64,000 nucleotides of DNA from Phycisphaerae bacterium (GTDB taxonomy: Bacteria; Planctomycetota; Phycisphaerae; SM23-33): contig DRGC01000062.1 of NCBI GenBank assembly GCA_011050235.1, forward strand, positions 1 through 64,000. Reading direction: 5' to 3'. A program made the position numbers and the translations under genes. Below the pieces are notes generated by a model. It was not told the DNA's origin. It saw only the letters and a program-made list of their open reading frames with translations, and made no database searches. This document shows, piece by piece, positions 1-64,000 of this stretch (the stretch's first letter is position 1; each line of letters opens with the position of its first letter).

Positions 1-2134
1 AGCCAGCATCGAACAGATCGCACCAGGCGCGGTTGACCGCTTCTCGCGGCGAGACAATCGCCTCGGGCGGCGGGGCGATGCGTCCCAGCGGGGCCGTTTC
101 GGTAGGCACGTCGCCCAGCCCGCCGATCGGCCTGGTCAGGGCCAGCAGGAACGGGCTGGCGGCCGACGGTTTGCCGGCGGCGTCGGATTCCAGCGTCCCC
201 AGCGTCATCGCCCCGTCGCAGCGCGAGACCGCGAGGTAGAACAGCAGCATCTCGCGGGCCGTCAGGTCGTCGCGCAGGTCGATCTGGATTCCGCGGCTGC
301 TGAAGGCCTGGCGGTCGCGGTCGCTGAGCAGGGGGCTGTCGACGAAGCGGCGCGGGAACTGCCCCTCGGTGAGGCCCAGCAGAAAGACATGATCGTATCG
401 CACGGCCCGGGCGTCGAGCGCATCGAGGACGTCCACCAGCGATTCGGTCCGCGCGGGCGGGCATTGCACGACGGCAAGGGCGTCGCGGATGTGCTGGAGG
501 GGCGCGGGGTCGGGCAGTTGGCCCAGGGCCGATTCCATCGCCGCCAGGGCCCGGAGATCACGGGCGATGCCCGGGGCGTCTCCCTGCTGGCAGATGGCGC
601 GGGGAAGCTCCAACGCCTCGGCCAATGCGGGCAGGTCGTCCGTGGGAAGATCAAACAATCGCTGCAGCATCTCGGCCGCCTGCTCGATGCCGTCCGGGCT
701 GGCCAGCAGGGCGGAGGGCTGGAGAGATTCGTCGTCGTTGTCGTCAGGGACGTTCTGACGCGCTCGGCGGGCGAAGCGCTCGGCGGCGTCGGCGTAGGCC
801 TTGGCCGATGAGAGGACGTTGCCTTCGCGGATCAGCGCCTGGGCGGTGGCGACCGTTCGCCCGTCAAAATCGCCCAGGGCGCCCGGGCGGAAGTAGCTGT
901 TGCCGATGACGGCCAGGACCGCTTCGCTATCCAACTGCGGCGCGATCGTTGCCGCCGCCAGGAGGAAGCGGACGGCCGGGGTCTCGGTGATCGCAACGGG
1001 CGCTTCGGCGATGGGGATGTCGGCATCGGCGAAGATGCGCTGAATCGCCGGACGATAGGCGGCCAGTGAGCGGGTCAGCACGGCGATCGAGCCGGCTCGG
1101 CGGCCGAGCAGCAGGCGCTTGATGCTGGCGGCGGCGGCAGCGATTTCCTGTTCGACGCCGGCGGCGACGATGAGAGAGATGTCGGCCGGCAGATCGAGGT
1201 CGCCCGGGTCATGCTCGAAGACCCGATCCCAAAGCCCGGCGACACCGCCGCGGGGCGGCAGGTCGATCGGGATCACGGATAGTTCTTCGCCGAAGGCGTT
1301 TCGCAGGCGCTCAAGCGTTCGCCCCGTCCAATGCCACAGCCGTTCGTGCCCGCCCTTAACGTGCGGGAGGGTGACCAGTAGGTGGTCGGCCCAGCCGCTC
1401 AGCAGGCGAAGGATGTCCAACTGCGTCGGCGTAAAGTCGGTGAACCCGTCGACGGCGACGACGGCTAGGTCGGCCAGGGCGGGCGGGCGACGGTCGCGGC
1501 CGGCCCAATCGGCCAGGCGGTCGCGGGCGAGCCACATCTGGCCTTCAAGGTCGTAGGCGTTGGCGGCGTGGAGCTGCTGCTGATATCGCTGGTAGACGGC
1601 GCGGAGGGCGCGTTTGGCCGGATCGTTCCCGATGACGGCCGCCAACTGGTCCGGCTCGACGGCGGCGCGTTTGAGTTCGGCGATGGCGGCGTCAACGGCG
1701 GTGACCAGCCCGCGCGTATCGACGACGGAGCGAAAGCCGTCCAGGTCGCCCTTGGCGTGGAGCTCGTCGATGATTCGCCGCAGCAGGAGTTGCCGGCGAA
1801 ACGCGGTCAGTGTGGTCGCGGCCGGTTGGTCGGGGTCGTCGCAGACGATTCTCCGGGCCAGCGCGGTGAAGGTCAGCACCTGCGGCGCGACGACCACACC
1901 GGCGGCGCTTTCTGCAAGCAGGCGTCGACGCACATAGGCGGCGGTGGGGGCGTTTGGGACGATCATCATCGCCCGCGAGCGGCCGTCGGCGCTGGCGGCA
2001 CTGCGGTAGAGGTCCAGGGCGGCCGCCGTCTTGCCGCTGGCGGCCGGGCCTGTCACGACGACCGTCCCACCGGGGGCGGCGAGAATCCGTTCGAGCAGCG
2101 CCGACGTTGACTTGAGCCGATCCATCGCTCGCAT
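1..2134 (-). CDS. addB: AddB-like helicase/nuclease subunit, C-terminal end cut by window edge
   Basis: The frame is open on the minus strand from ATG 2134 to the window edge, so only about the first 711 residues are visible. Near the N-terminus is a Walker A loop (GPAASGKTAA), then a UvrD-like helicase body with AVDGFTDFTPTQ and YDHVFLLGLTEGQFPRR, which resemble the AddB/RexB family. AddB pairs with AddA to resect double-strand breaks for RecA-dependent repair. The diagnostic C-terminal RecB-type nuclease domain with its Fe-S cysteines would lie beyond base 1 and cannot be checked. ATG 2134 is preferred because GGGGA lies just upstream; an in-frame ATG at 2125 is the alternative. It follows the transglutaminase-like gene by about 50 bp. 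A related PD-(D/E)XK helicase remains possible. Confidence 0.75.
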   Translation of the reverse strand, partial: MRAMDRLKSTSALLERILAAPGGTVVVTGPAASGKTAAALDLYRSAASADGRSRAMMIVPNAPTAAYVRRRLLAESAAGVVVAPQVLTFTALARRIVCDDPDQPAATTLTAFRRQLLLRRIIDELHAKGDLDGFRSVVDTRGLVTAVDAAIAELKRAAVEPDQLAAVIGNDPAKRALRAVYQRYQQQLHAANAYDLEGQMWLARDRLADWAGRDRRPPALADLAVVAVDGFTDFTPTQLDILRLLSGWADHLLVTLPHVKGGHERLWHWTGRTLERLRNAFGEELSVIPIDLPPRGGVAGLWDRVFEHDPGDLDLPADISLIVAAGVEQEIAAAAASIKRLLLGRRAGSIAVLTRSLAAYRPAIQRIFADADIPIAEAPVAITETPAVRFLLAAATIAPQLDSEAVLAVIGNSYFRPGALGDFDGRTVATAQALIREGNVLSSAKAYADAAERFARRARQNVPDDNDDESLQPSALLASPDGIEQAAEMLQRLFDLPTDDLPALAEALELPRAICQQGDAPGIARDLRALAAMESALGQLPDPAPLQHIRDALAVVQCPPARTESLVDVLDALDARAVRYDHVFLLGLTEGQFPRRFVDSPLLSDRDRQAFSSRGIQIDLRDDLTAREMLLFYLAVSRCDGAMTLGTLESDAAGKPSAASPFLLALTRPIGGLGDVPTETAPLGRIAPPPEAIVSPREAVNRAWCDLFDAG

Positions 2135-2182
2135 TGTAATCCCCGGCGCGCCCCCAGGCTACGGACGGGCGTCGCCCGGCGG

Positions 2183-3679
2183 TCAGAAGGCGGTCTCGTC
2201 GGGCAGGGGCTGGCCGTCGGGCGCGTCGATGCGGGTGATTGTGAATTGGCCCATCGCGGTGAGCAGTTGCAGGAGTTGGTTGGGCCCGTCGCTCTGGCCG
2301 AGCATGATGTGGGCCGTGTCGTGGTGACCCATGGCGGAGTCCAGATGGACCCATCGGCCGGCGACATAGCACCGGACCCACGCGTGGCCGACGAAGATGT
2401 TCTTGCGCTCGCCGAACTGCTCTGCGTAGGCGATGCCCTGGATGACCTGGGTGGGGGCGCCGGAGGCCCGGCACATCGCGGCCAGCAGGACGGCGAACTC
2501 GGTGCAGTCGCCCTGGCGGCTTTCGAGAACCTCGGCGGCGGAGGCGTAGCCGATGGAGAGGTCTGTTTCGAGGATGTAATCGGTGACGAATTTTTCCAGC
2601 CGCTTGAGGGCGATGGCGGCATCGGTGGCGTCGCCGACGGCCTTGCGGGCGAGGGCGACGATTCGCTTGTCGTCCGACTGAACGTATTGGCTGGGCTTGA
2701 GGGCGGCCAGCACCTCGGCGTCATCGCCGTCGTAGCCGATGGCGGCGCCGGCGGGGATGGCCGTCGGCTTGACGGTCACCCGCACGGTCCCATCGTCACC
2801 GGGCGCGACGGTCTGGGTGTCGTCGCCCGGGATGCGGAGCTGCTGTTTGGTCCGTGGGGTCAGGTGGAACGTCAGCGATTTTCTGCGCAGGGCGGGCGAA
2901 AGCTCGACGGGGCTGGCGACCAGGGACTTATTGAGGACGTCGACGACATCGTTGGGGCTGAGGGCGAACTGGCTGTCGCAGGTGACCATCTCGAGCGTCA
3001 TCCCAATCAGCGGTGCGACGGATTTGAGCGCATGGAAGTCGGCGTCGACATAATCCGTCATCGTGATCTCGCCCGTGGGCCCGGCGATCGTTGCGCGGAT
3101 TCGTGTCAGCGTCACCACGCGGCCGAACAGATCCACGGCTTCGGGTTCCATGACGGTGATGTCGAAGGGAACTGCCTGCATCTGGTCTGGCAGAAAGACC
3201 GAGGCCGTAAAACTCGTGCCCGCCTGCAACCCTTTGCGGCGCTGGAGCAGCCGCAGGCCTTCGTTGAGCAGGGCGCCCTCAGGCCAGTCGGCGGAGACCT
3301 GACGCTTCTGATCGCCGTTGGTGACGGTGGCCTGAATCTTGCCGTCGGTGACCACACCTTCAACCATCTGCGGGGCCATCGGCGGCATGCGGGTGACCGA
3401 CTTGAACGCCAACGGCTTGCCGTCCGGCGTTTCGCGGACCTCGACGTTCGCGAAGATGGTGATGGCCGTCTCAAAGCGGTGTAGGGTGAAGCTCATCGTT
3501 TCGGTCGTCGTGACGTGCTGGGCGGTGACGATGCGGGTGCGGATCGTGTGACCGATTTTCTTGCCGTCGAGAAGGATGGCGTAATAGGTGACACGCTTCG
3601 TATCGGTCTGCTGCGCCGATACCAGCCCGGCCGTCAGTGACAGCAGCAGCGATAGACAAATAATCGATCGTCGAAACAT
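2183..3679 (-). CDS. Secreted transglutaminase-like superfamily protein
   Basis: 498 residues. The start is ATG 3679 because GGGAG sits about six bases upstream and it begins a clear signal peptide (MFRRSIICLSLLLSLTAGLVSA), predicting export. The C-terminal third is a transglutaminase-like core: Cys in SRQGDCTEFAVLL, His in FVGHAWVRCY and Asp in WVHLDSAMGH give the expected Cys-His-Asp order of papain-fold enzymes. The N-terminal 300 residues look like a beta-rich periplasmic module with no name I recognise. Bacterial relatives are cysteine proteases, amidases or transferases, so the substrate cannot be stated. It lies between dus and the AddB-like gene on the same strand. Confidence 0.8.
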   Translation of the reverse strand: MFRRSIICLSLLLSLTAGLVSAQQTDTKRVTYYAILLDGKKIGHTIRTRIVTAQHVTTTETMSFTLHRFETAITIFANVEVRETPDGKPLAFKSVTRMPPMAPQMVEGVVTDGKIQATVTNGDQKRQVSADWPEGALLNEGLRLLQRRKGLQAGTSFTASVFLPDQMQAVPFDITVMEPEAVDLFGRVVTLTRIRATIAGPTGEITMTDYVDADFHALKSVAPLIGMTLEMVTCDSQFALSPNDVVDVLNKSLVASPVELSPALRRKSLTFHLTPRTKQQLRIPGDDTQTVAPGDDGTVRVTVKPTAIPAGAAIGYDGDDAEVLAALKPSQYVQSDDKRIVALARKAVGDATDAAIALKRLEKFVTDYILETDLSIGYASAAEVLESRQGDCTEFAVLLAAMCRASGAPTQVIQGIAYAEQFGERKNIFVGHAWVRCYVAGRWVHLDSAMGHHDTAHIMLGQSDGPNQLLQLLTAMGQFTITRIDAPDGQPLPDETAF

Positions 3680-3785
3680 GGCCATCTCCCTGGCGTGAGG
3701 ATCGTTCTGAAGCACCGGCCCGTCATCCTACCGCAATGTCGGAGGCGGCGGCAAGGCCGCAGGCGGCGGCGTCGCGATGGCGGTG

Positions 3786-4775
3786 TCATTGTTCGTAGTG
3801 CCGATCGAGCACGGTGTGCCACTGGTCGGGCGTCTTGACAGCGACGAACGCCATCCGCACCGCTTTGGGGTGCGGATGTGTCCGGGCGTAGCGGATGCCG
3901 AACTTCCGCATGATCCTGGGGCCGCGCTTGGGGCCGTAGACCGTGACGGCGTGGTCGAAATGGCGTCGCAGCGTTTCGTGCTGCTCGGCGAGCGAGGGCT
4001 CGTGGGGGGGGCGGCCGGCGGCGAGATCGCGGACCTGGCGGAAGATCCATGGATTGCCCAGCGCCCCGCGAGCGGCTGTGGCGGCATCGACGCCGGTGGC
4101 GGCGAGCATGTCGATGGCGGCTTGGGCGGAGCGGACATCGCCCGAACCGATGATGACGCGGTCGGCGAAGCGCTGCTTGACCCGGGCGAGCAGGTCCCAG
4201 TCGGCCTTGCCCGAGTATTTGGCCTCGACGCTGCGGGCGTGTATGCAGATGGCCGCGGCGCCGGCGTCGAAGGCGCCTTCGGCGATCTGCCATAGCGCGG
4301 CGTGATCGCGGTCGGCTTCGTCGAACGATTTCCTGAGCTTGAGCGTCACCGGCCGGTCCACGGCGGCCAGGACGGCCTGGGTGATGGCGATGGCGCGGGC
4401 GGGCTCTTTCATCAGGTACCCGCCGCGATGTCGCGAGAGGGCCTTGCGAACGGGACAGGCGAAGTTCAGATCGATCACGTCCAGACCCATCTCCGATAAT
4501 TGCACAGCGGCGGCGGCCATCTCATGCGGTTCGCCGCCGATCAACTGGCCGGCCAGGGGGTGGTCGCCATCGCACAATTGCACCAGCCGGCGGCGGAGCT
4601 TCTGGTTGAGCAGGAGGCTCTTGTCCAGGAGCATCTCGGTGGCGCAGAACGGCGCGCCCATGTCGCGACACAGCATCCGAAACGGCTGGTCGCTGTAGCC
4701 GGCCAGGGCGGCCAGCACGAGGGGCAGGTCGATCTCGATCGGGCCGATGCGAAACGGTTTCAGTTCGAACGTCAC
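3786..4775 (-). CDS. dus: tRNA-dihydrouridine synthase (DusB-like)
   Basis: 329 residues from a GTG start at 4775. The frame extends upstream to 4874, but that would overlap the divergent rimO gene and add a low-complexity stretch absent from Dus proteins. The TIM-barrel FMN-binding features are present: LAGYSDQPFR near the N-terminus, the catalytic cysteine in NLNFACPVRKA-like context (DLNFACPVRKA), LKLRKSF, ICIHAR and IGSGDV, then RGALGNPWIF. Dus enzymes reduce uridines in tRNA D-loops using NADPH. The motifs suit DusB/Dus1-type enzymes, but the exact target uridine cannot be assigned. It is transcribed divergently from rimO across roughly 80 bp. Confidence 0.88.
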   Translation of the reverse strand: MTFELKPFRIGPIEIDLPLVLAALAGYSDQPFRMLCRDMGAPFCATEMLLDKSLLLNQKLRRRLVQLCDGDHPLAGQLIGGEPHEMAAAAVQLSEMGLDVIDLNFACPVRKALSRHRGGYLMKEPARAIAITQAVLAAVDRPVTLKLRKSFDEADRDHAALWQIAEGAFDAGAAAICIHARSVEAKYSGKADWDLLARVKQRFADRVIIGSGDVRSAQAAIDMLAATGVDAATAARGALGNPWIFRQVRDLAAGRPPHEPSLAEQHETLRRHFDHAVTVYGPKRGPRIMRKFGIRYARTHPHPKAVRMAFVAVKTPDQWHTVLDRHYEQ

Positions 4776-4855
4776 AGCTTCGATGATACTCGCTGGGCGG
4801 CCGCCGTGTCTGCCGAAAGGTAGCTGTCCGCGATGGCGGCCGCTAAGATGTCGCC

Positions 4856-6187
4856 GTGACATCGACTGAACCATGCCGCGTTGCGCTGGTCTCGCTGGGC
4901 TGCCCGAAGAACCTGGTGGACAGCGAGAAGATTGCCGCCCATCTGGCCGAGGCGGGCTGTTTGGTCGGGGCGCCGATGGATGAGGCCGACGTGATCGTTG
5001 TAAACACGTGCGGGTTCCTGTCGGCGGCCCGGGACGAATCGCTGGAGGTGATCACCGAGGCGCTGGCGTACAAACAGAGCGGCCAGGCGCGTCGGGTGGT
5101 CGTCGCGGGCTGTCTGGTCAATCGCGACCGCGAGGCGCTCTTCGCCGCGGCCGAGGGGATCGACGCTGTGGTCGGGGTGAACAATCGTTCCCAGATCGCC
5201 CAAGCCGTCCTGAGCGAAGGCCGGGCGACGCTCATCGGCGCAGCCGGCGATGGCGTCGGCGACGATCGCGGCCGATTTCGGCTGACGCTGCCCCACACGG
5301 CGTACCTGCGCATCTCGGAAGGCTGCTCGCGCCGGTGCACGTTCTGCACGATCCCGGCCATTCGCGGGCCCTTCCGGTCGAAGCCGCCCCAGGATGTGCT
5401 CGCCGAGGCCCGGGAATTGGCAGCTAGTGGGGCGATCGAGTTGAACATAATCGGCCAGGACACGACGAACTACGGGAGCGATCTGGCCGGCGAGACGAAT
5501 CTGGCCCGGTTGCTGCGAGAGATGGACGGGATCGACGGCGTGGCGTGGATTCGCCTGCTGTACGCCTACCCGATGGGTTTTTCGGACGAGCTGGTGGACG
5601 TGCTGGCCGAGGCTGAGCACGTGGCGCCGTACGTGGACATCCCGCTGCAGCATATTGCCGATGGGATTCTCAAGCGCATGGGACGCGGCGTCCGGCGAGG
5701 CGGGATCGAAACGCTGCTGGAGACACTTCGGCGGCGTGTGGAGGGCATGACGATCCGCACGACGTTCATTGTGGGGTTCCCGGGCGAAGGGGAGGGGGAG
5801 TTCGAGGAACTGCTGACCTTCGTGGAGACGTTTCGTTTCGATGCGGTCGGTGTGTTTGAGTACTCGCCGGAAGAGGGCACGGCGGCTGTGGGTCTGGACG
5901 GCGCGGTGGCGGATGAGATCAAGGCCGAGCGGGCGCAGCGGCTGATGTTGACGCAGCAGGCGATCGCCTTCGAGGCTAACGCTGCTGCGGTGGGCCGGCG
6001 GATTGACGTGCTGGTAGACGGCGAGGATAATAGCGGGCCGTGTATTGCGCGACACATCGGTCAGGCGCCTGAGATCGACAGTGTTTGCCTGCTGACCGAG
6101 GCGCGTCCGCCCGGTCAGATCACAAGCGGCGAGGTGGTCGACTGGTTGGATTACGATCTGGTCGTCCGGCCTGACGTCGAAGACTAA
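4856..6187 (+). CDS. rimO: Ribosomal protein S12 methylthiotransferase RimO
   Basis: 443 residues from GTG 4856. The N-terminal methylthiotransferase domain begins VSLGCPKNLVDSE, with further cluster cysteines in VNTCGFL and AGCLVNRD. The radical-SAM domain carries the CxxxCxxC motif in SEGCSRRCTFCTIP. A C-terminal TRAM-type domain (about residues 375-440) completes the architecture. The opening SLGCPKNLVD and GPFRSKP contexts are those of RimO rather than the tRNA enzyme MiaB. RimO adds a beta-methylthio group to an aspartate of S12. The gene leads a plus-strand run with pgsA and pgpA. Confidence 0.93.
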   Translation: MTSTEPCRVALVSLGCPKNLVDSEKIAAHLAEAGCLVGAPMDEADVIVVNTCGFLSAARDESLEVITEALAYKQSGQARRVVVAGCLVNRDREALFAAAEGIDAVVGVNNRSQIAQAVLSEGRATLIGAAGDGVGDDRGRFRLTLPHTAYLRISEGCSRRCTFCTIPAIRGPFRSKPPQDVLAEARELAASGAIELNIIGQDTTNYGSDLAGETNLARLLREMDGIDGVAWIRLLYAYPMGFSDELVDVLAEAEHVAPYVDIPLQHIADGILKRMGRGVRRGGIETLLETLRRRVEGMTIRTTFIVGFPGEGEGEFEELLTFVETFRFDAVGVFEYSPEEGTAAVGLDGAVADEIKAERAQRLMLTQQAIAFEANAAAVGRRIDVLVDGEDNSGPCIARHIGQAPEIDSVCLLTEARPPGQITSGEVVDWLDYDLVVRPDVED

Positions 6188-6233
6188 TCACACCCTCGGC
6201 GGCAGCGCGCCGGGGAGCGGAATCTGCTCTGCA

Positions 6234-6884
6234 ATGAACTGGAAACTACCCAACATATTGACGGCGTCGCGGCTGCCGCTGGCGGCGGCATTTTTCGTTT
6301 TCGTCGGCCTGTACTCGTCCGATGCGCCGGAGATGAACCGGATCTGGGTGACGACGGCGTTCGTGATCTTCGTCATTGCCGGGATCACCGACTTTCTGGA
6401 CGGGTTCCTGGCCAGACGGATGAAGATCATCAGCGCCTTCGGGCGGATCGTCGACCCGTTCGTGGACAAAGTGCTTATTGTGGGGTCGTTCGTCATGCTG
6501 GCCGGGTCGAACTACATGCTGGACGGCTCGGGCGCGTATAGCGATTTCGAGCGGGGCCTGCCGACGTGGCTGACGGGCGGGATGGCGTCGGCGGTGCAGC
6601 CCTGGATGGTCGTGGTGGTGATGGCGCGCGAGTTCATCATCTCGGCTGTCCGCGGGTACAGCGAGTCGCAGGGGATCAAGTTCCCGGCGACGTACGCGGG
6701 CAAGATCAAACTGTTCGTCCAGGTGGTCGCCATCGGGACGGTCCTGATTCAGGTGACGTTCGTGAGAAACGCCGAATGGGCGGTCTTGTTGAAGATCGCC
6801 GTGATCTGGCTGACGGTGCTGGTGACGGTTGTCAGCGGCCTGACCTATGTGGGCCGGGCGCGCGGATTGCTGGTGGCCGATTAG
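6234..6884 (+). CDS. pgsA: CDP-diacylglycerol-glycerol-3-phosphate 3-phosphatidyltransferase
   Basis: 216 residues, an integral membrane CDP-alcohol phosphatidyltransferase. The signature DG-x2-AR-x8-G-x3-D-x3-D is complete in DFLDGFLARRMKIISAFG followed by RIVDPFVDK (about residues 58-85). Several hydrophobic helices follow. It makes phosphatidylglycerol phosphate, the first committed step of phosphatidylglycerol synthesis. The next gene, pgpA, encodes the phosphatase for the following step, which supports the assignment over other CDP-alcohol transferases. Confidence 0.9.
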   Translation: MNWKLPNILTASRLPLAAAFFVFVGLYSSDAPEMNRIWVTTAFVIFVIAGITDFLDGFLARRMKIISAFGRIVDPFVDKVLIVGSFVMLAGSNYMLDGSGAYSDFERGLPTWLTGGMASAVQPWMVVVVMAREFIISAVRGYSESQGIKFPATYAGKIKLFVQVVAIGTVLIQVTFVRNAEWAVLLKIAVIWLTVLVTVVSGLTYVGRARGLLVAD

Positions 6885-6904
6885 CAACGGTGCAGGCGGG
6901 ACGG

Positions 6905-7438
6905 ATGAAACTCCTCGGAAAGATCATGGCCAGCGGGTTGGGGACCGGCTACTTGCCGGTTGCGCCAGGGACGTGGGGGTCGGCGGCGGTGTTGGCCGTC
7001 TATTTGATGGTGGCCTGGGCCAGGGGCGGCGAGCGGCTCGCCAGTGGGGGCGAGCGGCTGGCGTTGGACCTGACCGTCACGATGGGGGCCGTGGCGGCGC
7101 TATCGGGGGTGTGGTGCGTTCTGCTGGGCGATTTTGTCGAACGGGTCTGGGGCGGCGAGGATCCGGGCAAGTGCACGCTGGACGAATGGGCGGGTCAGGC
7201 GGTGGCGCTGCTGTGGCTGCCGCTGCCGGCGACGGCTGGCGAGTTCACGGGCGTGGTGATCGTTGGGGTCTCGGCGTTCCTGGCCTTTCGAGTGTTCGAT
7301 ATTCTCAAGCCCCCGCCCGCTCGCTGGGCGGAGAAATTGCCGAGCGGCTGGGGGGTGCTGGCAGACGATCTGGTCGCCGGCGTGTACGCCAACGCGATCG
7401 TTCGCCTGGGGGTATTGGCCTTCTTCCCGGCCGGCTAG
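6905..7438 (+). CDS. pgpA: Phosphatidylglycerophosphatase A
   Basis: 177 residues from ATG 6905, with GGCGGGA just upstream. PgpA-family motifs are present: GTGYLPVAPGTWGSA at the N-terminus, the metal-binding DEWAGQ in the middle and VFDILKPPPARW followed by GVLADDLVAG near the end. These match the acidic clusters that coordinate Mg2+ in PgpA. It removes the phosphate from phosphatidylglycerol phosphate. It starts 20 bp after pgsA, so the two consecutive steps are probably co-transcribed. A short insertion with a repeated GGERLA (about residues 41-53) is unusual for the family. The last bases overlap the end of the convergent membrane gene. Confidence 0.9.
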   Translation: MKLLGKIMASGLGTGYLPVAPGTWGSAAVLAVYLMVAWARGGERLASGGERLALDLTVTMGAVAALSGVWCVLLGDFVERVWGGEDPGKCTLDEWAGQAVALLWLPLPATAGEFTGVVIVGVSAFLAFRVFDILKPPPARWAEKLPSGWGVLADDLVAGVYANAIVRLGVLAFFPAG

Positions 7439-10089
7439 TGGGCAAGGGAGGCGGATGGGGAGGGCTCGGGGACGATGTTCTCGCAGATCAAGGCGCCGAC
7501 GGTGGCCAGGATGCCGAACGTGAAGAGTCGCCATACGGTCGCCGCCACGGCCGGCTTAACGAGCGTCGACATGTCGACGGCCTGGTCGGCGCCGGCCTGC
7601 AGGTGAGCGAGAAAGAATACATACGCGCCGCCGGCCAACAATCCGGCCAGCAGGCCGGTGAAGGCGCCCAGGACCACACGCCGGGCGGGAGGGGCGCCGC
7701 CGGCCCATCTGGCCGTGACCCAGCCGGCTATCAGGGGGACGACTAGGGTCGCATACCAGATGTGGCGCTGAGCGGGGACAAAGCCCTGTCGGACGTACAC
7801 CCACGAGATGGCGGCGTAGATCGCGCCGGCTGCCAGTGCGATCGGAACAAAATGCCAGTGGCGCTGGGGGAGGGCCTTTCGCTGCTTCACCCGCACGCGG
7901 ATGCGACGGCGCAGCGTCAGGGAATAGTTGAAGAACAGATCGAACACACCGTGCTCCAACAGCGCCCCGTGTTCGCCGAAGACGGGGACCATGCGGGCCG
8001 CGCCCGTCGCCCAGTGGCCGGCCATGAACCGCGACAGGACGGGGTATCGATTGGCCATTTGGATCGGAAACGCCAGGTATCCGATGTATTTGAAGAACGC
8101 CAGGAACACGGCGATGTTGTAGTCCTTGAAGTTTCGCTCGCGGATCACCAGGTACAGCACATACAGGCCGCGGACAAGCGACCCGGGGGAAATCGGAACG
8201 ACTTGGACGGTGGCAATGAAGGCCAACGCGATACCCCAGACCTTCCAGAAGTCATACCAGAAGTGCAGGCCCATTGACCAGGAGTAGATCATCGCCGCGA
8301 TCAAGGCGACGACCTGGGAGATCGGCAAGGTGCAGACGTGAACGGCCAGCGCCTTGAGATACTTCTGCACGAACGGGTCGGGAATGTGCTTGTCAATCTG
8401 GTCGGCCTCATCGTCGGAGATGATTCTTCGCCGTAGGCCCTCGGCCAGCATCTCTCGCATCCACGTTTCGCGGAGGTCGGCGTTGAGCACCAGTTTGACC
8501 GGGCGGATGAGGATGAAGTGCAGGACGCCCAGGACATATCGGCCGTCGGTGAGGAATCGGTGGAGGCCCGCCGGCAGGACGGATAGCGGCCGATGAATCA
8601 GATACAGCCACACGTGGCGCTTGACGCGCTCTGTGTGCCGCTCGTCCAGCCGACCCGCGCGATGCCAGCCGATCAGCGCCTCGTATACGTGCGCGCGGAA
8701 CGCCTTCCGCAGATAGAGGCCCTGTGTGACGATTCGGCCGTAGTGATGCCGCACGTCGGCCCGGCCCATCAGTGCGCGAAGTAGCCGAACGACAGCCGGC
8801 CCGACGGTCACCAGGGCCACCCCCGCAATACCCTCAGCCGCTGTGATGCGCCACCGGAAAAGGCAGCTCACCAGCACGACCAGGCCGGCGATCAGCGATG
8901 CGGGGGCAAGCGTCCCCAGCAGGCCAAACAGCGCCGCGGCGAAACGGTTCTTGTGGAGGACATCGGCGGTCGGTTCGTCGATGACATTGCGGATTCGCCA
9001 ACTGTCGACGGCGCCGGCCAGGATCGTTCCCCACAGGCGGGGGCTATACGCCAGGCGCGGGAAGTTGTGCGTGATATCGATCTGGCTGTCTCGGTAGCGT
9101 CGCTCGGCCGTCTCAAGCTCGGCGACGACATCGGCCATGTCGCTGAAGTGTTCGTGATGAGCTTCGATGAAGCCCTTGAGTTTGGTCAGGTTGCCGCGGT
9201 CGAACTGGACCAGACTGCCGCGGCCGATGCCTTTGGCGATCAACCACACGTCGGCTGGGCTCATCGGCAGAAACGGCAGCAGCGCCAATCCGGCGCGAAA
9301 ATCCACCGCCGTCAGGCCGGCCGCCGGATCGTCGCCGCCATCGTGTCGTTTGAGACAGTTGGGCTGGCTCTTGCAGGTCCACCATTCGTATTGGCGGGCC
9401 AGTTCGGGCGCTCCCATCTCGTGAAGCAGGTCGACCACGTCGGCCATGAACTGCCGCTTGGCCAGGTACTCGGGCGAGCCAAACCCGTCGCGGGGCTGGC
9501 CGACCTTCCAATGGCGGCGGCGCCCGAAATGGTCGTCCGTCTCGAACCGCCAGACGCGACCGTCGATCCACTCGCTGATTTCGCCGCAACTGCCCAGGGC
9601 CGAATCGACGAAGGTCGCGTGGATTTCGGTCACCGCCCGCTCAGATCCGAGCTTCAACCTGGCCGCCCGACGAATCAGCGTCTGCCACAGCGCCCCGGCC
9701 CGTGCGGCGGCGGGGTTGGACTGCAGCGAGAAGGGGGCCTGGAAGCCGACCGCATAGAGCGCATCGCGGAATCGCGCGGAACTTGCCCGCGGGGGCAGGA
9801 GAATCTTCAGGGCGTAACAGTCCCCAACGGCCAGGCCGGAGATGGGCCCTTCGGGGGCGTCGAGTTCGAGCAATTTGACGCGGTAGACCTGCCCCGCGTA
9901 GCCGCCGCCGACGAACCGTTCGATCCGGACCCGCATCCGCGCGGGCCGGGCCGGGGCGACGCCGGTGATATCAAACGTCAATTCCCGCCCGGCCTCATAG
10001 CGGCCGATCCGCATGGGGCGGACGATGCCCGTCTGGCCGAAGGCGGCGGTCAGATCGGCGACGGTCTGCGGAGAATATTCGACGGCCAT
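7435..10089 (-). CDS. Divergent kinase-like domain fused to a polytopic membrane protein
   Basis: 884 residues from ATG 10089, chosen because it opens the first convincing protein sequence; upstream codons are low complexity. I recognise no named family. The N-terminal 280 residues carry kinase-like landmarks in order: a glycine loop (VGGGYAGQVYRVK, 60-72), a candidate ATP-binding lysine in YALKIL (K95), Asn in QPNCLKR (N244) and Asp in VDFRAG (D263), resembling a catalytic loop and degenerate DFG. No HRD-type aspartate is obvious. From about residue 390 onward there are roughly ten hydrophobic segments separated by basic loops. The gene stands alone between pgpA (convergent) and carB (divergent). 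A membrane-tethered or inactive kinase-like protein is inferred; the substrate is unknown. Confidence 0.6.
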   Translation of the reverse strand: MAVEYSPQTVADLTAAFGQTGIVRPMRIGRYEAGRELTFDITGVAPARPARMRVRIERFVGGGYAGQVYRVKLLELDAPEGPISGLAVGDCYALKILLPPRASSARFRDALYAVGFQAPFSLQSNPAAARAGALWQTLIRRAARLKLGSERAVTEIHATFVDSALGSCGEISEWIDGRVWRFETDDHFGRRRHWKVGQPRDGFGSPEYLAKRQFMADVVDLLHEMGAPELARQYEWWTCKSQPNCLKRHDGGDDPAAGLTAVDFRAGLALLPFLPMSPADVWLIAKGIGRGSLVQFDRGNLTKLKGFIEAHHEHFSDMADVVAELETAERRYRDSQIDITHNFPRLAYSPRLWGTILAGAVDSWRIRNVIDEPTADVLHKNRFAAALFGLLGTLAPASLIAGLVVLVSCLFRWRITAAEGIAGVALVTVGPAVVRLLRALMGRADVRHHYGRIVTQGLYLRKAFRAHVYEALIGWHRAGRLDERHTERVKRHVWLYLIHRPLSVLPAGLHRFLTDGRYVLGVLHFILIRPVKLVLNADLRETWMREMLAEGLRRRIISDDEADQIDKHIPDPFVQKYLKALAVHVCTLPISQVVALIAAMIYSWSMGLHFWYDFWKVWGIALAFIATVQVVPISPGSLVRGLYVLYLVIRERNFKDYNIAVFLAFFKYIGYLAFPIQMANRYPVLSRFMAGHWATGAARMVPVFGEHGALLEHGVFDLFFNYSLTLRRRIRVRVKQRKALPQRHWHFVPIALAAGAIYAAISWVYVRQGFVPAQRHIWYATLVVPLIAGWVTARWAGGAPPARRVVLGAFTGLLAGLLAGGAYVFFLAHLQAGADQAVDMSTLVKPAVAATVWRLFTFGILATVGALICENIVPEPSPSASLAH

Positions 10090-10282
10090 AGGGGTTGTAT
10101 CGGGCGGCGCATGTGCCGCAAGCGTTTGAAGGATAGGAAATACTAATCGTGGCGGCGAAAGGGTTCCAGCGGAAAGCTCCGCAGCGGCGCGGGGAGGCGA
10201 GGGAAGCTTGCCCAATGGCGGCCACTATGGTAACGTTCGGCAATTTTGCAGGCCAGCCTAACGGTTCCTTGGAGCATTTTGT

Positions 10283-13816
<3,534 letters not shown>

Positions 13817-13876
13817 CCCTTCATCCGGCCGGTCCTCTCTTCTCCCGCCTGCTCCTACGCGCCCTTGTTGATCGTT

Positions 13877-14168
13877 GGGCCCCAACGGGGGCCCTTGCTT
13901 AGCCCAGGGCGTAGGCCGTCAGGCCAAGCCCTGGGTCATCGTCGGCATTGCGGCAAGCCCCGCAAGGGGTGTCTTGGCTTTGTCGACCATGCGTTTCAGA
14001 CCATCGTCGAGGCCATCGCATCGTAGCGGCTAGCGCGATCGGTCCCTCAAGGCGCCCCGTTGGGGCTTTTCCATTGGCCGGCCCATTCCCCAGGGCTCGC
14101 CGTTCGGCTGCTCGCTGCGCTCACGCTCACGGCTTCGCCCTGGGCTAAGCAAGACGGCCCTTCGGGCC
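13877..14168. repeat. Hairpin-rich intergenic repeat with an 18-bp inverted repeat
   Basis: This stretch fills the gap between carB and guaA and has no credible gene. A perfect 18-bp inverted pair, CTTGCTTAGCCCAGGGCG at 13894-13911 and its complement at 14136-14153, brackets about 225 bp. Smaller hairpins lie within or beside it: GGGCCCC/GGGGGCCC at 13877-13894, CCCC/GGGG at 13958-13969, GCCCCGTTGGGGC at 14054-14066 followed by TTTT, and GGCCCTTCGGGCC at 14156-14168. The pattern looks like a dispersed non-coding repeat, and the hairpin at 14054 could also end carB transcription. Confidence 0.7.
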
Positions 14169-14252
14169 TGAGCTGACGGCTCGATCGCTACGGGCTTACG
14201 TAAAACCGCTTAGGTCAAATCGACAATCGTCAATCGGCGATCGACAATTGAA

Positions 14253-15812
14253 TCATTCCCACTCGATGGTGGCGGGGGGCTTGGAGGAGATGTCGTAGAC
14301 GACGCGGTTGACGCCGGGGACTTCGTTGATGATGCGGTTGGAGATGTCGGCCAGCACGTCGTAGGGGATTCGCGACCAGTCGGCGGTCATGAAATCGCTC
14401 GTGTCGACCGAGCGGAGGGCGATGACGTTGTCGTAGGTGCGCCCGTCGCCCATCACGCCGACGGTGCGGATCGGCAGGAGCACGGCGAAGGTCTGGGCCG
14501 TCTTTCGATACAGATCGGCGGCGATGATTTCCTCGAGCAGAATATTGTCGGCCTTGCGGAGGAGGTCCAGCTTGTCGCGGGTGATCGGGCCGAGGCACCG
14601 CACGGCCAGGCCCGGGCCGGGGAACGGATGGCGCCAGACGATCTGCTCGGGTAGGCCCAGCAGCTCGCCCGCCTGGCGGACCTCATCCTTGAACAGGTCC
14701 CGCAGCGGTTCGATCAGGTCAAAGCCCAGCTCCGCCGGCAGGCCGCCGACGTTGTGATGGAGCTTGATATTCGCCGCCTCGCCCGCCAGCGAATGGCCGG
14801 ATTCGATCACGTCGGGATACAGTGTGCCCTGGGCGAGGTAGCGGACGTTGGGAATCTCCGCGGCCGCCGATTTGAAGCAATCGATGAACGTGTGGCCGAT
14901 GATGCGGCGCTTCTCCTGCGGGTCGGCGACGCCGGCGAGCTTGTCGAGGAACAGGTCGGCGGCGCGGACGGTTGTCAGGTCGATCTTGAAATGATCGGCG
15001 AAGGTGCTTTCGACCAGCTCGACCTCGTTCATGCGAAGCAGCCCGTTGTCGACGAAGATGCAGGCCAGCCGATCACCGATGGCCTTGTGCAGCATGGCGA
15101 CCGTGACGGAGGAATCGACCCCGCCCGAAAGGCCGCAGATGACGCGCTCGTCGGGGCCGATCTGTTGGCGGAAGCTCTCGACGGTGGCATCGACGAACGA
15201 ACCCATCTGCCACAGGCCCGTACACCCACAGACGTCGTAGAGGAAGTTGACGAAGATTTCCGCCCCATGCGGCGTGTGGGTGACTTCCGGGTGGAACTGA
15301 ACGCCGTAGAACGGTCGCGTCTTGTGGCGGACGGCTGCGACGGGGCAGGTCGGCGTCGCCGCCAGCGGGATAAACTCCTCCGGCAGCGCGTTGATCTGAT
15401 CGCCGTGGCTCATCCAGACGGTCGTATGGCCAGGGATGTTCTTGAGCAGCAGGTCCGGCTGGAGGACCTCTAGCGACGTTCGCCCGTATTCGCTCGAGGC
15501 GCCGGGGTGGATGTCGGCGCCCAGGATCTGACAGGCCAACTGCATCCCATAACAGATGCCCAGCACGGGGATGCCCAGCTCCAGCAGCTCCGCTTGGCAG
15601 CGAGGGGCCCCGTCCTCATACACGCTGGACGGCCCACCGGTGAAGATCAGCCCCTTGGGGTTGAGCCGGCGGATTTCCTCGACGGACACGTCGGGCCGGG
15701 CCAGCAGGCTGTAGACGCCATTCTCGCGGACCCGCCGGGCGATGAGCTGGGCGTACTGGCTGCCAAAATCAAGAATGACGATTGTTTCGGATTGTCCGGC
15801 GGGTTCTGCCAT
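14253..15812 (-). CDS. guaA: GMP synthase (glutamine-hydrolysing)
   Basis: 519 residues from ATG 15812, with GAGAG just upstream; the frame runs further up but that part is not GuaA-like. The N-terminal glutamine amidotransferase domain has [18 protein letters not shown], the nucleophile Cys in GICYGMQ and the His-Glu pair in QFHPEVTHT. The PP-loop ATP pyrophosphatase motif is [11 protein letters not shown], followed by the dimerisation domain ending in [14 protein letters not shown], the normal GuaA C-terminus. It converts XMP to GMP. The gene stands alone on the minus strand between the repeat and a PEP-CTERM gene. Confidence 0.96.
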
Positions 15813-16111
15813 GGTCTCTCGGGCCGCTGGTGAAGCGAACATCATACGCACGCCCGGCCGCGGAGGCAACGGTCGGTATGTCTGCAAGGACGCTCTGAGA
15901 GTTGAAGGGGGCTTGTCGATAATTTGACGGCATTTCCCGAAGAAGCTCGATGTGCCCGCCTAGAATGCCTCGTGGGACACAGTCCCAGGCCGCACATTTC
16001 TTTTCGACGGCCCGCAAGAGAGCCAGATTTCCATTTGTTCGTCAGAGGACTTTTGCACGGTCTCCGGTCAACTCGTGTTGGCTGATGGGTCTGCAGGAAG
16101 GAACAGAACTT

Positions 16112-16843
16112 ATGCACAACCTACGAATCGCTACAATTGCTGTTGGGGTTATGGTGTTGCTGGCCGGGGCCGCCACGGCGGACTGGGATCCCAGCGATGG
16201 CCATAAGATGCACTTCCCGCAGTTGCCGGACCCCACCGGTTGGGATGTCTGGGCCGAACTCGCCGACGATTGGCTGTGCACCGAAACCGGCCCGGTCACC
16301 GACATTCACACGTGGTACTCCTGGCAGGGCGATGTGGTTGGCGCGCCTGCCGAGGTGGAAGTGACGATCTACTCCGACGATCCCAATCTGTCGGGCGGCT
16401 TCAGCAGGCCCGACCAGGTCCTGTGGGAACGGGACTTCCTCATAGCCGACGTCAGCACGCGGTTGTACGGCATAGGCCTTCAGGGATGGTACGACCCGGA
16501 GGGTGATTTCTACGAGCCGCAGGACCACGTCAACTACTATCAACTCAACATTGTTGACATTATTGACCCCTTCGAGCAGGAGGAAGGGACCATCTACTGG
16601 TTGAGTATCATGCTGGTCGACGATACGTTCGAGCCCGTGACAGCGGGCTGGAAGACGTCGCTCGACCACTTCAATGACGATGCGGCCTGGTATGACCATA
16701 GCTTCGGCGAGTGGCGGGAACTACTCGATCCGGTCTCGGAGGAGTCGATGGATTTGGCGTTCGTGATCACGCCCGAACCGGCCACGATGTCAATGTTGGG
16801 CCTGGGCGCCGCGGTGATGCTCAAGCGACGCAGACGGAAGTAG
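16112..16843 (+). CDS. PEP-CTERM sorted secreted protein
   Basis: 243 residues from ATG 16112 with GGAAGGA upstream. It has an N-terminal signal peptide (cleavage near AGAATA) and a C-terminal sorting tail: PEPATMSMLGLGAAVML followed by KRRRRK, the PEP-CTERM tripartite signal. That tail directs processing by an exosortase in bacteria making exopolysaccharide. The acidic body, rich in Asp, Trp and Tyr (DPTGWDVWAELADDWLC), resembles planctomycete proteins in which the mature domain binds or decorates the cell exterior, but I recognise no enzyme motif. No exosortase gene is in the window. Confidence 0.85.
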   Translation: MHNLRIATIAVGVMVLLAGAATADWDPSDGHKMHFPQLPDPTGWDVWAELADDWLCTETGPVTDIHTWYSWQGDVVGAPAEVEVTIYSDDPNLSGGFSRPDQVLWERDFLIADVSTRLYGIGLQGWYDPEGDFYEPQDHVNYYQLNIVDIIDPFEQEEGTIYWLSIMLVDDTFEPVTAGWKTSLDHFNDDAAWYDHSFGEWRELLDPVSEESMDLAFVITPEPATMSMLGLGAAVMLKRRRRK

Positions 16844-16880
16844 CGCCCGCGACGAAGTCGCAGTCCTGAGTGAAATGAAA

Positions 16881-16910
16881 CACGCCCGCGGACAGGTGTC
16901 CGCGGGCGTG
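16881..16910 (-). terminator. Bidirectional hairpin terminator
   Basis: A perfect 14-bp stem, CACGCCCGCGGACA and its complement with a GG loop, lies between two convergent genes. Read on the minus strand it is followed by TTTCATTTCA, so it best serves the hydrolase-like gene that ends at 16935. It may also stop plus-strand transcription from the PEP-CTERM gene. Confidence 0.85.
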
Positions 16911-16934
16911 ACAATGTGCAGGGGGATGGGTCGG

Positions 16935-17978
16935 TCAGTCGTAGACCGGCGGCGTCATCTTGTCGGCCGAATCGGCCGGGGCGGGGCGGACCGTATGCGG
17001 CGGGGGCGGCTCGTCCGAAGCCCCGGTGCTGCCGGGCTCGGGGGCGTCGCGCTCGACGCCGATCACCGTTCGCCCGGGAATTTCAATTCGCCCGGTGATG
17101 AAGGCGTCGATCTTGTCCGCCAGGTACACGCTGGGCTTGAGCGCGTACTCCATGCTGGCGATGTTCTCCTTGAGTTTCGGACTGTTGGTGGCATCCAGGA
17201 TTGCCTGGCTGTCGACATCAGAACTGAACACGTTCGATTGCGACAGGATCAGCAGCGGGCACTTGAGGCGACGGGCGGCCTGAATGGTCGAGGTCTCTTC
17301 CAACTTGAAGCCGCCAAGCTTGGCCCCGTCCTCCATGACCTCGCTGAGTTCATCGTTGCTCATGAGCACAAACTGCGGGCGTTTCTTGAGGACCGGTCGA
17401 GGCCCAGCATAGGGATGCTGGGCGATGACACCCTTGCACTTGGGGTGGATCGACGCATACCCGATGGCGATCGATCCGCCCATACCCCGGCCGAAGGCGT
17501 AGACGTTGCTGTCGACGGTCCGTTCGCGCAGCAACTGGTCCATCAGGGCGGCCAGGTCGGTCTTTTCCTTCGCGCCGTAGGTGAAGTACTTGCCGCTTGT
17601 CCGGCCGTGGGCGCGCAGGTCGGGCAAGACGACGTCATAGCCGACCCTGGACAGTTCCTGGCCCAGCCCCAGCATCGACGCCTTGCTCTTGCCGATGTCG
17701 TGGATCAGCAGCACCGTGCCTCGGGGTTGGCCCTCGGTCAGATCCGTCGCCTTGGCCGAGGCGATGAGGATCCACACGTCCAGCACCGTGCCGTCGCTGA
17801 GTTTGGGGGTCCGGTGTTCGCTGATGATGTAGCGATCCTGCAGATCTTTTCCGCTACCCTTCATCGCCAGGGCCATCTTTCCCTGGTTGGCGTCAACCTG
17901 AAGCATCTGTTCGGCGGGATCCCCACACCCCACACACATCGCCGCTGTCAAGACCCCTATAAGGAGGCAGTATTTCAT
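16935..17978 (-). CDS. Lipoprotein alpha/beta-hydrolase homologue lacking the nucleophile serine
   Basis: 347 residues from ATG 17978, preceded by a strong AAGGAGG. The signal peptide ends in a lipobox-like CVGC (Cys18), with an unusual cysteine at -3. The body is an alpha/beta-hydrolase: TVLLIHDIGKS, LPDLRAHGRT and the nucleophile-elbow region AFGRGMGGS. Normally this elbow reads G-x-S-x-G, but here Gly165 occupies the serine position. No convincing catalytic His is visible near the C-terminus, which is Pro-rich. It is probably a non-catalytic binding protein on the membrane face; its partner is unknown. Confidence 0.75.
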   Translation of the reverse strand: MKYCLLIGVLTAAMCVGCGDPAEQMLQVDANQGKMALAMKGSGKDLQDRYIISEHRTPKLSDGTVLDVWILIASAKATDLTEGQPRGTVLLIHDIGKSKASMLGLGQELSRVGYDVVLPDLRAHGRTSGKYFTYGAKEKTDLAALMDQLLRERTVDSNVYAFGRGMGGSIAIGYASIHPKCKGVIAQHPYAGPRPVLKKRPQFVLMSNDELSEVMEDGAKLGGFKLEETSTIQAARRLKCPLLILSQSNVFSSDVDSQAILDATNSPKLKENIASMEYALKPSVYLADKIDAFITGRIEIPGRTVIGVERDAPEPGSTGASDEPPPPHTVRPAPADSADKMTPPVYD

Positions 17979-18163
17979 GATTGTTCTCCTGCAACCTGTC
18001 TTGCGGCCTGTCTGCAGGTCTTCCGTGCCCGCACGGACATGCCATCTAGTTTATCGAGGTTCCCTGGCGATTTGCACCAGTCAATCTGACAACTTCGCCT
18101 TTTATAGGAAATGGGCTACCCGCGCCCGGCGCGCCCGGCAGGGCGGCGCCAATCGCCCGGCGT

Positions 18164-20035
18164 TCAAAGGCGGGCGAACTGCTTCTCGAGATCGCGCAGC
18201 GTCAGTTTCAGCGTTGTCGGTCGACCATGCGGACACGCCGATCCTTTCTCCAACGCCTGGCGGCGGGCGAGAAGGTCTTCGATTTCCGCCGGCGTCAATG
18301 GGTCGCCGGCTTTGACGGCCGCCTTGCACGCGATCAACTGAAGCACCGCCTCCAGCGCCCGCTCGGCGTCGGCGGTTTCGTCGTCGGCCAGCGTGTCGAG
18401 CAGGTCTCGCAGAAAGAGTTCCGCCTCGACCTTCCGCTCGGTCAGCAAGGTTGGAAACTGCTGGACCGCCACGCTGGCCGGGCCAAAGGGCTCGACGACG
18501 ATGCCCAATTTCCCGAGCAGCCCCCCGGCCTCGGTGAGCGTGTCTGCCTCGGCGGCCGTGACGGTTAGCGTCTTGGGGATCAGCAGGCGCTGGCTGGCCA
18601 GCGGGGCATCGGCCAGGCGCCGCTTCAGATCGTTGTAGAGAATGCGTTCGTGGAGGGCGTGCTGGTCGACGATGATCAGGCCGTCCTGCTCGGCGACGAC
18701 GAGGTAGGTGTTGTGCACCTGGATCGCCGAGGTGTGTAGAACCTGGGGGGGGCTTGGGAGCCCCTCGGCGGGCGAGGGCTCGGGCGCGGTCGTAGCAGGT
18801 GCGGCGACTTGTGGATGCGGGATAGGCCAGGCCCGCTGGGCCGGCGAAGCCGCCGCCGGCGCCGCGTCGGTGCGGTCCCGGTGTGGCGACTGGGGAAAGG
18901 TCAAGTGCGGCTGGCGCTGCGGGGCCGAGCGAAAGAAATCGGCCATCGCGTCGCGCAGCGACTGGTGGGGGGCCTCGACGTCCGTGGTGTCAGCGCCAGA
19001 GAGCGGGGCGATCTCCGCATCGTCCAGGATGGCGGTCGGGGCGAGCATGGCCTTGTTCAGCGCATCCCGCAGCGCGCCCAGCAGGGCGCTGTGCACGTGG
19101 CGGCTATCCTGAAAGCGGACTTCGATCTTGGTGGGATGAACATTCACATCGACCCGGTCGGGGGCGATTTGAATAAACAGGAATGCAACCGGCCAGCGAT
19201 TGGGATCGACCCGGCCCCGATAGGCCTCGCGCAGGGCGTGGGACAGCAGTCGGTCGCGGATATATCGGCCGTTGACGAAGATGTATTGCCACTTGCCCGA
19301 GCTTCGCGCCGCCGTCGGCGGGCCGATCAGGCCCACAATGTCCAGCCCGTCGTGGGTGGCGGAGATCGGCATGAGCGTGTCGGCCAGATCGTCGCCGAAG
19401 GCGTCGGCGATGCGCTGGGCCGTTGATGCGGCGGCGGGGAGTTTCACAATCGACCGGTCGTTGTGGCGCAGCGAGAACGCCACGGGCGCGTGCGGCAGGG
19501 CCTGGCGGGTGACCTGTTCGCTGATGTGGCTGATCTCGGTGTTGGCGGTCTTCATGAACTTGCGCCGGGCGGGCGTGTTGAAGAACAGATCGCGCACCGT
19601 CGCCGTTGTGCCGGCCGCTGCGGCGCACGGGCGAACGTCGCCGACGGTGTCGCCGGAGGCATTCACCTCGCAGCCACCCTCGGCGTCGCTGCGGCGCGTG
19701 CGGATATGGGCGTGGGAAACCGATGCGATCGACGCCAGCGCCTCGCCGCGAAAGCCCAGGGTGTGAATATCGAACAGGTCGCTTTCGTCGGCGATCTTGC
19801 TGGTGGCGTGAGGGGCGAACGCCATCGCCAGATCGTCCGGCCCCATGCCGCCGCCGTTGTCGGTGACGGCGATGAGTTTCTTGCCGCCGTCTTCGACGAC
19901 CACGTCGATTGCGGTCGCGCCGGCGTCCAGAGCATTCTCGATGAGCTCCTTAACGATGCTGGCCGGGCGCTCGATGACCTCCCCCGCGGCGATCTTGTTG
20001 ATCAGGTGGACGGACAGGATGTGGATGGGGGCCAT
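18164..20035 (-). CDS. mutL: DNA mismatch repair protein MutL
   Basis: 623 residues. The GHKL ATPase domain shows KIAAGEVIERPASIVKEL, ELIENALDAGA, DNGGGMG, HATSKI and GFRGEAL. After a Pro/Ala-rich linker (about 340-440) the C-terminal dimerisation domain has DQHALHERILYND, ACKAAVKAGDPL and CPHGRP, the metal-site motifs of endonuclease-type MutL. The final Glu of DQHA-x2-E-x4-E is Asn here. MutL coordinates strand incision after MutS finds a mismatch. It begins 14 bp after the NtrC-like regulator and is the last gene of that apparent operon; no mutS is present. Confidence 0.94.
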   Translation of the reverse strand: MAPIHILSVHLINKIAAGEVIERPASIVKELIENALDAGATAIDVVVEDGGKKLIAVTDNGGGMGPDDLAMAFAPHATSKIADESDLFDIHTLGFRGEALASIASVSHAHIRTRRSDAEGGCEVNASGDTVGDVRPCAAAAGTTATVRDLFFNTPARRKFMKTANTEISHISEQVTRQALPHAPVAFSLRHNDRSIVKLPAAASTAQRIADAFGDDLADTLMPISATHDGLDIVGLIGPPTAARSSGKWQYIFVNGRYIRDRLLSHALREAYRGRVDPNRWPVAFLFIQIAPDRVDVNVHPTKIEVRFQDSRHVHSALLGALRDALNKAMLAPTAILDDAEIAPLSGADTTDVEAPHQSLRDAMADFFRSAPQRQPHLTFPQSPHRDRTDAAPAAASPAQRAWPIPHPQVAAPATTAPEPSPAEGLPSPPQVLHTSAIQVHNTYLVVAEQDGLIIVDQHALHERILYNDLKRRLADAPLASQRLLIPKTLTVTAAEADTLTEAGGLLGKLGIVVEPFGPASVAVQQFPTLLTERKVEAELFLRDLLDTLADDETADAERALEAVLQLIACKAAVKAGDPLTPAEIEDLLARRQALEKGSACPHGRPTTLKLTLRDLEKQFARL

Positions 20036-20049
20036 GGGGGTCGGGGCGG

Positions 20050-21429
20050 CTACTGTTTCAGTCCGTATTCCTTGATCTTTCGGTAGAGCGTGCGCTCGCC
20101 GATCCCCAGAATCTTGGCGGCCTGCTCGCGGTTGCCGCCGACCATTTTCAGCGTGTTGTCGATCAGCTGTTTCTCGGCGTCCTCCAGAGAGATGCCCGCC
20201 AGGTGCGACATCTGGGCGACGGCAATCGCGTCGTCGCGGTCATGGATGTCCTCCGGCAGATCGTCCAGGCCCAGTTTGTCCCGCTCGGTCAACACGACCA
20301 TGTTCTGCACGACGTTCCGCAGTTGGCGAACATTGCCGGGCCATTGATGCGCCATCAGCACGCGGCGCGCGTCGGAGGCGATGCCCTTGACCGTCCGTCC
20401 GTGCTTTTCGTTGGCCTGTCGGATGAAGTGCTCGATCAGCAGCGGGATGTCCTCGCGGCGCTCGCGAAGCGGCGGAATGGCAATCGTGGTCCCCTTGATG
20501 CGGAAATAAAGGTCCTCGCGGAACTTCTTGTCCTGGACGCGCCGGGCCAGGTCGCTGTTGGTGGCGCTGAGAATGCGGACGTCGACCTGAAGCGGCTCGT
20601 TTGAGCCGACCCGGACCACCTCGCCGTTTTCGAGCACGCGCAGCAGCTTGGCCTGCATGGTCAGGGGCATGTCGCCGACTTCATCCAGAAACAGCGTGCC
20701 GCCGTCGGCGTGTTCGAACCGGCCCGGCCGTTCGCCGGAGGCCCCGGTGAACGCGCCCTTGACGTGCCCGAACAGCTCATCCTCCAGCAGCGTCTCGCTG
20801 AGGCCCGCGCAGTTGATGGCCACGAACCTGCCCTCGCGGCGATTGGAGTTCTGATGAATCGCCGAGGCCAGCATGTCCTTGCCCGTGCCGCTCTCGCCCA
20901 GCAGCAGCACCGGCAGGTCCGACGGGGCGATGCGGCGAATGGTATCGAGGATCTGCAGCACCGCCGGCGAGTTGCCGATGATGCTGTCGAAGCCGAACTT
21001 CTCGTCCAGTTGCCGCCGCAGGTCGTGGATGATGCGTTTCTGGGCCGTCATCTCGGCCGCCCGCGAGACGACCGCCCGCAGCTCATCCAGATCGAGCGGC
21101 TTTTCGATATAGTCGAACGCGCCCTGCTGGAGGGCGCGGCGGCAGGTGTCCACGGAGGAGTGGGCCGTGATCAGGATGACTTTGGCGCCGGGGATTGTCT
21201 GCGACGCGGCGGCGAGTACGTCCAGGCCGTCCGGGCCGGCGCCGAGTTGCAGATCGGTGACGACGATATCGAAAGGCCGCCGGTTGATCTCATCGATGGC
21301 CTGCTGCCCGTCGGCCGTGACGGCGCAGCGATGCCCGAGGCGCGAGAGGCCTTCCTGAATGGCCTCGGCGTGGGCGGGCTCATCCTCGACGATGAGAATC
21401 TCAGCGGTCGTTTCAGCAGGGGTGTCCAT
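20050..21429 (-). CDS. NtrC-family sigma-54-dependent response regulator
   Basis: 459 residues from ATG 21429. The N-terminal receiver domain has the acidic pocket (LIVEDE) and phospho-acceptor Asp in [10 protein letters not shown]. The central AAA+ domain shows Walker [12 protein letters not shown], the sigma-54 contact loop GAFTGA, Walker B in [11 protein letters not shown] and the arginine-bearing later motifs. A Fis-type HTH ends the protein ([22 protein letters not shown]). It should activate sigma-54 promoters when phosphorylated. The likely partner is the histidine kinase at 22702-23493, with a LarA-like gene between the two. Target promoters are not evident. Confidence 0.93.
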
Positions 21430-21462
21430 GGACCTGTAGGCTAATGTCACCGAGGGGGGCTG

Positions 21463-22680
21463 TCAAACCTCCGCGGCGTCGGGCCCGTCGCGGCGGGGGA
21501 GGATGCATAGATTGCCCGCATCTTGGACGCGATAGATCGTCTTGTCGGGGGCGTCCAGGCCGGCTTGGGCCAGGGCGTTTTCGACGCTGGCGGCTGAGCC
21601 GATCCCCAGCGAGGCGAGCGCATCGCCCGACAGGCCCGCACTGACGACGACCAGGCGGACGTTGCGATGGCTCGGATCGGTCAGTCGCCGCAGGCGGACG
21701 GCCTTGTGGTCGCCAAGCTGATAGCCCTGGCGGTCGACCAGGGCGATGGCCTGGTCGCAGGTGGGGGCCTGGCGAAGAAGCTCGACGAACCGCCGCGCGC
21801 CGGGGCCGCCTCGGTCGCCCATGCCTTCGGGACACGCCGCATCCAGAACGATCAGCCCGCCGTCACGGACGGCGTGTTCGCTGTTCTTGACGCCCTTGTC
21901 GGCCTGGTAGAAGTTCAGCGCCAACGGCCCGGTTACGTGAGCGATCAGGGCGTCCGCCTGGCGATCGACCCGATGGGCGAATGCGCGGAGGGCTGCCGGG
22001 ATGGCCGCGCGCAGCGCGAGCAGCGGCGGGCCACCGGTGGCGGCGATGATGCGGTCGCCCGACTGGACGAGATTGACCGCGGCGACGGAGCGGGTCGATT
22101 CCAGCGCCGCCAGCATGGCGGCGACGCCGTCGAAGACGGGGTTGTCGTCCAGGCGGCAGGGGCGACAGCGGGCGTCCATGGCCCCGGCGTGATTGGCGGT
22201 GATGTCGTCGAAGCCGGCGACGCCGATGGTGGCTGTTTTGTGCGCGCCGGTGTAGCCGGCGAAGTAGTGGGGCTCGACACTGCCGATGACGAGCAGGTCG
22301 CCGCTATCGGCCAGCCAAGGATGCCCGCGCCAGATGCCGGCGGCGGCGATATCGACCAGCGAGTCGGCCCGGCAGTCGTGCCAGGCGATTGGGTCGATTC
22401 GGCCGGCTTGTCGAAGGGCGGCTTCGTGGCCCGTGCGGTCGGCATCGGCGACGCGGTGCGTGCCGACGGCGACGAGGGCGCGAATGGCCGCATCCGGCAG
22501 CCGGCGGCGGAGCAGGCTCAGGACGCTTTGGGTGTCCGTTTGGCGGTAGGGGTCGTTGACGAGGACCGTCAGGGCCGCCGGCGAGCCAAGGACGGCCAAT
22601 GCGTCATCAACAGCGACGGCCAGCGCGTCGTTGTCGGCTGGCGGGGACGAGGGCTGGAATAGTCGGACGTTGTCTATCAC
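21463..22680 (-). CDS. LarA-like nickel-pincer-dependent racemase/epimerase family protein
   Basis: 405 residues from GTG 22680. Family motifs and the residues that hold the nickel-pincer nucleotide are in order: His75 in VGTHR, His138 in GSVEPHYFAGYTGAHK, Lys148 at the end of that motif and His164 in ITANHAG. The length matches lactate racemase LarA (about 420). LarA isomerises 2-hydroxyacids; relatives act on other substrates, so lactate should not be assumed. The gene lies between a histidine kinase (21 bp upstream) and its NtrC-like regulator (33 bp downstream), implying shared control. LarC, needed to make the cofactor, is at 45735-46931; larB and larE are not in the window. Confidence 0.85.
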   Translation of the reverse strand: MIDNVRLFQPSSPPADNDALAVAVDDALAVLGSPAALTVLVNDPYRQTDTQSVLSLLRRRLPDAAIRALVAVGTHRVADADRTGHEAALRQAGRIDPIAWHDCRADSLVDIAAAGIWRGHPWLADSGDLLVIGSVEPHYFAGYTGAHKTATIGVAGFDDITANHAGAMDARCRPCRLDDNPVFDGVAAMLAALESTRSVAAVNLVQSGDRIIAATGGPPLLALRAAIPAALRAFAHRVDRQADALIAHVTGPLALNFYQADKGVKNSEHAVRDGGLIVLDAACPEGMGDRGGPGARRFVELLRQAPTCDQAIALVDRQGYQLGDHKAVRLRRLTDPSHRNVRLVVVSAGLSGDALASLGIGSAASVENALAQAGLDAPDKTIYRVQDAGNLCILPRRDGPDAAEV

Positions 22681-22701
22681 AGGCGCATCCCGGCAGGAGG
22701 G

Positions 22702-23493
22702 TCAGGGGGTCAGGGGGAAGGTCAGCACGAACCGTGTGCCCTTGCCAGGCTCGGACTCGACGGAGATTTGGCCGCCATGCTCGCGAACGATTCGGCGTGT
22801 GGTGGGCAGTCCCAGTCCCGATCCGCCCGCTTTGGTGGAATAGTAGACGTCGAAGACCTTGGCCAGATCCTCCGGCGCCAGGCCGGGCCCGGTGTCGATG
22901 ACCTCCAGAAGGGACTGATCGTCCTGGGTCGAGACTCGGACGATCAGTTCGCCGCCATCGGGCATGGCCTGGACGGCGTTGAGCAGAAGGTTCAACAGCG
23001 CCTGTTTGATCAGCCGGGTATCAAGGCTGCAGACCACCGGATCGCCCGGCAGGTCGGGCCGCAACACGATGTGCTGGGTCTCGGTCTGGGGGGCGAAAAA
23101 GGCGACGAGGTCTTCGACGATGGTTCGCAGGTCGACGCGTTCGGTGGCGAGTTCGACCTTGCCCGCCAGTCGCTGGAAATCGTTGAGGGTGGCCTTGAGG
23201 CGGTCGGCCTCTTCCTGGACGTTCACCAGCCGGCGAAGCCATCGACGATGCTCGTCATCTGGATGACGTTCGATGTCCTCGGCCAGGAGGCGAAGGTTCA
23301 TGTTGATGGTGGACAGGGGGTTCTTGATCTCGTGGGCCAGTCCGCCAGCCAGTTGCGCCATTTCGGTCCAGGTCGCGCCCAGAGAAGTGCTTTGAGACTC
23401 TCCCCGTCGGCGCCTTCGGGTAGCTAGAATCCCCCAAGCCGCCCATAATGGCGTTGTCGCCGCTGCACCTGCCAAGAACCACCATAGACCCAT
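22702..23493 (-). CDS. Membrane-anchored sensor histidine kinase
   Basis: 263 residues from ATG 23493. One N-terminal transmembrane helix (WWFLAGAAATTPLWAAWGIL) leads directly to an H-box with phosphorylatable His (LAGGLAHEIKNPLSTI), then N-box (LLNLLLNAVQAM), G1 (IDTGPGLAPED) and G2 (GGSGLGLPTTRRIV). There is no periplasmic or PAS sensor domain, so the signal is sensed within the membrane or through a partner. The layout resembles NtrB-like kinases. It starts the operon with the LarA-like gene, the NtrC-like regulator and mutL. Confidence 0.92.
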   Translation of the reverse strand: MGLWWFLAGAAATTPLWAAWGILATRRRRRGESQSTSLGATWTEMAQLAGGLAHEIKNPLSTINMNLRLLAEDIERHPDDEHRRWLRRLVNVQEEADRLKATLNDFQRLAGKVELATERVDLRTIVEDLVAFFAPQTETQHIVLRPDLPGDPVVCSLDTRLIKQALLNLLLNAVQAMPDGGELIVRVSTQDDQSLLEVIDTGPGLAPEDLAKVFDVYYSTKAGGSGLGLPTTRRIVREHGGQISVESEPGKGTRFVLTFPLTP

Positions 23494-23573
23494 GAACGGC
23501 CCTTTCTGTCGACTATTGTCGGGCCGCTGTGGTCTGCGGTCAACAGATGCCACAGTGAAATGAAGTTAGCGAC

Positions 23574-23813
23574 CTAGGCTGACGCCGCGGGCTGGTCCGT
23601 GACGGCTTGCGCCTCGTCCCGTGTGACCTCGCGGGCCTGCAGGCCCTTGTCGCCTTCTGTCACCTCATAATTAACGGTTTCGCCATCTTTCAGGGCGCGA
23701 AAACCATCGCCGAGAATTGAGGTGTAATGGACGAAAACGTCCTGATTTTCTTCCCCAATGATAAAGCCGTAGCCTTTCTTGGGGTCGAACCACTTCACTT
23801 TACCGATTGGCAT
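23574..23813 (-). CDS. Cold-shock domain RNA-binding protein
   Basis: 79 residues from ATG 23813, with GGAGG about nine bases upstream. The OB-fold contains KVKWFDPKKGYGFI (RNP-1) and DVFVHYTSI (RNP-2). Residues 66-79 form a short extra tail after the fold (DEAQAVTDQPAASA). Csp proteins melt RNA secondary structure. The upstream 200 bases lack a gene and are AT-richer than the surroundings, as expected for a long regulated csp leader, but no conserved leader element was recognised. Confidence 0.93.
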   Translation of the reverse strand: MPIGKVKWFDPKKGYGFIIGEENQDVFVHYTSILGDGFRALKDGETVNYEVTEGDKGLQAREVTRDEAQAVTDQPAASA

Positions 23814-24020
23814 GCTGAGTGCCTCCAACTTGCCCGTTTCCCGCAATAAGGGCCCAACGCACGGCCGGGTCACGTAAGGCAGGCAACGGAGGTCTTAGCG
23901 TTCCATGCCAGATGTGCGTACGCAGCACAACATATGGAAGATACCACACCCTCGTTGTACGACTACTTTTTGGAAGATGCAAGCAACAATTTCCCAAGAT
24001 TTCCCTAGCTTTTTCTGTCG

Positions 24021-24070
24021 GCAAAAAAGAACAGCCCGATCGCCGCGAATGTCTCGGGGGATCGGGCTGT
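24021..24070 (-). terminator. Rho-independent terminator of pnp
   Basis: An 11-bp perfect stem (ACAGCCCGATC at 24031-24041 with its complement at 24060-24070) lies just beyond the pnp stop. On the minus strand it is followed by TCTTTTTTGC, a canonical U-tract. Confidence 0.92.
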
Positions 24071-24118
24071 AAGTGACGGTCGGGCCGCCGCGTGGGCGGT
24101 CGATCTACTGGGCGGGAC

Positions 24119-26218
24119 CTAGCCCTTGGTCTCTTCCTGCTCGGCCAATGCGGCCTTGCGCGAGAGCTTGATTCGGCCCTGGTTGTCGATGGCGATAACC
24201 TTGGCGGTTACCGTGTCGCCGACATCCATCACGTCCGTGACGTTCTTGACATACTTGTTGTCCAGTTCGCTGACGTGGATCAGGCCGTCCTGACCGGGCA
24301 GGATCTCGACGAAGGCGCCGAAATCGCGCACGGAGACCACCTTGCCGGTGTAGAGCTTGCCGACGATGGCTTCGGCGGTCAGGCCTTCGATTTCGGCGCG
24401 GGCCTTTTCGGCGGCGTCGGCCTTGGCCGAGGAGATAAAGATCGTGCCATCGTCTTCGATGTCGATCTTGGCGCCGGTCTCGTCCTGGATGCGGTTGATG
24501 GTCTTGCCGCCCGGTCCGATCACCTTGCCGATCTTCTCGGGGTTGATCTGGATCGTCAGCATGCGCGGGGCATACTGATTGATCTCATCACGGGGCTTGG
24601 CGAGAACCGCTTCCATGGCGTCGAGGATGTGGTGCCGGGCCGTCTTGGCCTGGGCGAGGGCTTCCACGACTCGGCTGTGCGGCAGGCCGGGGGCCTTCAT
24701 ATCCAACTGAATGCCCGTAATGCCGTCGCGCGTCCCGGCGACCTTGAAGTCCATGTCGCCGTGGAAGTCTTCTTCGCCGAGGATATCGGTCAGCAGGACG
24801 TACTCATCGCCGTCACTGACCATGCCCACGCTGATCCCGGCGACCGGCGCCTTGATCGGCACGCCGGCGTCCATCAGGGCCATCGTGCCGCCGCAGACCG
24901 TCGCCATCGAGGTCGACCCGTTGGAGCCCAACATGTCGGCCACCAGACGGACGGTGTAGGGGAAGTCCTGGACCTCCGGCATGATGGGCTCGAGGCTCTT
25001 TTCGGCCAGCGCCCCGTGTCCAATCTCGCGCCGGCCCGGGCCGCGAATCGGGCGAATCTCGCCGACGGAGAAGGGCGGGAAGTTGTAGTGAAGCATGAAG
25101 CGCTTCTTATACTCCTCCAGCAGCCCGTCGATGATCTGCTCGTCACGGGGCGTGCCCAGCGTGGTGGTGACCAGCGCCTGGGTTTCGCCGCGAGCGAAGA
25201 TCGCCGACCCATGTGTCCGCGGGAGCATTCCGACTTCGATGTCCAGTGGGCGGACCTCGTCGACAGCGCGGCCGTCGGGACGCGTTCCGTCGAGGATCAT
25301 TCGCCGCTGGATCTTGCCTTCGACGCGGAAGAACGCTTCCTTGACCTGCCCGGAGGTGAAGGCGGGCTCGTCGACGCCTTCGGGGCACAGCTCGGCGAGC
25401 AGTTCGTCTCGCAGCGCGCTGAGCGCGTCGGAGCGTTCGGTCTTGGCGGCGATCCGCTTGGCCTGGCCGATGCGATCGCCAACCTTGTCTTGGACAAGCG
25501 TCAGCAACTCGGCGGGCAGCTCGGTGGCCTCGAAGCTTTTCTCGACGCCGCGGGCGGCGACCAGCTCGTTGATCAACTCGATGACCTGGTGGCTGGCTTT
25601 GAGGGCCTTGGCGACGCCGTCGGCGACGACGTCCTCGGAGACCTGATCGCCTTCGAGCTCCATCATGTTCAAGTCATCGGGCCCGGCGACCAGCAGGCAC
25701 ATCGAGCTGTTTTCGAGCTCGTCGTGCGTGGGGTTGACCACGTGCTTCCCGTCGACGTAGCCGACCTTGGCGACACCGATGGGGCCTTTGAACGGGGCGG
25801 GGCTCAGGGCCAGCGCCGCCGACGAGCCGATCATGGCCAGCAGGTCGGGGTCGTTCTGGTTGTCGGTGCTGAGCACCATGCACTGGATCTGCACTTCGTC
25901 CATGAAATCCTTGGGGAACAGGGGCCGAATCGGCCGGTCAATCATCCGCATCGTCAGGATTTCTTTGGTGGACGGGCGTCCTTCGCGCTTGAAGAATCCA
26001 CCGGGCACTTTGCCGGCGGCGTAGCGGTTCTCTCGATAGTCCACGTAGAGCGGGAAGAAATCGATCTCCCGCGTCGGAGGAGCCGTCAGCACCGTCGAAA
26101 GCACCACGGTGTCTCCGTATTGAACCCACACAGCTCCGTGGGCCTGATTGGCGACTTTGCCGGTCTCCAACGTCAACGTACGTCCTGCAATTTCTTTTTC
26201 TACCTTTACCACGGCCAT
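24119..26218 (-). CDS. pnp: Polyribonucleotide nucleotidyltransferase (PNPase)
   Basis: 699 residues from ATG 26218; GGAAGGA lies upstream and the frame above is not PNPase-like. Two RNase PH-like domains flank an all-alpha linker, with the second carrying the catalytic stretch (GTRDGITGIQLDMKAPGL). A KH domain (KVIGPGGKTINRI) and an S1 domain (GKVVSVRDFGAFVEILPGQDG) follow. PNPase degrades RNA 3'-to-5' using phosphate and works in the RNA degradosome. It follows rpsO, the order common in bacteria, and is ended by a strong terminator. Confidence 0.97.
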   Translation of the reverse strand: MAVVKVEKEIAGRTLTLETGKVANQAHGAVWVQYGDTVVLSTVLTAPPTREIDFFPLYVDYRENRYAAGKVPGGFFKREGRPSTKEILTMRMIDRPIRPLFPKDFMDEVQIQCMVLSTDNQNDPDLLAMIGSSAALALSPAPFKGPIGVAKVGYVDGKHVVNPTHDELENSSMCLLVAGPDDLNMMELEGDQVSEDVVADGVAKALKASHQVIELINELVAARGVEKSFEATELPAELLTLVQDKVGDRIGQAKRIAAKTERSDALSALRDELLAELCPEGVDEPAFTSGQVKEAFFRVEGKIQRRMILDGTRPDGRAVDEVRPLDIEVGMLPRTHGSAIFARGETQALVTTTLGTPRDEQIIDGLLEEYKKRFMLHYNFPPFSVGEIRPIRGPGRREIGHGALAEKSLEPIMPEVQDFPYTVRLVADMLGSNGSTSMATVCGGTMALMDAGVPIKAPVAGISVGMVSDGDEYVLLTDILGEEDFHGDMDFKVAGTRDGITGIQLDMKAPGLPHSRVVEALAQAKTARHHILDAMEAVLAKPRDEINQYAPRMLTIQINPEKIGKVIGPGGKTINRIQDETGAKIDIEDDGTIFISSAKADAAEKARAEIEGLTAEAIVGKLYTGKVVSVRDFGAFVEILPGQDGLIHVSELDNKYVKNVTDVMDVGDTVTAKVIAIDNQGRIKLSRKAALAEQEETKG

Positions 26219-26490
26219 TCCATCATTCCTTCCATCTGTCATTTCCGCGCCCGGACGCCGCGTGCTGCACCCGCTACGGAGCAAGGTGCGACTGTCTCTA
26301 CAAAATTGTCCGGGTACCTGTCATTCTTAGAGTCTGCCCCCTCAAAGGGGGTTGTTCCTTAGGGTATGAAGCTCCAGGCGGCTGGCCCGGCCACCGCAGC
26401 TGCGAGTCTCCACAGCCCGACGGCGGGTGCGAATAATTGGTCTGGGTGAATCGGAACTCCGACGGCGCCATCGCCGCCGATATCCGACCG

Positions 26491-26760
26491 CTACTTACGG
26501 ATCCCCAATTTCTGAATCAACTGCCTGTAGCGATCCGGGGAGGTGGTGGACAGATACTTCAGCAAGCTGCTGCGCTTGCCGACCATTTTGAGCAGGCCCC
26601 GACGCGAGGCGTGATCCTTGGAGTGGCCTTTGAGGTGCTCGGTCAAATGATTGATCCGGGCCGTCAGCAAAGCCACCTGCACCTCGGCCGACCCGGTGTC
26701 ACCGGCGTGCACCCGGTGCGTCTGCACGATTTTCTTCTTATCCACAACCGTCCGATCCAT
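26491..26760 (-). CDS. rpsO: 30S ribosomal protein S15
   Basis: 89 residues from ATG 26760, the usual S15 length; an upstream in-frame ATG would add seven residues. Family motifs [38 protein letters not shown] and the C-terminal SSLLKYL...[13 protein letters not shown] are intact. S15 binds 16S rRNA early in assembly of the platform. On the minus strand TTGACA at 26853-26848 could be a -35 box, but the -10 is weak. A small hairpin (ATTGC/GCAAT) occurs in the leader. The 270-bp gap to pnp holds a G/C-rich hairpin near 26336-26351 and no gene. Confidence 0.96.
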
Positions 26761-26946
26761 AACGTCCACACAGTCCAACAATCGCCCATGCTGCGGCGAT
26801 CACGGTCAGCCTTCCTCTGTCAGAGGGGTATTGCCTTTCGCAATCCCTGTCAATAAGCCTGGTCTCTTCTTATCCGTCTCACTGTAATCGCGCCAGTGTA
26901 GGGTTGCGGCCGACAGCAGGCAAGTGATTTTCCGGGCGGTTATCTG

Positions 26947-27333
26947 TCAGTCCGTCAACAGGCCTCGGACCGTTTCGAGAAGCTTGTCCATGCGAAAGGG
27001 CTTGTTGAGATACGCACTGACGCCCAGGCTCTCGGCGTAGCTTTTGTGTCGCACGCCCTGATTGCCCGTGATCATGACCACATGGGGAGGATCGTCCGGT
27101 TTCTTGCCTCGCTTGAGCTTTTCCATAACCAGGAAGCCGCTGCGCTTGGGCAGCATCATATCCAGCACGACCAGATCGGGGGTGCTCGTCTCAGCCGCGT
27201 GTAGGGCGGCATTGCCGTCGGCAGCGGTCACGATCGTCGGGCCCATATCGGACAGGGCCGCCTCCATGGCCGCCAGAATATCCCTGTCGTCGTCGACAAG
27301 GAGAATTGTCTTTCCTTCGAGTTCTCCGGGCAT
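26947..27333 (-). CDS. Stand-alone CheY-like receiver protein
   Basis: 128 residues from ATG 27333 with GAAGGAGT upstream. It is a single receiver domain: acidic pair in LLVDDDRD, phospho-acceptor Asp in DLVVLDMMLPK, Thr/Ser in VMITGN and the Lys in LNKPF. No output domain is present. Such proteins relay phosphate or act by binding partners. No kinase gene is adjacent. A 16-bp tandem duplication (27391-27422) lies in its presumptive promoter region. Confidence 0.88.
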   Translation of the reverse strand: MPGELEGKTILLVDDDRDILAAMEAALSDMGPTIVTAADGNAALHAAETSTPDLVVLDMMLPKRSGFLVMEKLKRGKKPDDPPHVVMITGNQGVRHKSYAESLGVSAYLNKPFRMDKLLETVRGLLTD

Positions 27334-27390
27334 GTTGGGTACTCCTTCGAGGATAAACCGCAGGGGGGGGGTGTCTGCTTGCATCTCAAC

Positions 27391-27422
27391 CAACAAAGCT
27401 ATCATACAACAAAGCTATCATA
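27391..27422. repeat. Perfect tandem 16-bp duplication
   Basis: CAACAAAGCTATCATA occurs twice without a gap (27391-27406 and 27407-27422), about 60 bp upstream of the receiver gene start. It may double an operator or simply be a replication-slippage product. Confidence 0.9.
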
Positions 27423-27507
27423 CCCGGGCGGGGGTCGAGAGTCAATAGAAGGCATTCGCCCCGCCTCGCCGGGTGGGCGGGCGAGCGGGGGGCGGAATCA
27501 GGCATCC

Positions 27508-27984
27508 TCAGATGCGGCCGGTCGGATCGGCGAGATCTTCTCGTCCCAGCAGCGTCAGGCCGTGGCGCGTCAGGAGATGCGAGGCCAAAACATCGTCGTC
27601 CACGTGCAGCGCCATCACCGGATGGTTGTTCCGTTGGATCGTCAACGGGTAGGCGAAGACCAGGTTGATCTCCGCCCGCATCAGCAGTTCGGTGATGTGC
27701 GACAGCGTGTCGTCCTCCTCGAGCACAGCCAGAAGGATCATGCTCTCGGTGAACGGCATGCCGCGCTGCTTGAGCTTCTCTCGCGCCTTGTTCGGGTCGT
27801 CGGTGACCACGCGAACGACGCTCCAATCGCACGAATCCACCATGGAGCATCCCAGCAATGAGATGTTGTTGTCCGACAGGAGCGTCAACAACTCGCGAAG
27901 TTGACCGACTCGGTTGGCCAGGAACACGCTGAACTGGATGCTGAAGGGCTCTTGATGCCCACGCTCGGTTTGGTAGATGGCCAT
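27508..27984 (-). CDS. ACT-domain protein
   Basis: 158 residues from ATG 27984; the frame extends upstream but that part overlaps the divergent PEGA lipoprotein and is not conserved-looking. The first ACT-like unit (FSIQFSVFLANRVGQLRELLTLLSD) is followed by a second (LAVLEEDDTLSHITELL). Tandem ACT units often bind amino acids and regulate enzymes. The gene is not linked to an amino-acid pathway here, so the ligand is unknown. It could be a small regulator that binds a partner enzyme in trans. Confidence 0.75.
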   Translation of the reverse strand: MAIYQTERGHQEPFSIQFSVFLANRVGQLRELLTLLSDNNISLLGCSMVDSCDWSVVRVVTDDPNKAREKLKQRGMPFTESMILLAVLEEDDTLSHITELLMRAEINLVFAYPLTIQRNNHPVMALHVDDDVLASHLLTRHGLTLLGREDLADPTGRI

Positions 27985-28087
27985 GCGCGCTATTATACGC
28001 CCGGCCGGAAAAAAGAAAAGATTGTGTTTCATAGAGGTGAGGCGGGGCCCGGGGCGGATAAGATTGCCCTTGCCGCAGGGGGCAGGC

Positions 28088-28513
28088 ATGCGGGATACTC
28101 TTGCGGCTATGGTTCGCTTGATCGTGCGGACAATTTTGTGTGCGGCCTTGCTGTGTGGCGGCTGCGTCTTGCGGGAGATGACCATTACGAGCGACCCCCC
28201 GGGCGCGCTGGTGCTGGTCTCCGACGAGGAAAAAGGCCGTACGCCCGTGACCTTCGAGTTCGTGTGGTACGGGGACTACGACATCATCCTGCGCTTGGAG
28301 GGCTACGAGACGCTCAAGACTGCAGCGCCCATCAATCCGCCATTGTATGAGATCCCCCCGCTGGACCTGCTGAGCGAACTGGCCCCGTGGACGTACCGGG
28401 ATAGGCGATTCCTGCACTACACCCTCACGCCGCGCCAGGTGTTGTCGCCGGAAAAACTCATCGAGCAGGCCAAGCAATTGGAGCGGCAGAACCGCCAGCC
28501 CGTCGAGAAATGA
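28088..28513 (+). CDS. PEGA-domain lipoprotein
   Basis: 141 residues from ATG 28088, chosen because CAGGGGGCAGG lies just upstream; ATG 28109 is also possible. The signal peptide ends in lipobox LCGGC. The PEGA domain follows at once (MTITSDPPGALVLV through GRTPVTFEF and LRLEGYE), a small beta fold common in surface lipoproteins that may bind the cell wall or polysaccharide. The C-terminal portion is charged with no known motif. It is divergent from the ACT gene, sharing a short upstream region. Confidence 0.83.
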   Translation: MRDTLAAMVRLIVRTILCAALLCGGCVLREMTITSDPPGALVLVSDEEKGRTPVTFEFVWYGDYDIILRLEGYETLKTAAPINPPLYEIPPLDLLSELAPWTYRDRRFLHYTLTPRQVLSPEKLIEQAKQLERQNRQPVEK

Positions 28514-28561
28514 CGCCGCCGGATCGGTGCGGGTGTTACAGAACGGGGGATGGAGCGACGA

Positions 28562-29413
28562 TCAGTCCAACGGGGCGACCAATTGGACCGCCTGTTGGAT
28601 CTGCCGAAGTTGGCCGTCCAATTGCGGGAAGTGTTCGTAGAGTTCGGCCGGGCTGGATCGTGTCTCGCTGAGCTTGCCCCTCTTGGTCGTATGGATGAGC
28701 CCCTGTTCGTCCAGGAACACGATCTCCTTGGGCTGGCCGGCGATGGAGGACTCGATGGCGGCGACCGTCCCGGCGGGCAAGGGCGTTTCCTCTGTGATGT
28801 CTCTCAACTTCAAGCCGATGAATTGCGGCTTGCCGCCCGTGGGCGGTATGGAGTTGTCGATAAAATTGAACTGCCTCGATCTGGCCTGGCCCCGCATTGC
28901 CCGCAAGGCCAGATCCATCGTGCCCTCCGGCAAGTAGCTGTCGGGGACGTCGGCCGCGCTGCGGAAAGCGCGGCCCTTGATGTTCTGCTGGACCAAGACG
29001 CGAGGGCCCGCCAGTTTGATCCACGTGGTGGGGATGACCTCCCACTGACCTTCTCTGAAACGAAAACCGCCGGCAACGTAATAGCCGGTATTGGCGCTGT
29101 CGTCGAGGCGCCATCTCTCCCATTGGCCTGCGGCGTTGCCTTCGGAGATTTGTCTGAGGACAATGTCCAGCCCCTCGTACGTGCCATCGGGGCGGTACCC
29201 GCCCAGCGCGGCCCGCCATCCGACGACGGCCTCCCGCTTATGCAGGTAGAACCTCGCCGAGGTGTCGGGCAGCATTTGCTTGAGACCCATGCGATGCAGG
29301 TCGGCAACGAACTCGGCCCCACGGCGGCGGGGGGCGGAAATCTGTTCCGCATAGGCCCAGGCGATGGCGATACTGCTGGCCAACAGGGCCGCCAGAACGA
29401 CCACGCGCTTCAT
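28562..29413 (-). CDS. Exported protein of unknown function
   Basis: 283 residues from ATG 29413, which begins a signal-like helix (MKRVVVLAALLASSIAIAWAYA); an in-frame ATG at 29449 would add 12 residues. I recognise no family. The mature part alternates beta-like stretches with charged loops (GWRAALGGYRPDGTYEGLD, RFREGQWEVIPTTWIKL) and has no cysteine pair or catalytic motif. The gene is transcribed away from lnt, and the two starts are under 100 bp apart. Its location among envelope genes suggests a periplasmic role, but this is only contextual. Confidence 0.65.
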   Translation of the reverse strand: MKRVVVLAALLASSIAIAWAYAEQISAPRRRGAEFVADLHRMGLKQMLPDTSARFYLHKREAVVGWRAALGGYRPDGTYEGLDIVLRQISEGNAAGQWERWRLDDSANTGYYVAGGFRFREGQWEVIPTTWIKLAGPRVLVQQNIKGRAFRSAADVPDSYLPEGTMDLALRAMRGQARSRQFNFIDNSIPPTGGKPQFIGLKLRDITEETPLPAGTVAAIESSIAGQPKEIVFLDEQGLIHTTKRGKLSETRSSPAELYEHFPQLDGQLRQIQQAVQLVAPLD

Positions 29414-29480
29414 CGACGAGTGAGAAGAACTTTGAGAACCTATTGTCATTGCAGGCAATGGTACGTTCAATATCCCTGCG

Positions 29481-31388
29481 ATGCAAAGACCAACACACAA
29501 GTCGGGCTCGCCCAAGGCCGGGAAAACTCGTTCGCCCAAGGCCGCTGCGCCGCCCCGCCCACGGGGCGGCGCAGCGGAATGGCTGGGGCGATGGTGGGCG
29601 GTGGTGGGGCTGTGCCTGCTGACCGTGGTGCTGTTGACGTTCAGTTTCGCGCCGTGGAACGGGTGGCCTCTCGGCTATTTGGCGCTGGTTCCGTGGATGC
29701 TGGCGCTGGCGTTTGGCCGCCGCGGCCGACTGACCTTGTGGACCGCTGCGGCAGCGGGGCTGGTGTTCTGGGCGGCGAATCTTTACTGGTTGACGTGGAT
29801 CACGCCTGTGGGCTATGCGGCGGGGTCCATGTACCTGTCGCTGTTTTGGCTGGCCGCGGCGGTGATGTTGCGGGCGGCCCTGCGGCGTCGCTGGCCGATG
29901 TGGCTGACATTGCCGGTCGTCTGGGTGGCGCTGGAGTACGTCCGAACGCACGGGGTCGGTTTTCCGTGGCACTTTCTGGCCCACAGCCAATACGCCCGGA
30001 CAACACTGATCCAGATCGCCGACCTGACCGGGCAATACGGGCTGTCGTTCCTTCTGGCCATGATCAACGGCGTCATTGTCGATGCCGCGTTGGCCGCCTT
30101 GCGGCGCGGCGACGGGCCTCGGTGGTGGGCGCGCCGGCGCGTCATCGTGGGGGCGGCCGTGGCGGTGACGGCTTTGGGCGGCGTGATCGGCTATGGCGCG
30201 TGGCGGCTGGGCCAGAAGACCCAAACGCTCGGGCCGGTGATCGGCATCGTCCAGGAGGCCGTGCCGACGACGCTGTACCGTCGGGGCGAGGGGCCCCAAA
30301 AGACCCTTCGGCGATACACGGCCGCTAGCGAGGCGTTTATCGGCCAACAATGCGATCTGGTGATCTGGCCCGAAACGGTCCTGCCGGCAGGCATGAACTC
30401 GGAGGTCCGCAGCATCCGGACCAGCCGTGCGCCGATTGGCCCGCTCCGCGGCCTGGCGAGGGTTCTCCTTGGTGACAAGGTCGACGATCCCCGCGTCACC
30501 GACCGGGCCGTCCGCGATTTCGTGTGGCGGTATATCGACGATCTGAACAAATGGGGTATCGAGGTGGGGCTGCTGTCGACGGGATTGCGGTGTCCGATCC
30601 TCGCCGGCGGATCGGCGCTTCGTCCCGCCGCCGAGCAGGACGGCTCGTGGATCGTCAGCAACGGGGCGCTCTTGTTCGATCGCAGTCCGATGCCCAAGGT
30701 CGTCTATGCCAAGGTCCATCCCGTGCCGTTCAGCGAGTATGTTCCCTTCCGCACGTCCTGGCCGTGGCTGCACCGGAAGCTTCGCGGGTTCGTGCCTCCT
30801 TCGATGGCTCAGCTTGTCCCGGGCGAGCGGATCAGACGCTTTGCACTATCCTCGGACAAGCAGACGTGGACGCTGGCCAGCCCGATCTGCTACGAGGGCA
30901 CCTTCGCCCGGATCTGCCGGCGGATGGTTATGGACCGGGGCCGAAAGGTCGCTCACCTTCTGGTGAATATCTCCAATGACGGGTGGTTCGTCCAGCCCGG
31001 CGGCGGCGAGACGAACGGCCTGTCGACCGAGCATGCTCAACACCTGGTGGCCTACTGTTTTCGGGCGGTGGAGAATCGCGTTCCGATCGTGCGGGCCGTC
31101 AATACCGGCATCAGCGCGTCGGTGGACTCCAACGGGCGGATTATCGCGGTGCTAGCCGGGCGGCGCGGGCTGGGGGTCGGTTCCCCGGCCCAGGCGGGGC
31201 AGTTGCTGCTGACGTCGGCCGAGGCCAAAGGGGATGAAGGCGGGGCGATCCGCGCGCCGCAAGTGCTTGTGGACAGCCGGGTGAGCGTGTACAGTCTAGC
31301 GGGCGATGTGTTCGCTTGGCTGGTGAGTGCGGCTGCGGTGATAATGCTCGGATGGATCCTGTGTCGCAAGAAGAAGGCAGGAGCATGA
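29481..31388 (+). CDS. lnt: Apolipoprotein N-acyltransferase
   Basis: 635 residues. After a basic Pro-rich N-terminus come about six transmembrane helices, then the nitrilase-like periplasmic domain with the Glu in VIWPETVLP, Lys in YAKVHPVPFSEYVP and Cys in PICYEGTF, the Lnt triad. NISNDGWF and NRVPIVRAVNTGISA are further Lnt signatures, and a final membrane helix follows. It adds the third acyl chain to lipoproteins in the inner membrane. Its own neighbours include several lipoproteins. The downstream HEAT lipoprotein overlaps it by 4 bp (ATGA), indicating translational coupling. Confidence 0.92.
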   Translation: MQRPTHKSGSPKAGKTRSPKAAAPPRPRGGAAEWLGRWWAVVGLCLLTVVLLTFSFAPWNGWPLGYLALVPWMLALAFGRRGRLTLWTAAAAGLVFWAANLYWLTWITPVGYAAGSMYLSLFWLAAAVMLRAALRRRWPMWLTLPVVWVALEYVRTHGVGFPWHFLAHSQYARTTLIQIADLTGQYGLSFLLAMINGVIVDAALAALRRGDGPRWWARRRVIVGAAVAVTALGGVIGYGAWRLGQKTQTLGPVIGIVQEAVPTTLYRRGEGPQKTLRRYTAASEAFIGQQCDLVIWPETVLPAGMNSEVRSIRTSRAPIGPLRGLARVLLGDKVDDPRVTDRAVRDFVWRYIDDLNKWGIEVGLLSTGLRCPILAGGSALRPAAEQDGSWIVSNGALLFDRSPMPKVVYAKVHPVPFSEYVPFRTSWPWLHRKLRGFVPPSMAQLVPGERIRRFALSSDKQTWTLASPICYEGTFARICRRMVMDRGRKVAHLLVNISNDGWFVQPGGGETNGLSTEHAQHLVAYCFRAVENRVPIVRAVNTGISASVDSNGRIIAVLAGRRGLGVGSPAQAGQLLLTSAEAKGDEGGAIRAPQVLVDSRVSVYSLAGDVFAWLVSAAAVIMLGWILCRKKKAGA

Positions 31389-32497
31389 AGAACGGAATGG
31401 TTCAGTTGTCGGCGGCGTTGTGGGTGGTCGCATGGCTGGCGCCGGTGGGTTGTCAGTGGGATTGGGATAATAAGTGGGATTGGGATAGAGAGCCTGCCGT
31501 CTTGACTGTCGATGTCTCCCATGCCGTAGAAAAGTCAGAGGCGGTCTTGCGTGCGGCGGCTGAAGACGAAGACCCCTTTACCCGTGCACACGCGATGGAA
31601 GCCCTGGGCCAGACCCTGGCGCAGGGCGCGGGCGATCTGTACGTGAAGGCTTTGGACGATCCGGAGCCGTCCGTGCGTTTCGCTGCGGCCATGGCCATTG
31701 GCGACAGCCAATATGCCCCGGCCAAGCCTCACCTTGTCGAACTGATGGAAGACCCGGCGACTCGCGACGTCTTCCAGTGCGCTCTGATTTACGCGCTGCA
31801 TCGTCTGGGCGAGACGGGCTACAACAGGAAACTGGGCGTATTCTTGTGGGAACCCGACAAAAGGCTTCGGGCCAATACGGCGTTGGTGATGGGCAAGATC
31901 GGCCATCCATCGGCGATTGAGCCGCTCAAGAAGCTGCTGGTCGATGAGCAGGATCCAATGGTCGAGGTCAACATCATCGAGTCGTTGGCGTCCCTGGGAG
32001 ATGTGGCGGCGGGAATGCGACTTCAGGGGTACTGTCGCACCCCGTATGTCGACCAGCAACTTCTGGCGATTCGTGCATTGGCCCGGCTCAGGCCGGAAGG
32101 GGCGGAGCAGGAGCTTTCCGACAAGCTGAAAGATTCCGATTGGCCTCGCATTCGGGTGGCGGCGGCAGGGGGGTTGGGTCGAATGGGCCAGGCCACCAGC
32201 GAAGCATACGCCTACTGCATCAAGGCGCTTCAGCAGCCCGGCGAACTCTTGGCCAAGGCCTATCCGGAAGCGACGATTCCCGAATCTCACGTCGCGTCGC
32301 TTCAGCAGATGGCGGCGGTGGCGTTGGGATGGCTAGGCCAGGACATCGCCATCAACGACCTTTATCCTCTGCTGGACAGCCCCCGCGGCCCGGTGCGGGT
32401 GGCTAGTGCTATGAGCATTCTATTGTTGGCGCCGGAGGGCGAGTTACCTCACGCCGACGCCGACGCCGATGCTGACGGGCCGGACAGCAGCGATTAG
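31385..32497 (+). CDS. HEAT-repeat lipoprotein
   Basis: 370 residues from ATG 31385, overlapping the lnt stop. A signal peptide ends at the lipobox APVGC. A short WDWDNKWDWD segment follows. The rest is a solenoid of about seven HEAT-like repeats, e.g. DPFTRAHAMEALGQTL, DPEPSVRFAAAMAIGDS and RVAAAGGLGRMGQAT. An acidic DADADADADG run ends the protein. Such scaffolds bind proteins; no enzymatic motif is visible. It is probably processed by the Lnt encoded just upstream. Confidence 0.8.
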   Translation: MKNGMVQLSAALWVVAWLAPVGCQWDWDNKWDWDREPAVLTVDVSHAVEKSEAVLRAAAEDEDPFTRAHAMEALGQTLAQGAGDLYVKALDDPEPSVRFAAAMAIGDSQYAPAKPHLVELMEDPATRDVFQCALIYALHRLGETGYNRKLGVFLWEPDKRLRANTALVMGKIGHPSAIEPLKKLLVDEQDPMVEVNIIESLASLGDVAAGMRLQGYCRTPYVDQQLLAIRALARLRPEGAEQELSDKLKDSDWPRIRVAAAGGLGRMGQATSEAYAYCIKALQQPGELLAKAYPEATIPESHVASLQQMAAVALGWLGQDIAINDLYPLLDSPRGPVRVASAMSILLLAPEGELPHADADADADGPDSSD

Positions 32498-32714
32498 ACG
32501 ATCGCATTGCATTTAAACTAAGTGTAAAGATCGCCTTCGGCCGATGCTAGTGAACAGCAGCCTCATCGCGATTCGACTTGACTTGCTCTTGAAGCTCAAT
32601 AGAATTGCGCGAAGACGCCGCAACGGACTGTGGCCGCGCGATGCCGGGGGGCGGTCGCCGGTTCGGCCAGCAGCCGACGCGGGTGGCCCGAAATAGCAAT
32701 GAAGGAGATGACGG

Positions 32715-33581
32715 GTGAACATCCTGACGAAAATTTGCGTGGTTATCTTGGCGCTCTTAACTGTTGGCGGTGGCGTGGTTTTCAGCCGGCAGGCGATGGT
32801 CGAGCCGAACTGGATGGATGCTTATGAAAAGGAGAAACAGGCGAAGGTTCTGGCAGAAGTCGATGCCGCCAATGACAACCGCGCCCTGGGCCGGGCGCAG
32901 ATCGAGATTACCGATCTGCGGGCAAAACTGACCCAGACCTCCGGCAAACTGCAGGAAGAGAACAACAGCCTCAAGGCCCAGATCGACCAGAAGAACATCA
33001 TGATCGGCAAGCTGGAGGACAACAACAACCAGTTTGCCACGCAGTTGGAGTCTCTGCGGACGCTCATCGAGCAGATCGAATTGCGACGCAAGCTCCTGGC
33101 CGACCAGTTGAAGGCCCTTGACGCCAAGTACGACAAGGTGCAAGCCGAATACACCGCTACGCAGAACAGCCTGGCCGAAGCCCTAGGGCAGATCGATCGG
33201 GACGCCGGGGAGAAACGCGTCCTGCGAGAGCAGCTGGTCCAGCGCGAAGAAGAGATCAAGACGCTGGAAGCGGATCTGCGTTCGGCGGGTGGGGCCGTGG
33301 CGGCATCGGCCGAAGATGCGGCCGCCGCCGCTCCCGTTGCCGTGGCGACATTGGTGGGCACCGTCACAGCCGTGCAGGCCGACGGGCTGGCCAGTATCAA
33401 CATCGGACGCGTTAAGGGCGTCCGCAAGGGCATGAAGATGTACGTATACCGCGGGTCCGAATTCGTCGGGCATCTTCGAATTGACGAAGTCGACGACGAC
33501 GAGTCCGCCGGCGTCCTGTTCGATGTCCGCGAGGGCATGCGTGTCCAGCAGGGCGACAAGGTCACCACCAGCCTGCGATAG
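32715..33581 (+). CDS. Membrane-anchored coiled-coil protein
   Basis: 288 residues from GTG 32715, with GAAGGAG at good spacing. One N-terminal transmembrane helix precedes a long heptad-rich coiled coil (about 40-190; LRAKLTQTSGKLQEENNSLK). An Ala-rich linker leads to a small beta domain (GTVTAVQADGLASINIGRVKGV...GMKMYVYRGSEFVGHL) of about 75 residues. The arrangement resembles envelope organisers such as MreC-like proteins, but I cannot name the family. It is followed within 10 bp by a small membrane protein and then by mreB. Confidence 0.72.
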   Translation: MNILTKICVVILALLTVGGGVVFSRQAMVEPNWMDAYEKEKQAKVLAEVDAANDNRALGRAQIEITDLRAKLTQTSGKLQEENNSLKAQIDQKNIMIGKLEDNNNQFATQLESLRTLIEQIELRRKLLADQLKALDAKYDKVQAEYTATQNSLAEALGQIDRDAGEKRVLREQLVQREEEIKTLEADLRSAGGAVAASAEDAAAAAPVAVATLVGTVTAVQADGLASINIGRVKGVRKGMKMYVYRGSEFVGHLRIDEVDDDESAGVLFDVREGMRVQQGDKVTTSLR

Positions 33582-33591
33582 CGAGTAACCC

Positions 33592-33810
33592 ATGACGCAA
33601 GCAGATACCGACGCCCCTGTGATAACCGTCAAACCCCAACCGGATGTCTACACGGTCCTGTTGATCGTCGCCATCCTGGCCTTGGGCGTATCGATCGGTT
33701 TGGTTCTCTATAATCTGATGTCGGCGCCGCCGGACGGCTACGGCATGTCGTTCGGTACGCTGTTTGATAGCAGCAAATGGCCGGAGCCCATTCGCCCGCC
33801 CGGTAAATGA
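33592..33810 (+). CDS. Small single-pass membrane protein
   Basis: 72 residues with one membrane helix (VYTVLLIVAILALGVSIGLVLYNLM, about 20-44), a short acidic N-terminus and a Pro/Gly-rich tail. It begins 10 bp after the coiled-coil gene and precedes mreB, suggesting co-transcription. No family recognised. The 200-bp gap to mreB has an open frame from 33807 that is not convincing as a gene. Confidence 0.65.
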   Translation: MTQADTDAPVITVKPQPDVYTVLLIVAILALGVSIGLVLYNLMSAPPDGYGMSFGTLFDSSKWPEPIRPPGK

Positions 33811-34013
33811 CGGAGGTAGGTGGATCGGTCCTCTGCCCGCGCCCGCGGCCGCTCTACGGGTGGCTCGATTTGGCTTATGCCGACCAGATAGGACTGCCGA
33901 TGACAACCCTAACCCTTTGGCCCGGCAGTGCGCCGGATACGTACGTGGCCGGGGGGCAGATGGCTCGAATCGCTCGTTGGGCAGGCGCCTGCGGCGCTGA
34001 AGGTTGACAGATC

Positions 34014-35072
34014 ATGTTCCTCGACTCACTCCTGGGCATGTTTTCGATGGACATGGGCATCGACCTGGGTACCTGTACCACCCTGGTCTGTGTCCGTGGC
34101 CAGGGGATTGTTCTGAACGAACCGTCCGTGGTCGCCGTCCGTAAGGGCACCAACCACGTTCTCCAGGGCGGCAACGCCGTCGGGCTGGTCGCCAAGGAAA
34201 TGCTCGGCAAGACCCCCGGCTCGATCAGCGCCATCCGCCCCATGAAGGACGGCGTGATCGCCGACTTCGACATCACCGAGGCGATGCTGGGCTATTTCAT
34301 CCGCAAGGCCCACAGCCGCCGATCGGTCTTCGGCCTGAGGCCCCGCGTGGTCATCGCCGTGCCGTCTGGCATCACGGCCGTTGAAAAACGGGCCGTCCTC
34401 AACTCCGCCGAACGCGCCGGCGCCCGCCGGGTGTACCTGGTGGACGAGCCCATGGCCTGCGCCATCGGAGCCGGCCTGCCGATCACCGATCCGACCGCCT
34501 CGATGGTTGTGGATATCGGCGGCGGAACGACCGAGGTCGCCATTCTGTCGCTGGCCGATATCTGCGTGTGCGAGTCCATCCGCGTCGCCGGCGACGACAT
34601 GGACGAGTCTATCGCTGCGTACATGAAGCGCGTCTACAACCTCATGATCGGCGAGCAGACGTCCGAACGCGTCAAGCTCGAGATCGGCTCGGCCGCCGCG
34701 CTGGAAGAGGAGCGCACGATGGAGGTCCGCGGGCGGGACATGATTTCCGGCCTGCCGCGCAAGACGCTGATCTCATCGGAAGAGGTCCGCGAGGCCCTCA
34801 AAGAGCCCATCGGCGCCATCATCGACTGCGTCACCCGCACGCTGGAAAAGGCCCAGCCCGAACTGGCCGCCGACCTTGTCGACAACGGCGTCGTCTTGGC
34901 CGGCGGCGGATCGCTGCTGCGAAAGATCGATCAGGTCCTCGCCAACGCCACAGGCCTCGAGGTCAAGGTCGCCGAAGACGCCCTGACCTGCGTCGCCCGG
35001 GGCACAGCCGTCTACCTCGAGAACCTCGAACTGTGGAAAAAGACCATGGAGTCCGACGAGCACGACTTCTAA
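34014..35072 (+). CDS. mreB: Rod shape-determining protein MreB
   Basis: 352 residues. The actin-like ATPase fold is clear: phosphate-1 region MGIDLGTCTTLV, IVLNEPSVVAVRKG, RPMKDGVIADFDITEAML, VVIAVPSGITAVEKRAV, phosphate-2 VVDIGGGTTEVAI and adenosine VLAGGGSLL. MreB filaments guide lateral wall synthesis. The usual GTANT of the phosphate-1 loop reads GTCTT here. mreC, mreD, mrdA and rodA are 3.7 kb downstream rather than adjacent, separated by other envelope genes and cinA. A terminator follows. Confidence 0.95.
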   Translation: MFLDSLLGMFSMDMGIDLGTCTTLVCVRGQGIVLNEPSVVAVRKGTNHVLQGGNAVGLVAKEMLGKTPGSISAIRPMKDGVIADFDITEAMLGYFIRKAHSRRSVFGLRPRVVIAVPSGITAVEKRAVLNSAERAGARRVYLVDEPMACAIGAGLPITDPTASMVVDIGGGTTEVAILSLADICVCESIRVAGDDMDESIAAYMKRVYNLMIGEQTSERVKLEIGSAAALEEERTMEVRGRDMISGLPRKTLISSEEVREALKEPIGAIIDCVTRTLEKAQPELAADLVDNGVVLAGGGSLLRKIDQVLANATGLEVKVAEDALTCVARGTAVYLENLELWKKTMESDEHDF

Positions 35073-35098
35073 CCCACCTCCACCAACCGGACACCCCA

Positions 35099-35132
35099 AC
35101 GGCGGCCCAACCCCAAAGCCGCCGTCTTTCTT
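35099..35132 (+). terminator. Rho-independent terminator of mreB
   Basis: Eight-base stem ACGGCGGC (35099-35106) and GCCGCCGT (35118-35125), followed by CTTTCTT, just after the mreB stop. Confidence 0.85.
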
Positions 35133-35159
35133 GCGCAGACTAACGAGCTATCTCAAAAT

Positions 35160-35187
35160 GTGGCATGGGCGGGATGTCCATGCTACA
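35160..35187. repeat. Imperfect hairpin repeat
   Basis: GTGGCATGG and CCATGCTAC pair except at one base, with a GC-rich loop. It lies in the leader region of the lipoprotein at 35278 and is of the dispersed hairpin type; no function is seen. Confidence 0.5.
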
Positions 35188-35277
35188 GTTTCAACAGTTG
35201 GGTAGATCGGGTTCTCCGGATCCACGCGCACCGGACACGTGCGTGCGAAGCACGCGCTCTACAACTGGGAGATGCGC

Positions 35278-36162
35278 ATGGGAACACGAATCATATCAGC
35301 AGTGGGCATTATGGTCCTTGTGATGATGGGCGGCGTGATTCTGTCGGCGTGTGATGACAGGGACAACGCTGAGGTTGCTTCTCCGGGTGAGCAATGCGCC
35401 CGTGAACTGGATGAAATATGCCCCGTCGAAGGCGGACCGGAATCTCCGCTGGATAACTACGCCATACGAGAGATCGCGGGCTATGTTCGCGTGAAGATCG
35501 GTAATGGTGATGTCGAAGGGCTCGCGGCGCTGATGGCGGAGCCGGGGGAATGGCAACAGGAACCTTGGTTCTCAGTGGCCGAAGAGACTTTTGCCTTCTC
35601 GTGGATGAGACGCGACCATCCTATCACGATGGCGGCGTCTCCGGCGACAGTGGCGGGCCTTCGACGAGTCGCCAAGACCGGGCGAAACCGAGGCGCCCGC
35701 GTGGCGGCTGCGGCAGCACTGCTGGAAGTAGACCCGGAACTAGCCAAGGCCACCCTCTCGGACGCGTATGCAGTGCTCGGCTGGATGGAAATTGCATCAG
35801 GAAGTCCAGGCCCGGTTCTCGGAGTCAGCCATGCCCCGCTCAGTGCGGGCGAGTACCTGCGGGACCTTGGTGTACGAGTGGTCCGTGAAGTCTGTACGTT
35901 CGAGGATCTTGAGCGAGTGCTCAAAAGACAGCCGAATTCTGAGGAGCTTCTTGCCCTAATGGATGAGGACTGGATTGCCGAAGGTGCGGCGACGTTGTTC
36001 AATCAGAGACTCCGGGAGTCCTTCTTGGCGGGCACGCAGGCCCAGCTCCTGCCCGACCGTTTTGCTGTGGCCGAATTGGCGGCGGAATGTGTAAGAGCCG
36101 TCAAAGCGGCCGGCCCGCCTGAAGATGAAGGAGGAGACTTCATCACCGCCGAGGACGAATAG
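35278..36162 (+). CDS. Lipoprotein of unknown function
   Basis: 294 residues from ATG 35278, six bases after GGGAG; an ATG two codons earlier sits too close to it. The signal peptide ends in lipobox ILSAC. Beyond it the sequence is mostly alpha-helical and acidic, with a possible repeat-like alpha solenoid (ARVAAAAALLEVDPELAK), and no catalytic motif. Base composition is less GC-rich than adjacent mreB. The gene is monocistronic between a terminator and a hairpin cluster. Confidence 0.65.
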   Translation: MGTRIISAVGIMVLVMMGGVILSACDDRDNAEVASPGEQCARELDEICPVEGGPESPLDNYAIREIAGYVRVKIGNGDVEGLAALMAEPGEWQQEPWFSVAEETFAFSWMRRDHPITMAASPATVAGLRRVAKTGRNRGARVAAAAALLEVDPELAKATLSDAYAVLGWMEIASGSPGPVLGVSHAPLSAGEYLRDLGVRVVREVCTFEDLERVLKRQPNSEELLALMDEDWIAEGAATLFNQRLRESFLAGTQAQLLPDRFAVAELAAECVRAVKAAGPPEDEGGDFITAEDE

Positions 36163-36215
36163 ACGGCGCTTCACGCCGGCGTTGCTGGCGGGGAAACCTG
36201 TGGACGCGTTCAGTC

Positions 36216-36365
36216 GTCCCTGACGGGACTTCTGCCGATGTTGAGGGATCGCATCAGCCCCAGCAGTGAAAGTGCTGGGCTACCTTCACCCGTCCCTGGT
36301 GGGACGCATCGGGCGATCGGGGCGCAGGGCAACGCATCCTGGGCGCAGTTATTGAACCCAATGGG
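36216..36365. repeat. Cluster of at least five short hairpins
   Basis: No gene is visible between 36163 and 36367. The stretch contains GTCCC/GGGAC (36216-36229), AGCCCCAGCA/TGCTGGGCT (36256-36281), CGTCCC/GGGACG (36291-36306), GCGCAGG/CCTGGGCGC (36321-36346) and CCCAATGGG (36357-36365). The first and third share the GTCCC-loop-GGGAC design, so the cluster is built from related units. Confidence 0.65.
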
Positions 36366-36367
36366 CG

Positions 36368-37615
36368 CTACGCCTTCGTCAGTGCGACCCTCAGGTCGTT
36401 CAGGATGATCCACGTTGCGCGCTGGCGGACGAAGGCGCGGGGGCCGGTGATGTGGTGGCGGCGCACGTCGGTTCCGTCGGGGCCGGCCACGGCCAGGTAG
36501 ACCAGGCCCAGGGGTTTGTCGGCTGTTCCTCCGGTCGGCCCGGCGATGCCGGTGACGCTTAGGGCCCAGTCGCTGTTGAAGCGGCGGCGGCACCCCTGGG
36601 CCATGGCGGCGGCGACCGGTTCGCTGACAGCTCCGCAGGAGGCCAGGACATCGCCGGGCACATCCAGGAATTGCTGCTTGACCGGGTTGGCATAGGCGAC
36701 CACGCCACCGAGATAATAGGCGCTGGCCCCACTGACGGCGGTGATGGTTTCTCCGAGCAGGCCGCCGGTGCAGCTCTCGGCCGTTGCGAGCGTCTGGCCG
36801 CGCTGCTGCAGCAAGTTGCCGACAGCCGACGCAAGAGTCTCCTCACCCTCACCGAAGACAATCTCGCCCAGCCGCTGACGAATGACGTCGCTGGTCTGGC
36901 GGATCTGGGCCTGGGCGCCTTCGATGGTGGCGCCACTGACGGAGAAGCGAACGGAGATCACGCCGATCTTGGCCGTGGTGCCCAGGCGGGGGTGGGCGTC
37001 GGGCGTCATGAGATCGGCGAGGGTCGCGCCAATCTCGGACTCGGGCGCGCCGAAGGTGTGGACGGCATGGTGAAGGATGACATTGCCCCCGGCGCCGAGT
37101 CGGGCGGCGACCTGTTGGTCGTACATCGTCCGCATTTCGTGCGGCACGCCGGGCAGGCAGAACACGGCGGCCGACCCCAGCGTGGCTGCGATACCGGGGG
37201 CCGTGCCGACCGCATTGGCCAGCCGCTCGGTGCCGACGGGCAGCATCGCCTGGCGGCGATTGGCCTGGGAGATCGGCCGGCCTCGCTCGTGAAAGAACGC
37301 CTCCAGGTCGGCCAGGCACGTGCTGCAGAGGGTCAGATCGACGCCCATGGCCTGGGCGAGGGCGTCGCGGGTGAGATCGTCTTCGGTCGGCCCCAGCCCG
37401 CCGGTGGCCACGACCAGGTCGGCCGTGCCGGCGGCCCGGCGAAAGGCGTCGACGATGGCGGGCAGCTCATCGCCGATCGTGCAATGCTCGACCGTGCGAA
37501 TACCGGCCTCGCCCAGCCGATCGGCGAGATACGCGCTGTTGGTGTCGACACATTGGCCGCGGACCAGTTCATCGCCGATGGCGATCACGACGGCATGGGC
37601 GTGCGGTTTGGACAT
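36368..37615 (-). CDS. cinA: CinA-family competence/damage-inducible protein, NMN deamidase
   Basis: 415 residues. The N-terminal MoaB/MogA-like domain opens VVIAIGDELVRGQ and has VVATGGLGPTEDDLTRDALAQ and LPGVPHEMRTM. The C-terminal CinA domain has ATAESCTGGLLGETIT, then GGVVAYANPVKQQFL and SVTGIAGPTGGTADKPLGLVY, typical of nicotinamide mononucleotide deamidases. Known members recycle NMN or ADP-ribose. Here the gene interrupts the plus-strand envelope cluster on the opposite strand. Confidence 0.93.
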   Translation of the reverse strand: MSKPHAHAVVIAIGDELVRGQCVDTNSAYLADRLGEAGIRTVEHCTIGDELPAIVDAFRRAAGTADLVVATGGLGPTEDDLTRDALAQAMGVDLTLCSTCLADLEAFFHERGRPISQANRRQAMLPVGTERLANAVGTAPGIAATLGSAAVFCLPGVPHEMRTMYDQQVAARLGAGGNVILHHAVHTFGAPESEIGATLADLMTPDAHPRLGTTAKIGVISVRFSVSGATIEGAQAQIRQTSDVIRQRLGEIVFGEGEETLASAVGNLLQQRGQTLATAESCTGGLLGETITAVSGASAYYLGGVVAYANPVKQQFLDVPGDVLASCGAVSEPVAAAMAQGCRRRFNSDWALSVTGIAGPTGGTADKPLGLVYLAVAGPDGTDVRRHHITGPRAFVRQRATWIILNDLRVALTKA

Positions 37616-37712
37616 GACCGTATGGTAGCGGGCCGCGGCCGTGGGTCAACGGGGCGATGATGTCCCGGCGGGCGGGCGACTCTTATCGAGCGGCAAAACC
37701 GCACAGAAGAGC

Positions 37713-37740
37713 TTGGTTGACAGCCCGGAGAAGGTATAAT
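37713..37740 (+). promoter_or_regulatory. Sigma-70-type promoter
   Basis: A consensus -10 TATAAT at 37735-37740 has TTGGTT 16 bp upstream (37713-37718) as a fair -35. It lies 36 bp before the start of the F5/8-type lipoprotein. Confidence 0.6.
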
Positions 37741-37776
37741 CCCCCAATTCCATACGCTCCAGGAGACAGGCGAGCT

Positions 37777-38268
37777 ATGAAGCGTCGAATGATTGCCACT
37801 ATGTTGCTGCTGAGTGTTGTCGCCGCCTCGCCAGGCTGCGGCGGCTCGGACGGCACCTTCAAACGCAAAGTCACCCCGCCGGCGGCGGAGGTCTCGGACA
37901 AGAAGACCTGGTCGATCGAAGGTCAAGGCGTCCAGAACGCCGGCTGGGCGATTGATGGGGATATCGGGACCCGAGCGCGATCGACCGAAGGATATCGCAC
38001 GGCGTCGCTGACGATCGATCTCGGCAAGGCGTGCCTGTTCAACATGGTGGCGATCGAGCACGGCGACGACCCGATGGGCTACGCCCATATGCTGACGATC
38101 TCGACGAGCCTGGACGGTCGAACCTACACCCGCCGCACCCTTGCCCCCGGCAATCGCAAGCGCAGCATCGTGGCGCTGGTGACGCCGATCCTGGCCCAGT
38201 ACGTGCGGATCGAGGTCGATCGCCCGTCGTACCGCCCGTGGTCGGTTGCGGAAATACAACTGAAGTAA
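37777..38268 (+). CDS. F5/8 type C (discoidin)-domain lipoprotein
   Basis: 163 residues from ATG 37777 with AGGAGA upstream. A signal peptide with lipobox ASPGC is followed by a discoidin-like beta-sandwich: NAGWAIDGDIGTRARSTEG, ASLTIDLGKACLFNMVAIEHG and AQYVRIEVDRPSYRPWSVAEIQL, the standard first and last strands of F5/8C modules. These domains bind carbohydrate or membrane surfaces. It leads a plus-strand group with mreCD, suggesting a role at the envelope. Confidence 0.8.
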   Translation: MKRRMIATMLLLSVVAASPGCGGSDGTFKRKVTPPAAEVSDKKTWSIEGQGVQNAGWAIDGDIGTRARSTEGYRTASLTIDLGKACLFNMVAIEHGDDPMGYAHMLTISTSLDGRTYTRRTLAPGNRKRSIVALVTPILAQYVRIEVDRPSYRPWSVAEIQLK

Positions 38269-38322
38269 CCCCCCGTGGATGCTGGATTGCCGTCAGGCCC
38301 AATCGACCTGGCCGCACAACGG

Positions 38323-38715
38323 ATGCCGCTCATGAACGAGGACAACCCCCCGCCTCGCGATATGCTGATTTATGTTGTTGGCGGCCTGTTGCTGATCATC
38401 GTGGTTTCGCTCGGGGCCCTGTGGGTCCTGGAGCGTCGGCGCGCCGTCGATGCCGACCTGCAGTGGCGTCAGCGTTGTCAGCAGTTGAGCGACACCGTCG
38501 CGGTGCTCAAACAACTGGCCCTTGACCCACCGCCCGCGCCGCCCGCTATCGGGCCGGATACGGCGACGACGACCAAGGTCGTCGACGGCCAGCCGCGGGA
38601 GGTGCTCCAGATCGGCCGCGCCCAAGGGCGTCGGCTGGGGCTGCCCGCCGGGGCGATCGTCGAGGTCCTTCCGGGCCCGTCCGCATCCCAGCCAGCGGGG
38701 CCCTTTGAGCGTTAG
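38323..38715 (+). CDS. Single-pass membrane protein upstream of mreC
   Basis: 130 residues. The start is uncertain (GTG 38275, ATG 38323 or ATG 38332); 38323 is used because it immediately precedes the soluble N-terminal tail before the membrane helix (MLIYVVGGLLLIIVVSLGALWVL). A possible coiled coil (about 38-60) and a Pro-rich link lead to a short C-terminal region with QIGRAQGRRLGLPAG. No family recognised. It sits about 70 bp before mreC. Confidence 0.6.
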   Translation: MPLMNEDNPPPRDMLIYVVGGLLLIIVVSLGALWVLERRRAVDADLQWRQRCQQLSDTVAVLKQLALDPPPAPPAIGPDTATTTKVVDGQPREVLQIGRAQGRRLGLPAGAIVEVLPGPSASQPAGPFER

Positions 38716-38788
38716 GACGCGGCCCAAGCTTGTTTGCTCGACAATGATGGGGGTAGTATGATCCCTCGGGTTGCCGGATAGGATTCGT

Positions 38789-39763
38789 ATGGCCAAGCGT
38801 GACGGAATACCTCTGCAGTGGGTCCTGACAGTGATGCTGGGGCTGTCGATTCTCATGTCGGTGGCAGGGCAGGGGGTTGCGCGGCCGGCGAGGGAGATGT
38901 TTCAGTATGTGATGATCGCGCCGACCGATATCGGCATGTACCTGGCGACGACGTTCCGGCGGGCCTTTGGCGACGAGGGCGGGCAAGGGTTGTCTGCCGA
39001 GCAGGCCGAGGCGATCAACCTGCGTCAGCGGCTGCTGAAGAACGAAGTGGCCTATCTGCGGGGTCGCCTGGCTGACTCCGAGCAGCGGGTGCGGGATCTG
39101 ACGAATTTTCAGGAGATGTTTGGCCCGGCCAAGAGCGTCAATTGTGTGTTGATTCCAGCGCGCGTCGTCGCTGGCGAATCGTTGCCGTATGGGGACTCCC
39201 GGACCGTTGGGGTTGGCGAGCGTCAGGGCGCCCGTGCGGGCGATCGGGTGACGACTCGGCGGCTGGTCACCGATCGCGCCAAGGCGATGGTGAAGCTCAA
39301 CGTCCTGGGCGCCAATGCGTTGGTGGGTTACCTCGGCGATACGGGGGCATTTACAGCCAAGCTTATCCTGGTGACCGACCGGAACTTCCACACGCCGGCG
39401 TTTGTGGACCGCGACCTGGCTAACGCGCGAATGATCCCGGGTCCGACAAAGGAAGTCCCCTTGACGGGAAAGAACAACGAACTGATCCCCTGCACGGCCG
39501 TTGGGGACGGGTGGTCGGGGATGGTTGTGCGCGGCATTTCAGCCGACAAAAGAGTGCAAGTGGGCGATTGGTTGGTGACGAGTATCCCCAAGACAGTTTT
39601 TCTTAACAAGGTCCCGATTGGCACGGTGGTTGAAGTCCGCGACGATCCCCAGCAGGCAGGCTTCCAGGAACTGATCATCGCGCCGGATGCGGATCTAGCG
39701 GCGCTGCGGCGCGTCTACATCGTGTATCCACTGTGGCGGGAAGGGGCGGTCGAGCGTCGATGA
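38789..39763 (+). CDS. mreC: Rod shape-determining protein MreC
   Basis: 324 residues from ATG 38789 (GGATAGGA upstream). One N-terminal membrane helix is followed by a coiled-coil segment (NLRQRLLKNEVAYLRGRLADSEQ, about 75-105), then the double beta-barrel domain with RVVAGESLPYGDSRTVGVGERQGARAGDRV and TVFLNKVPIGTVVEVRDDP. MreC links MreB to the periplasmic wall synthases. The next gene mreD starts at the ATGA overlap with its stop, showing coupling. Confidence 0.85.
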   Translation: MAKRDGIPLQWVLTVMLGLSILMSVAGQGVARPAREMFQYVMIAPTDIGMYLATTFRRAFGDEGGQGLSAEQAEAINLRQRLLKNEVAYLRGRLADSEQRVRDLTNFQEMFGPAKSVNCVLIPARVVAGESLPYGDSRTVGVGERQGARAGDRVTTRRLVTDRAKAMVKLNVLGANALVGYLGDTGAFTAKLILVTDRNFHTPAFVDRDLANARMIPGPTKEVPLTGKNNELIPCTAVGDGWSGMVVRGISADKRVQVGDWLVTSIPKTVFLNKVPIGTVVEVRDDPQQAGFQELIIAPDADLAALRRVYIVYPLWREGAVERR

Positions 39764-40329
39764 GATGGATCCCATTTGTCATTCTCGTGTACGTTCTGAT
39801 CGTCCTGCAGACGACGATGGGCTCGGCCCTGACGTTCGTCTGGCAGGGGGTCGGGCGGATAGGTCCGGACTTGCTGGCGATCATGGCCGTGTTCGTGGCC
39901 CTGCGGGCGTCGACCTTGCTGGATACGATGATCGCCGGGTGGATATTGGGGCTGGCGCTGGGGCTTACGGCCGTTGGCGGACCGGGCACAGCCACTTCGC
40001 TTGGTCCGATGTCGCTGACCTACGCGATGGCGGCGGGGCTGATCTTCAAGCTGCGGGAGGTCGTCTTCAGTGATCGGTTCCTCACGCAGGCGGCCCTGGC
40101 GTTCGTGTTCTGTCTGTTCGCGCATATGTCGTGGCTGTTGATTCAGGCAACCCTGGCGTGGGCCTGGGACGGTGTGGGCCGGATGCTGATACAAGCGCTG
40201 GGGCTGGCGGTTTACACGGGCCTGTTGATGATGGTGGGCTTTCGATTGTTGCGTCGTATCGAACGCTGGTTCATAGGTGCACCGATGCGGCGGGGGCGAG
40301 GCGCCCGTGGGGCGCTGCGAATGATGTAG
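39760..40329 (+). CDS. mreD: Rod shape-determining membrane protein MreD
   Basis: 189 residues from ATG 39760, overlapping mreC by 4 bp. Five to six hydrophobic helices with MreD-like spacing (FVILVYVLIVLQTTMGSALT, PDLLAIMAVFVALRAS, LGLTAVGGPGT). MreD is a small multi-pass partner of MreC and PBP2. Sequence conservation in MreD is low, so the position between mreC and mrdA is the main evidence. Confidence 0.85.
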   Translation: MRWIPFVILVYVLIVLQTTMGSALTFVWQGVGRIGPDLLAIMAVFVALRASTLLDTMIAGWILGLALGLTAVGGPGTATSLGPMSLTYAMAAGLIFKLREVVFSDRFLTQAALAFVFCLFAHMSWLLIQATLAWAWDGVGRMLIQALGLAVYTGLLMMVGFRLLRRIERWFIGAPMRRGRGARGALRMM

Positions 40330-40340
40330 GAACGGCCGGC

Positions 40341-42278
40341 ATGTACAAGCGTCGCATGATGATCTTCGTGGCGGTGACGGGTATCGTGATGGCCGTCACG
40401 CTGGCGCGTCTGTGGCAGCTCCAGATCGTCATGGGTGAGGCCTTTCGCGGCGCCGCCGAGGATGAACTGCGAAACACCATCTCCCTGCCCACCACGCGGG
40501 GCCGTATTCTCGACCGCAACGATATGTTTCTCGCCGTCGAACGGCCGAATTATTCGTTCTGTCTGGAGTACGGTTTTCTGATCGATGATCCCAAATGGCA
40601 GCGCCAGGCGGTGCGCAGCATCAGGAAGGCAGAGAGCCTGTCCGAGGACCGCGCCCGGGAAATCTACGATCGACGGGCCGACAATACCTGGCGGCTGGCC
40701 CGCCAGTTGGCCAGGGAGCACGGCGTCAATCTGGCGTTGCGCAGGCAGGCAATCGTCAGGTACGTCGATCGCCTGCGCGAAAGCAGCCGTCGACGCGATG
40801 TGGCCGAGCAGAACCAGGCCCACGCCGTTGTTCGCGGCCTTGCCGATCCGATCGATATCGACAACACCGTTGGTGCGGAGATCCAACCCGGCGCCAGCCG
40901 GTACTACCCCTACGGCGACGTCGCCTGTCACATCATTGGCAGCATCGGGCGCGTCACGCGAGAGCATCTCCAGCAATACAACCTGCTGCCGGATGAGGCC
41001 GAGTGGCGCGACCGGGTGCGATACAACTATCATTCGGACGACTCGATCGGGGTCTCAGGCGTCGAGCGACTGAGCGAGGATCTTCTTCGCGGCCGGCGAG
41101 GGTACCGTCGCACGCAGCGCACAGCCGGTGCACGCGTCGTGGTGGAGGAGGTCGCCGCCATCCCCGGGCAGGACATCCGGCTGACGCTGGACATCGCGCT
41201 TCAAGAAGAGATTGCTGCGCTCTTCGCGAATATGTCCAACGGGCACAACGGGGTGGTTGCGGTGGTCTCCGTGCCCGACGGTGAGATCCTGGCGATGGTG
41301 TCCGTGCCGACCTACGACCTCAACGAGTATCGACGCGACTACACGATTCTGGCCAACGAGCGCGTGGACCTGCCGCTGCTTCATCGAGCCGCCGGCGTGC
41401 GCTATCCCCCCGGGTCCACGGTCAAGCCGTTGGCGGCTCTGGCGGGCTTGGCCGAAGGCGTCATCACGCTGGAGACGACCTTCGACTGTCGCGGCTACTT
41501 GCACACGCCGGATGCGTTTCGCTGCTGGATCTGGCGATACGGCGTCGGGCACGGTTCGCTGAGCGTCGTTGACGCCATGAAGCACAGTTGCAACGTGTTC
41601 ATGTATAACGTTGGCGAACATCTGGGTGTGCCGCGGCTGCACCGGTGGTACACGGCGTTTGGGTTCCGCGAGCCGCCCGGCACGGGGTTGTGGGAGGAGA
41701 AGGCGGGCAAGGTCCTCGCTGGCGGGGGGCGAGGCCCGTCGCGGTTTCTGGCGATCGGGCAGGGGCCCGTGGCTGTCACGCCGCTGCACGTCGCCAACGG
41801 GATGGCCACAATCGCTCGGGGCGGAAAGTTCCTGTCCCTGTCGTTGCTGCGTGAGGGCGGCCCGGCGCCGGTGCGGCGCGAGTTGGGTCTCTCGGCCGAG
41901 GCGATTGACGCCATTACCACCGGCATGTATCAGGTCGTCAACGCTCGGGGCGGGACGGCCTACAAGGCGTTTCACGGCGACGCGCTGACGGACCTGCAGG
42001 TCGAGCCCTTGTCTTTCGACGTCTGCGGCAAGACGGGCACGGCCGAGACGCCGCCCCAACGCGTGGACAGCAACGGCAACGGCCGGATCGATCGCGACGA
42101 TCAGATCGTCCGCGAGGGCGATATGGCGTGGTTCGCCGGCTTCGCCCCGCGCGACAACCCGAAAATCGCCTTTGCCGTCGTCGTCGAATATATCACCGAA
42201 GGCGGCGGCGCCACGATCGCCGCGCCGATCGGGCGGGAAGTGTTGCGGCTCTGCCAGGCCCGTGGATATGTGGACTGA
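40341..42278 (+). CDS. mrdA: Penicillin-binding protein 2, peptidoglycan transpeptidase
   Basis: 645 residues from ATG 40341. A membrane anchor (FVAVTGIVMAVTLARLWQLQIV) precedes a PBP dimerisation domain (TTRGRILDRNDMFLAVERPNYS). The transpeptidase motifs are intact: S359-TVK in YPPGSTVKPLAALAG, S416-CN in KHSCNVFMY and K564-TG in CGKTGTAETP. It cross-links lateral wall peptidoglycan with RodA. It follows mreD by 11 bp and precedes rodA by 5 bp. Confidence 0.93.
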   Translation: MYKRRMMIFVAVTGIVMAVTLARLWQLQIVMGEAFRGAAEDELRNTISLPTTRGRILDRNDMFLAVERPNYSFCLEYGFLIDDPKWQRQAVRSIRKAESLSEDRAREIYDRRADNTWRLARQLAREHGVNLALRRQAIVRYVDRLRESSRRRDVAEQNQAHAVVRGLADPIDIDNTVGAEIQPGASRYYPYGDVACHIIGSIGRVTREHLQQYNLLPDEAEWRDRVRYNYHSDDSIGVSGVERLSEDLLRGRRGYRRTQRTAGARVVVEEVAAIPGQDIRLTLDIALQEEIAALFANMSNGHNGVVAVVSVPDGEILAMVSVPTYDLNEYRRDYTILANERVDLPLLHRAAGVRYPPGSTVKPLAALAGLAEGVITLETTFDCRGYLHTPDAFRCWIWRYGVGHGSLSVVDAMKHSCNVFMYNVGEHLGVPRLHRWYTAFGFREPPGTGLWEEKAGKVLAGGGRGPSRFLAIGQGPVAVTPLHVANGMATIARGGKFLSLSLLREGGPAPVRRELGLSAEAIDAITTGMYQVVNARGGTAYKAFHGDALTDLQVEPLSFDVCGKTGTAETPPQRVDSNGNGRIDRDDQIVREGDMAWFAGFAPRDNPKIAFAVVVEYITEGGGATIAAPIGREVLRLCQARGYVD

Positions 42279-42283
42279 TACCA

Positions 42284-43570
42284 ATGGCGATGAAGACCAG
42301 GGACTATCTGCGATACACCAGTTGGCCCATCATCGTGGCGATGGTGGCGCTGATGGTGTTCGGCATCCTGGCGATCCAGGCCTCCGAACGCTCGGACCCC
42401 TCTATGAGGGGCTTCACCAGCCGGCAGATCATCTTCGCGTGCGTTGGGCTGTTTATATTCCTCCTTGCCACCATTGTGCCGTATCGCACGGTGGGAAGGC
42501 TGGCCTACCCGCTGTTCGGCCTGACGCTGGTGCTGCTTGTGTTGGTGCTCATCATTGGCTCGGAGAGAGGCCAGGCCCGGCGCTGGTTCGATCTGAAGAT
42601 TATCAATTTTCAACCCGCCGAGGCCACCAAACTGACATTCATTGTTATGTTGGCGTGGTATCTGCGTTTCGGCGACCACTACCGGCGGGCGCGGGGGCTG
42701 GTCTTGCCGTTTATCCTGACGTTTGTGCCGATGGCGTTGATTCTGCGCGAGCCCGATCTCGGCACGTGCCTGCTGTTTCTGCCCATGCTCTACGGGATGC
42801 TGTTCGTGGCTGGGGCGCGAGTGCGGCACCTGCTGAGTGTGGTGGCCCTGGCGACGGCGATGCTGCTGTTGCCGATTCTGTGGCGCGTGCCGGCGAATGT
42901 GTCGGCCGACAATCTTCGTACGCGCCGGGCGACGTCCTATGCGTCGTTCGAGGTCGCCGGGGTGGATTATCTGCTCGTGGCGGCCCCGCTGCTGGTGATG
43001 CGACCTTACCAGGTCAAGCGTGTGGAGGGCTGGCTGCGTCAGAACGACCCCGACGTGCCCAGGGACCTGAGCCACCAGCTTCGGGTCTCCAAGATAACGC
43101 TCGGATCGGGCGGGTGGACGGGCCAGGCCCAATGGCACGCCGAGCACGGCTTTTTCCGAATGCTGCCCGACGACCACACGGACTTTGTGCTCGCCCTCAT
43201 CGGCGGGCGGTGGGGGCTGCTCGGCTGTGTGGCCGTCATGTTTCTATACGGCGTGATCTTTCTGTTCGGCGTCGAAATCGCCCTGACGACCGTTGACCCG
43301 CTGGGGAGGCTGCTCGCGGTGGGGGTGCTGACGCTGTTGATGTCGCAGGTGTTCATCAATATGGGGATGACGATGGGGCTGATGCCGATCACCGGCATGA
43401 CGCTGCCGCTGATCAGTTACGGCGGCTCGTCGCTGGTGGTCAACTGCGCCGCCCTGGGATTGCTCGTCAACGTCGGGCAGCGCCGCCCCATGTCGCTGGC
43501 GCCGCGGCCGTTCGAACACGGCCGCAGGCTGCCCAGACCCCATGTACTGGGGACGCGGAGGAACCGGTGA
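42284..43570 (+). CDS. rodA: Peptidoglycan glycosyltransferase RodA
   Basis: 428 residues from ATG 42284. SEDS-family protein of about ten membrane helices, with REPDLGTCLLFLPM, ITLGSGGWTGQAQ, PDDHTDFVLALIGGRWGLLG and ITGMTLPLISYGGSSLV. RodA polymerises lipid II and works with PBP2. The gene closes the mreC-mreD-mrdA-rodA unit. A soluble loop of about 75 residues (RRATSYASFEVAGVDYLLV onward) before the conserved block is longer than in E. coli. Confidence 0.93.
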   Translation: MAMKTRDYLRYTSWPIIVAMVALMVFGILAIQASERSDPSMRGFTSRQIIFACVGLFIFLLATIVPYRTVGRLAYPLFGLTLVLLVLVLIIGSERGQARRWFDLKIINFQPAEATKLTFIVMLAWYLRFGDHYRRARGLVLPFILTFVPMALILREPDLGTCLLFLPMLYGMLFVAGARVRHLLSVVALATAMLLLPILWRVPANVSADNLRTRRATSYASFEVAGVDYLLVAAPLLVMRPYQVKRVEGWLRQNDPDVPRDLSHQLRVSKITLGSGGWTGQAQWHAEHGFFRMLPDDHTDFVLALIGGRWGLLGCVAVMFLYGVIFLFGVEIALTTVDPLGRLLAVGVLTLLMSQVFINMGMTMGLMPITGMTLPLISYGGSSLVVNCAALGLLVNVGQRRPMSLAPRPFEHGRRLPRPHVLGTRRNR

Positions 43571-43579
43571 GGACAACAC

Positions 43580-44488
43580 ATGGCTGCTGACGATGCCCAT
43601 GACGTGTGGCGCGTGGGGCCCGCTCATCGCCCCGCCGACGCCGGGGCTGTGGAGCGTCTGTCCGTTGACCTGCCCGATGGCGGCCCCACGACCATCTACG
43701 CATGGCGGCCCGTCGAAGATGTGGGCAAACTGCCGGTCCTGTACCTTCACGGCATCCAGTCTCATCCGGGTTGGTTCACGCGTTCGGCCGAGGCGCTGTG
43801 GCGAGCGGGCTATCCCGTCTATCAGATCACGCGGCGCGGCAGCGGCGATAGCGACAGCGAACAGGGCGATGCTGCGTCGGCCGGCCAACTTCTGGCGGAC
43901 CTGACGGCATGCCGAAAGGTCGCGCTGGCCCACGCTGATTGTCGGCAGTGTCACCTCCTCGGCGTCAGTTGGGGCGGCAAGCTGGCGGCAGCCTACGCCG
44001 CCGGCGGAGAAGGCGCCGAAGCCATCGCCTCGTTGACGCTCATCGCGCCCGGCATCGCGCCGAAGGTGGATGTCTCGACGTGGACAAAGCTGGGTGTGGC
44101 GGCATGTCTGTTGGTCTGGCGCAAACGGCGGTTCGCAATCCCGCTCAGCGACGTGGACCTGTTCACCGACAACGAGGCGATGCGGGCTTATCTTCGCGAC
44201 GATCCGTTTCGCCTGCAGACGGCGACGGCCCGGTTTTTCTTCACCAGCCGGCGTCTGGACTGGATGCTGCGCCGGATGCCGCGAGGGAGCATCCGCGCGG
44301 CGACGAATCTGCTGCTGGCCAGCCGCGACCGGATCATCGACAATGCCGCGACGCGACAGGTCGTGGCGCGCTTGACCGACGGCCGGGCCGCCACGCGCAC
44401 CATCGACGGCTGTCACACAATGGACTTCGAGCCCAACCCGCAGGTGTTCCTCGATGCGCTGGTCGATGCGGTGGGCCGGACGGACTAG
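43580..44488 (+). CDS. Alpha/beta-hydrolase fold enzyme
   Basis: 302 residues starting 10 bp after rodA. The fold and catalytic elements are visible: oxyanion VLYLHGIQSHPGW, nucleophile elbow HLLGVSWGGKLAA (Ser), an acid from ASRDRIID and the His in TIDGCHTMDFE. No signal peptide, so it is cytoplasmic. Lysophospholipase-like enzymes have this layout, but the substrate cannot be told. Its close spacing suggests co-transcription with the elongation genes. Confidence 0.83.
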   Translation: MAADDAHDVWRVGPAHRPADAGAVERLSVDLPDGGPTTIYAWRPVEDVGKLPVLYLHGIQSHPGWFTRSAEALWRAGYPVYQITRRGSGDSDSEQGDAASAGQLLADLTACRKVALAHADCRQCHLLGVSWGGKLAAAYAAGGEGAEAIASLTLIAPGIAPKVDVSTWTKLGVAACLLVWRKRRFAIPLSDVDLFTDNEAMRAYLRDDPFRLQTATARFFFTSRRLDWMLRRMPRGSIRAATNLLLASRDRIIDNAATRQVVARLTDGRAATRTIDGCHTMDFEPNPQVFLDALVDAVGRTD

Positions 44489-44515
44489 GCGCGGCCTTGC
44501 CGGTTGTCGATGCGG

Positions 44516-45709
44516 CTAGGAAAGCGGCGGGTCCGTCTTGGCGTAGGGGGTGTTTTTCCAGACGACCTTCGCGCCGGGCCGGAGCTTGGCAAGGGAGCCG
44601 ACTAGCGCCGTCAATCCCAAGATGCAGCCGATCGGATAGGTCCAGAACAACCACGGCCTCGCGCCCATCAGGTGGAAGTAGCGCCAGATCGCCGTCATTT
44701 GGAGCAGAAGCAACGCCGCACTGGCCGCCGCGGCTGTGGTCCAGCCGTTGCCGCCGCCGGTGTAGGCAAGCATGGCGCCGGTCACTGCGGCGGAGATGTA
44801 GGGCCACATGCTCACCAGCAACATCAGGAAAATTGACAGCAACAGCCGGCGCAGCGTGCCGAAGGTGCCGAAGAATATCCGACTCCAGCCGCGAACGCTC
44901 TGACGCAGCGACGTGTACATTCTTACCGAATACAGCCCCTGACTGCGAACGACCCGCAAGCGAAGGCCAGCCGCCTTGATGCGGGCGGCCATTTGCATGT
45001 CTTCGTTCAACTCCTGGCGGACGGCTTCGTGCGTGCCGATCGCCTGATACGCCGATGGCTTGATCAGCATGAACGCCCCATTGGCGTAAGCGGCGGAGCA
45101 TTTGGGGTTGTTGACCCGGTCGGGGCGAAACCAGATCATCATGATCGCGCTGCAGATCGGCTGAATGACGTTCTCCCAGAAGCCCTTCATCTCCAACGTC
45201 GGCAGCACACTCAGCAGATCGATCTCATTGTCCTTGGCATACTGCATAGCCACCGACAGCGTGCGCGTCGAATGCTGGCGGCAGTCGGCGTCGGTCATGC
45301 AATAATACTCGCCCCGCGCCTCGGCGATGCCGTGCTGCATGGCGTTGTTCTTGCCGTACCATCCGTCCGGGAGGTGGCCGATGTTGATCAGCCTCAGCCG
45401 GCGGTCTTCGTCAACAATTCGCTGAACGATCGCGCCCGTCTCGTCCTCGCTGCGATCGTTGCAGACGATGACCTCGAAGTTGGGGTAGTCCTGGGCCAGC
45501 ATCGAACGCACGCAGGTCTCGATGTTGTCGGCTTCATCCTTGGCGGCGACGACCACGGTGATCATCGGCGTCTCGGGCGGCGGGCCGGGGTAGTTGCCCG
45601 ACAGGATGAAACTGTGTCGATTCTCGCGGCTGATAATGATGTGGCGGGAAACCCATATCAGACCTACGAGGACGGTGACGGCGGTAATCGCGGTGGCGGC
45701 GATGGGCAT
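44516..45709 (-). CDS. Family 2 glycosyltransferase with C-terminal membrane helices
   Basis: 397 residues. A membrane-proximal N-terminal helix precedes a GT-A fold: ITVVVAAKDEADNIETCVRS, NFEVIVCNDRSEDET, the DxD-type metal motif in YYCMTDADCRQ and the acceptor-site ELNEDMQMA. Four C-terminal helices anchor it (LLLSIFLMLLVSMWPYIS, etc.). Members with this arrangement glycosylate lipids or build polysaccharide; hopanoid- and carotenoid-linked enzymes resemble it. Sugar and acceptor are unknown. It lies 25 bp after larC. Confidence 0.88.
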   Translation of the reverse strand: MPIAATAITAVTVLVGLIWVSRHIIISRENRHSFILSGNYPGPPPETPMITVVVAAKDEADNIETCVRSMLAQDYPNFEVIVCNDRSEDETGAIVQRIVDEDRRLRLINIGHLPDGWYGKNNAMQHGIAEARGEYYCMTDADCRQHSTRTLSVAMQYAKDNEIDLLSVLPTLEMKGFWENVIQPICSAIMMIWFRPDRVNNPKCSAAYANGAFMLIKPSAYQAIGTHEAVRQELNEDMQMAARIKAAGLRLRVVRSQGLYSVRMYTSLRQSVRGWSRIFFGTFGTLRRLLLSIFLMLLVSMWPYISAAVTGAMLAYTGGGNGWTTAAAASAALLLLQMTAIWRYFHLMGARPWLFWTYPIGCILGLTALVGSLAKLRPGAKVVWKNTPYAKTDPPLS

Positions 45710-45734
45710 GAGGTGTTAGGTCTTTCCCTCGGGG

Positions 45735-46931
45735 TTAGTCGCAAGCGTCGTGGCAGGCCGCCCGGCCGTAGGCCAGTTGGGCAGCGGCCAGGACGTCCTT
45801 TATGGATGCGTGGTGCGCTTCGGCGGCAGCGCGACAGTCTTCGAACTCCGGCGAGGCCGTCACAACCGCCGACCCGCGAGAGCCGATCTTGATGCCAATC
45901 GGGCCGAAGCGCGTCTGGACGGTCTCGTGGTGACGCAGAAGCTTCGTCCGTGCGCACACTCGGCGGCGGACGCCGAAGCTTGTGGTTTCCGACAGGATGA
46001 TGGTTTCGACGGCGCTTGCATCGGCCGGGGCGCAAAGGGCCGACAGAATCCACCCGGGCCTGGATTTCTTCGTGGTGACGGGGCTGGCCCAGGCGTCCAC
46101 GCAGCCGGCGGCCAGGAGGCGCTCGATCGTTGCGCCGATCAACTCGCCCGTGCAGTCATCGAGGTTCGCCGAAAGCTCCACGACCGTGTCGGCCTCGCCG
46201 TCGCTGTCGGCTTGGCCCACGAAGACGCGCAGGACGTTGGGCAGCGGGCCTTCATTGCGCGAGCCTGCGCCGTAGCCGACGGACGTAAGCGTCATCGCCG
46301 GCAGGGGGCCGAACGATTCGGCCAGCGTTGTCAGCACGGCCGCGGCGGTCGGCGTGATGGCCTCGCCCTCGATCTGGAGGCCGGACAGAGGAACGTTCGC
46401 CTCGGCCAGCAGGCGGGCGGTCGCGGGGGAGGGCACGGGCAAGACGCCGTGATCGCACTGGACCGTTCCCCGCCCGGAGGGAACGGGTGAGCAGACAACG
46501 CTGGCAGCGCCCAGAAGCTCCATCGCTGCGCAGGCGGCGACGATATCGACAATGCTGTCGATGGCGCCGACCTCGTGAAAGTGGATGTGCTCGACGTCGA
46601 TGCCGTGGATGTGGGCCTCGGCGGCGGCCAGGCGGGCCAGCACCGCTTCGGCCCTGGCGCCGGCGCGCCCGATCAGGTCGGCCTGGCGGATTATGTCGCG
46701 AATATCGGTGAAGTGACGGCTGGGCGGGCTGCTCTGATCGACGTGGACGCGAAACCATGTTGCCGTGATGGCGCCGCGCTGGACGCGTTCGGCGCCGAGG
46801 GTGTAGCCGCCCACACCGAGCTTGTCCAGCTCGCCGGCCAGAGCGTCCATCTCCACACCGGCATCGAGTAGGGCGCCGACAATCATGTCGCCGGCGGCTC
46901 CGGCGAAACAGTCGAAATATGCCAACGTCAT
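45735..46931 (-). CDS. larC: Nickel-insertion protein LarC for the nickel-pincer cofactor
   Basis: 398 residues. Opens LAYFDCFAGAAGDMIVGALLDAGV, with the His-rich metal-binding stretch VEHIHFHEVGAIDSIVD and the C-terminal half NLDDCTGELIGATIERL and WILSALCAP. The two halves that are joined by a programmed frameshift in Lactobacillus lie in one continuous frame here. LarC is a CTP-dependent cyclometallase that inserts nickel into the pincer nucleotide. The LarA-like enzyme at 21463-22680 is a likely beneficiary. No larB or larE is nearby. Confidence 0.9.
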   Translation of the reverse strand: MTLAYFDCFAGAAGDMIVGALLDAGVEMDALAGELDKLGVGGYTLGAERVQRGAITATWFRVHVDQSSPPSRHFTDIRDIIRQADLIGRAGARAEAVLARLAAAEAHIHGIDVEHIHFHEVGAIDSIVDIVAACAAMELLGAASVVCSPVPSGRGTVQCDHGVLPVPSPATARLLAEANVPLSGLQIEGEAITPTAAAVLTTLAESFGPLPAMTLTSVGYGAGSRNEGPLPNVLRVFVGQADSDGEADTVVELSANLDDCTGELIGATIERLLAAGCVDAWASPVTTKKSRPGWILSALCAPADASAVETIILSETTSFGVRRRVCARTKLLRHHETVQTRFGPIGIKIGSRGSAVVTASPEFEDCRAAAEAHHASIKDVLAAAQLAYGRAACHDACD

Positions 46932-47145
46932 GGTTCAGCCTTTCCGCACCGACCGAGCATAAGGCCCAAGCCAGACGCGTGAAGTAGGCGAAGTTTAGAT
47001 GGCCAGCGGGACCAATGCAACCCGCAGTGGGGCTGGATGTTGGATTGGGACTGCGGGCCCGTATGATAGATTGGCCGGGGAAGCGGGCCCGCAAGCGACC
47101 CTTGCCCTTCTGCCCGGCGTCGCATTCTTGGGCACTGCAAGGCAC

Positions 47146-49602
47146 TCAGTCCAGCAGCTCCGGCAGGCCGATGCGGCGGACCTCATCTAACTGCGCCAGG
47201 TCCGCCAGCCGCGCGACCTCGATAGTGCCGATGACCATCTTGACGGCCGAAGCGTCGAGGATCTTCTCGAAGCCCAGCTCCTTAAGCTTGGCCAGCACTT
47301 CGTCGCTCAGGTCCGTCAAATAGACCGCCACCTCAAGCTTGCCGCCGCTGACGCTGAGCGTTTTGTCAGCGTAGTTCCCGTCCGCGTCGAGCTTGTCGGC
47401 CAGGCCGTGCAAGGCCTTATCGAGTTTCAGCTCGGCGATCTTCTGGCGCTTTTCCTCGTCGCTGAGCTTCTCGTCATCGCGGATCTGCTGGACTTGGCGA
47501 TCCTGCGTCTTTCTCCCGTTGTCTTCGTCGACACTCGCCTCTGGTAGCGCCATCGCGGCAAAGCCACCACCGCCACCACCGCCACCCGAACCGACAAGGC
47601 GCGCTGTGGACACCGGTGAGGGCCTATCGCCGAAGACGCCTTCATAGCTGACGCCTTCGGGCATCTCCACCGGCACGGCCACCGTGCGCGGCTTGCCGCC
47701 GACGGTGACGACCTTCTCCTCCACGGCCACGAAGCTGGTGAACCGCGTCATCAGCCGATAGGTTATCCCCAGCCCGATGATGCTCTCCTTGATGGCCGGA
47801 TCAGGACTTCCCTGCTGGATGCCGGACAGGTCCTGGCTCATCAAGTGGGCGACCTTCTTTCGGGCCCACATGGCCGGGATCGCCCCGGGGTCGGCCGACG
47901 CCGGCAAGGTCACCTTCAACTTCCGCTCGAACGGGCCGGCGACCGTCTGCCCGCGCAGCGTGATCGTCCCGGCCCTGTCGGCGGCGCCAGGCTTGTACCG
48001 TCCGTAGAGGACCACGGGCTTGGCGCTGAACAGATCGGGGATCAGTTGCGGATAGAGTTCGTCGGCCTCGATAGCGTCGGCCAAGTCACCGAAGTCGACG
48101 GCCACGTCGGTCAGGACGGGGGCGTTGATGCGGTCATAGAACTGCTCGGCGGTTTTCTCGGCCTGGCCCTGGTTGAGGGCGTAGGCGGCCTCGCCGCGGC
48201 CGGCGCGGGCCATGTTGCCCAGCAGATAGCGGTTGACACTGGTGCCGATGCCGAAGCTGAAGACCCGCGTGGTGCGGGCGTTCTTCTGAACGGCGTCGAT
48301 GATGGCCATGTCGTTGCCCACGTAGCCGTCGGTCAGGAAGGCGACGATGCGGATCTTCTCAGGATCATGCTCGCCGGCCAACGCTGCGTGGATGGCCTTC
48401 ATCATCTCCGTGCCCCCGCCGCCCTCCAGCGAGTCGACGAACTTCATCGCCTCAGCACGGTTGGCCTCGGTGTTGGCCCGGAGTTTGTCCCACAGGATCT
48501 TCGTGGTGCCGGCGAAGGTGATCAGGTTGAAGGTGTCGGCGTGGCGAAGCTCCTTGATGGCCCGGCGCATGATCGACTTGGAGGTTTCGATCGGAAAGCC
48601 CCGCATCGAGCCGGACGTATCCAGCACGAAGATGATCTCACGCGGCATGATCTGGTCGGGCTGGACCTTCTCGGGCGGCTGCAGCATCAGCAGGAAGAAG
48701 CCGCCGCGTTCGTCGACCCCGGCGAGCGTTGCGTCGCTGATAGCGTCGGTGACGGTCGACCAAACCAACACGAAGTCCTTGTTGGGGATCTCCTTCTTGT
48801 TGGCCAATTGAACGGCGACGCTCGATCGCTCGGTGTCCTGCCATTCCATATTGATGCCGTGCTGCTCGCTGCGCAGTGCGTGGATCGCCGCACCCGCATC
48901 GAGAGCGACTGCCAGCGAGATGTCGTGGCCGGCGCGGGTGTCCTTGGGCGTGACGGGCGGGGTGATTCTGGAGGCGTCGGGCACCTCATCGGTGTCCTCG
49001 GCCCAGCCGGTGCCGGCTTGTCCCGTCGGCGCGCCCGGGATGTAACGCGGCCCGACCACCATCGGAAAGACGAAGCTTACCTTGCCGTCTTCGTAGGTTA
49101 GCAGCTCCGTGTAGCTGATGGTGATGGTGACGGCCTTGCCCGGCTCAATGTTGGCCACGGACTGGGTGAAGATGTTGGGCCGCTCCTGGTCCAGAAGGCC
49201 CGCAACGTGCCCGGCGGCCTTGGCCTGTTCGTAGATCTTTCTGGCCTCGTCGCGTTCCTTGATCAGGCCGCGGATGACGCGGTCGCCAACCGTCATCGTC
49301 ATGTCGTGGACGGCTGCCGACGCCCTCAGCGGGAAGACGTAGACGGCTTCGATCTTGTCCTCAAAGGGATTGTGGAACTCCTGCGTGACGGTCACCCGGG
49401 CCAGCAGGCCCGTGATGACGGCCTGGACGTCCGTGTGCTTCAGGGGGCACAAGCCGACGGGCCTGCCCTCGGCATCGACCGCCCGAAGTTGGCCTTCCGT
49501 GACTTTCGGGGGGGCAGGCTGCTCCGACTGGGCCTGGGCGGCGCCGACGGCCAGCAGAACGACCGTTACGAAAGCTATCAGGGCTCTTGCGGTATGTAGC
49601 AT
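47146..49602 (-). CDS. VIT and von Willebrand A domain secreted protein
   Basis: 818 residues with an N-terminal signal peptide (MLHTARALIAFVTVVLLAVGAAQA). A VIT domain (about 35-170; QEFHNPFEDKIEAVYVFPL) is followed by a vWA domain with the metal-ion MIDAS motif in FVLDTSGSMRGFP. A glycine run (SGGGGGGGGF) links to a coiled C-terminal region rich in Lys and Asp. Inter-alpha-trypsin-inhibitor-like bacterial proteins of this kind bind extracellular ligands. The gene stands alone; no protease motif is present. Confidence 0.88.
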   Translation of the reverse strand: MLHTARALIAFVTVVLLAVGAAQAQSEQPAPPKVTEGQLRAVDAEGRPVGLCPLKHTDVQAVITGLLARVTVTQEFHNPFEDKIEAVYVFPLRASAAVHDMTMTVGDRVIRGLIKERDEARKIYEQAKAAGHVAGLLDQERPNIFTQSVANIEPGKAVTITISYTELLTYEDGKVSFVFPMVVGPRYIPGAPTGQAGTGWAEDTDEVPDASRITPPVTPKDTRAGHDISLAVALDAGAAIHALRSEQHGINMEWQDTERSSVAVQLANKKEIPNKDFVLVWSTVTDAISDATLAGVDERGGFFLLMLQPPEKVQPDQIMPREIIFVLDTSGSMRGFPIETSKSIMRRAIKELRHADTFNLITFAGTTKILWDKLRANTEANRAEAMKFVDSLEGGGGTEMMKAIHAALAGEHDPEKIRIVAFLTDGYVGNDMAIIDAVQKNARTTRVFSFGIGTSVNRYLLGNMARAGRGEAAYALNQGQAEKTAEQFYDRINAPVLTDVAVDFGDLADAIEADELYPQLIPDLFSAKPVVLYGRYKPGAADRAGTITLRGQTVAGPFERKLKVTLPASADPGAIPAMWARKKVAHLMSQDLSGIQQGSPDPAIKESIIGLGITYRLMTRFTSFVAVEEKVVTVGGKPRTVAVPVEMPEGVSYEGVFGDRPSPVSTARLVGSGGGGGGGGFAAMALPEASVDEDNGRKTQDRQVQQIRDDEKLSDEEKRQKIAELKLDKALHGLADKLDADGNYADKTLSVSGGKLEVAVYLTDLSDEVLAKLKELGFEKILDASAVKMVIGTIEVARLADLAQLDEVRRIGLPELLD

Positions 49603-49712
49603 GGCAGGTCCTTTCCAGTATCCCTAGACGCGGCGGCTACCGCGCACTTAGACGCCCGGGAGCCGGCTATGGTTCGCCGAAATCCGGGCGACGGCGTATG
49701 GCTGTGCCTACT

Positions 49713-49760
49713 GAAAACTCCGTCTGCCACATTCTACAAGGACTTACGGACATTGCCATC
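49713..49760 (+). repeat. Diverged 48-bp direct repeat, left copy
   Basis: This matches 51512-51559 at 40 of 48 positions, gap-free and in the same orientation. The two copies flank the ceramidase-like gene. The right copy lies about 50 bp upstream of a transposase fragment, so the pair may be remnants of element ends. Confidence 0.65.
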
Positions 49761-49834
49761 CCGGCCCAACTGCACGACTTGGTGGAACACTTCGTTGGGC
49801 CGATGATCCTGCGGCGGGACGGGACGATCGTACC

Positions 49835-49865
49835 AACGAAAACGGCCCCGGCGGATGCCGAGGCC
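49835..49865 (-). terminator. Terminator following the tRNA remnant
   Basis: Read on the minus strand, GGCCTCGGC-ATCC-GCCGGGGCC (one G-U pair) is followed by GTTTTCG. It lies directly downstream of the tRNA-Met 3' remnant and is probably the original tRNA terminator. Confidence 0.65.
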
Positions 49866-49881
49866 GATGTTCCGAGTAACA

Positions 49882-49919
49882 TAGCGGGGGATTCGGATCC
49901 ACGACCTCCGGGTTATGAG
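49882..49919 (-). pseudogene. 3' remnant of a tRNA-Met (CAU) gene
   Basis: On the minus strand the segment reads CTCATAACCCGGAGGTCGTG then GATCCGAATCC and CCCGCTA: anticodon loop with CAU, the 3' half of the anticodon stem, the variable loop, T-arm and 3' acceptor strand with discriminator A. The 5' half (acceptor, D-arm, 5' anticodon stem) is missing; the sequence above CTCATAA cannot form the stem. About four bases are also missing in the T-arm side. A break in the anticodon loop is typical of integrase recombination at tRNA genes. CCA is not encoded. Confidence 0.7.
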
Positions 49920-50061
49920 GCTTAAGCTTTCCTGCAGTCTCGGAAGATTTCGCTGCGAGCCCTTTGTGACACAGCGCCTCCATCGCTGCGTCAAAGGCCC
50001 GCTGCCTTACGGATATCTACGCTGATAGAACTGTGTTCAGGTTCCGCCGGCGGCCTTGTCG

Positions 50062-51408
50062 TCACTCGTCGTTAGCGCCCTGCTTCAACTTCGTCAGCAG
50101 CTCGACGATCCCATTCTGAATGATCTTCTCAACGCTCGGATCCAGGGCGAGCCCATACTTACTGCTCAGGGCGATCATAAGGGGTGAGGCCTCATAGCCG
50201 CCGCGTGGGCCCATTTCATAGGCGGCGGCTGTGGCGATATATCCTCCCCCCACGCAGTAGCCCAGCGTGACGGTATGGCTGAACGGGGAGACCTTGTCGG
50301 CGAAGAGCTGGTAATCGCAAAACGTCTCGTACGGCAGAGACAGGATGCACAGATCGGGCCCGATGGCCATGGCCTTCATCGGGTAGTCCAGCGATCGCGG
50401 CTTGTCGCCTTCCTGTGCGGTCTTGAGCAACTTCTTGAGGCGTTTGTCTTTGGGATTGTCCTTGATGGCCTTTTCGACCTCGGCCACGGAAGGCGGCTGC
50501 TGGTAGGGCAGGCTGACGGTGAGCGATTCGGCCCGGATCGGCCCCGGCCTCACCCCTTCCACGTTCGCCCGCAGCAACGCGTTGGCCAGTTTGGCGCCGA
50601 CGGCGTCGCAGGCTTCGGGCCCGCCTCGCAGGGGAAACGCGTTGATGTTGGCGCCGCATCCCTGGCCAAACATGAAGACCCCGCCGTCTTCCGGCCGTCC
50701 GCCGCCGCCCAGGAACTTCTTCAGCCGGGCGATCGCCGAACCGGGGTAGTCGGAGCTGATGACATCCGAGAACTGCGTGATAACCGGGTGGGCCGCGTAG
50801 GTGAACAGCACCGCGATCCGTGCCGATCTCTCGGTCGCATGGATGGCGATGATGTCCGTCCAGGGCGCCACTGGCCCGTCCGGGTTGATGGCCATCGTCA
50901 CCTGGCCGTCGTCCTGGATGAGCCTGCGGTTGAACCCGATCTGGATGGGCACCCGGTCATAGCCAATCGCGCAGGGCTCCAGGGCCTCGTTCGCCTCGAC
51001 CGTGAGCGCCACGCAGGTCTTGACCAGCCAGTCGCCGTAGCTCATGCCGTCTTGCCACTCGCCACTCGGCCACCCGGCGTTGTGAGTGTGACTGTTGTTG
51101 ATCGTCACGTTGTCGGCCGGGATGCCGGTGGCCTTGGCGATGCCCTCGCGTATCTGCACCGTATGGCCGAGGCCGAGACCGACGCAGTCCAGCGTGAGCA
51201 CGGCAATTCGCGTCGAGCCGTCCGAGAGGACCAGGGACCGGGCGTACATGTCCTGGTGCACTTTGCTGCGATCCCGCGTGCTGGTGATCTGGACCTCCCT
51301 GGCGCCCGCCGACAAGACCGGTGTCGGCGCCTCCGTTGCCGGTTCCGTGGCCAGCTGGCACCCCACCGACGTAACGGCCATGATCAGACACAGGTATGCA
51401 CACTTCAT
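50062..51408 (-). CDS. Neutral ceramidase-like lipoprotein
   Basis: 448 residues from ATG 51408, preceded by GAGGAGG. A signal peptide ends in lipobox TSVGC. The body matches the neutral/alkaline non-lysosomal ceramidase fold: VLTLDCVGLG, the zinc-site His pair in NNSHTHNA, FTYAAHPVI (third His) and FMFGQGCGANIN. These enzymes hydrolyse N-acyl sphingosines; bacterial homologues often have other amide substrates. The gene is flanked by two diverged 48-bp direct repeats and by tRNA and transposase remnants. Confidence 0.8.
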   Translation of the reverse strand: MKCAYLCLIMAVTSVGCQLATEPATEAPTPVLSAGAREVQITSTRDRSKVHQDMYARSLVLSDGSTRIAVLTLDCVGLGLGHTVQIREGIAKATGIPADNVTINNSHTHNAGWPSGEWQDGMSYGDWLVKTCVALTVEANEALEPCAIGYDRVPIQIGFNRRLIQDDGQVTMAINPDGPVAPWTDIIAIHATERSARIAVLFTYAAHPVITQFSDVISSDYPGSAIARLKKFLGGGGRPEDGGVFMFGQGCGANINAFPLRGGPEACDAVGAKLANALLRANVEGVRPGPIRAESLTVSLPYQQPPSVAEVEKAIKDNPKDKRLKKLLKTAQEGDKPRSLDYPMKAMAIGPDLCILSLPYETFCDYQLFADKVSPFSHTVTLGYCVGGGYIATAAAYEMGPRGGYEASPLMIALSSKYGLALDPSVEKIIQNGIVELLTKLKQGANDE

Positions 51409-51511
51409 TGCTGCCTCCTCGCGCTGGGTGTCGAAGGAGCATAGGCTACGACAATGCGATGCTGCCGGTCAAGCCTGGCCGGCGCACGCACGGCGTTCAA
51501 TTGTCCCTGCC

Positions 51512-51559
51512 GGAAACTCCGTCCGCCATATTCTACCGGCACTTACGAACATTACCATC
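51512..51559 (+). repeat. Diverged 48-bp direct repeat, right copy
   Basis: Partner of 49713-49760. Both copies stay open in the same reading frame (ENSVCHILQGLTDIAI against GNSVRHILPALTNITI), so they may derive from one coding or element-end sequence. Confidence 0.65.
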
Positions 51560-51612
51560 TCATGCCCCCAACGCTACCATGCGCCGTCATTTGCTGCCGG
51601 AGGAGATGAACG

Positions 51613-51843
51613 ATGGGCTTTGTTCACGGGGTGTTGATCCTCTTAAGAGCTTTCTTGTGTTCGAGATCTTCGCTCGCCGCAGAGGACCTGGCGTTGAGGC
51701 AGCAGCTGGTCGTCCTGCAGCGTAAGGGCCATCGGCCCGAGCTCCGCGGGCGTGATCGAATCTTCTGGAGGTGGTCGTCGCCGCTCTGGACAGGCGATTG
51801 CCTTGAAAAAACTGGGCCTGGAGTTATCTCCGGGTCCCAATAG
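51613..51843 (+). pseudogene. Transposase/integrase N-terminal fragment
   Basis: Residues SSLAAEDLALRQQLVVLQRK and RPELRGRDRIFWRWSSPLWTG match the N-terminal region of rve-type integrase transposases common in planctomycetes and acidobacteria (typically several hundred residues). The frame then leaves the family and stops after about 76 codons, so the catalytic DDE part is absent. GGAGGAG precedes the ATG. Sequence to 51906 in another frame (ALKKLGLELSPGPNSGRDLG) could be an unrelated protein tail, so this looks like a deletion junction. Nothing else is visible in the 51409-52055 gap. Confidence 0.7.
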
Positions 51844-52055
51844 CGGGCGCGACCTGGGGCGGAACGACTGGCTGGTGCAGGGACAGCAGAATCGCTCGAT
51901 ATAAAAAATATGAATTCTTTTCCAGGTTATGCGGCGGAAACAGCAAATATCGGACAAGCAACGCAAATTACCTAGAAATGCGTGGCTTGGGCGTCCGAAT
52001 ATCATATAGCGATTCAACGGAGTGTTTGTCATTTCGAGATAAGGGCTGGCAGACA

Positions 52056-52355
52056 ATGGTAACGGTCAAACAGGAGTGCGTTGAGTTTGAGTTCTTTCGG
52101 CCCCAGGCGCGGGAAGTATATGTTGTGGGGGACTTTAACGATTGGCAGCAGGGCCACACACCGATGGAGCGACTGGCGGATGGGCATTGGCGGGTGCGGC
52201 TGAGTTTGCCGGGGGGGGTATTTCGCTTTCGCTACCACGCCGATGGTGAGTGGTTCACCGACTACGCGGCCTTTGGCGTCGAGCCGGGACCGATGGGGGT
52301 CGACAGCGTCCTGCTCGTGCCGGAGCAGCAGCGTGCCCTGCGAGCGGCTGCATAG
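52056..52355 (+). CDS. CBM48/AMPK glycogen-binding mini-protein
   Basis: 99 residues from ATG 52056. It is a single early-set carbohydrate-binding domain: VEFEFFRPQAREVYVVGDFNDW, HTPMERLADGHWRVRLSLPGG and FRFRYHADGEWFTDYAA match glycogen-binding modules of branching enzymes and AMPK. No catalytic domain is attached, which is common for stand-alone E-set domains in planctomycetes. It may target a partner to glycogen. It lies convergent to scpB with 21 bp between. Confidence 0.8.
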   Translation: MVTVKQECVEFEFFRPQAREVYVVGDFNDWQQGHTPMERLADGHWRVRLSLPGGVFRFRYHADGEWFTDYAAFGVEPGPMGVDSVLLVPEQQRALRAAA

Positions 52356-52376
52356 CGCGGACGGCCAAGAGGGGCA

Positions 52377-53060
52377 TCAATCGTCGGCGGAGTCTTCGTC
52401 GAGATCCCCATCGACGTCTTCGGCAAGATCCTCGTCCTGATCCTCATCATCGACATCGTCGTCGGGATCGTCGGGAAGCTTGGTCGATTGAGGTGCCGGT
52501 TGGGCTGCGGCCTTGGCGGCGGCGCGAAGTTCCTCGACATTGGGCAGGTCGTCCAGGCCCGCCAGGCCGAACACTTCCAGAAAGCGGCGGGTGGTCCCGT
52601 AGAGCATCGGCCGGCCGAGGATCTCGGCGCGCCCGACGATCTTGATCAGTTGCTTCTCGATCAGGCCCCGCAGCACCTCTCCGCACGCCACGCCACGAAT
52701 GGCCTCGATGTCGGCCCGAAGAATCGGCTGGCGGTAGGCGATGATGGCGAGCGTTTCGATGGCGGCCTGTGAGAGGCGCGAGTCCTTGCGGGTCTGCACC
52801 AGGCGCGACAGGACCTCGTCGAACTGCGGGAGGGTCTGCATCTGAAAGCCGCCCGCGATGGCCTTGATCTGAAATGCGGCGCCCTGTTGCCGGTAGCGGG
52901 TGTTCAACTGCTCGATGGTCTTTCGGACCGTCGCCTGGCTGGTGGTCTGTGTGACGTCGCAGATCTTCGCAGCCGTCAGGGGGGTGTTGCTGGCCAGCAG
53001 GATCGCTTCGACCGATGCGGCGAAATCGTCGGCCGGCGGTGTCGTGGGCTGATCGTTCAT
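52377..53060 (-). CDS. scpB: Segregation and condensation protein ScpB
   Basis: 227 residues. Winged-helix features: EAILLASNTPLTAAKI, the core LSQAAIETLAIIAYRQPILRADIEAIRG and LYGTTRRFLEVFGL. A long acidic tail (DDPDDDVDDEDQDED, about 195-227) extends beyond the standard fold. ScpB is the kleisin-associated subunit of the Smc-ScpAB condensin. No scpA or smc is in the window. Confidence 0.93.
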   Translation of the reverse strand: MNDQPTTPPADDFAASVEAILLASNTPLTAAKICDVTQTTSQATVRKTIEQLNTRYRQQGAAFQIKAIAGGFQMQTLPQFDEVLSRLVQTRKDSRLSQAAIETLAIIAYRQPILRADIEAIRGVACGEVLRGLIEKQLIKIVGRAEILGRPMLYGTTRRFLEVFGLAGLDDLPNVEELRAAAKAAAQPAPQSTKLPDDPDDDVDDEDQDEDLAEDVDGDLDEDSADD

Positions 53061-53305
53061 GGCTGTAACTTAGTTGAGATTGCGAGGGCTCGTCAAGGTT
53101 ATGACGACACGCCGCCGCGAGTGCAAGGGTGGTAGAAGCTTTCGGGGTGCGGCCTTTGTGGTCGTAAGCGGCCAGTTTTATAACGCAGAGATACTGTTGG
53201 ACGTGGCGGAACTATATCAAGGATTTGTGATTCGGGCCAGTGGGCTAGGGCATTTGGCCTTGTGGGCGTCGGCCGGGCGTAGACAATGGCCGGCTGAGGT
53301 GAACG

Positions 53306-54262
53306 ATGAAGGTGGTGTTCTTTGGCAGCGGGACGTTCGCCGTGCCGTCTTTGCAGGCGGCGGCATCGGCCCATGAGATTGTTCGGATCGTCACGCAGCG
53401 GGCGCGGCCGGCGGGGCGCGGGGGCAAGATGCGCCCAACGCCGGTGGCGACAGCGGCGGAGCAGATGGGGCGCGAGGTCGTCGAGTGCGGCGACGTCAAC
53501 AGCGCCGAGGCGGTCGAAGCTGTCGCCGCCTGTGGGGCCGATGTGATCTGCGTGGCCGATTTCGGCCAACGTGTCCACCGGCCGATGCGCGAGGCGGCGC
53601 GGCTGGGGGCGCTGAACGTGCATGGATCGATCCTGCCCGCGCTTCGCGGCGCTGCGCCAGTCAACTGGGCGATCATTCGCGGCCTGGAGCGGACGGGTGT
53701 GACGACGTTTCGACTGGTCGACGAAATGGACGCCGGGGCGATTTATCTGATCAAGGAGACCGCCATCGAGCCCGGCGAGACGGCCGAGCAGTTGAAGGCC
53801 CGCCTGGCCGAGCTTGGGGCCGAGGCGATCTGTGAAACGCTGGATGGGCTGGCGGCCGGGTCGCTGGAGGCGACCGAGCAGGACCACACGAAAGCGACGC
53901 GCGCGCCCAAGCTGAAGAAATCCGACGGACGGATCGACTGGCGGGCGGATGCGAAGACGATCCGCGATCTCATCCATGGCGCCTGGCCGTGGCCGGGCGG
54001 GCAGGCGGTGTTGGCCCGTCAGGCGGGCGGGGATGTGGCGGTCGTCATCGCGCGTGCGACGGTCGAGGATGTCGGCGGCGGGGGGCAGAGCCCCGGCATG
54101 TTCGACGACGAGCTGCGGGTCCGGACGGGTGGGGGTCGGCTGCGAATTGACCAGATCAAGCCGGCTGGCAAGCGCCTGATGGCGTGGGCCGACTTCGTTA
54201 ACGGCTATCGGATCGCCCTGGGCGATCGGTTTGTTGAAGTTGAGGTCGATGATGTCGGTTAG
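53306..54262 (+). CDS. fmt: Methionyl-tRNA formyltransferase
   Basis: 318 residues. The formyltransferase domain shows KVVFFGSGTFAVPSLQ, catalytic Asn-His in NVHGSILPALRGAAPVNWAI and the following DEMDAGAIY. The C-terminal Fmt domain (KSDGRIDWRADAKTIRDLIHG) binds tRNA. It formylates initiator Met-tRNA. The gene overlaps rsmB by about 10 bp, the common bacterial pairing, and no def is immediately upstream. Confidence 0.94.
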   Translation: MKVVFFGSGTFAVPSLQAAASAHEIVRIVTQRARPAGRGGKMRPTPVATAAEQMGREVVECGDVNSAEAVEAVAACGADVICVADFGQRVHRPMREAARLGALNVHGSILPALRGAAPVNWAIIRGLERTGVTTFRLVDEMDAGAIYLIKETAIEPGETAEQLKARLAELGAEAICETLDGLAAGSLEATEQDHTKATRAPKLKKSDGRIDWRADAKTIRDLIHGAWPWPGGQAVLARQAGGDVAVVIARATVEDVGGGGQSPGMFDDELRVRTGGGRLRIDQIKPAGKRLMAWADFVNGYRIALGDRFVEVEVDDVG

Positions 54263-55622
54263 CGCGCGGGATATCGCCGTTTGGGCCCTTCGGGATCGGG
54301 CTGGAAACGTGACGGCCTCATTGCGACGCCTGCTGGACGAGCGGGATGTCACACCGGTGGATCGAGGTCTGGCCCGCGAGTTGGCCTTGGGCGTGGTCCG
54401 GCGGCGCGGGACGCTCGAGGCGATTCTGAAAAGCTTCCTGGCCCAGCCTGGCAAGAAGGTGCCATCCCCCATTCACGAGATCCTGCTGGTCGGGTTGTAT
54501 CAGATTCTGTTCCTGGACCGCGTGCCGGAGTTCGCGGCCGTCAACGAGGCCGTTCGCCAGGCGTCGATGGGAGAGCGAAAGGGGCGCGGCGGGTTCGTCA
54601 ACGGTGTGCTTCGCAGTATTATCCGGAGCATCTCGCCGGCCGAGACCGGGCGGGGACCGATAGCGCCGGACGTTATTCCGGTGGCGGTGGAGACCCATCG
54701 GCGGGTGGATCGGGCGGTGTTCGCCGATCCGAAGGACGAGCCGGCGACGTACCTGGCCCAGGCCTATTCGTTGCCGCCGGCCCTGGCCGAGCGATGGCTG
54801 GAACAGACCGATGGCAAGTTGCCCCCGGCGATCCGCTGGGCTGCCCAGAGCGACACCTCGCCGCCGCTGATCGCTCGGGTGAACCGTCTGCGGGCGACTG
54901 TGGGCGAGGCGATCGCGGCCCTGGAAGCCGAGGGCATCGAGACGACCGGCCACAGCAACGGCCAAAGCATCGTCTTCGCCCAGCACCTGGATGTTACATC
55001 GCTGGGCGTGTTCCGGGACGGTTGGATCCAGCCTCAGGACCCCACGGCGACGGGGGTCGTGACCGGCGCTGACGTACGGGCGGGGATGAAGGTGCTGGAT
55101 TTTTGCGCATCGCCGGGGACCAAGACCACGCACCTGGCCGAGCGCATGGACAATGCGGGCGAGATCGTGGCGCTGGACGTTTCGCAGGAGAAGCTTCAGC
55201 CGATTCTCGACAACTGCCGGCGCATGGGGGTCGACATCGTCACGACCGCGGAGGCCAAGCAACTCGGCGGCCTGTCGGCGATGGATTTCGATCTGGTGCT
55301 GGTGGACGCCCCGTGCAGCAACACGGGCGTGTTGGCGCGACGGCCCGAGGCGCGGTGGCGGTTCTCGGGGCGGGCGATGAGCAAGCTGGTCGACGACCAG
55401 AAATCGCTCCTGTCGGCGGCGTCGCATTTCGTTCGCCCGGGCGGGCAGTTGGTCTACAGCACCTGCAGCATCGAGCGGGAAGAGGATCATGGGATGGTTG
55501 GCTTCGCGCAAAATCGTCTGGGCCTGTCGCTGGCGGCTGAGAAGCTCACACGGCCCGGCGGCGCCGACGATCCGACCCGATGGCATGACGGCGGGTACTA
55601 TGCTATATTTCGTCGGCCGTAA
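54252..55622 (+). CDS. rsmB: 16S rRNA m5C967 methyltransferase RsmB (Sun)
   Basis: 456 residues from ATG 54252 (ATG 54249 is also possible); GAGG is about six bases upstream. The N-terminal NusB-like region (ARELALGVVRRRGTLEAIL, EILLVGLYQILFLDRVPEFAAVNEAV) precedes the Rossmann methyltransferase with VLDFCASPGTKTTHLAERM, the Cys in DAPCSNTGVLARRPE and the second Cys in YSTCSIEREED. It methylates C967 of 16S rRNA. It overlaps fmt and precedes smpB. Confidence 0.92.
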   Translation: MSVSARDIAVWALRDRAGNVTASLRRLLDERDVTPVDRGLARELALGVVRRRGTLEAILKSFLAQPGKKVPSPIHEILLVGLYQILFLDRVPEFAAVNEAVRQASMGERKGRGGFVNGVLRSIIRSISPAETGRGPIAPDVIPVAVETHRRVDRAVFADPKDEPATYLAQAYSLPPALAERWLEQTDGKLPPAIRWAAQSDTSPPLIARVNRLRATVGEAIAALEAEGIETTGHSNGQSIVFAQHLDVTSLGVFRDGWIQPQDPTATGVVTGADVRAGMKVLDFCASPGTKTTHLAERMDNAGEIVALDVSQEKLQPILDNCRRMGVDIVTTAEAKQLGGLSAMDFDLVLVDAPCSNTGVLARRPEARWRFSGRAMSKLVDDQKSLLSAASHFVRPGGQLVYSTCSIEREEDHGMVGFAQNRLGLSLAAEKLTRPGGADDPTRWHDGGYYAIFRRP

Positions 55623-55658
55623 CGGATGACGAAAGCCCATCTCCGCGCGGTCTACCCC

Positions 55659-56144
55659 ATGGCCAAGAAAGACAAGCAACCCAAGCGCCCCCATGGCGTT
55701 CGCATCAAGAACCGCCGGGCCTGGCGCGATTTTCATATCGAGGCCAAGGTCGAGTGCGGCATCGAACTGCTGGGGACGGAGGTCAAAAGCCTTCGCGCCG
55801 GACAGGTCAAGATCGACGAGGCCCACGCCCGCGTGAAACGGGGCGAGTTGTTTCTGATCGGGGCGAACTTTGCCCTTTATCCGCAGGCGGCCCCGGGGAT
55901 GCAGCACGTCCCCACGCGTGAGCGCAAGCTGCTGCTGCACCGCCGCCAGATCAACGAGATCGAGGCCCACGTGCGGCAGAAGGGCCGAACCGTCGTGCCG
56001 CTGGAGGTGTATTTCAAGCGGGGGTGGGCCAAGTGCGTCTTGGGACTGGCCGTCGGCAAACGACAATTCGACAAACGCGCAGACCTCAAGAAGCGCGAGC
56101 AGGAGCGCGAAATGTCGCGCCACATGCGCCGCTCACGCCGATAG
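55659..56144 (+). CDS. smpB: SsrA-binding protein SmpB
   Basis: 161 residues from ATG 55659; ATG 55626 is an alternative, with little SD for either. KNRRAWRDFHIEAKVECGI, LLGTEVKSLRAGQVKIDEAHARV and the basic tail after AVGKRQFDKRADLKKREQ match SmpB. It brings tmRNA to stalled ribosomes. The tmRNA gene is 2.3 kb downstream, separated only by the opposite-strand symporter gene. Confidence 0.94.
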   Translation: MAKKDKQPKRPHGVRIKNRRAWRDFHIEAKVECGIELLGTEVKSLRAGQVKIDEAHARVKRGELFLIGANFALYPQAAPGMQHVPTRERKLLLHRRQINEIEAHVRQKGRTVVPLEVYFKRGWAKCVLGLAVGKRQFDKRADLKKREQEREMSRHMRRSRR

Positions 56145-56159
56145 GCCCTCCCGCCGGCG

Positions 56160-58298
56160 CTAGATTTCCGAAACCTGCCTGCCGCCATTCTTGCCAGCTT
56201 TGATCGCCCGGTAGAAGCACCATATCAGCCCGATGACCAGCATGGCGATCATCAAGGCCAGGACAACGTGGCCAGGCGCCGATAGCTCCTGGGGCGCGGC
56301 GGGCGCTGTTTCGGATGTCTTTGTGGCGGCTGCGATGGGGTTGAGAGCAACCAGGCAATAAAGGATGAGCCCGAAAGCTGAGCCAAGCGTCAGCACGCCT
56401 ACGCCGGCCGACAGGCGGGCCAGGCTGCTCGGACGGCGATCGGCCTTTTCGGCGCGGCTTACGGTTCGCCCGCCAAGCAAGATGACGACCACGGTCAGGA
56501 CTGCGACGATGGCCGGAGTCAGGGATATCGTGGCGACGTTAAGGCCCAGGAACGTGTGGGATCCTGACTCCGTCGGGATCCCCCCGGCCGACAGCATGCG
56601 TGCGACCGTACACGCGACCCCGCCGATAGCGACGACAAGCAGCCCTGTAGCGACCATGCCCCGCCGCCGGCCCACGCTTTGTTGCCCAATATGCTCGGCG
56701 TGGGCGTTCGCGCCGGCCGATCGAATGACGCTCAGGATCACGGCTAAGACCGGAATCGCGCCGGCGATTAACAGGGCGACGAATTTCGTTGGATCGAGTT
56801 CGCCGGTCTCGGGATTATGGATCAGGCCGCCTGCCTTGGTAAGTTCCTCCATGATGGACCATGCGAACAGCGCGGAGAGTATGATCGGAGCGAAATACCG
56901 GATGATCCAATCCCACCAGACGCCGAGCTTCCAGTCGCTGCGCTCGTTGGCGTGTTCTCGCAGGCGGCCGATGCGATAGGCCCAGCCGACGACGACGGCT
57001 TCGAGCAGGCCAAGCAGGACGATGCCGCCCCACGGGTTGTTGATGAACTCATCGATCTGCCCCAGCCATGCCAGTCCGCCGCGCGTGCAGTAGACCAGGC
57101 CCACGGCAAAGCCCACCACCGTCATCCCAATCAGCGTCCTGCCGCGACGCCAGCCGGTCTTGTCCACAATGGACGCCAGCACGCTCTCGGTGATGCTGAA
57201 GGCCGAGTCGATCCCCAACGTCAGCAGCGCGATGAAGAAAACTGCCCCGAACCACGCGGCATATGGCAGTTGGGCCAACGCATAAGGGAATGCAACAAAC
57301 GCCAACCCCGCATCCTTTATGGCAACATCCTCTACGGGCACGGGATTGCCGGCCTGCTGTGTCGCGAACGCCATCGCGCCGAGCGTTGCGAAGACGGCGA
57401 TTCCGGCCATGAAGCTCGTGGCGACATCGGCCAGGCCGATGATGGTCGCGTTATTGTTGATGTCGCTCTTGCGGTGAAGGAAGCTGGCGTAGGTGATCAT
57501 CACGCCGAAGGCCAGACTCATCGAGAAGAACATTTGCCCGAACGCCCATCGCCACGTGTCGGGGCTGGCTAGCTTCTCCCATGTTGGATGCAGGAAGAAG
57601 TTCAGTCCTTGGGTCGCACCGGGAAGGGTCAGCCCGCGGACCATCAGGATCAGCAGCATGATCCACGGCAGGGGGACGGTCCAGAGGACGACTTTGGACA
57701 CCAACCGGACCCCCTTGAAAATGCACAGGTACATGGCTACCCACGTCACGGCCAAGGCGATCACAATCGGCGTAACGAACCCTCCCAGAGCGTGGGGCTT
57801 TGTTCCCGCAGCAAGTTCTGCCGGGGTCCACCTGTTCAGGAAGGTGTACTTAAAGAAATCGGCGGCCTTGCCGACCCCCGCAGCGCCTTCAGCCGCCCAC
57901 GGAAGCTTGCCGCCGTCGAAGATACCTTGCACGCAGAACACCAGGAAGTTTCCGCAATAGGCCAAGATCACCGGATAGTAGGTGATGATGACGAACCCCA
58001 GCAGAATGCCCCACCAGCCGATCGGCTCGGTCTTGCGATTGATGGCGCGGAAGGCGTTGGGGGCGGCCCTTTGCGTCATGTGGCCCAGGGACAGTTCCAG
58101 GATCAGCAGCGGTATGCCGATGGCGACCATGGCAAAGATGTAAGGGATTAGGAATGCACCGCCCCCGTGGGCGTAGACCTTGTAGGTGAACCCCCACAGG
58201 TTGCCCAGCCCCACGGCCGACCCGACGGCGGCCAGGACAAAGCCGGTCCGCGACCCCCAGTTCTCTCGCTGCGAGTCCAGAAGCGGGCTCTCTGACAT
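56160..58298 (-). CDS. Sodium:neurotransmitter symporter family transporter
   Basis: 712 residues, longer than typical bacterial SNF members (about 450-550). It opens with the family signature WGSRTGFVLAAVGSAVGLGNLWGF (sodium-binding), then GGGAFLIPYIFAMVAIGIPLL and roughly eleven to twelve helices. The extra C-terminal 180 residues contain further helices (ATGLLVVAIGGVACTVARML). These are LeuT-fold Na+-coupled amino-acid importers; the substrate is unknown. It is convergent with smpB and divergent from ssrA. Confidence 0.9.
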   Translation of the reverse strand: MSESPLLDSQRENWGSRTGFVLAAVGSAVGLGNLWGFTYKVYAHGGGAFLIPYIFAMVAIGIPLLILELSLGHMTQRAAPNAFRAINRKTEPIGWWGILLGFVIITYYPVILAYCGNFLVFCVQGIFDGGKLPWAAEGAAGVGKAADFFKYTFLNRWTPAELAAGTKPHALGGFVTPIVIALAVTWVAMYLCIFKGVRLVSKVVLWTVPLPWIMLLILMVRGLTLPGATQGLNFFLHPTWEKLASPDTWRWAFGQMFFSMSLAFGVMITYASFLHRKSDINNNATIIGLADVATSFMAGIAVFATLGAMAFATQQAGNPVPVEDVAIKDAGLAFVAFPYALAQLPYAAWFGAVFFIALLTLGIDSAFSITESVLASIVDKTGWRRGRTLIGMTVVGFAVGLVYCTRGGLAWLGQIDEFINNPWGGIVLLGLLEAVVVGWAYRIGRLREHANERSDWKLGVWWDWIIRYFAPIILSALFAWSIMEELTKAGGLIHNPETGELDPTKFVALLIAGAIPVLAVILSVIRSAGANAHAEHIGQQSVGRRRGMVATGLLVVAIGGVACTVARMLSAGGIPTESGSHTFLGLNVATISLTPAIVAVLTVVVILLGGRTVSRAEKADRRPSSLARLSAGVGVLTLGSAFGLILYCLVALNPIAAATKTSETAPAAPQELSAPGHVVLALMIAMLVIGLIWCFYRAIKAGKNGGRQVSEI

Positions 58299-58435
58299 GA
58301 CGGGATTCCTTTGGCTGCGATAAGGCTACTTAAGCGAGTGGGTATATTGGCTAAGACCGGCCGGCGAGACAACTATTTCTTGGTCCATGGGTTGACGAAG
58401 GGATGCGAATACCGTTCCCGGAGGCGGCGTTTCAG

Positions 58436-58465
58436 TTCGCACCCCGGCCCGGCCGATGTTATAAT
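58436..58465 (+). promoter_or_regulatory. Promoter of ssrA
   Basis: A consensus -10 TATAAT at 58460-58465 and a partial -35 TTCGCA at 58436-58441 with 18-bp spacing. The mature tmRNA 5' end is 30 bases downstream, leaving a short leader for RNase P. Confidence 0.65.
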
Positions 58466-58494
58466 AAGGGTGAGCAAGATGCTTTGACTTTGCC

Positions 58495-58849
58495 GGGGGC
58501 GAACTGGATTCGACCGGGCGAGTTGAGGCGTCGGTGGCGTGCCCAGGTTCCAAGGAGGCCTGGTAAAACACCTTGGGTAACTTTTTACTTGCCAACACTG
58601 ATTTGGCACTGGCTGCTTAATCTTAAGTAGCCCGCCTGCGGCTTCTTGCCCGTGAGGGGCCGCAAGGCGACGAAAAGCGGGCTTGCTGGTCGGGAGTGGT
58701 GCGGTTACCCGGCCGGGACTTTGGTCGCACTGGCTGAGCCTGGACCGTGTCGCTGCGGGCCTTGCTCGGCGAGATTAAACCAGCGACTATGCACGTAGAG
58801 GCCGGCGCTGAAACGTCACGGGACGCGGGTTCGATTCCCGCCGCCTCCA
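58495..58849 (+). ncRNA. ssrA: Transfer-messenger RNA (tmRNA)
   Basis: The 5' GGGGGCGAACTGGATTCGAC and 3' GGGTTCGATTCCCGCCGCC pair into the tRNA-like domain, with acceptor arms GGGGGCG and CGCCTCC (one G-U) and discriminator A at 58849. Its 355-nt length is standard. The tag frame is 58591-58620: Ala-Asn-Thr-Asp-Leu-Ala-Leu-Ala-Ala then TAA. The resume codon is placed at GCC 58591 because TTACTT upstream resembles the usual TTAGTC context; the ALAA end is certain from the sequence. CCA is not encoded. SmpB is encoded at 55659-56144. Confidence 0.95.
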
Positions 58850-58936
58850 CTCGATGCGTCCAAGCGGCTCCTCCGGAGCCGTTTGGACTTACTCGTGGCA
58901 AGCCATCTGGCTTGACAGGAGTAACCGCATCGAGTG
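58848..58936. repeat. Nested inverted-repeat (three-way junction) element abutting ssrA
   Basis: An outer perfect 11-bp pair, CACTCGATGCG (58848-58858) and CGCATCGAGTG (58926-58936), encloses two hairpins: a 14-bp stem with a 3-base loop at 58858-58888 (13 of 14 paired) and TTACTC/GAGTAA around CAAGCC/GGCTTG at 58889-58924. The left arm overlaps the last two bases of tmRNA. The first inner hairpin could also act as the ssrA terminator. A GIY-YIG nuclease gene follows. Confidence 0.8.
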
Positions 58937-59000
58937 TCCTGAGCGCAGCGGCCGAAGGTCGCCCAGTCGAAGGGCATTTTGCCCCGGGGACGGAACCGTC

Positions 59001-59387
59001 TTGGACACATTCTTCCTCTACATCCTCCGTTGTGCAGACGGCTCCTACTATGTCGGCTCGACGTCCGACCCGGTTGCCCGCCTTGAGGCACACAATGCCG
59101 GCCGAGGCCCGCGGTACACAGCCTGTCGGCGGCCGGTCGAGCTTGTTCACTCCGAGCCGTTTGAAACCATGGAGTCGGCCCGCCATCGGGAAGCCCAGCT
59201 CAAGAAGTGGTCGCGGGCCAAGAAGGAAGCCCTGATCGCCGGGGACAGAGAGCGGCTCCACGAACTGAGCCGGCGCCGCAGCCCGTCGGGAATGGCACGT
59301 CGCCAACCGGTACGCCGTTGCCTTCGAGACCGACCTCAAGACCCAGTCCGGCCACGCCTTCGCCAACCGCCACTTCTGGTAACGTGA
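59001..59387 (+). CDS. GIY-YIG nuclease domain protein
   Basis: 128 residues from TTG 59001; no ATG is available at the start of the domain. The domain is FFLYILRCADGSYYVGST (GIY-YIG as LYI and YYVG), then the Arg in PVARLEAHN and RHREAQLKKWSRAKKEALI, typical of the YhbQ-like branch. These nucleases cut DNA with one metal ion, often as parts of mobile or REP-like elements. The C-terminal half past about residue 85 is compositionally unlike the family and reads across a second GIY-YIG tail in another frame, so this end is probably disrupted. Confidence 0.7.
   Translation: MDTFFLYILRCADGSYYVGSTSDPVARLEAHNAGRGPRYTACRRPVELVHSEPFETMESARHREAQLKKWSRAKKEALIAGDRERLHELSRRRSPSGMARRQPVRRCLRDRPQDPVRPRLRQPPLLVT
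59290..59382 (+). pseudogene. C-terminal tail of a second GIY-YIG protein
   Basis: In a different frame from the gene it overlaps, 59290-59382 reads EWHVANRYAVAFETDLKTQS then GHAFANRHFW and stop. The ending LK-x-x-SGHAFANRHFW resembles the C-terminus of another GIY-YIG subfamily (the K-S-x-SGRAFAKRxx type). A shortened second copy of the final codons recurs at 59436-59457 (CCAACCGCCACGTCTGGTGA). So pieces of at least two nucleases lie in tandem. Confidence 0.55.
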
Positions 59388-59522
59388 TCCCCGGCCCAGC
59401 CCTGCGTAGCTCGGCGGAAGAGCGAGCAAAGCAGGGCCAACCGCCACGTCTGGTGAGGTGGCCCACTACGGCTACCGTTGCGATCTACCTTAATCCGGTT
59501 AGCGTCCCTCTATTATCCTGAG

Positions 59523-59528
59523 TATAAT
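59523..59528 (+). promoter_or_regulatory. -10 element for the OmpH-like gene
   Basis: A consensus TATAAT, 82 bp before the ATG at 59610. The -35 (TTAGCG at 59499-59504, 18-bp spacing) is weak. Confidence 0.5.
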
Positions 59529-59609
59529 TCTGACAGCATGTCCGGCCCCGACGTATGGGTTGCCAACGGTTAACTTGTTCGAGGTTCTTGCAGAAAGGTT
59601 TGGTGGGTG

Positions 59610-60281
59610 ATGCTTAAACGAGTGTTGGTATCGGCCCTAGTAGCCGGAGCAATGGTATTCGCCGGATGCGGCGACAAGAGCGATGGCGGCGCATCGTCGT
59701 CTGGGCGAGTGGCCGTCGTCGACCTGAACAAGATCCTCGAAGATATCGGCCAGAGGGCCAGGATCGAAGAGGCCTCGCAGGTCCGCCAGCGGAATCTGGA
59801 GTTGTCCGTGCGTGTTCTGGAGCAGAACGCGCAGGCCAAACTGATATCGCTGGTCGAGGAAGTCGGCGAGAGGCCGAAAATGGCGGGCTACGAGCCCACA
59901 GATGCCGAGAAGAAGCGCATCGATGAGTGGGTTGCCAAGATGCAGAATCTCGAACGAGCGCGCCTGGATGCGGGCAACAAGATTCGCCAGGCCTTCAACC
60001 AGCAGCGTCAGGCCAATCAGCAGGTTATTCGCGCCGAGATCACAGAGATGCGCGACAGGATCAGCCCTCTGGCCCAGCGAATCGCCAGAGAGAGGGGGTT
60101 GGATATAGTCATAGATAAATCGTCAGTGCTGGCCCATGACAGCGCGATCGACATTACCGTCGCAGTGTTCGAGGAAGTCAACGAACTGCTCAAGGCGGGC
60201 GAGTTCCCGACGGTGACGGTCCCCGAGTTGTTGCAAGTGGTCCGCCAGCCGACGACGGATCCGGCCCCCGAGACGCCGTAA
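59610..60281 (+). CDS. OmpH/Skp-like periplasmic lipoprotein
   Basis: 223 residues from ATG 59610. Signal peptide with lipobox VFAGC. GRVAVVDLNKILEDIGQRA opens the Skp-like domain, a long helical region (about 50-160) forms the tentacles, and GLDIVIDKSSVLAHDSAIDIT closes it. Skp-like chaperones hold unfolded outer-membrane proteins in the periplasm. It sits alone, without bamA beside it, and carries a lipid anchor, unlike soluble E. coli Skp. Confidence 0.78.
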   Translation: MLKRVLVSALVAGAMVFAGCGDKSDGGASSSGRVAVVDLNKILEDIGQRARIEEASQVRQRNLELSVRVLEQNAQAKLISLVEEVGERPKMAGYEPTDAEKKRIDEWVAKMQNLERARLDAGNKIRQAFNQQRQANQQVIRAEITEMRDRISPLAQRIARERGLDIVIDKSSVLAHDSAIDITVAVFEEVNELLKAGEFPTVTVPELLQVVRQPTTDPAPETP

Positions 60282-60311
60282 AGCAGTAGTCTTCAACGCG
60301 AACGTCTTCGC

Positions 60312-60446
60312 CTAACGGCGACGCCGTCTCAGGACGGCCAGGCCGCCCAGGGCCAGCAGGCTCATCGTCGCCGGTTCGGGGACGGTGGATAGGCTTACGT
60401 CGTTGCCGCTGCCGGCGGTGTATGAGATGAACAGGTCAACGCCGTC
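60312..60446 (-). pseudogene. PEP-CTERM protein C-terminal remnant
   Basis: On the minus strand the last about 45 residues read DLFISYTAGSGNDVSLSTV then PEPATMSLLALGGLAVL and RRRRR before TAG. GSGNDVSL followed by VPEPAT is a typical end of large PEP-CTERM proteins. Above 60446 the frame is open but is the antisense of a glycyl-radical enzyme fragment, so the rest of the gene is missing. Confidence 0.7.
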
Positions 60447-60596
60447 GACAACGCCGACCTCCGCGACGCACAGGAACATCCCGACCAGTACCGCGACCTG
60501 GTGGTCCGCGTTGCCGGCTATTCCGACTACTTCGTCAACCTGGCAGAGAACATCCAGAACGAGGTCATCGCCCGCTCCGAGTTCAACGTCGTCTGA
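60426..60596 (+). pseudogene. Glycyl radical enzyme C-terminal remnant
   Basis: On the plus strand DEQVNAVDNADLRDAQEH, then YRDLVVRVAGYSDYFVNL and IQNEVIARSEF end at TGA 60594-60596. This is the end of pyruvate formate-lyase/glycerol dehydratase-type enzymes; RVAGYS holds the radical-bearing Gly. An in-frame stop (TGA 60423-60425) lies just upstream and no other part of the enzyme is present. It overlaps the opposite-strand PEP-CTERM remnant, marking a rearrangement junction. No activase gene is in the window. Confidence 0.75.
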
Positions 60597-60641
60597 CGAT
60601 ACAAGGCCATCCACCGTCTGCTTGAGGTCGACGGGGATTGA

Positions 60642-60670
60642 TCGGGACATAAATGGTAACCGTCCCGATT
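60642..60670. repeat. 8-bp inverted repeat hairpin
   Basis: ATCGGGAC (60642-60649) and GTCCCGAT (60663-60670) form a perfect stem with a 13-base loop containing ATAAATGGTAACC. It lies just after the glycyl-radical remnant. Confidence 0.55.
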
Positions 60671-60749
60671 AGCGCTCACTATCGGCCGCGAGAGTCGTTG
60701 ACGCTGGCTGAGTACGTGAACCGCAGACGCAATGGAAGTGTGTAATCAA

Positions 60750-60800
60750 GCCTTCCACTTGACGGGGATTCCGCTGCGCTCCATCCCCGCAAGTGAAGGC
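60750..60800. repeat. Stem-loop repeat upstream of the metallopeptidase
   Basis: GCCTTCCACTTG (60750-60761) pairs with CAAGTGAAGGC (60790-60800) with one bulge, and CGGGGAT with ATCCCCG inside it, giving about 18 paired bases. It looks like a REP-type extragenic palindrome and lies 37 bp before the metallopeptidase start. Confidence 0.6.
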
Positions 60801-60836
60801 AACGTTGGCATCCAGAGAGGATGGGATCACTCGGCC

Positions 60837-61985
60837 ATGATGACTGCTGAAGAGTATGTAAGACAACTTGAGGCCGAGCACGACATGGACTTGCTTGATG
60901 TGGTCGGGCGGTCTGAGGAGTTCGTGGGGGCCTCCTTGGAAACCGACAGGCTTTTCGGTGTTGACAGATCCCAACACCCAGATGGCCCCGGTCCCAGCGC
61001 AGCAGGCTATTCCTTCGTTGAGGGAACGCGCAAGGCTGCTGCCGAGTACAGGGATGACCTCATGTCTGTGATGAAGTATTATGCCATGCTGGCTTTCTCC
61101 TCTCCAGTGTTCGGTTTCATTCCCCTGCTGGAATTCAATGCCTTCGCAACCCGAGCTCCAAATGGTGAAGCAGTTTGTGTTTTGGACAATTTCCTCTTCA
61201 ACTACTTTCACTACACTTCCATTGCACTATCGGAGTGCACGATACGGGGTGAAGACGGTCCGCCACCGACGGACCAGAAGGAGGCCCTGTTGTACGGGAT
61301 GTTCGCTACCTTTTGGTTCTGCGGAATGGATGATCCGGAGTGTGTCCGCTATTTGCGCTCTGAGAGAAAGAGGCCCTTCTCAGTCGATCCCGACCGCGTC
61401 TGGTTTGCTGGGTGTATGTCGGAAGCGATGCTGATCTTTGTCCTGGCGCATGAATTGGCACACCATTCCCTTGGGCATCTTAACCAACTACAGCCAAGAA
61501 AGCTCTTCCGGAAGAAAGGGGCCGAGCCGCTCTATGTCTATAGCCGTTCTCAGCAGGAGGAGTTTGCGGCTGACTCCTGCGGTCTTCGGACCTTCTTGGG
61601 ATACATGCAGGGCGATGCTCCGCTGATTCGATGCCAGAAGGGGCTCGCACTGCCACACGCTGCCACCCAGTGCGCGCCGCTTCTCTTTTTCGATCTTCTT
61701 GCCATCGCAGAGGAGGCCGTGCTTCCTGCTATTATCCCAGACTGCGCGGTCTCTCGTTCCCATCCGCCAGCGCGCGATCGAGCCATTGTGGCTAGAAAAG
61801 ACCTCGAAGCACGGTGTGCGTCTGACGCACTGTCCTACTACAATCAAGCGGCACTACCATTCGTCGAGGAACTGGGGGACATTGTGGTGGAAACCTTGAC
61901 GCGGATGGCGGAGCAAGCGCGAGCCAGAAATCAGTGCCGACAACCGGGTGGAGGCGACGCGGAGGACCGCGCGCCTCACCCGTGA
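60837..61985 (+). CDS. M48-like zinc metallopeptidase, probably acquired
   Basis: 382 residues from ATG 60837 (ATG 60840 also possible). The zinc site is HELAH at 205-209 in FVLAHELAHHSLGH, with the third ligand plausible in EEFAAD (241-246), the HExxH + ExxA(D) pattern of M48-type peptidases. The usual hydrophobic helices of membrane M48 enzymes are not evident, so it may be cytosolic. Codon and base use are visibly less GC-rich than neighbours, suggesting transfer. It sits among repeats and gene remnants. Confidence 0.65.
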   Translation: MMTAEEYVRQLEAEHDMDLLDVVGRSEEFVGASLETDRLFGVDRSQHPDGPGPSAAGYSFVEGTRKAAAEYRDDLMSVMKYYAMLAFSSPVFGFIPLLEFNAFATRAPNGEAVCVLDNFLFNYFHYTSIALSECTIRGEDGPPPTDQKEALLYGMFATFWFCGMDDPECVRYLRSERKRPFSVDPDRVWFAGCMSEAMLIFVLAHELAHHSLGHLNQLQPRKLFRKKGAEPLYVYSRSQQEEFAADSCGLRTFLGYMQGDAPLIRCQKGLALPHAATQCAPLLFFDLLAIAEEAVLPAIIPDCAVSRSHPPARDRAIVARKDLEARCASDALSYYNQAALPFVEELGDIVVETLTRMAEQARARNQCRQPGGGDAEDRAPHP

Positions 61986-61987
61986 CG

Positions 61988-62278
61988 TCAGCCTCTTCGC
62001 CACCACCTCTTCCTCTGCTGCCGCCAATCCGCTGGTAGGTCTTTCTGCAGTCTTCGCAGGCTCCCCCCCCCGGCTCCTTGCCGCGCAGGACGGCCTCGAC
62101 GATGTCCGGCGCGAGGCTGGTCCGGGCGTAGCGTCCGGCCGACGTAGGTGCGGTCGACGCCCACAGCCTGGGCGAGGTCTTCGATGCTGGGATGTTCGCC
62201 TGACTCGAGTTGGTCCTGCCAGTGGTGGGCTTTGGCGATGGCCTCGATGAGGGCCCGGTTGACGTTTCGCTGGGGTGT
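61988..62278 (-). pseudogene. Frameshifted recombinase-associated HTH protein remnant
   Basis: Three minus-strand frames join into one protein: RALIEAIAKAHHWQDQLESG plus HPSIEDLAQAVGVDRTYVGR, then TSLAPDIVEAVLRGKEPGG, then SLRRLQKDLPADWRQQ to stop at 61990. The HTH (DLAQAVGVDRTYVGR) and SLAPDIVEA segment match the C-terminal part of an HTH family found beside site-specific recombinases in planctomycetes. One indel lies near 62125 and the other in the G run near 62068-62076. No recombinase catalytic gene is present here. The N-terminal part is also missing. Confidence 0.7.
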
Positions 62279-62370
62279 TGGCGCGGCGGGGATCCCGCCG
62301 CGGCGGATTTAGCTCTCGGTGCCTGCAATGGGTCTCTTCAGTTTCCAGCAGAGCGGCGGGGGGGCCGGCG

Positions 62371-62458
62371 GCGATTTGTCGCTGGTGCGGAGGTCTTTGG
62401 GCGTTTCTTTGATCGGCTCGCACTGGCGCTCTGCCCTCTAACGCTCTGTCGTTGCGGC
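62371..62458 (-). pseudogene. Duplicate of the DEAD-box helicase C-terminal tail
   Basis: Minus-strand translation gives QRQSVRGQSASASRSKKRP then [11 protein letters not shown], matching the end of the helicase ([29 protein letters not shown]) at 63424-63511. The nucleotide copies are roughly four-fifths identical and in the same orientation. It lies immediately downstream of the EamA gene, with no other part of the helicase. Confidence 0.75.
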
Positions 62459-62471
62459 CCGCGCCGGTTGG

Positions 62472-63404
62472 TCAGGACGGCTTCCGCTCTGCGAGGCGGA
62501 TGGTTTCGAGGAGGATGCAGGCGAGGATGATGCACCCGCCGATGGTGGTGCGGAGACTGATGGTCTCGGTGAACAGCAGGTACCCCCAGAAGGCGCCGTA
62601 GACCACCTGCATCAACGAGAGGATGCCAACCGTCTTGGCGCTGAGGTGTCGCAGCCCGGCGGCATAGAGCGATTGGGGCAGGGCGGTGAAGACGACACCC
62701 AGCGCTACCAGCAATCCGATGGCGCGGACGGAGTAGGGCTCGGCCGTGGTGGGGATAAAAGGCAGTAGGCACAAACACGTGATCAACGTCTGCCAGAACA
62801 TCAGCGTCGAGCCGCTGTAGCCCTTGGCGTACTTGCGGATGACGATGTTTCGGGAGGCGAACAGCGCCCCCGACACCACCGCCAGCACGACGGCAATCGT
62901 GGCCGGACTGTCGAAGCTTATCCTAGGCAGCGCGATACGCACGCCGCCCAGCACGATCGCAAATGCGGCCGGGCCCTCGGAGCTTGACACGGGCAGCATG
63001 ATGAGCACACCGACCAGCACGACGACAGCCAGCACGACATCCATCAGCCGGGGGCGCTTGCCGAACGCCAGAGGCTCGGCGATTGCGGTCAGCGCGGGGT
63101 AGGTGTTGAGGGCAACGATGACGACGGCGGCATCCGCCAGTTGCAAGGCAGTGAAGAGCGTTACCCAGTGGACACACATCAGCACGCCCAGCACGCCCAT
63201 TACCCAATAGTCTTTGGGGCGCTTGACGCCGAGGGGGCCGCCGGTGGCCTTGAGGAAGATCGTCAGCACCGCCGCCGCGATCAGCGCGCGAAAGCACACG
63301 ATGCCTTCGGGGCTCATCGCGATGCCCTTGGGGAACATCAAGGTCAGCCCCCAGAGAAAGACGGCGGAGTTGACGTGGATCAGGCTGAGCGTCTTGGGCT
63401 TCAT
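62472..63404 (-). CDS. EamA/DMT-family membrane transporter
   Basis: 310 residues, ten hydrophobic helices in two EamA repeats (HVNSAVFLWGLTLMFPKGIAM near the N-terminus; VVYGAFWGYLLFTETISLRT in the second). These drug/metabolite transporters export amino acids or small metabolites; the substrate is unknown. The start ATG overlaps the helicase stop by one base (TGATG), indicating translational coupling. The gene is bracketed by two copies of the helicase C-terminal tail, so it probably moved in by a local duplication or insertion. Confidence 0.88.
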   Translation of the reverse strand: MKPKTLSLIHVNSAVFLWGLTLMFPKGIAMSPEGIVCFRALIAAAVLTIFLKATGGPLGVKRPKDYWVMGVLGVLMCVHWVTLFTALQLADAAVVIVALNTYPALTAIAEPLAFGKRPRLMDVVLAVVVLVGVLIMLPVSSSEGPAAFAIVLGGVRIALPRISFDSPATIAVVLAVVSGALFASRNIVIRKYAKGYSGSTLMFWQTLITCLCLLPFIPTTAEPYSVRAIGLLVALGVVFTALPQSLYAAGLRHLSAKTVGILSLMQVVYGAFWGYLLFTETISLRTTIGGCIILACILLETIRLAERKPS

Positions 63405-64000
63405 CAGCGGGGGCGTCGTCGTCGCCGATTGGTTGCCGGTGCGAAGGCCTTTGGGCGCTTCTTCGATCGGCCCGCACTGGCGCTCTGTCCCTTAGCGCTC
63501 TGTCGTTTCGGAGTGCGACGGGCGGGGCGGGGGCCTGCCGCTCGGCGCTGGCGGGCCCGTTCCATCCGCCGCAGTTGGGCCTGCTTGTCCGGGCTCTCGG
63601 CGGGCAGCCCGTCCACCAGGCCGTTGGCGGCATCGTCGGAATGGAAAGCGTGATCGAGATCTACCGGGACCCGTTTCTCGATGAGCCGCTCGATGTCGCT
63701 GAGATATTCCATTTCGTCACCGGAGCAGAAGGAGATCGCCTTGCCGTCCCGCCCGGCGCGGGCCGTCCGCCCGATCCGGTGGATGTAACTCTCAGGTTCG
63801 TTGGGCAGATCGAAATTGATCACGTGGCTTACGTCGTCCACGTCGATCCCGCGAGCGGCGATGTCCGTCGCCACCAGCACGCGGAGCCTGCCGTTTCGGA
63901 ATCCGTCCAACGCGCGGGTGCGGGCGTTCTGGCTCCGATTACCATGGATCGCCTCGGCGGCGATATCCCTGCTCACCAACTGCTTGCAGATACGGTCGGC
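63404..64000 (-). CDS. DEAD-box RNA helicase (RhlE-like), N-terminus cut by window edge
   Basis: The last 198 residues are visible; the gene continues past 64000. The second RecA-like domain is present with [36 protein letters not shown] and the arginine motif [15 protein letters not shown] basic, repetitive tail ([23 protein letters not shown]) ends the protein, typical of RhlE-type helicases that unwind RNA in ribosome assembly or decay. That tail is duplicated at 62371-62458. Confidence 0.88.

Follow-up and report, generated by a model that had tools for sequence, protein, structure and literature searches.

A membrane protein with a kinase-like domain as a candidate replacement for BacA/UppP in undecaprenyl carrier recycling

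A contig of a Phycisphaerae bacterium (DRGC01000062.1; the window is the whole stretch of 64,000 nucleotides analyzed here) encodes a protein in which a kinase-like domain is followed by a large membrane region. This raises the question which function such a combination serves and whether it belongs to a known family. The open reading frame is intact, starts with an ATG at 10089 and ends with a stop codon at 7435-7437. The features of the gene, the protein and the neighbouring genes are listed here.

7435..10089 (-): kinase-fold/membrane protein, 884 aa; homologues in 88/397 class genomes and at 324 loci of named genomes
9085..10008 (-): kinase-like domain, residues 28-335 (AlphaFold2 model and structural matches to protein kinases)
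9877..9915 (-): Gly-rich loop FVGGGYAGQVYRV, residues 59-71; G61-G63 and A65-Y69 invariant in 118 homologues
9805..9807 (-): K95, beta-3 lysine; invariant in 118 homologues
9349..9405 (-): catalytic-loop equivalent ELARQYEWWTCKSQPNCLK, residues 229-247; E229, R232-Y234, W236 and K240-N244 invariant
9295..9303 (-): DFR, the DFG equivalent, residues 263-265; D263 in 118/118, R265 in 116/118, G in 2/118
7879..8946 (-): conserved membrane core, residues 382-737 (hydropathy and AlphaFold2); H449, R480, R540, P632, S637, R640 and Q677 invariant
8167..8196 (-): PISPGSLVRG motif, residues 632-641 (homologue alignment)
7951..7986 (-): PVFGEHGALLEH motif, residues 702-713; E706 and E712 in 117/118
7474..7872 (-): C-terminal four-helix bundle, residues 740-872, variable; two relatives have a PgpA domain instead
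6905..7438 (+): pgpA, phosphatidylglycerophosphatase A (PF04608, E=1.9e-34); convergent, 4-base overlap with the stop of the kinase-fold gene
6234..6884 (+): pgsA, CDP-alcohol phosphatidyltransferase (PF01066, E=5.1e-32); just upstream of pgpA
start at 10283: carB, named from its sequence; divergent from the kinase-fold gene

The neighbourhood also contains a gene for a transglutaminase-like protein (PF01841) at 2183-3715 (-), and a tmRNA gene with the tag peptide ANTDLALAA is located at 58495-58852 (+).

The kinase-like domain and the membrane part

In the full-length AlphaFold2 model (mean pLDDT 82.8) residues about 28-300 are predicted to adopt a bilobal protein-kinase fold. The structural matches listed for the model are protein kinases, with HIPK2 at the top (Z 11.1, over about 28-302), and alpha-kinases are among them (Z about 9.9). 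The Gly-rich loop, K95 in YALKIL, N244 in QPNCLKR and D263 in VDFRAG were found where the earlier note had placed them. The Gly-rich loop, the beta-3 Lys, the Mg-binding Asn and the DFG Asp of a protein-kinase-like fold are thus present, and the HRD catalytic Asp is not. The position of the latter, five before N244, is C239 in the window protein and C, W, A or L across the alignment of 118 homologues; the catalytic Asp is therefore absent, as had been noted before.

K95, N244 and D263 were identical in all of the first 25 homologues, then in 107/107 and finally in 118/118, divergent ones included. Some loci were collected via patterns in the Gly-rich loop and in E[FL]ARQYEW, so that the invariance of the loop is partly selected for; this retrieval did not touch K95, N244 and D263. 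Further residues of the domain are invariant in the 118 homologues (R178, E229, R232, Q233, Y234, W236, K240, S241, Q242, P243, D280, Q295 and D297), and in the family alignment the presumed alpha-C helix has no conserved acidic position. Judged from the aligned homologues, the motif conservation of the protein is not chance. The kinase reading of the earlier note therefore stands: the structure predicted for residues 40-290 has a kinase fold rather than lacking one, and all three landmarks are kept rather than varying freely.

Assignment to a known family failed. None of the Pfam and NCBIfam models scored above chance for the window protein and 24 relatives, and sequence searches against PDB chains (single sequence and profiles) returned nothing meaningful for the 884-aa protein. 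The suggestion of an ABC1-like protein was not borne out, as profile comparison with ABC1/UbiB (PF03109) is insignificant (hhalign probability 1%) and none of the 25 members has a Pfam match to it. Likewise, kinship with protein kinases (PF00069) was rejected after an insignificant hhalign comparison and no Pfam match in the 25 members. A SelO-type AMPylase was discarded because there is no Pfam match to the SelO family and the likeness is one of residue pattern only. A PAP2 domain (PF01569) was not found in the protein by Pfam (25 members), and PADLOC gave no match that would indicate an origin in a defence system.

The membrane part was predicted by hydropathy and the AlphaFold2 model to have 8-10 helices, which makes the earlier estimate of about ten a fair one; a helix hairpin at about 398-432 is missing outside the window's own lineage. 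In addition to the residues listed above, P635-S637, P675 and M678 are invariant in the 118 homologues and N721 is kept in 117/118. Modelled alone with 86 sequences, the membrane part reaches a pLDDT of 89.7. In the AlphaFold2 model the invariant stretches 265-276 and 696-711 have low confidence, the second one with pLDDT <50 and overlapping the conserved PVFGEHGALLEH motif; together they may form an active-site interface. No significant PDB match was found for the membrane domain (residues 336-884; best Foldseek E 1.8), and the best Z, 8.5 to a Mce-complex subunit, covers the variable C-terminal bundle only. Comparison of the membrane part with BacA and PgpA likewise gave no sign of remote homology (hhalign probability versus BacA 1.4%). 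There is strong support for a kinase-type nucleotide site that is invariant and structurally intact and that is linked to a conserved membrane core.

Two divergent homologues (L142:3458-7147 and L143:3135-6809) are 1225-1230 aa long, with about 500 extra C-terminal residues that comprise more membrane helices and a soluble part without Pfam match.

Exchange with BacA/UppP

BacA/UppP is the undecaprenyl-pyrophosphate phosphatase that converts undecaprenyl pyrophosphate (C55-PP) to undecaprenyl phosphate (C55-P). It recycles the lipid carrier for bacterial cell-wall building, which is an essential step, and this conversion feeds every lipid-linked cell-envelope pathway.

In 53 of the 72 class genomes in which both positions are known, pgpA is located at most 6 kb from the kinase-fold gene: 35 times directly upstream on the same strand, 16 times downstream in the convergent arrangement of the window, and twice as a true fusion. 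In the fusions (G047 and G076) the kinase domain and conserved membrane core are followed by an intact PgpA domain (PF04608 E=1.8e-33 and 3.9e-28), which takes the place of the variable C-terminal helices. The two PgpA-fused homologues (L140:2951-5590 and L141:2981-5569) read DFG instead of DFR (R265 to G). In class relatives without the kinase-fold gene, PgpA is often fused to BacA/UppP, which led us to test the co-occurrence with BacA. These PgpA-BacA fusions are common in the class (L158:6412-7854, L161:6967-8331, L157:7508-8845, L163:7795-9159) and carry two lipid-phosphate phosphatases per chain.

Altogether, 87 of the 397 class genomes contain only the kinase-fold gene, 286 only bacA, one both and 23 neither (Fisher p = 1e-64, in a test that ignores relatedness). 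The sole genome with both has a mere fragment of the kinase-fold gene (E=1.7e-4). Genomes of both kinds are found within at least nine families (f1, f2, f10, f12, f15, f17, f106, f107 and f108) and within several single genera (e.g. g282, g296, g346 and g376), and therefore many independent exchanges are needed. Of 42 further carriers behind named loci, mostly from other phyla and counted as carriers only, 39 are without BacA; the remaining three (G682, G683 and G705, from other phyla) have both genes, hence coexistence is possible.

A PAP2 match was found in 25/40 carriers of the kinase-fold gene and in 26/40 bacA genomes (p=1). PAP2 as compensation for the loss of BacA was therefore rejected, since carriers and non-carriers do not differ. 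Neither BacA nor a PAP2 match was found in 15 of the 40 sampled carriers, among which are several genomes of 99% completeness and that of the window; if they use C55-P they need another enzyme, for which the kinase-fold protein is a candidate. UppS and MraY motifs were looked for in half of the window genome (2.0 of 4.0 Mb) and none was seen, which is uninformative at this coverage.

The exchange is seen in place in one operon, pgpA-X-unk-unk-purA-uppS-cdsA (unk, unknown gene), in which position X is taken either by a BacA domain that is fused to PgpA (L157, L158, L161) or by the kinase-fold gene (L159, L160, L164; domains by Pfam). In genomes G634 and G566 it encodes PgpA-BacA as one protein, followed by two unknown genes, purA, uppS, cdsA and two more genes; the start of this order is also seen in G601. 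G379 and G445 have pgpA and then the kinase-fold gene amid these same neighbours, and in G391 they follow the kinase-fold gene. One genus holds G601, G634, G379 and G391. As far as gene order can tell, this is the pattern expected when an unrelated protein takes over a function. The comparison of gene content and synteny strongly supports that the kinase-fold gene stands in for BacA, both in the genome and in the operon slot.

In many carriers uppS is located in an operon with the kinase-fold gene. The two conserved genes between pgpA/X and purA are present in both operon versions (L158:5097-5555 and 5590-6339), with homologues in L157, L159, L160, L161 and L164; the longer one has no Pfam match.

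Among the best 80 of the 324 loci about 12 phylum labels are represented (labels are those in the submitters' titles), including Planctomycetota, Desulfobacterota/Thermodesulfobacteriota, Aminicenantes, Latescibacterota, Zixibacteria, Cloacimonadota, Armatimonadota, Fibrobacterota and Deferribacterota. The genomes compared are mostly MAGs. In the tree of these 80 loci Planctomycetota appear in at least three separate places, and transfer of the gene between phyla is therefore likely. A pgpA gene is present at 25 of 80 loci and pgsA at 8. Outside Planctomycetota, manB/manC, aspS and similar neighbours recur within lineages with no clear functional link, and cell-wall lipid genes were not seen beside the kinase-fold gene.

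Possible functions

We consider it reasonably likely that the kinase-fold protein is a non-orthologous BacA/UppP replacement that turns C55-PP into C55-P, whereby the C55-PP phosphatase chemistry is what we infer from the genomic context. The N-terminal kinase-like domain would be cytoplasmic and appears suited to ATP/ADP and Mg. Invariant Arg/His/Glu residues of the membrane core would bind the polyprenyl diphosphate, whose terminal phosphate would be cleaved off or transferred on the inner side of the membrane. That the HRD base is lost would make chemical sense if the enzyme acted on a phosphate and not on a hydroxyl. C55-PP is known to serve as phosphoryl donor in the case of LpxT (PMC2229476), which agrees with this reading. 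The phosphate might be passed to water or to ADP; alternatively, ATP might merely power flipping or extraction of the lipid, or its delivery to PgpA. The phosphatase role has to be weighed against the fold of the domain, which is that of a kinase and not of a phosphatase, and against the location of the ATP site, which must be cytoplasmic, whereas all C55-PP phosphatases identified in E. coli are reported to work at the outer face (PMC4641660). The three carriers with both genes and the 23 of 397 genomes with neither gene also count against it. A search of open-licence papers gave none that connects a kinase fold to the processing of C55-PP, and the kinase-fold membrane protein is previously undescribed.

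PgpA is a phosphatase with a presumed site of action on the cytoplasmic side. The membrane core might be an ATP-gated, UbiB-like flippase or extractor of C55-PP, with the neighbouring PgpA dephosphorylating the lipid and the pair replacing BacA. The tight linkage and fusion to pgpA would agree with such a division of labour, as would an ATP site that is invariant while the catalytic Asp is missing, and with HupA one phosphatase serves both PGP and C55-PP (PMC6748449). However, HupA is a PAP2 protein and not a PgpA, most BacA genomes also have PgpA, and BacA, which requires no helper, shows an equal degree of linkage and fusion to PgpA; we regard this division as somewhat unlikely. It is unlikely, too, that the protein acts as a phosphotransferase in the membrane, passing the terminal C55-PP phosphate to ADP at the cytoplasmic face and so keeping the anhydride bond as ATP. 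The kinase fold would then work in reverse without requiring a catalytic base and carrier recycling would save energy.

A role in phosphatidylglycerol metabolism, where the protein would work alongside PgsA and PgpA as a regulator, a transferase or a lipid kinase, would make the BacA pattern an indirect one. It is suggested by the adjacency of pgsA and pgpA in the window, by their presence among the 80 loci and by the PgpA fusion, yet it leaves both the near-perfect absence of BacA across phyla and the in-place exchange with the BacA domain unexplained, and we therefore think it improbable. Still more improbable is a catalytically dead membrane-bound pseudokinase or an ordinary signalling protein kinase. 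The kinase fold and the missing HRD Asp, on which the earlier suggestion of a membrane-bound pseudokinase was based, do hold; that suggestion misses, however, the BacA replacement indicated by the comparative evidence. Every other nucleotide ligand is invariant, the kinase-like domain is 53-67% identical across phyla, and synteny and BacA exclusion indicate a housekeeping lipid step.

Comparison with known enzymes and significance

Like BacA/UppP (PF02673), the kinase-fold protein is an integral membrane protein encoded beside or fused to PgpA and upstream of uppS-cdsA, and the two are mutually exclusive. Unlike BacA/UppP it has a kinase fold, no sequence similarity (no Pfam match; hhalign probability 1.4%) and no BacA motifs; BacA/UppP itself has about 270 aa and no nucleotide-binding domain. 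The active site of BacA faces the periplasm (PMC4641660), whereas the ATP/ADP site of the kinase-fold protein is predicted to be cytoplasmic. The shared slot and the exclusion suggest that the protein works in BacA's place without being a BacA itself. With the PAP2-type enzymes PgpB, YbjG, LpxT and HupA it shares the supposed substrate C55-PP, but it has no PAP2 domain and the distributions are unrelated.

The atypical kinases ABC1/UbiB/COQ8 also combine a kinase fold with membrane helices and a connection to lipids; here, in contrast, the profile match is not significant, the membrane domain is far larger and the HRD Asp is absent. SelO pseudokinases similarly keep the Gly loop, Lys, Asn and DFG Asp and have lost the HRD Asp (PMC3281104), but they are soluble and retain the alpha-C Glu, for which the kinase-fold family alignment shows no such residue. 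The fold of residues about 28-302 resembles the Ser/Thr kinases PknB, GSK3, HIPK2 and Mps1 (Z up to 11); unlike in these kinases HRD is missing, DFR replaces DFG and PF00069 does not match, and identity over the match is only 12-19%.

Only two enzyme families have been described for the conversion of C55-PP to C55-P, BacA and PAP2 (PMC6748449). Going by its exchange with BacA in genome after genome, the kinase-fold protein is probably a third, unrelated route for this carrier-recycling step. If this is true, a nucleotide-binding C55-PP enzyme unrelated to the other two would be present under about a dozen phylum labels and would have been swapped with BacA in place. It would explain carrier recycling in many bacteria without BacA and PAP2, would locate the C55-PP step at the cytoplasmic face for the first time, and the kinase fold would gain a role in the recycling of cell-wall lipids.
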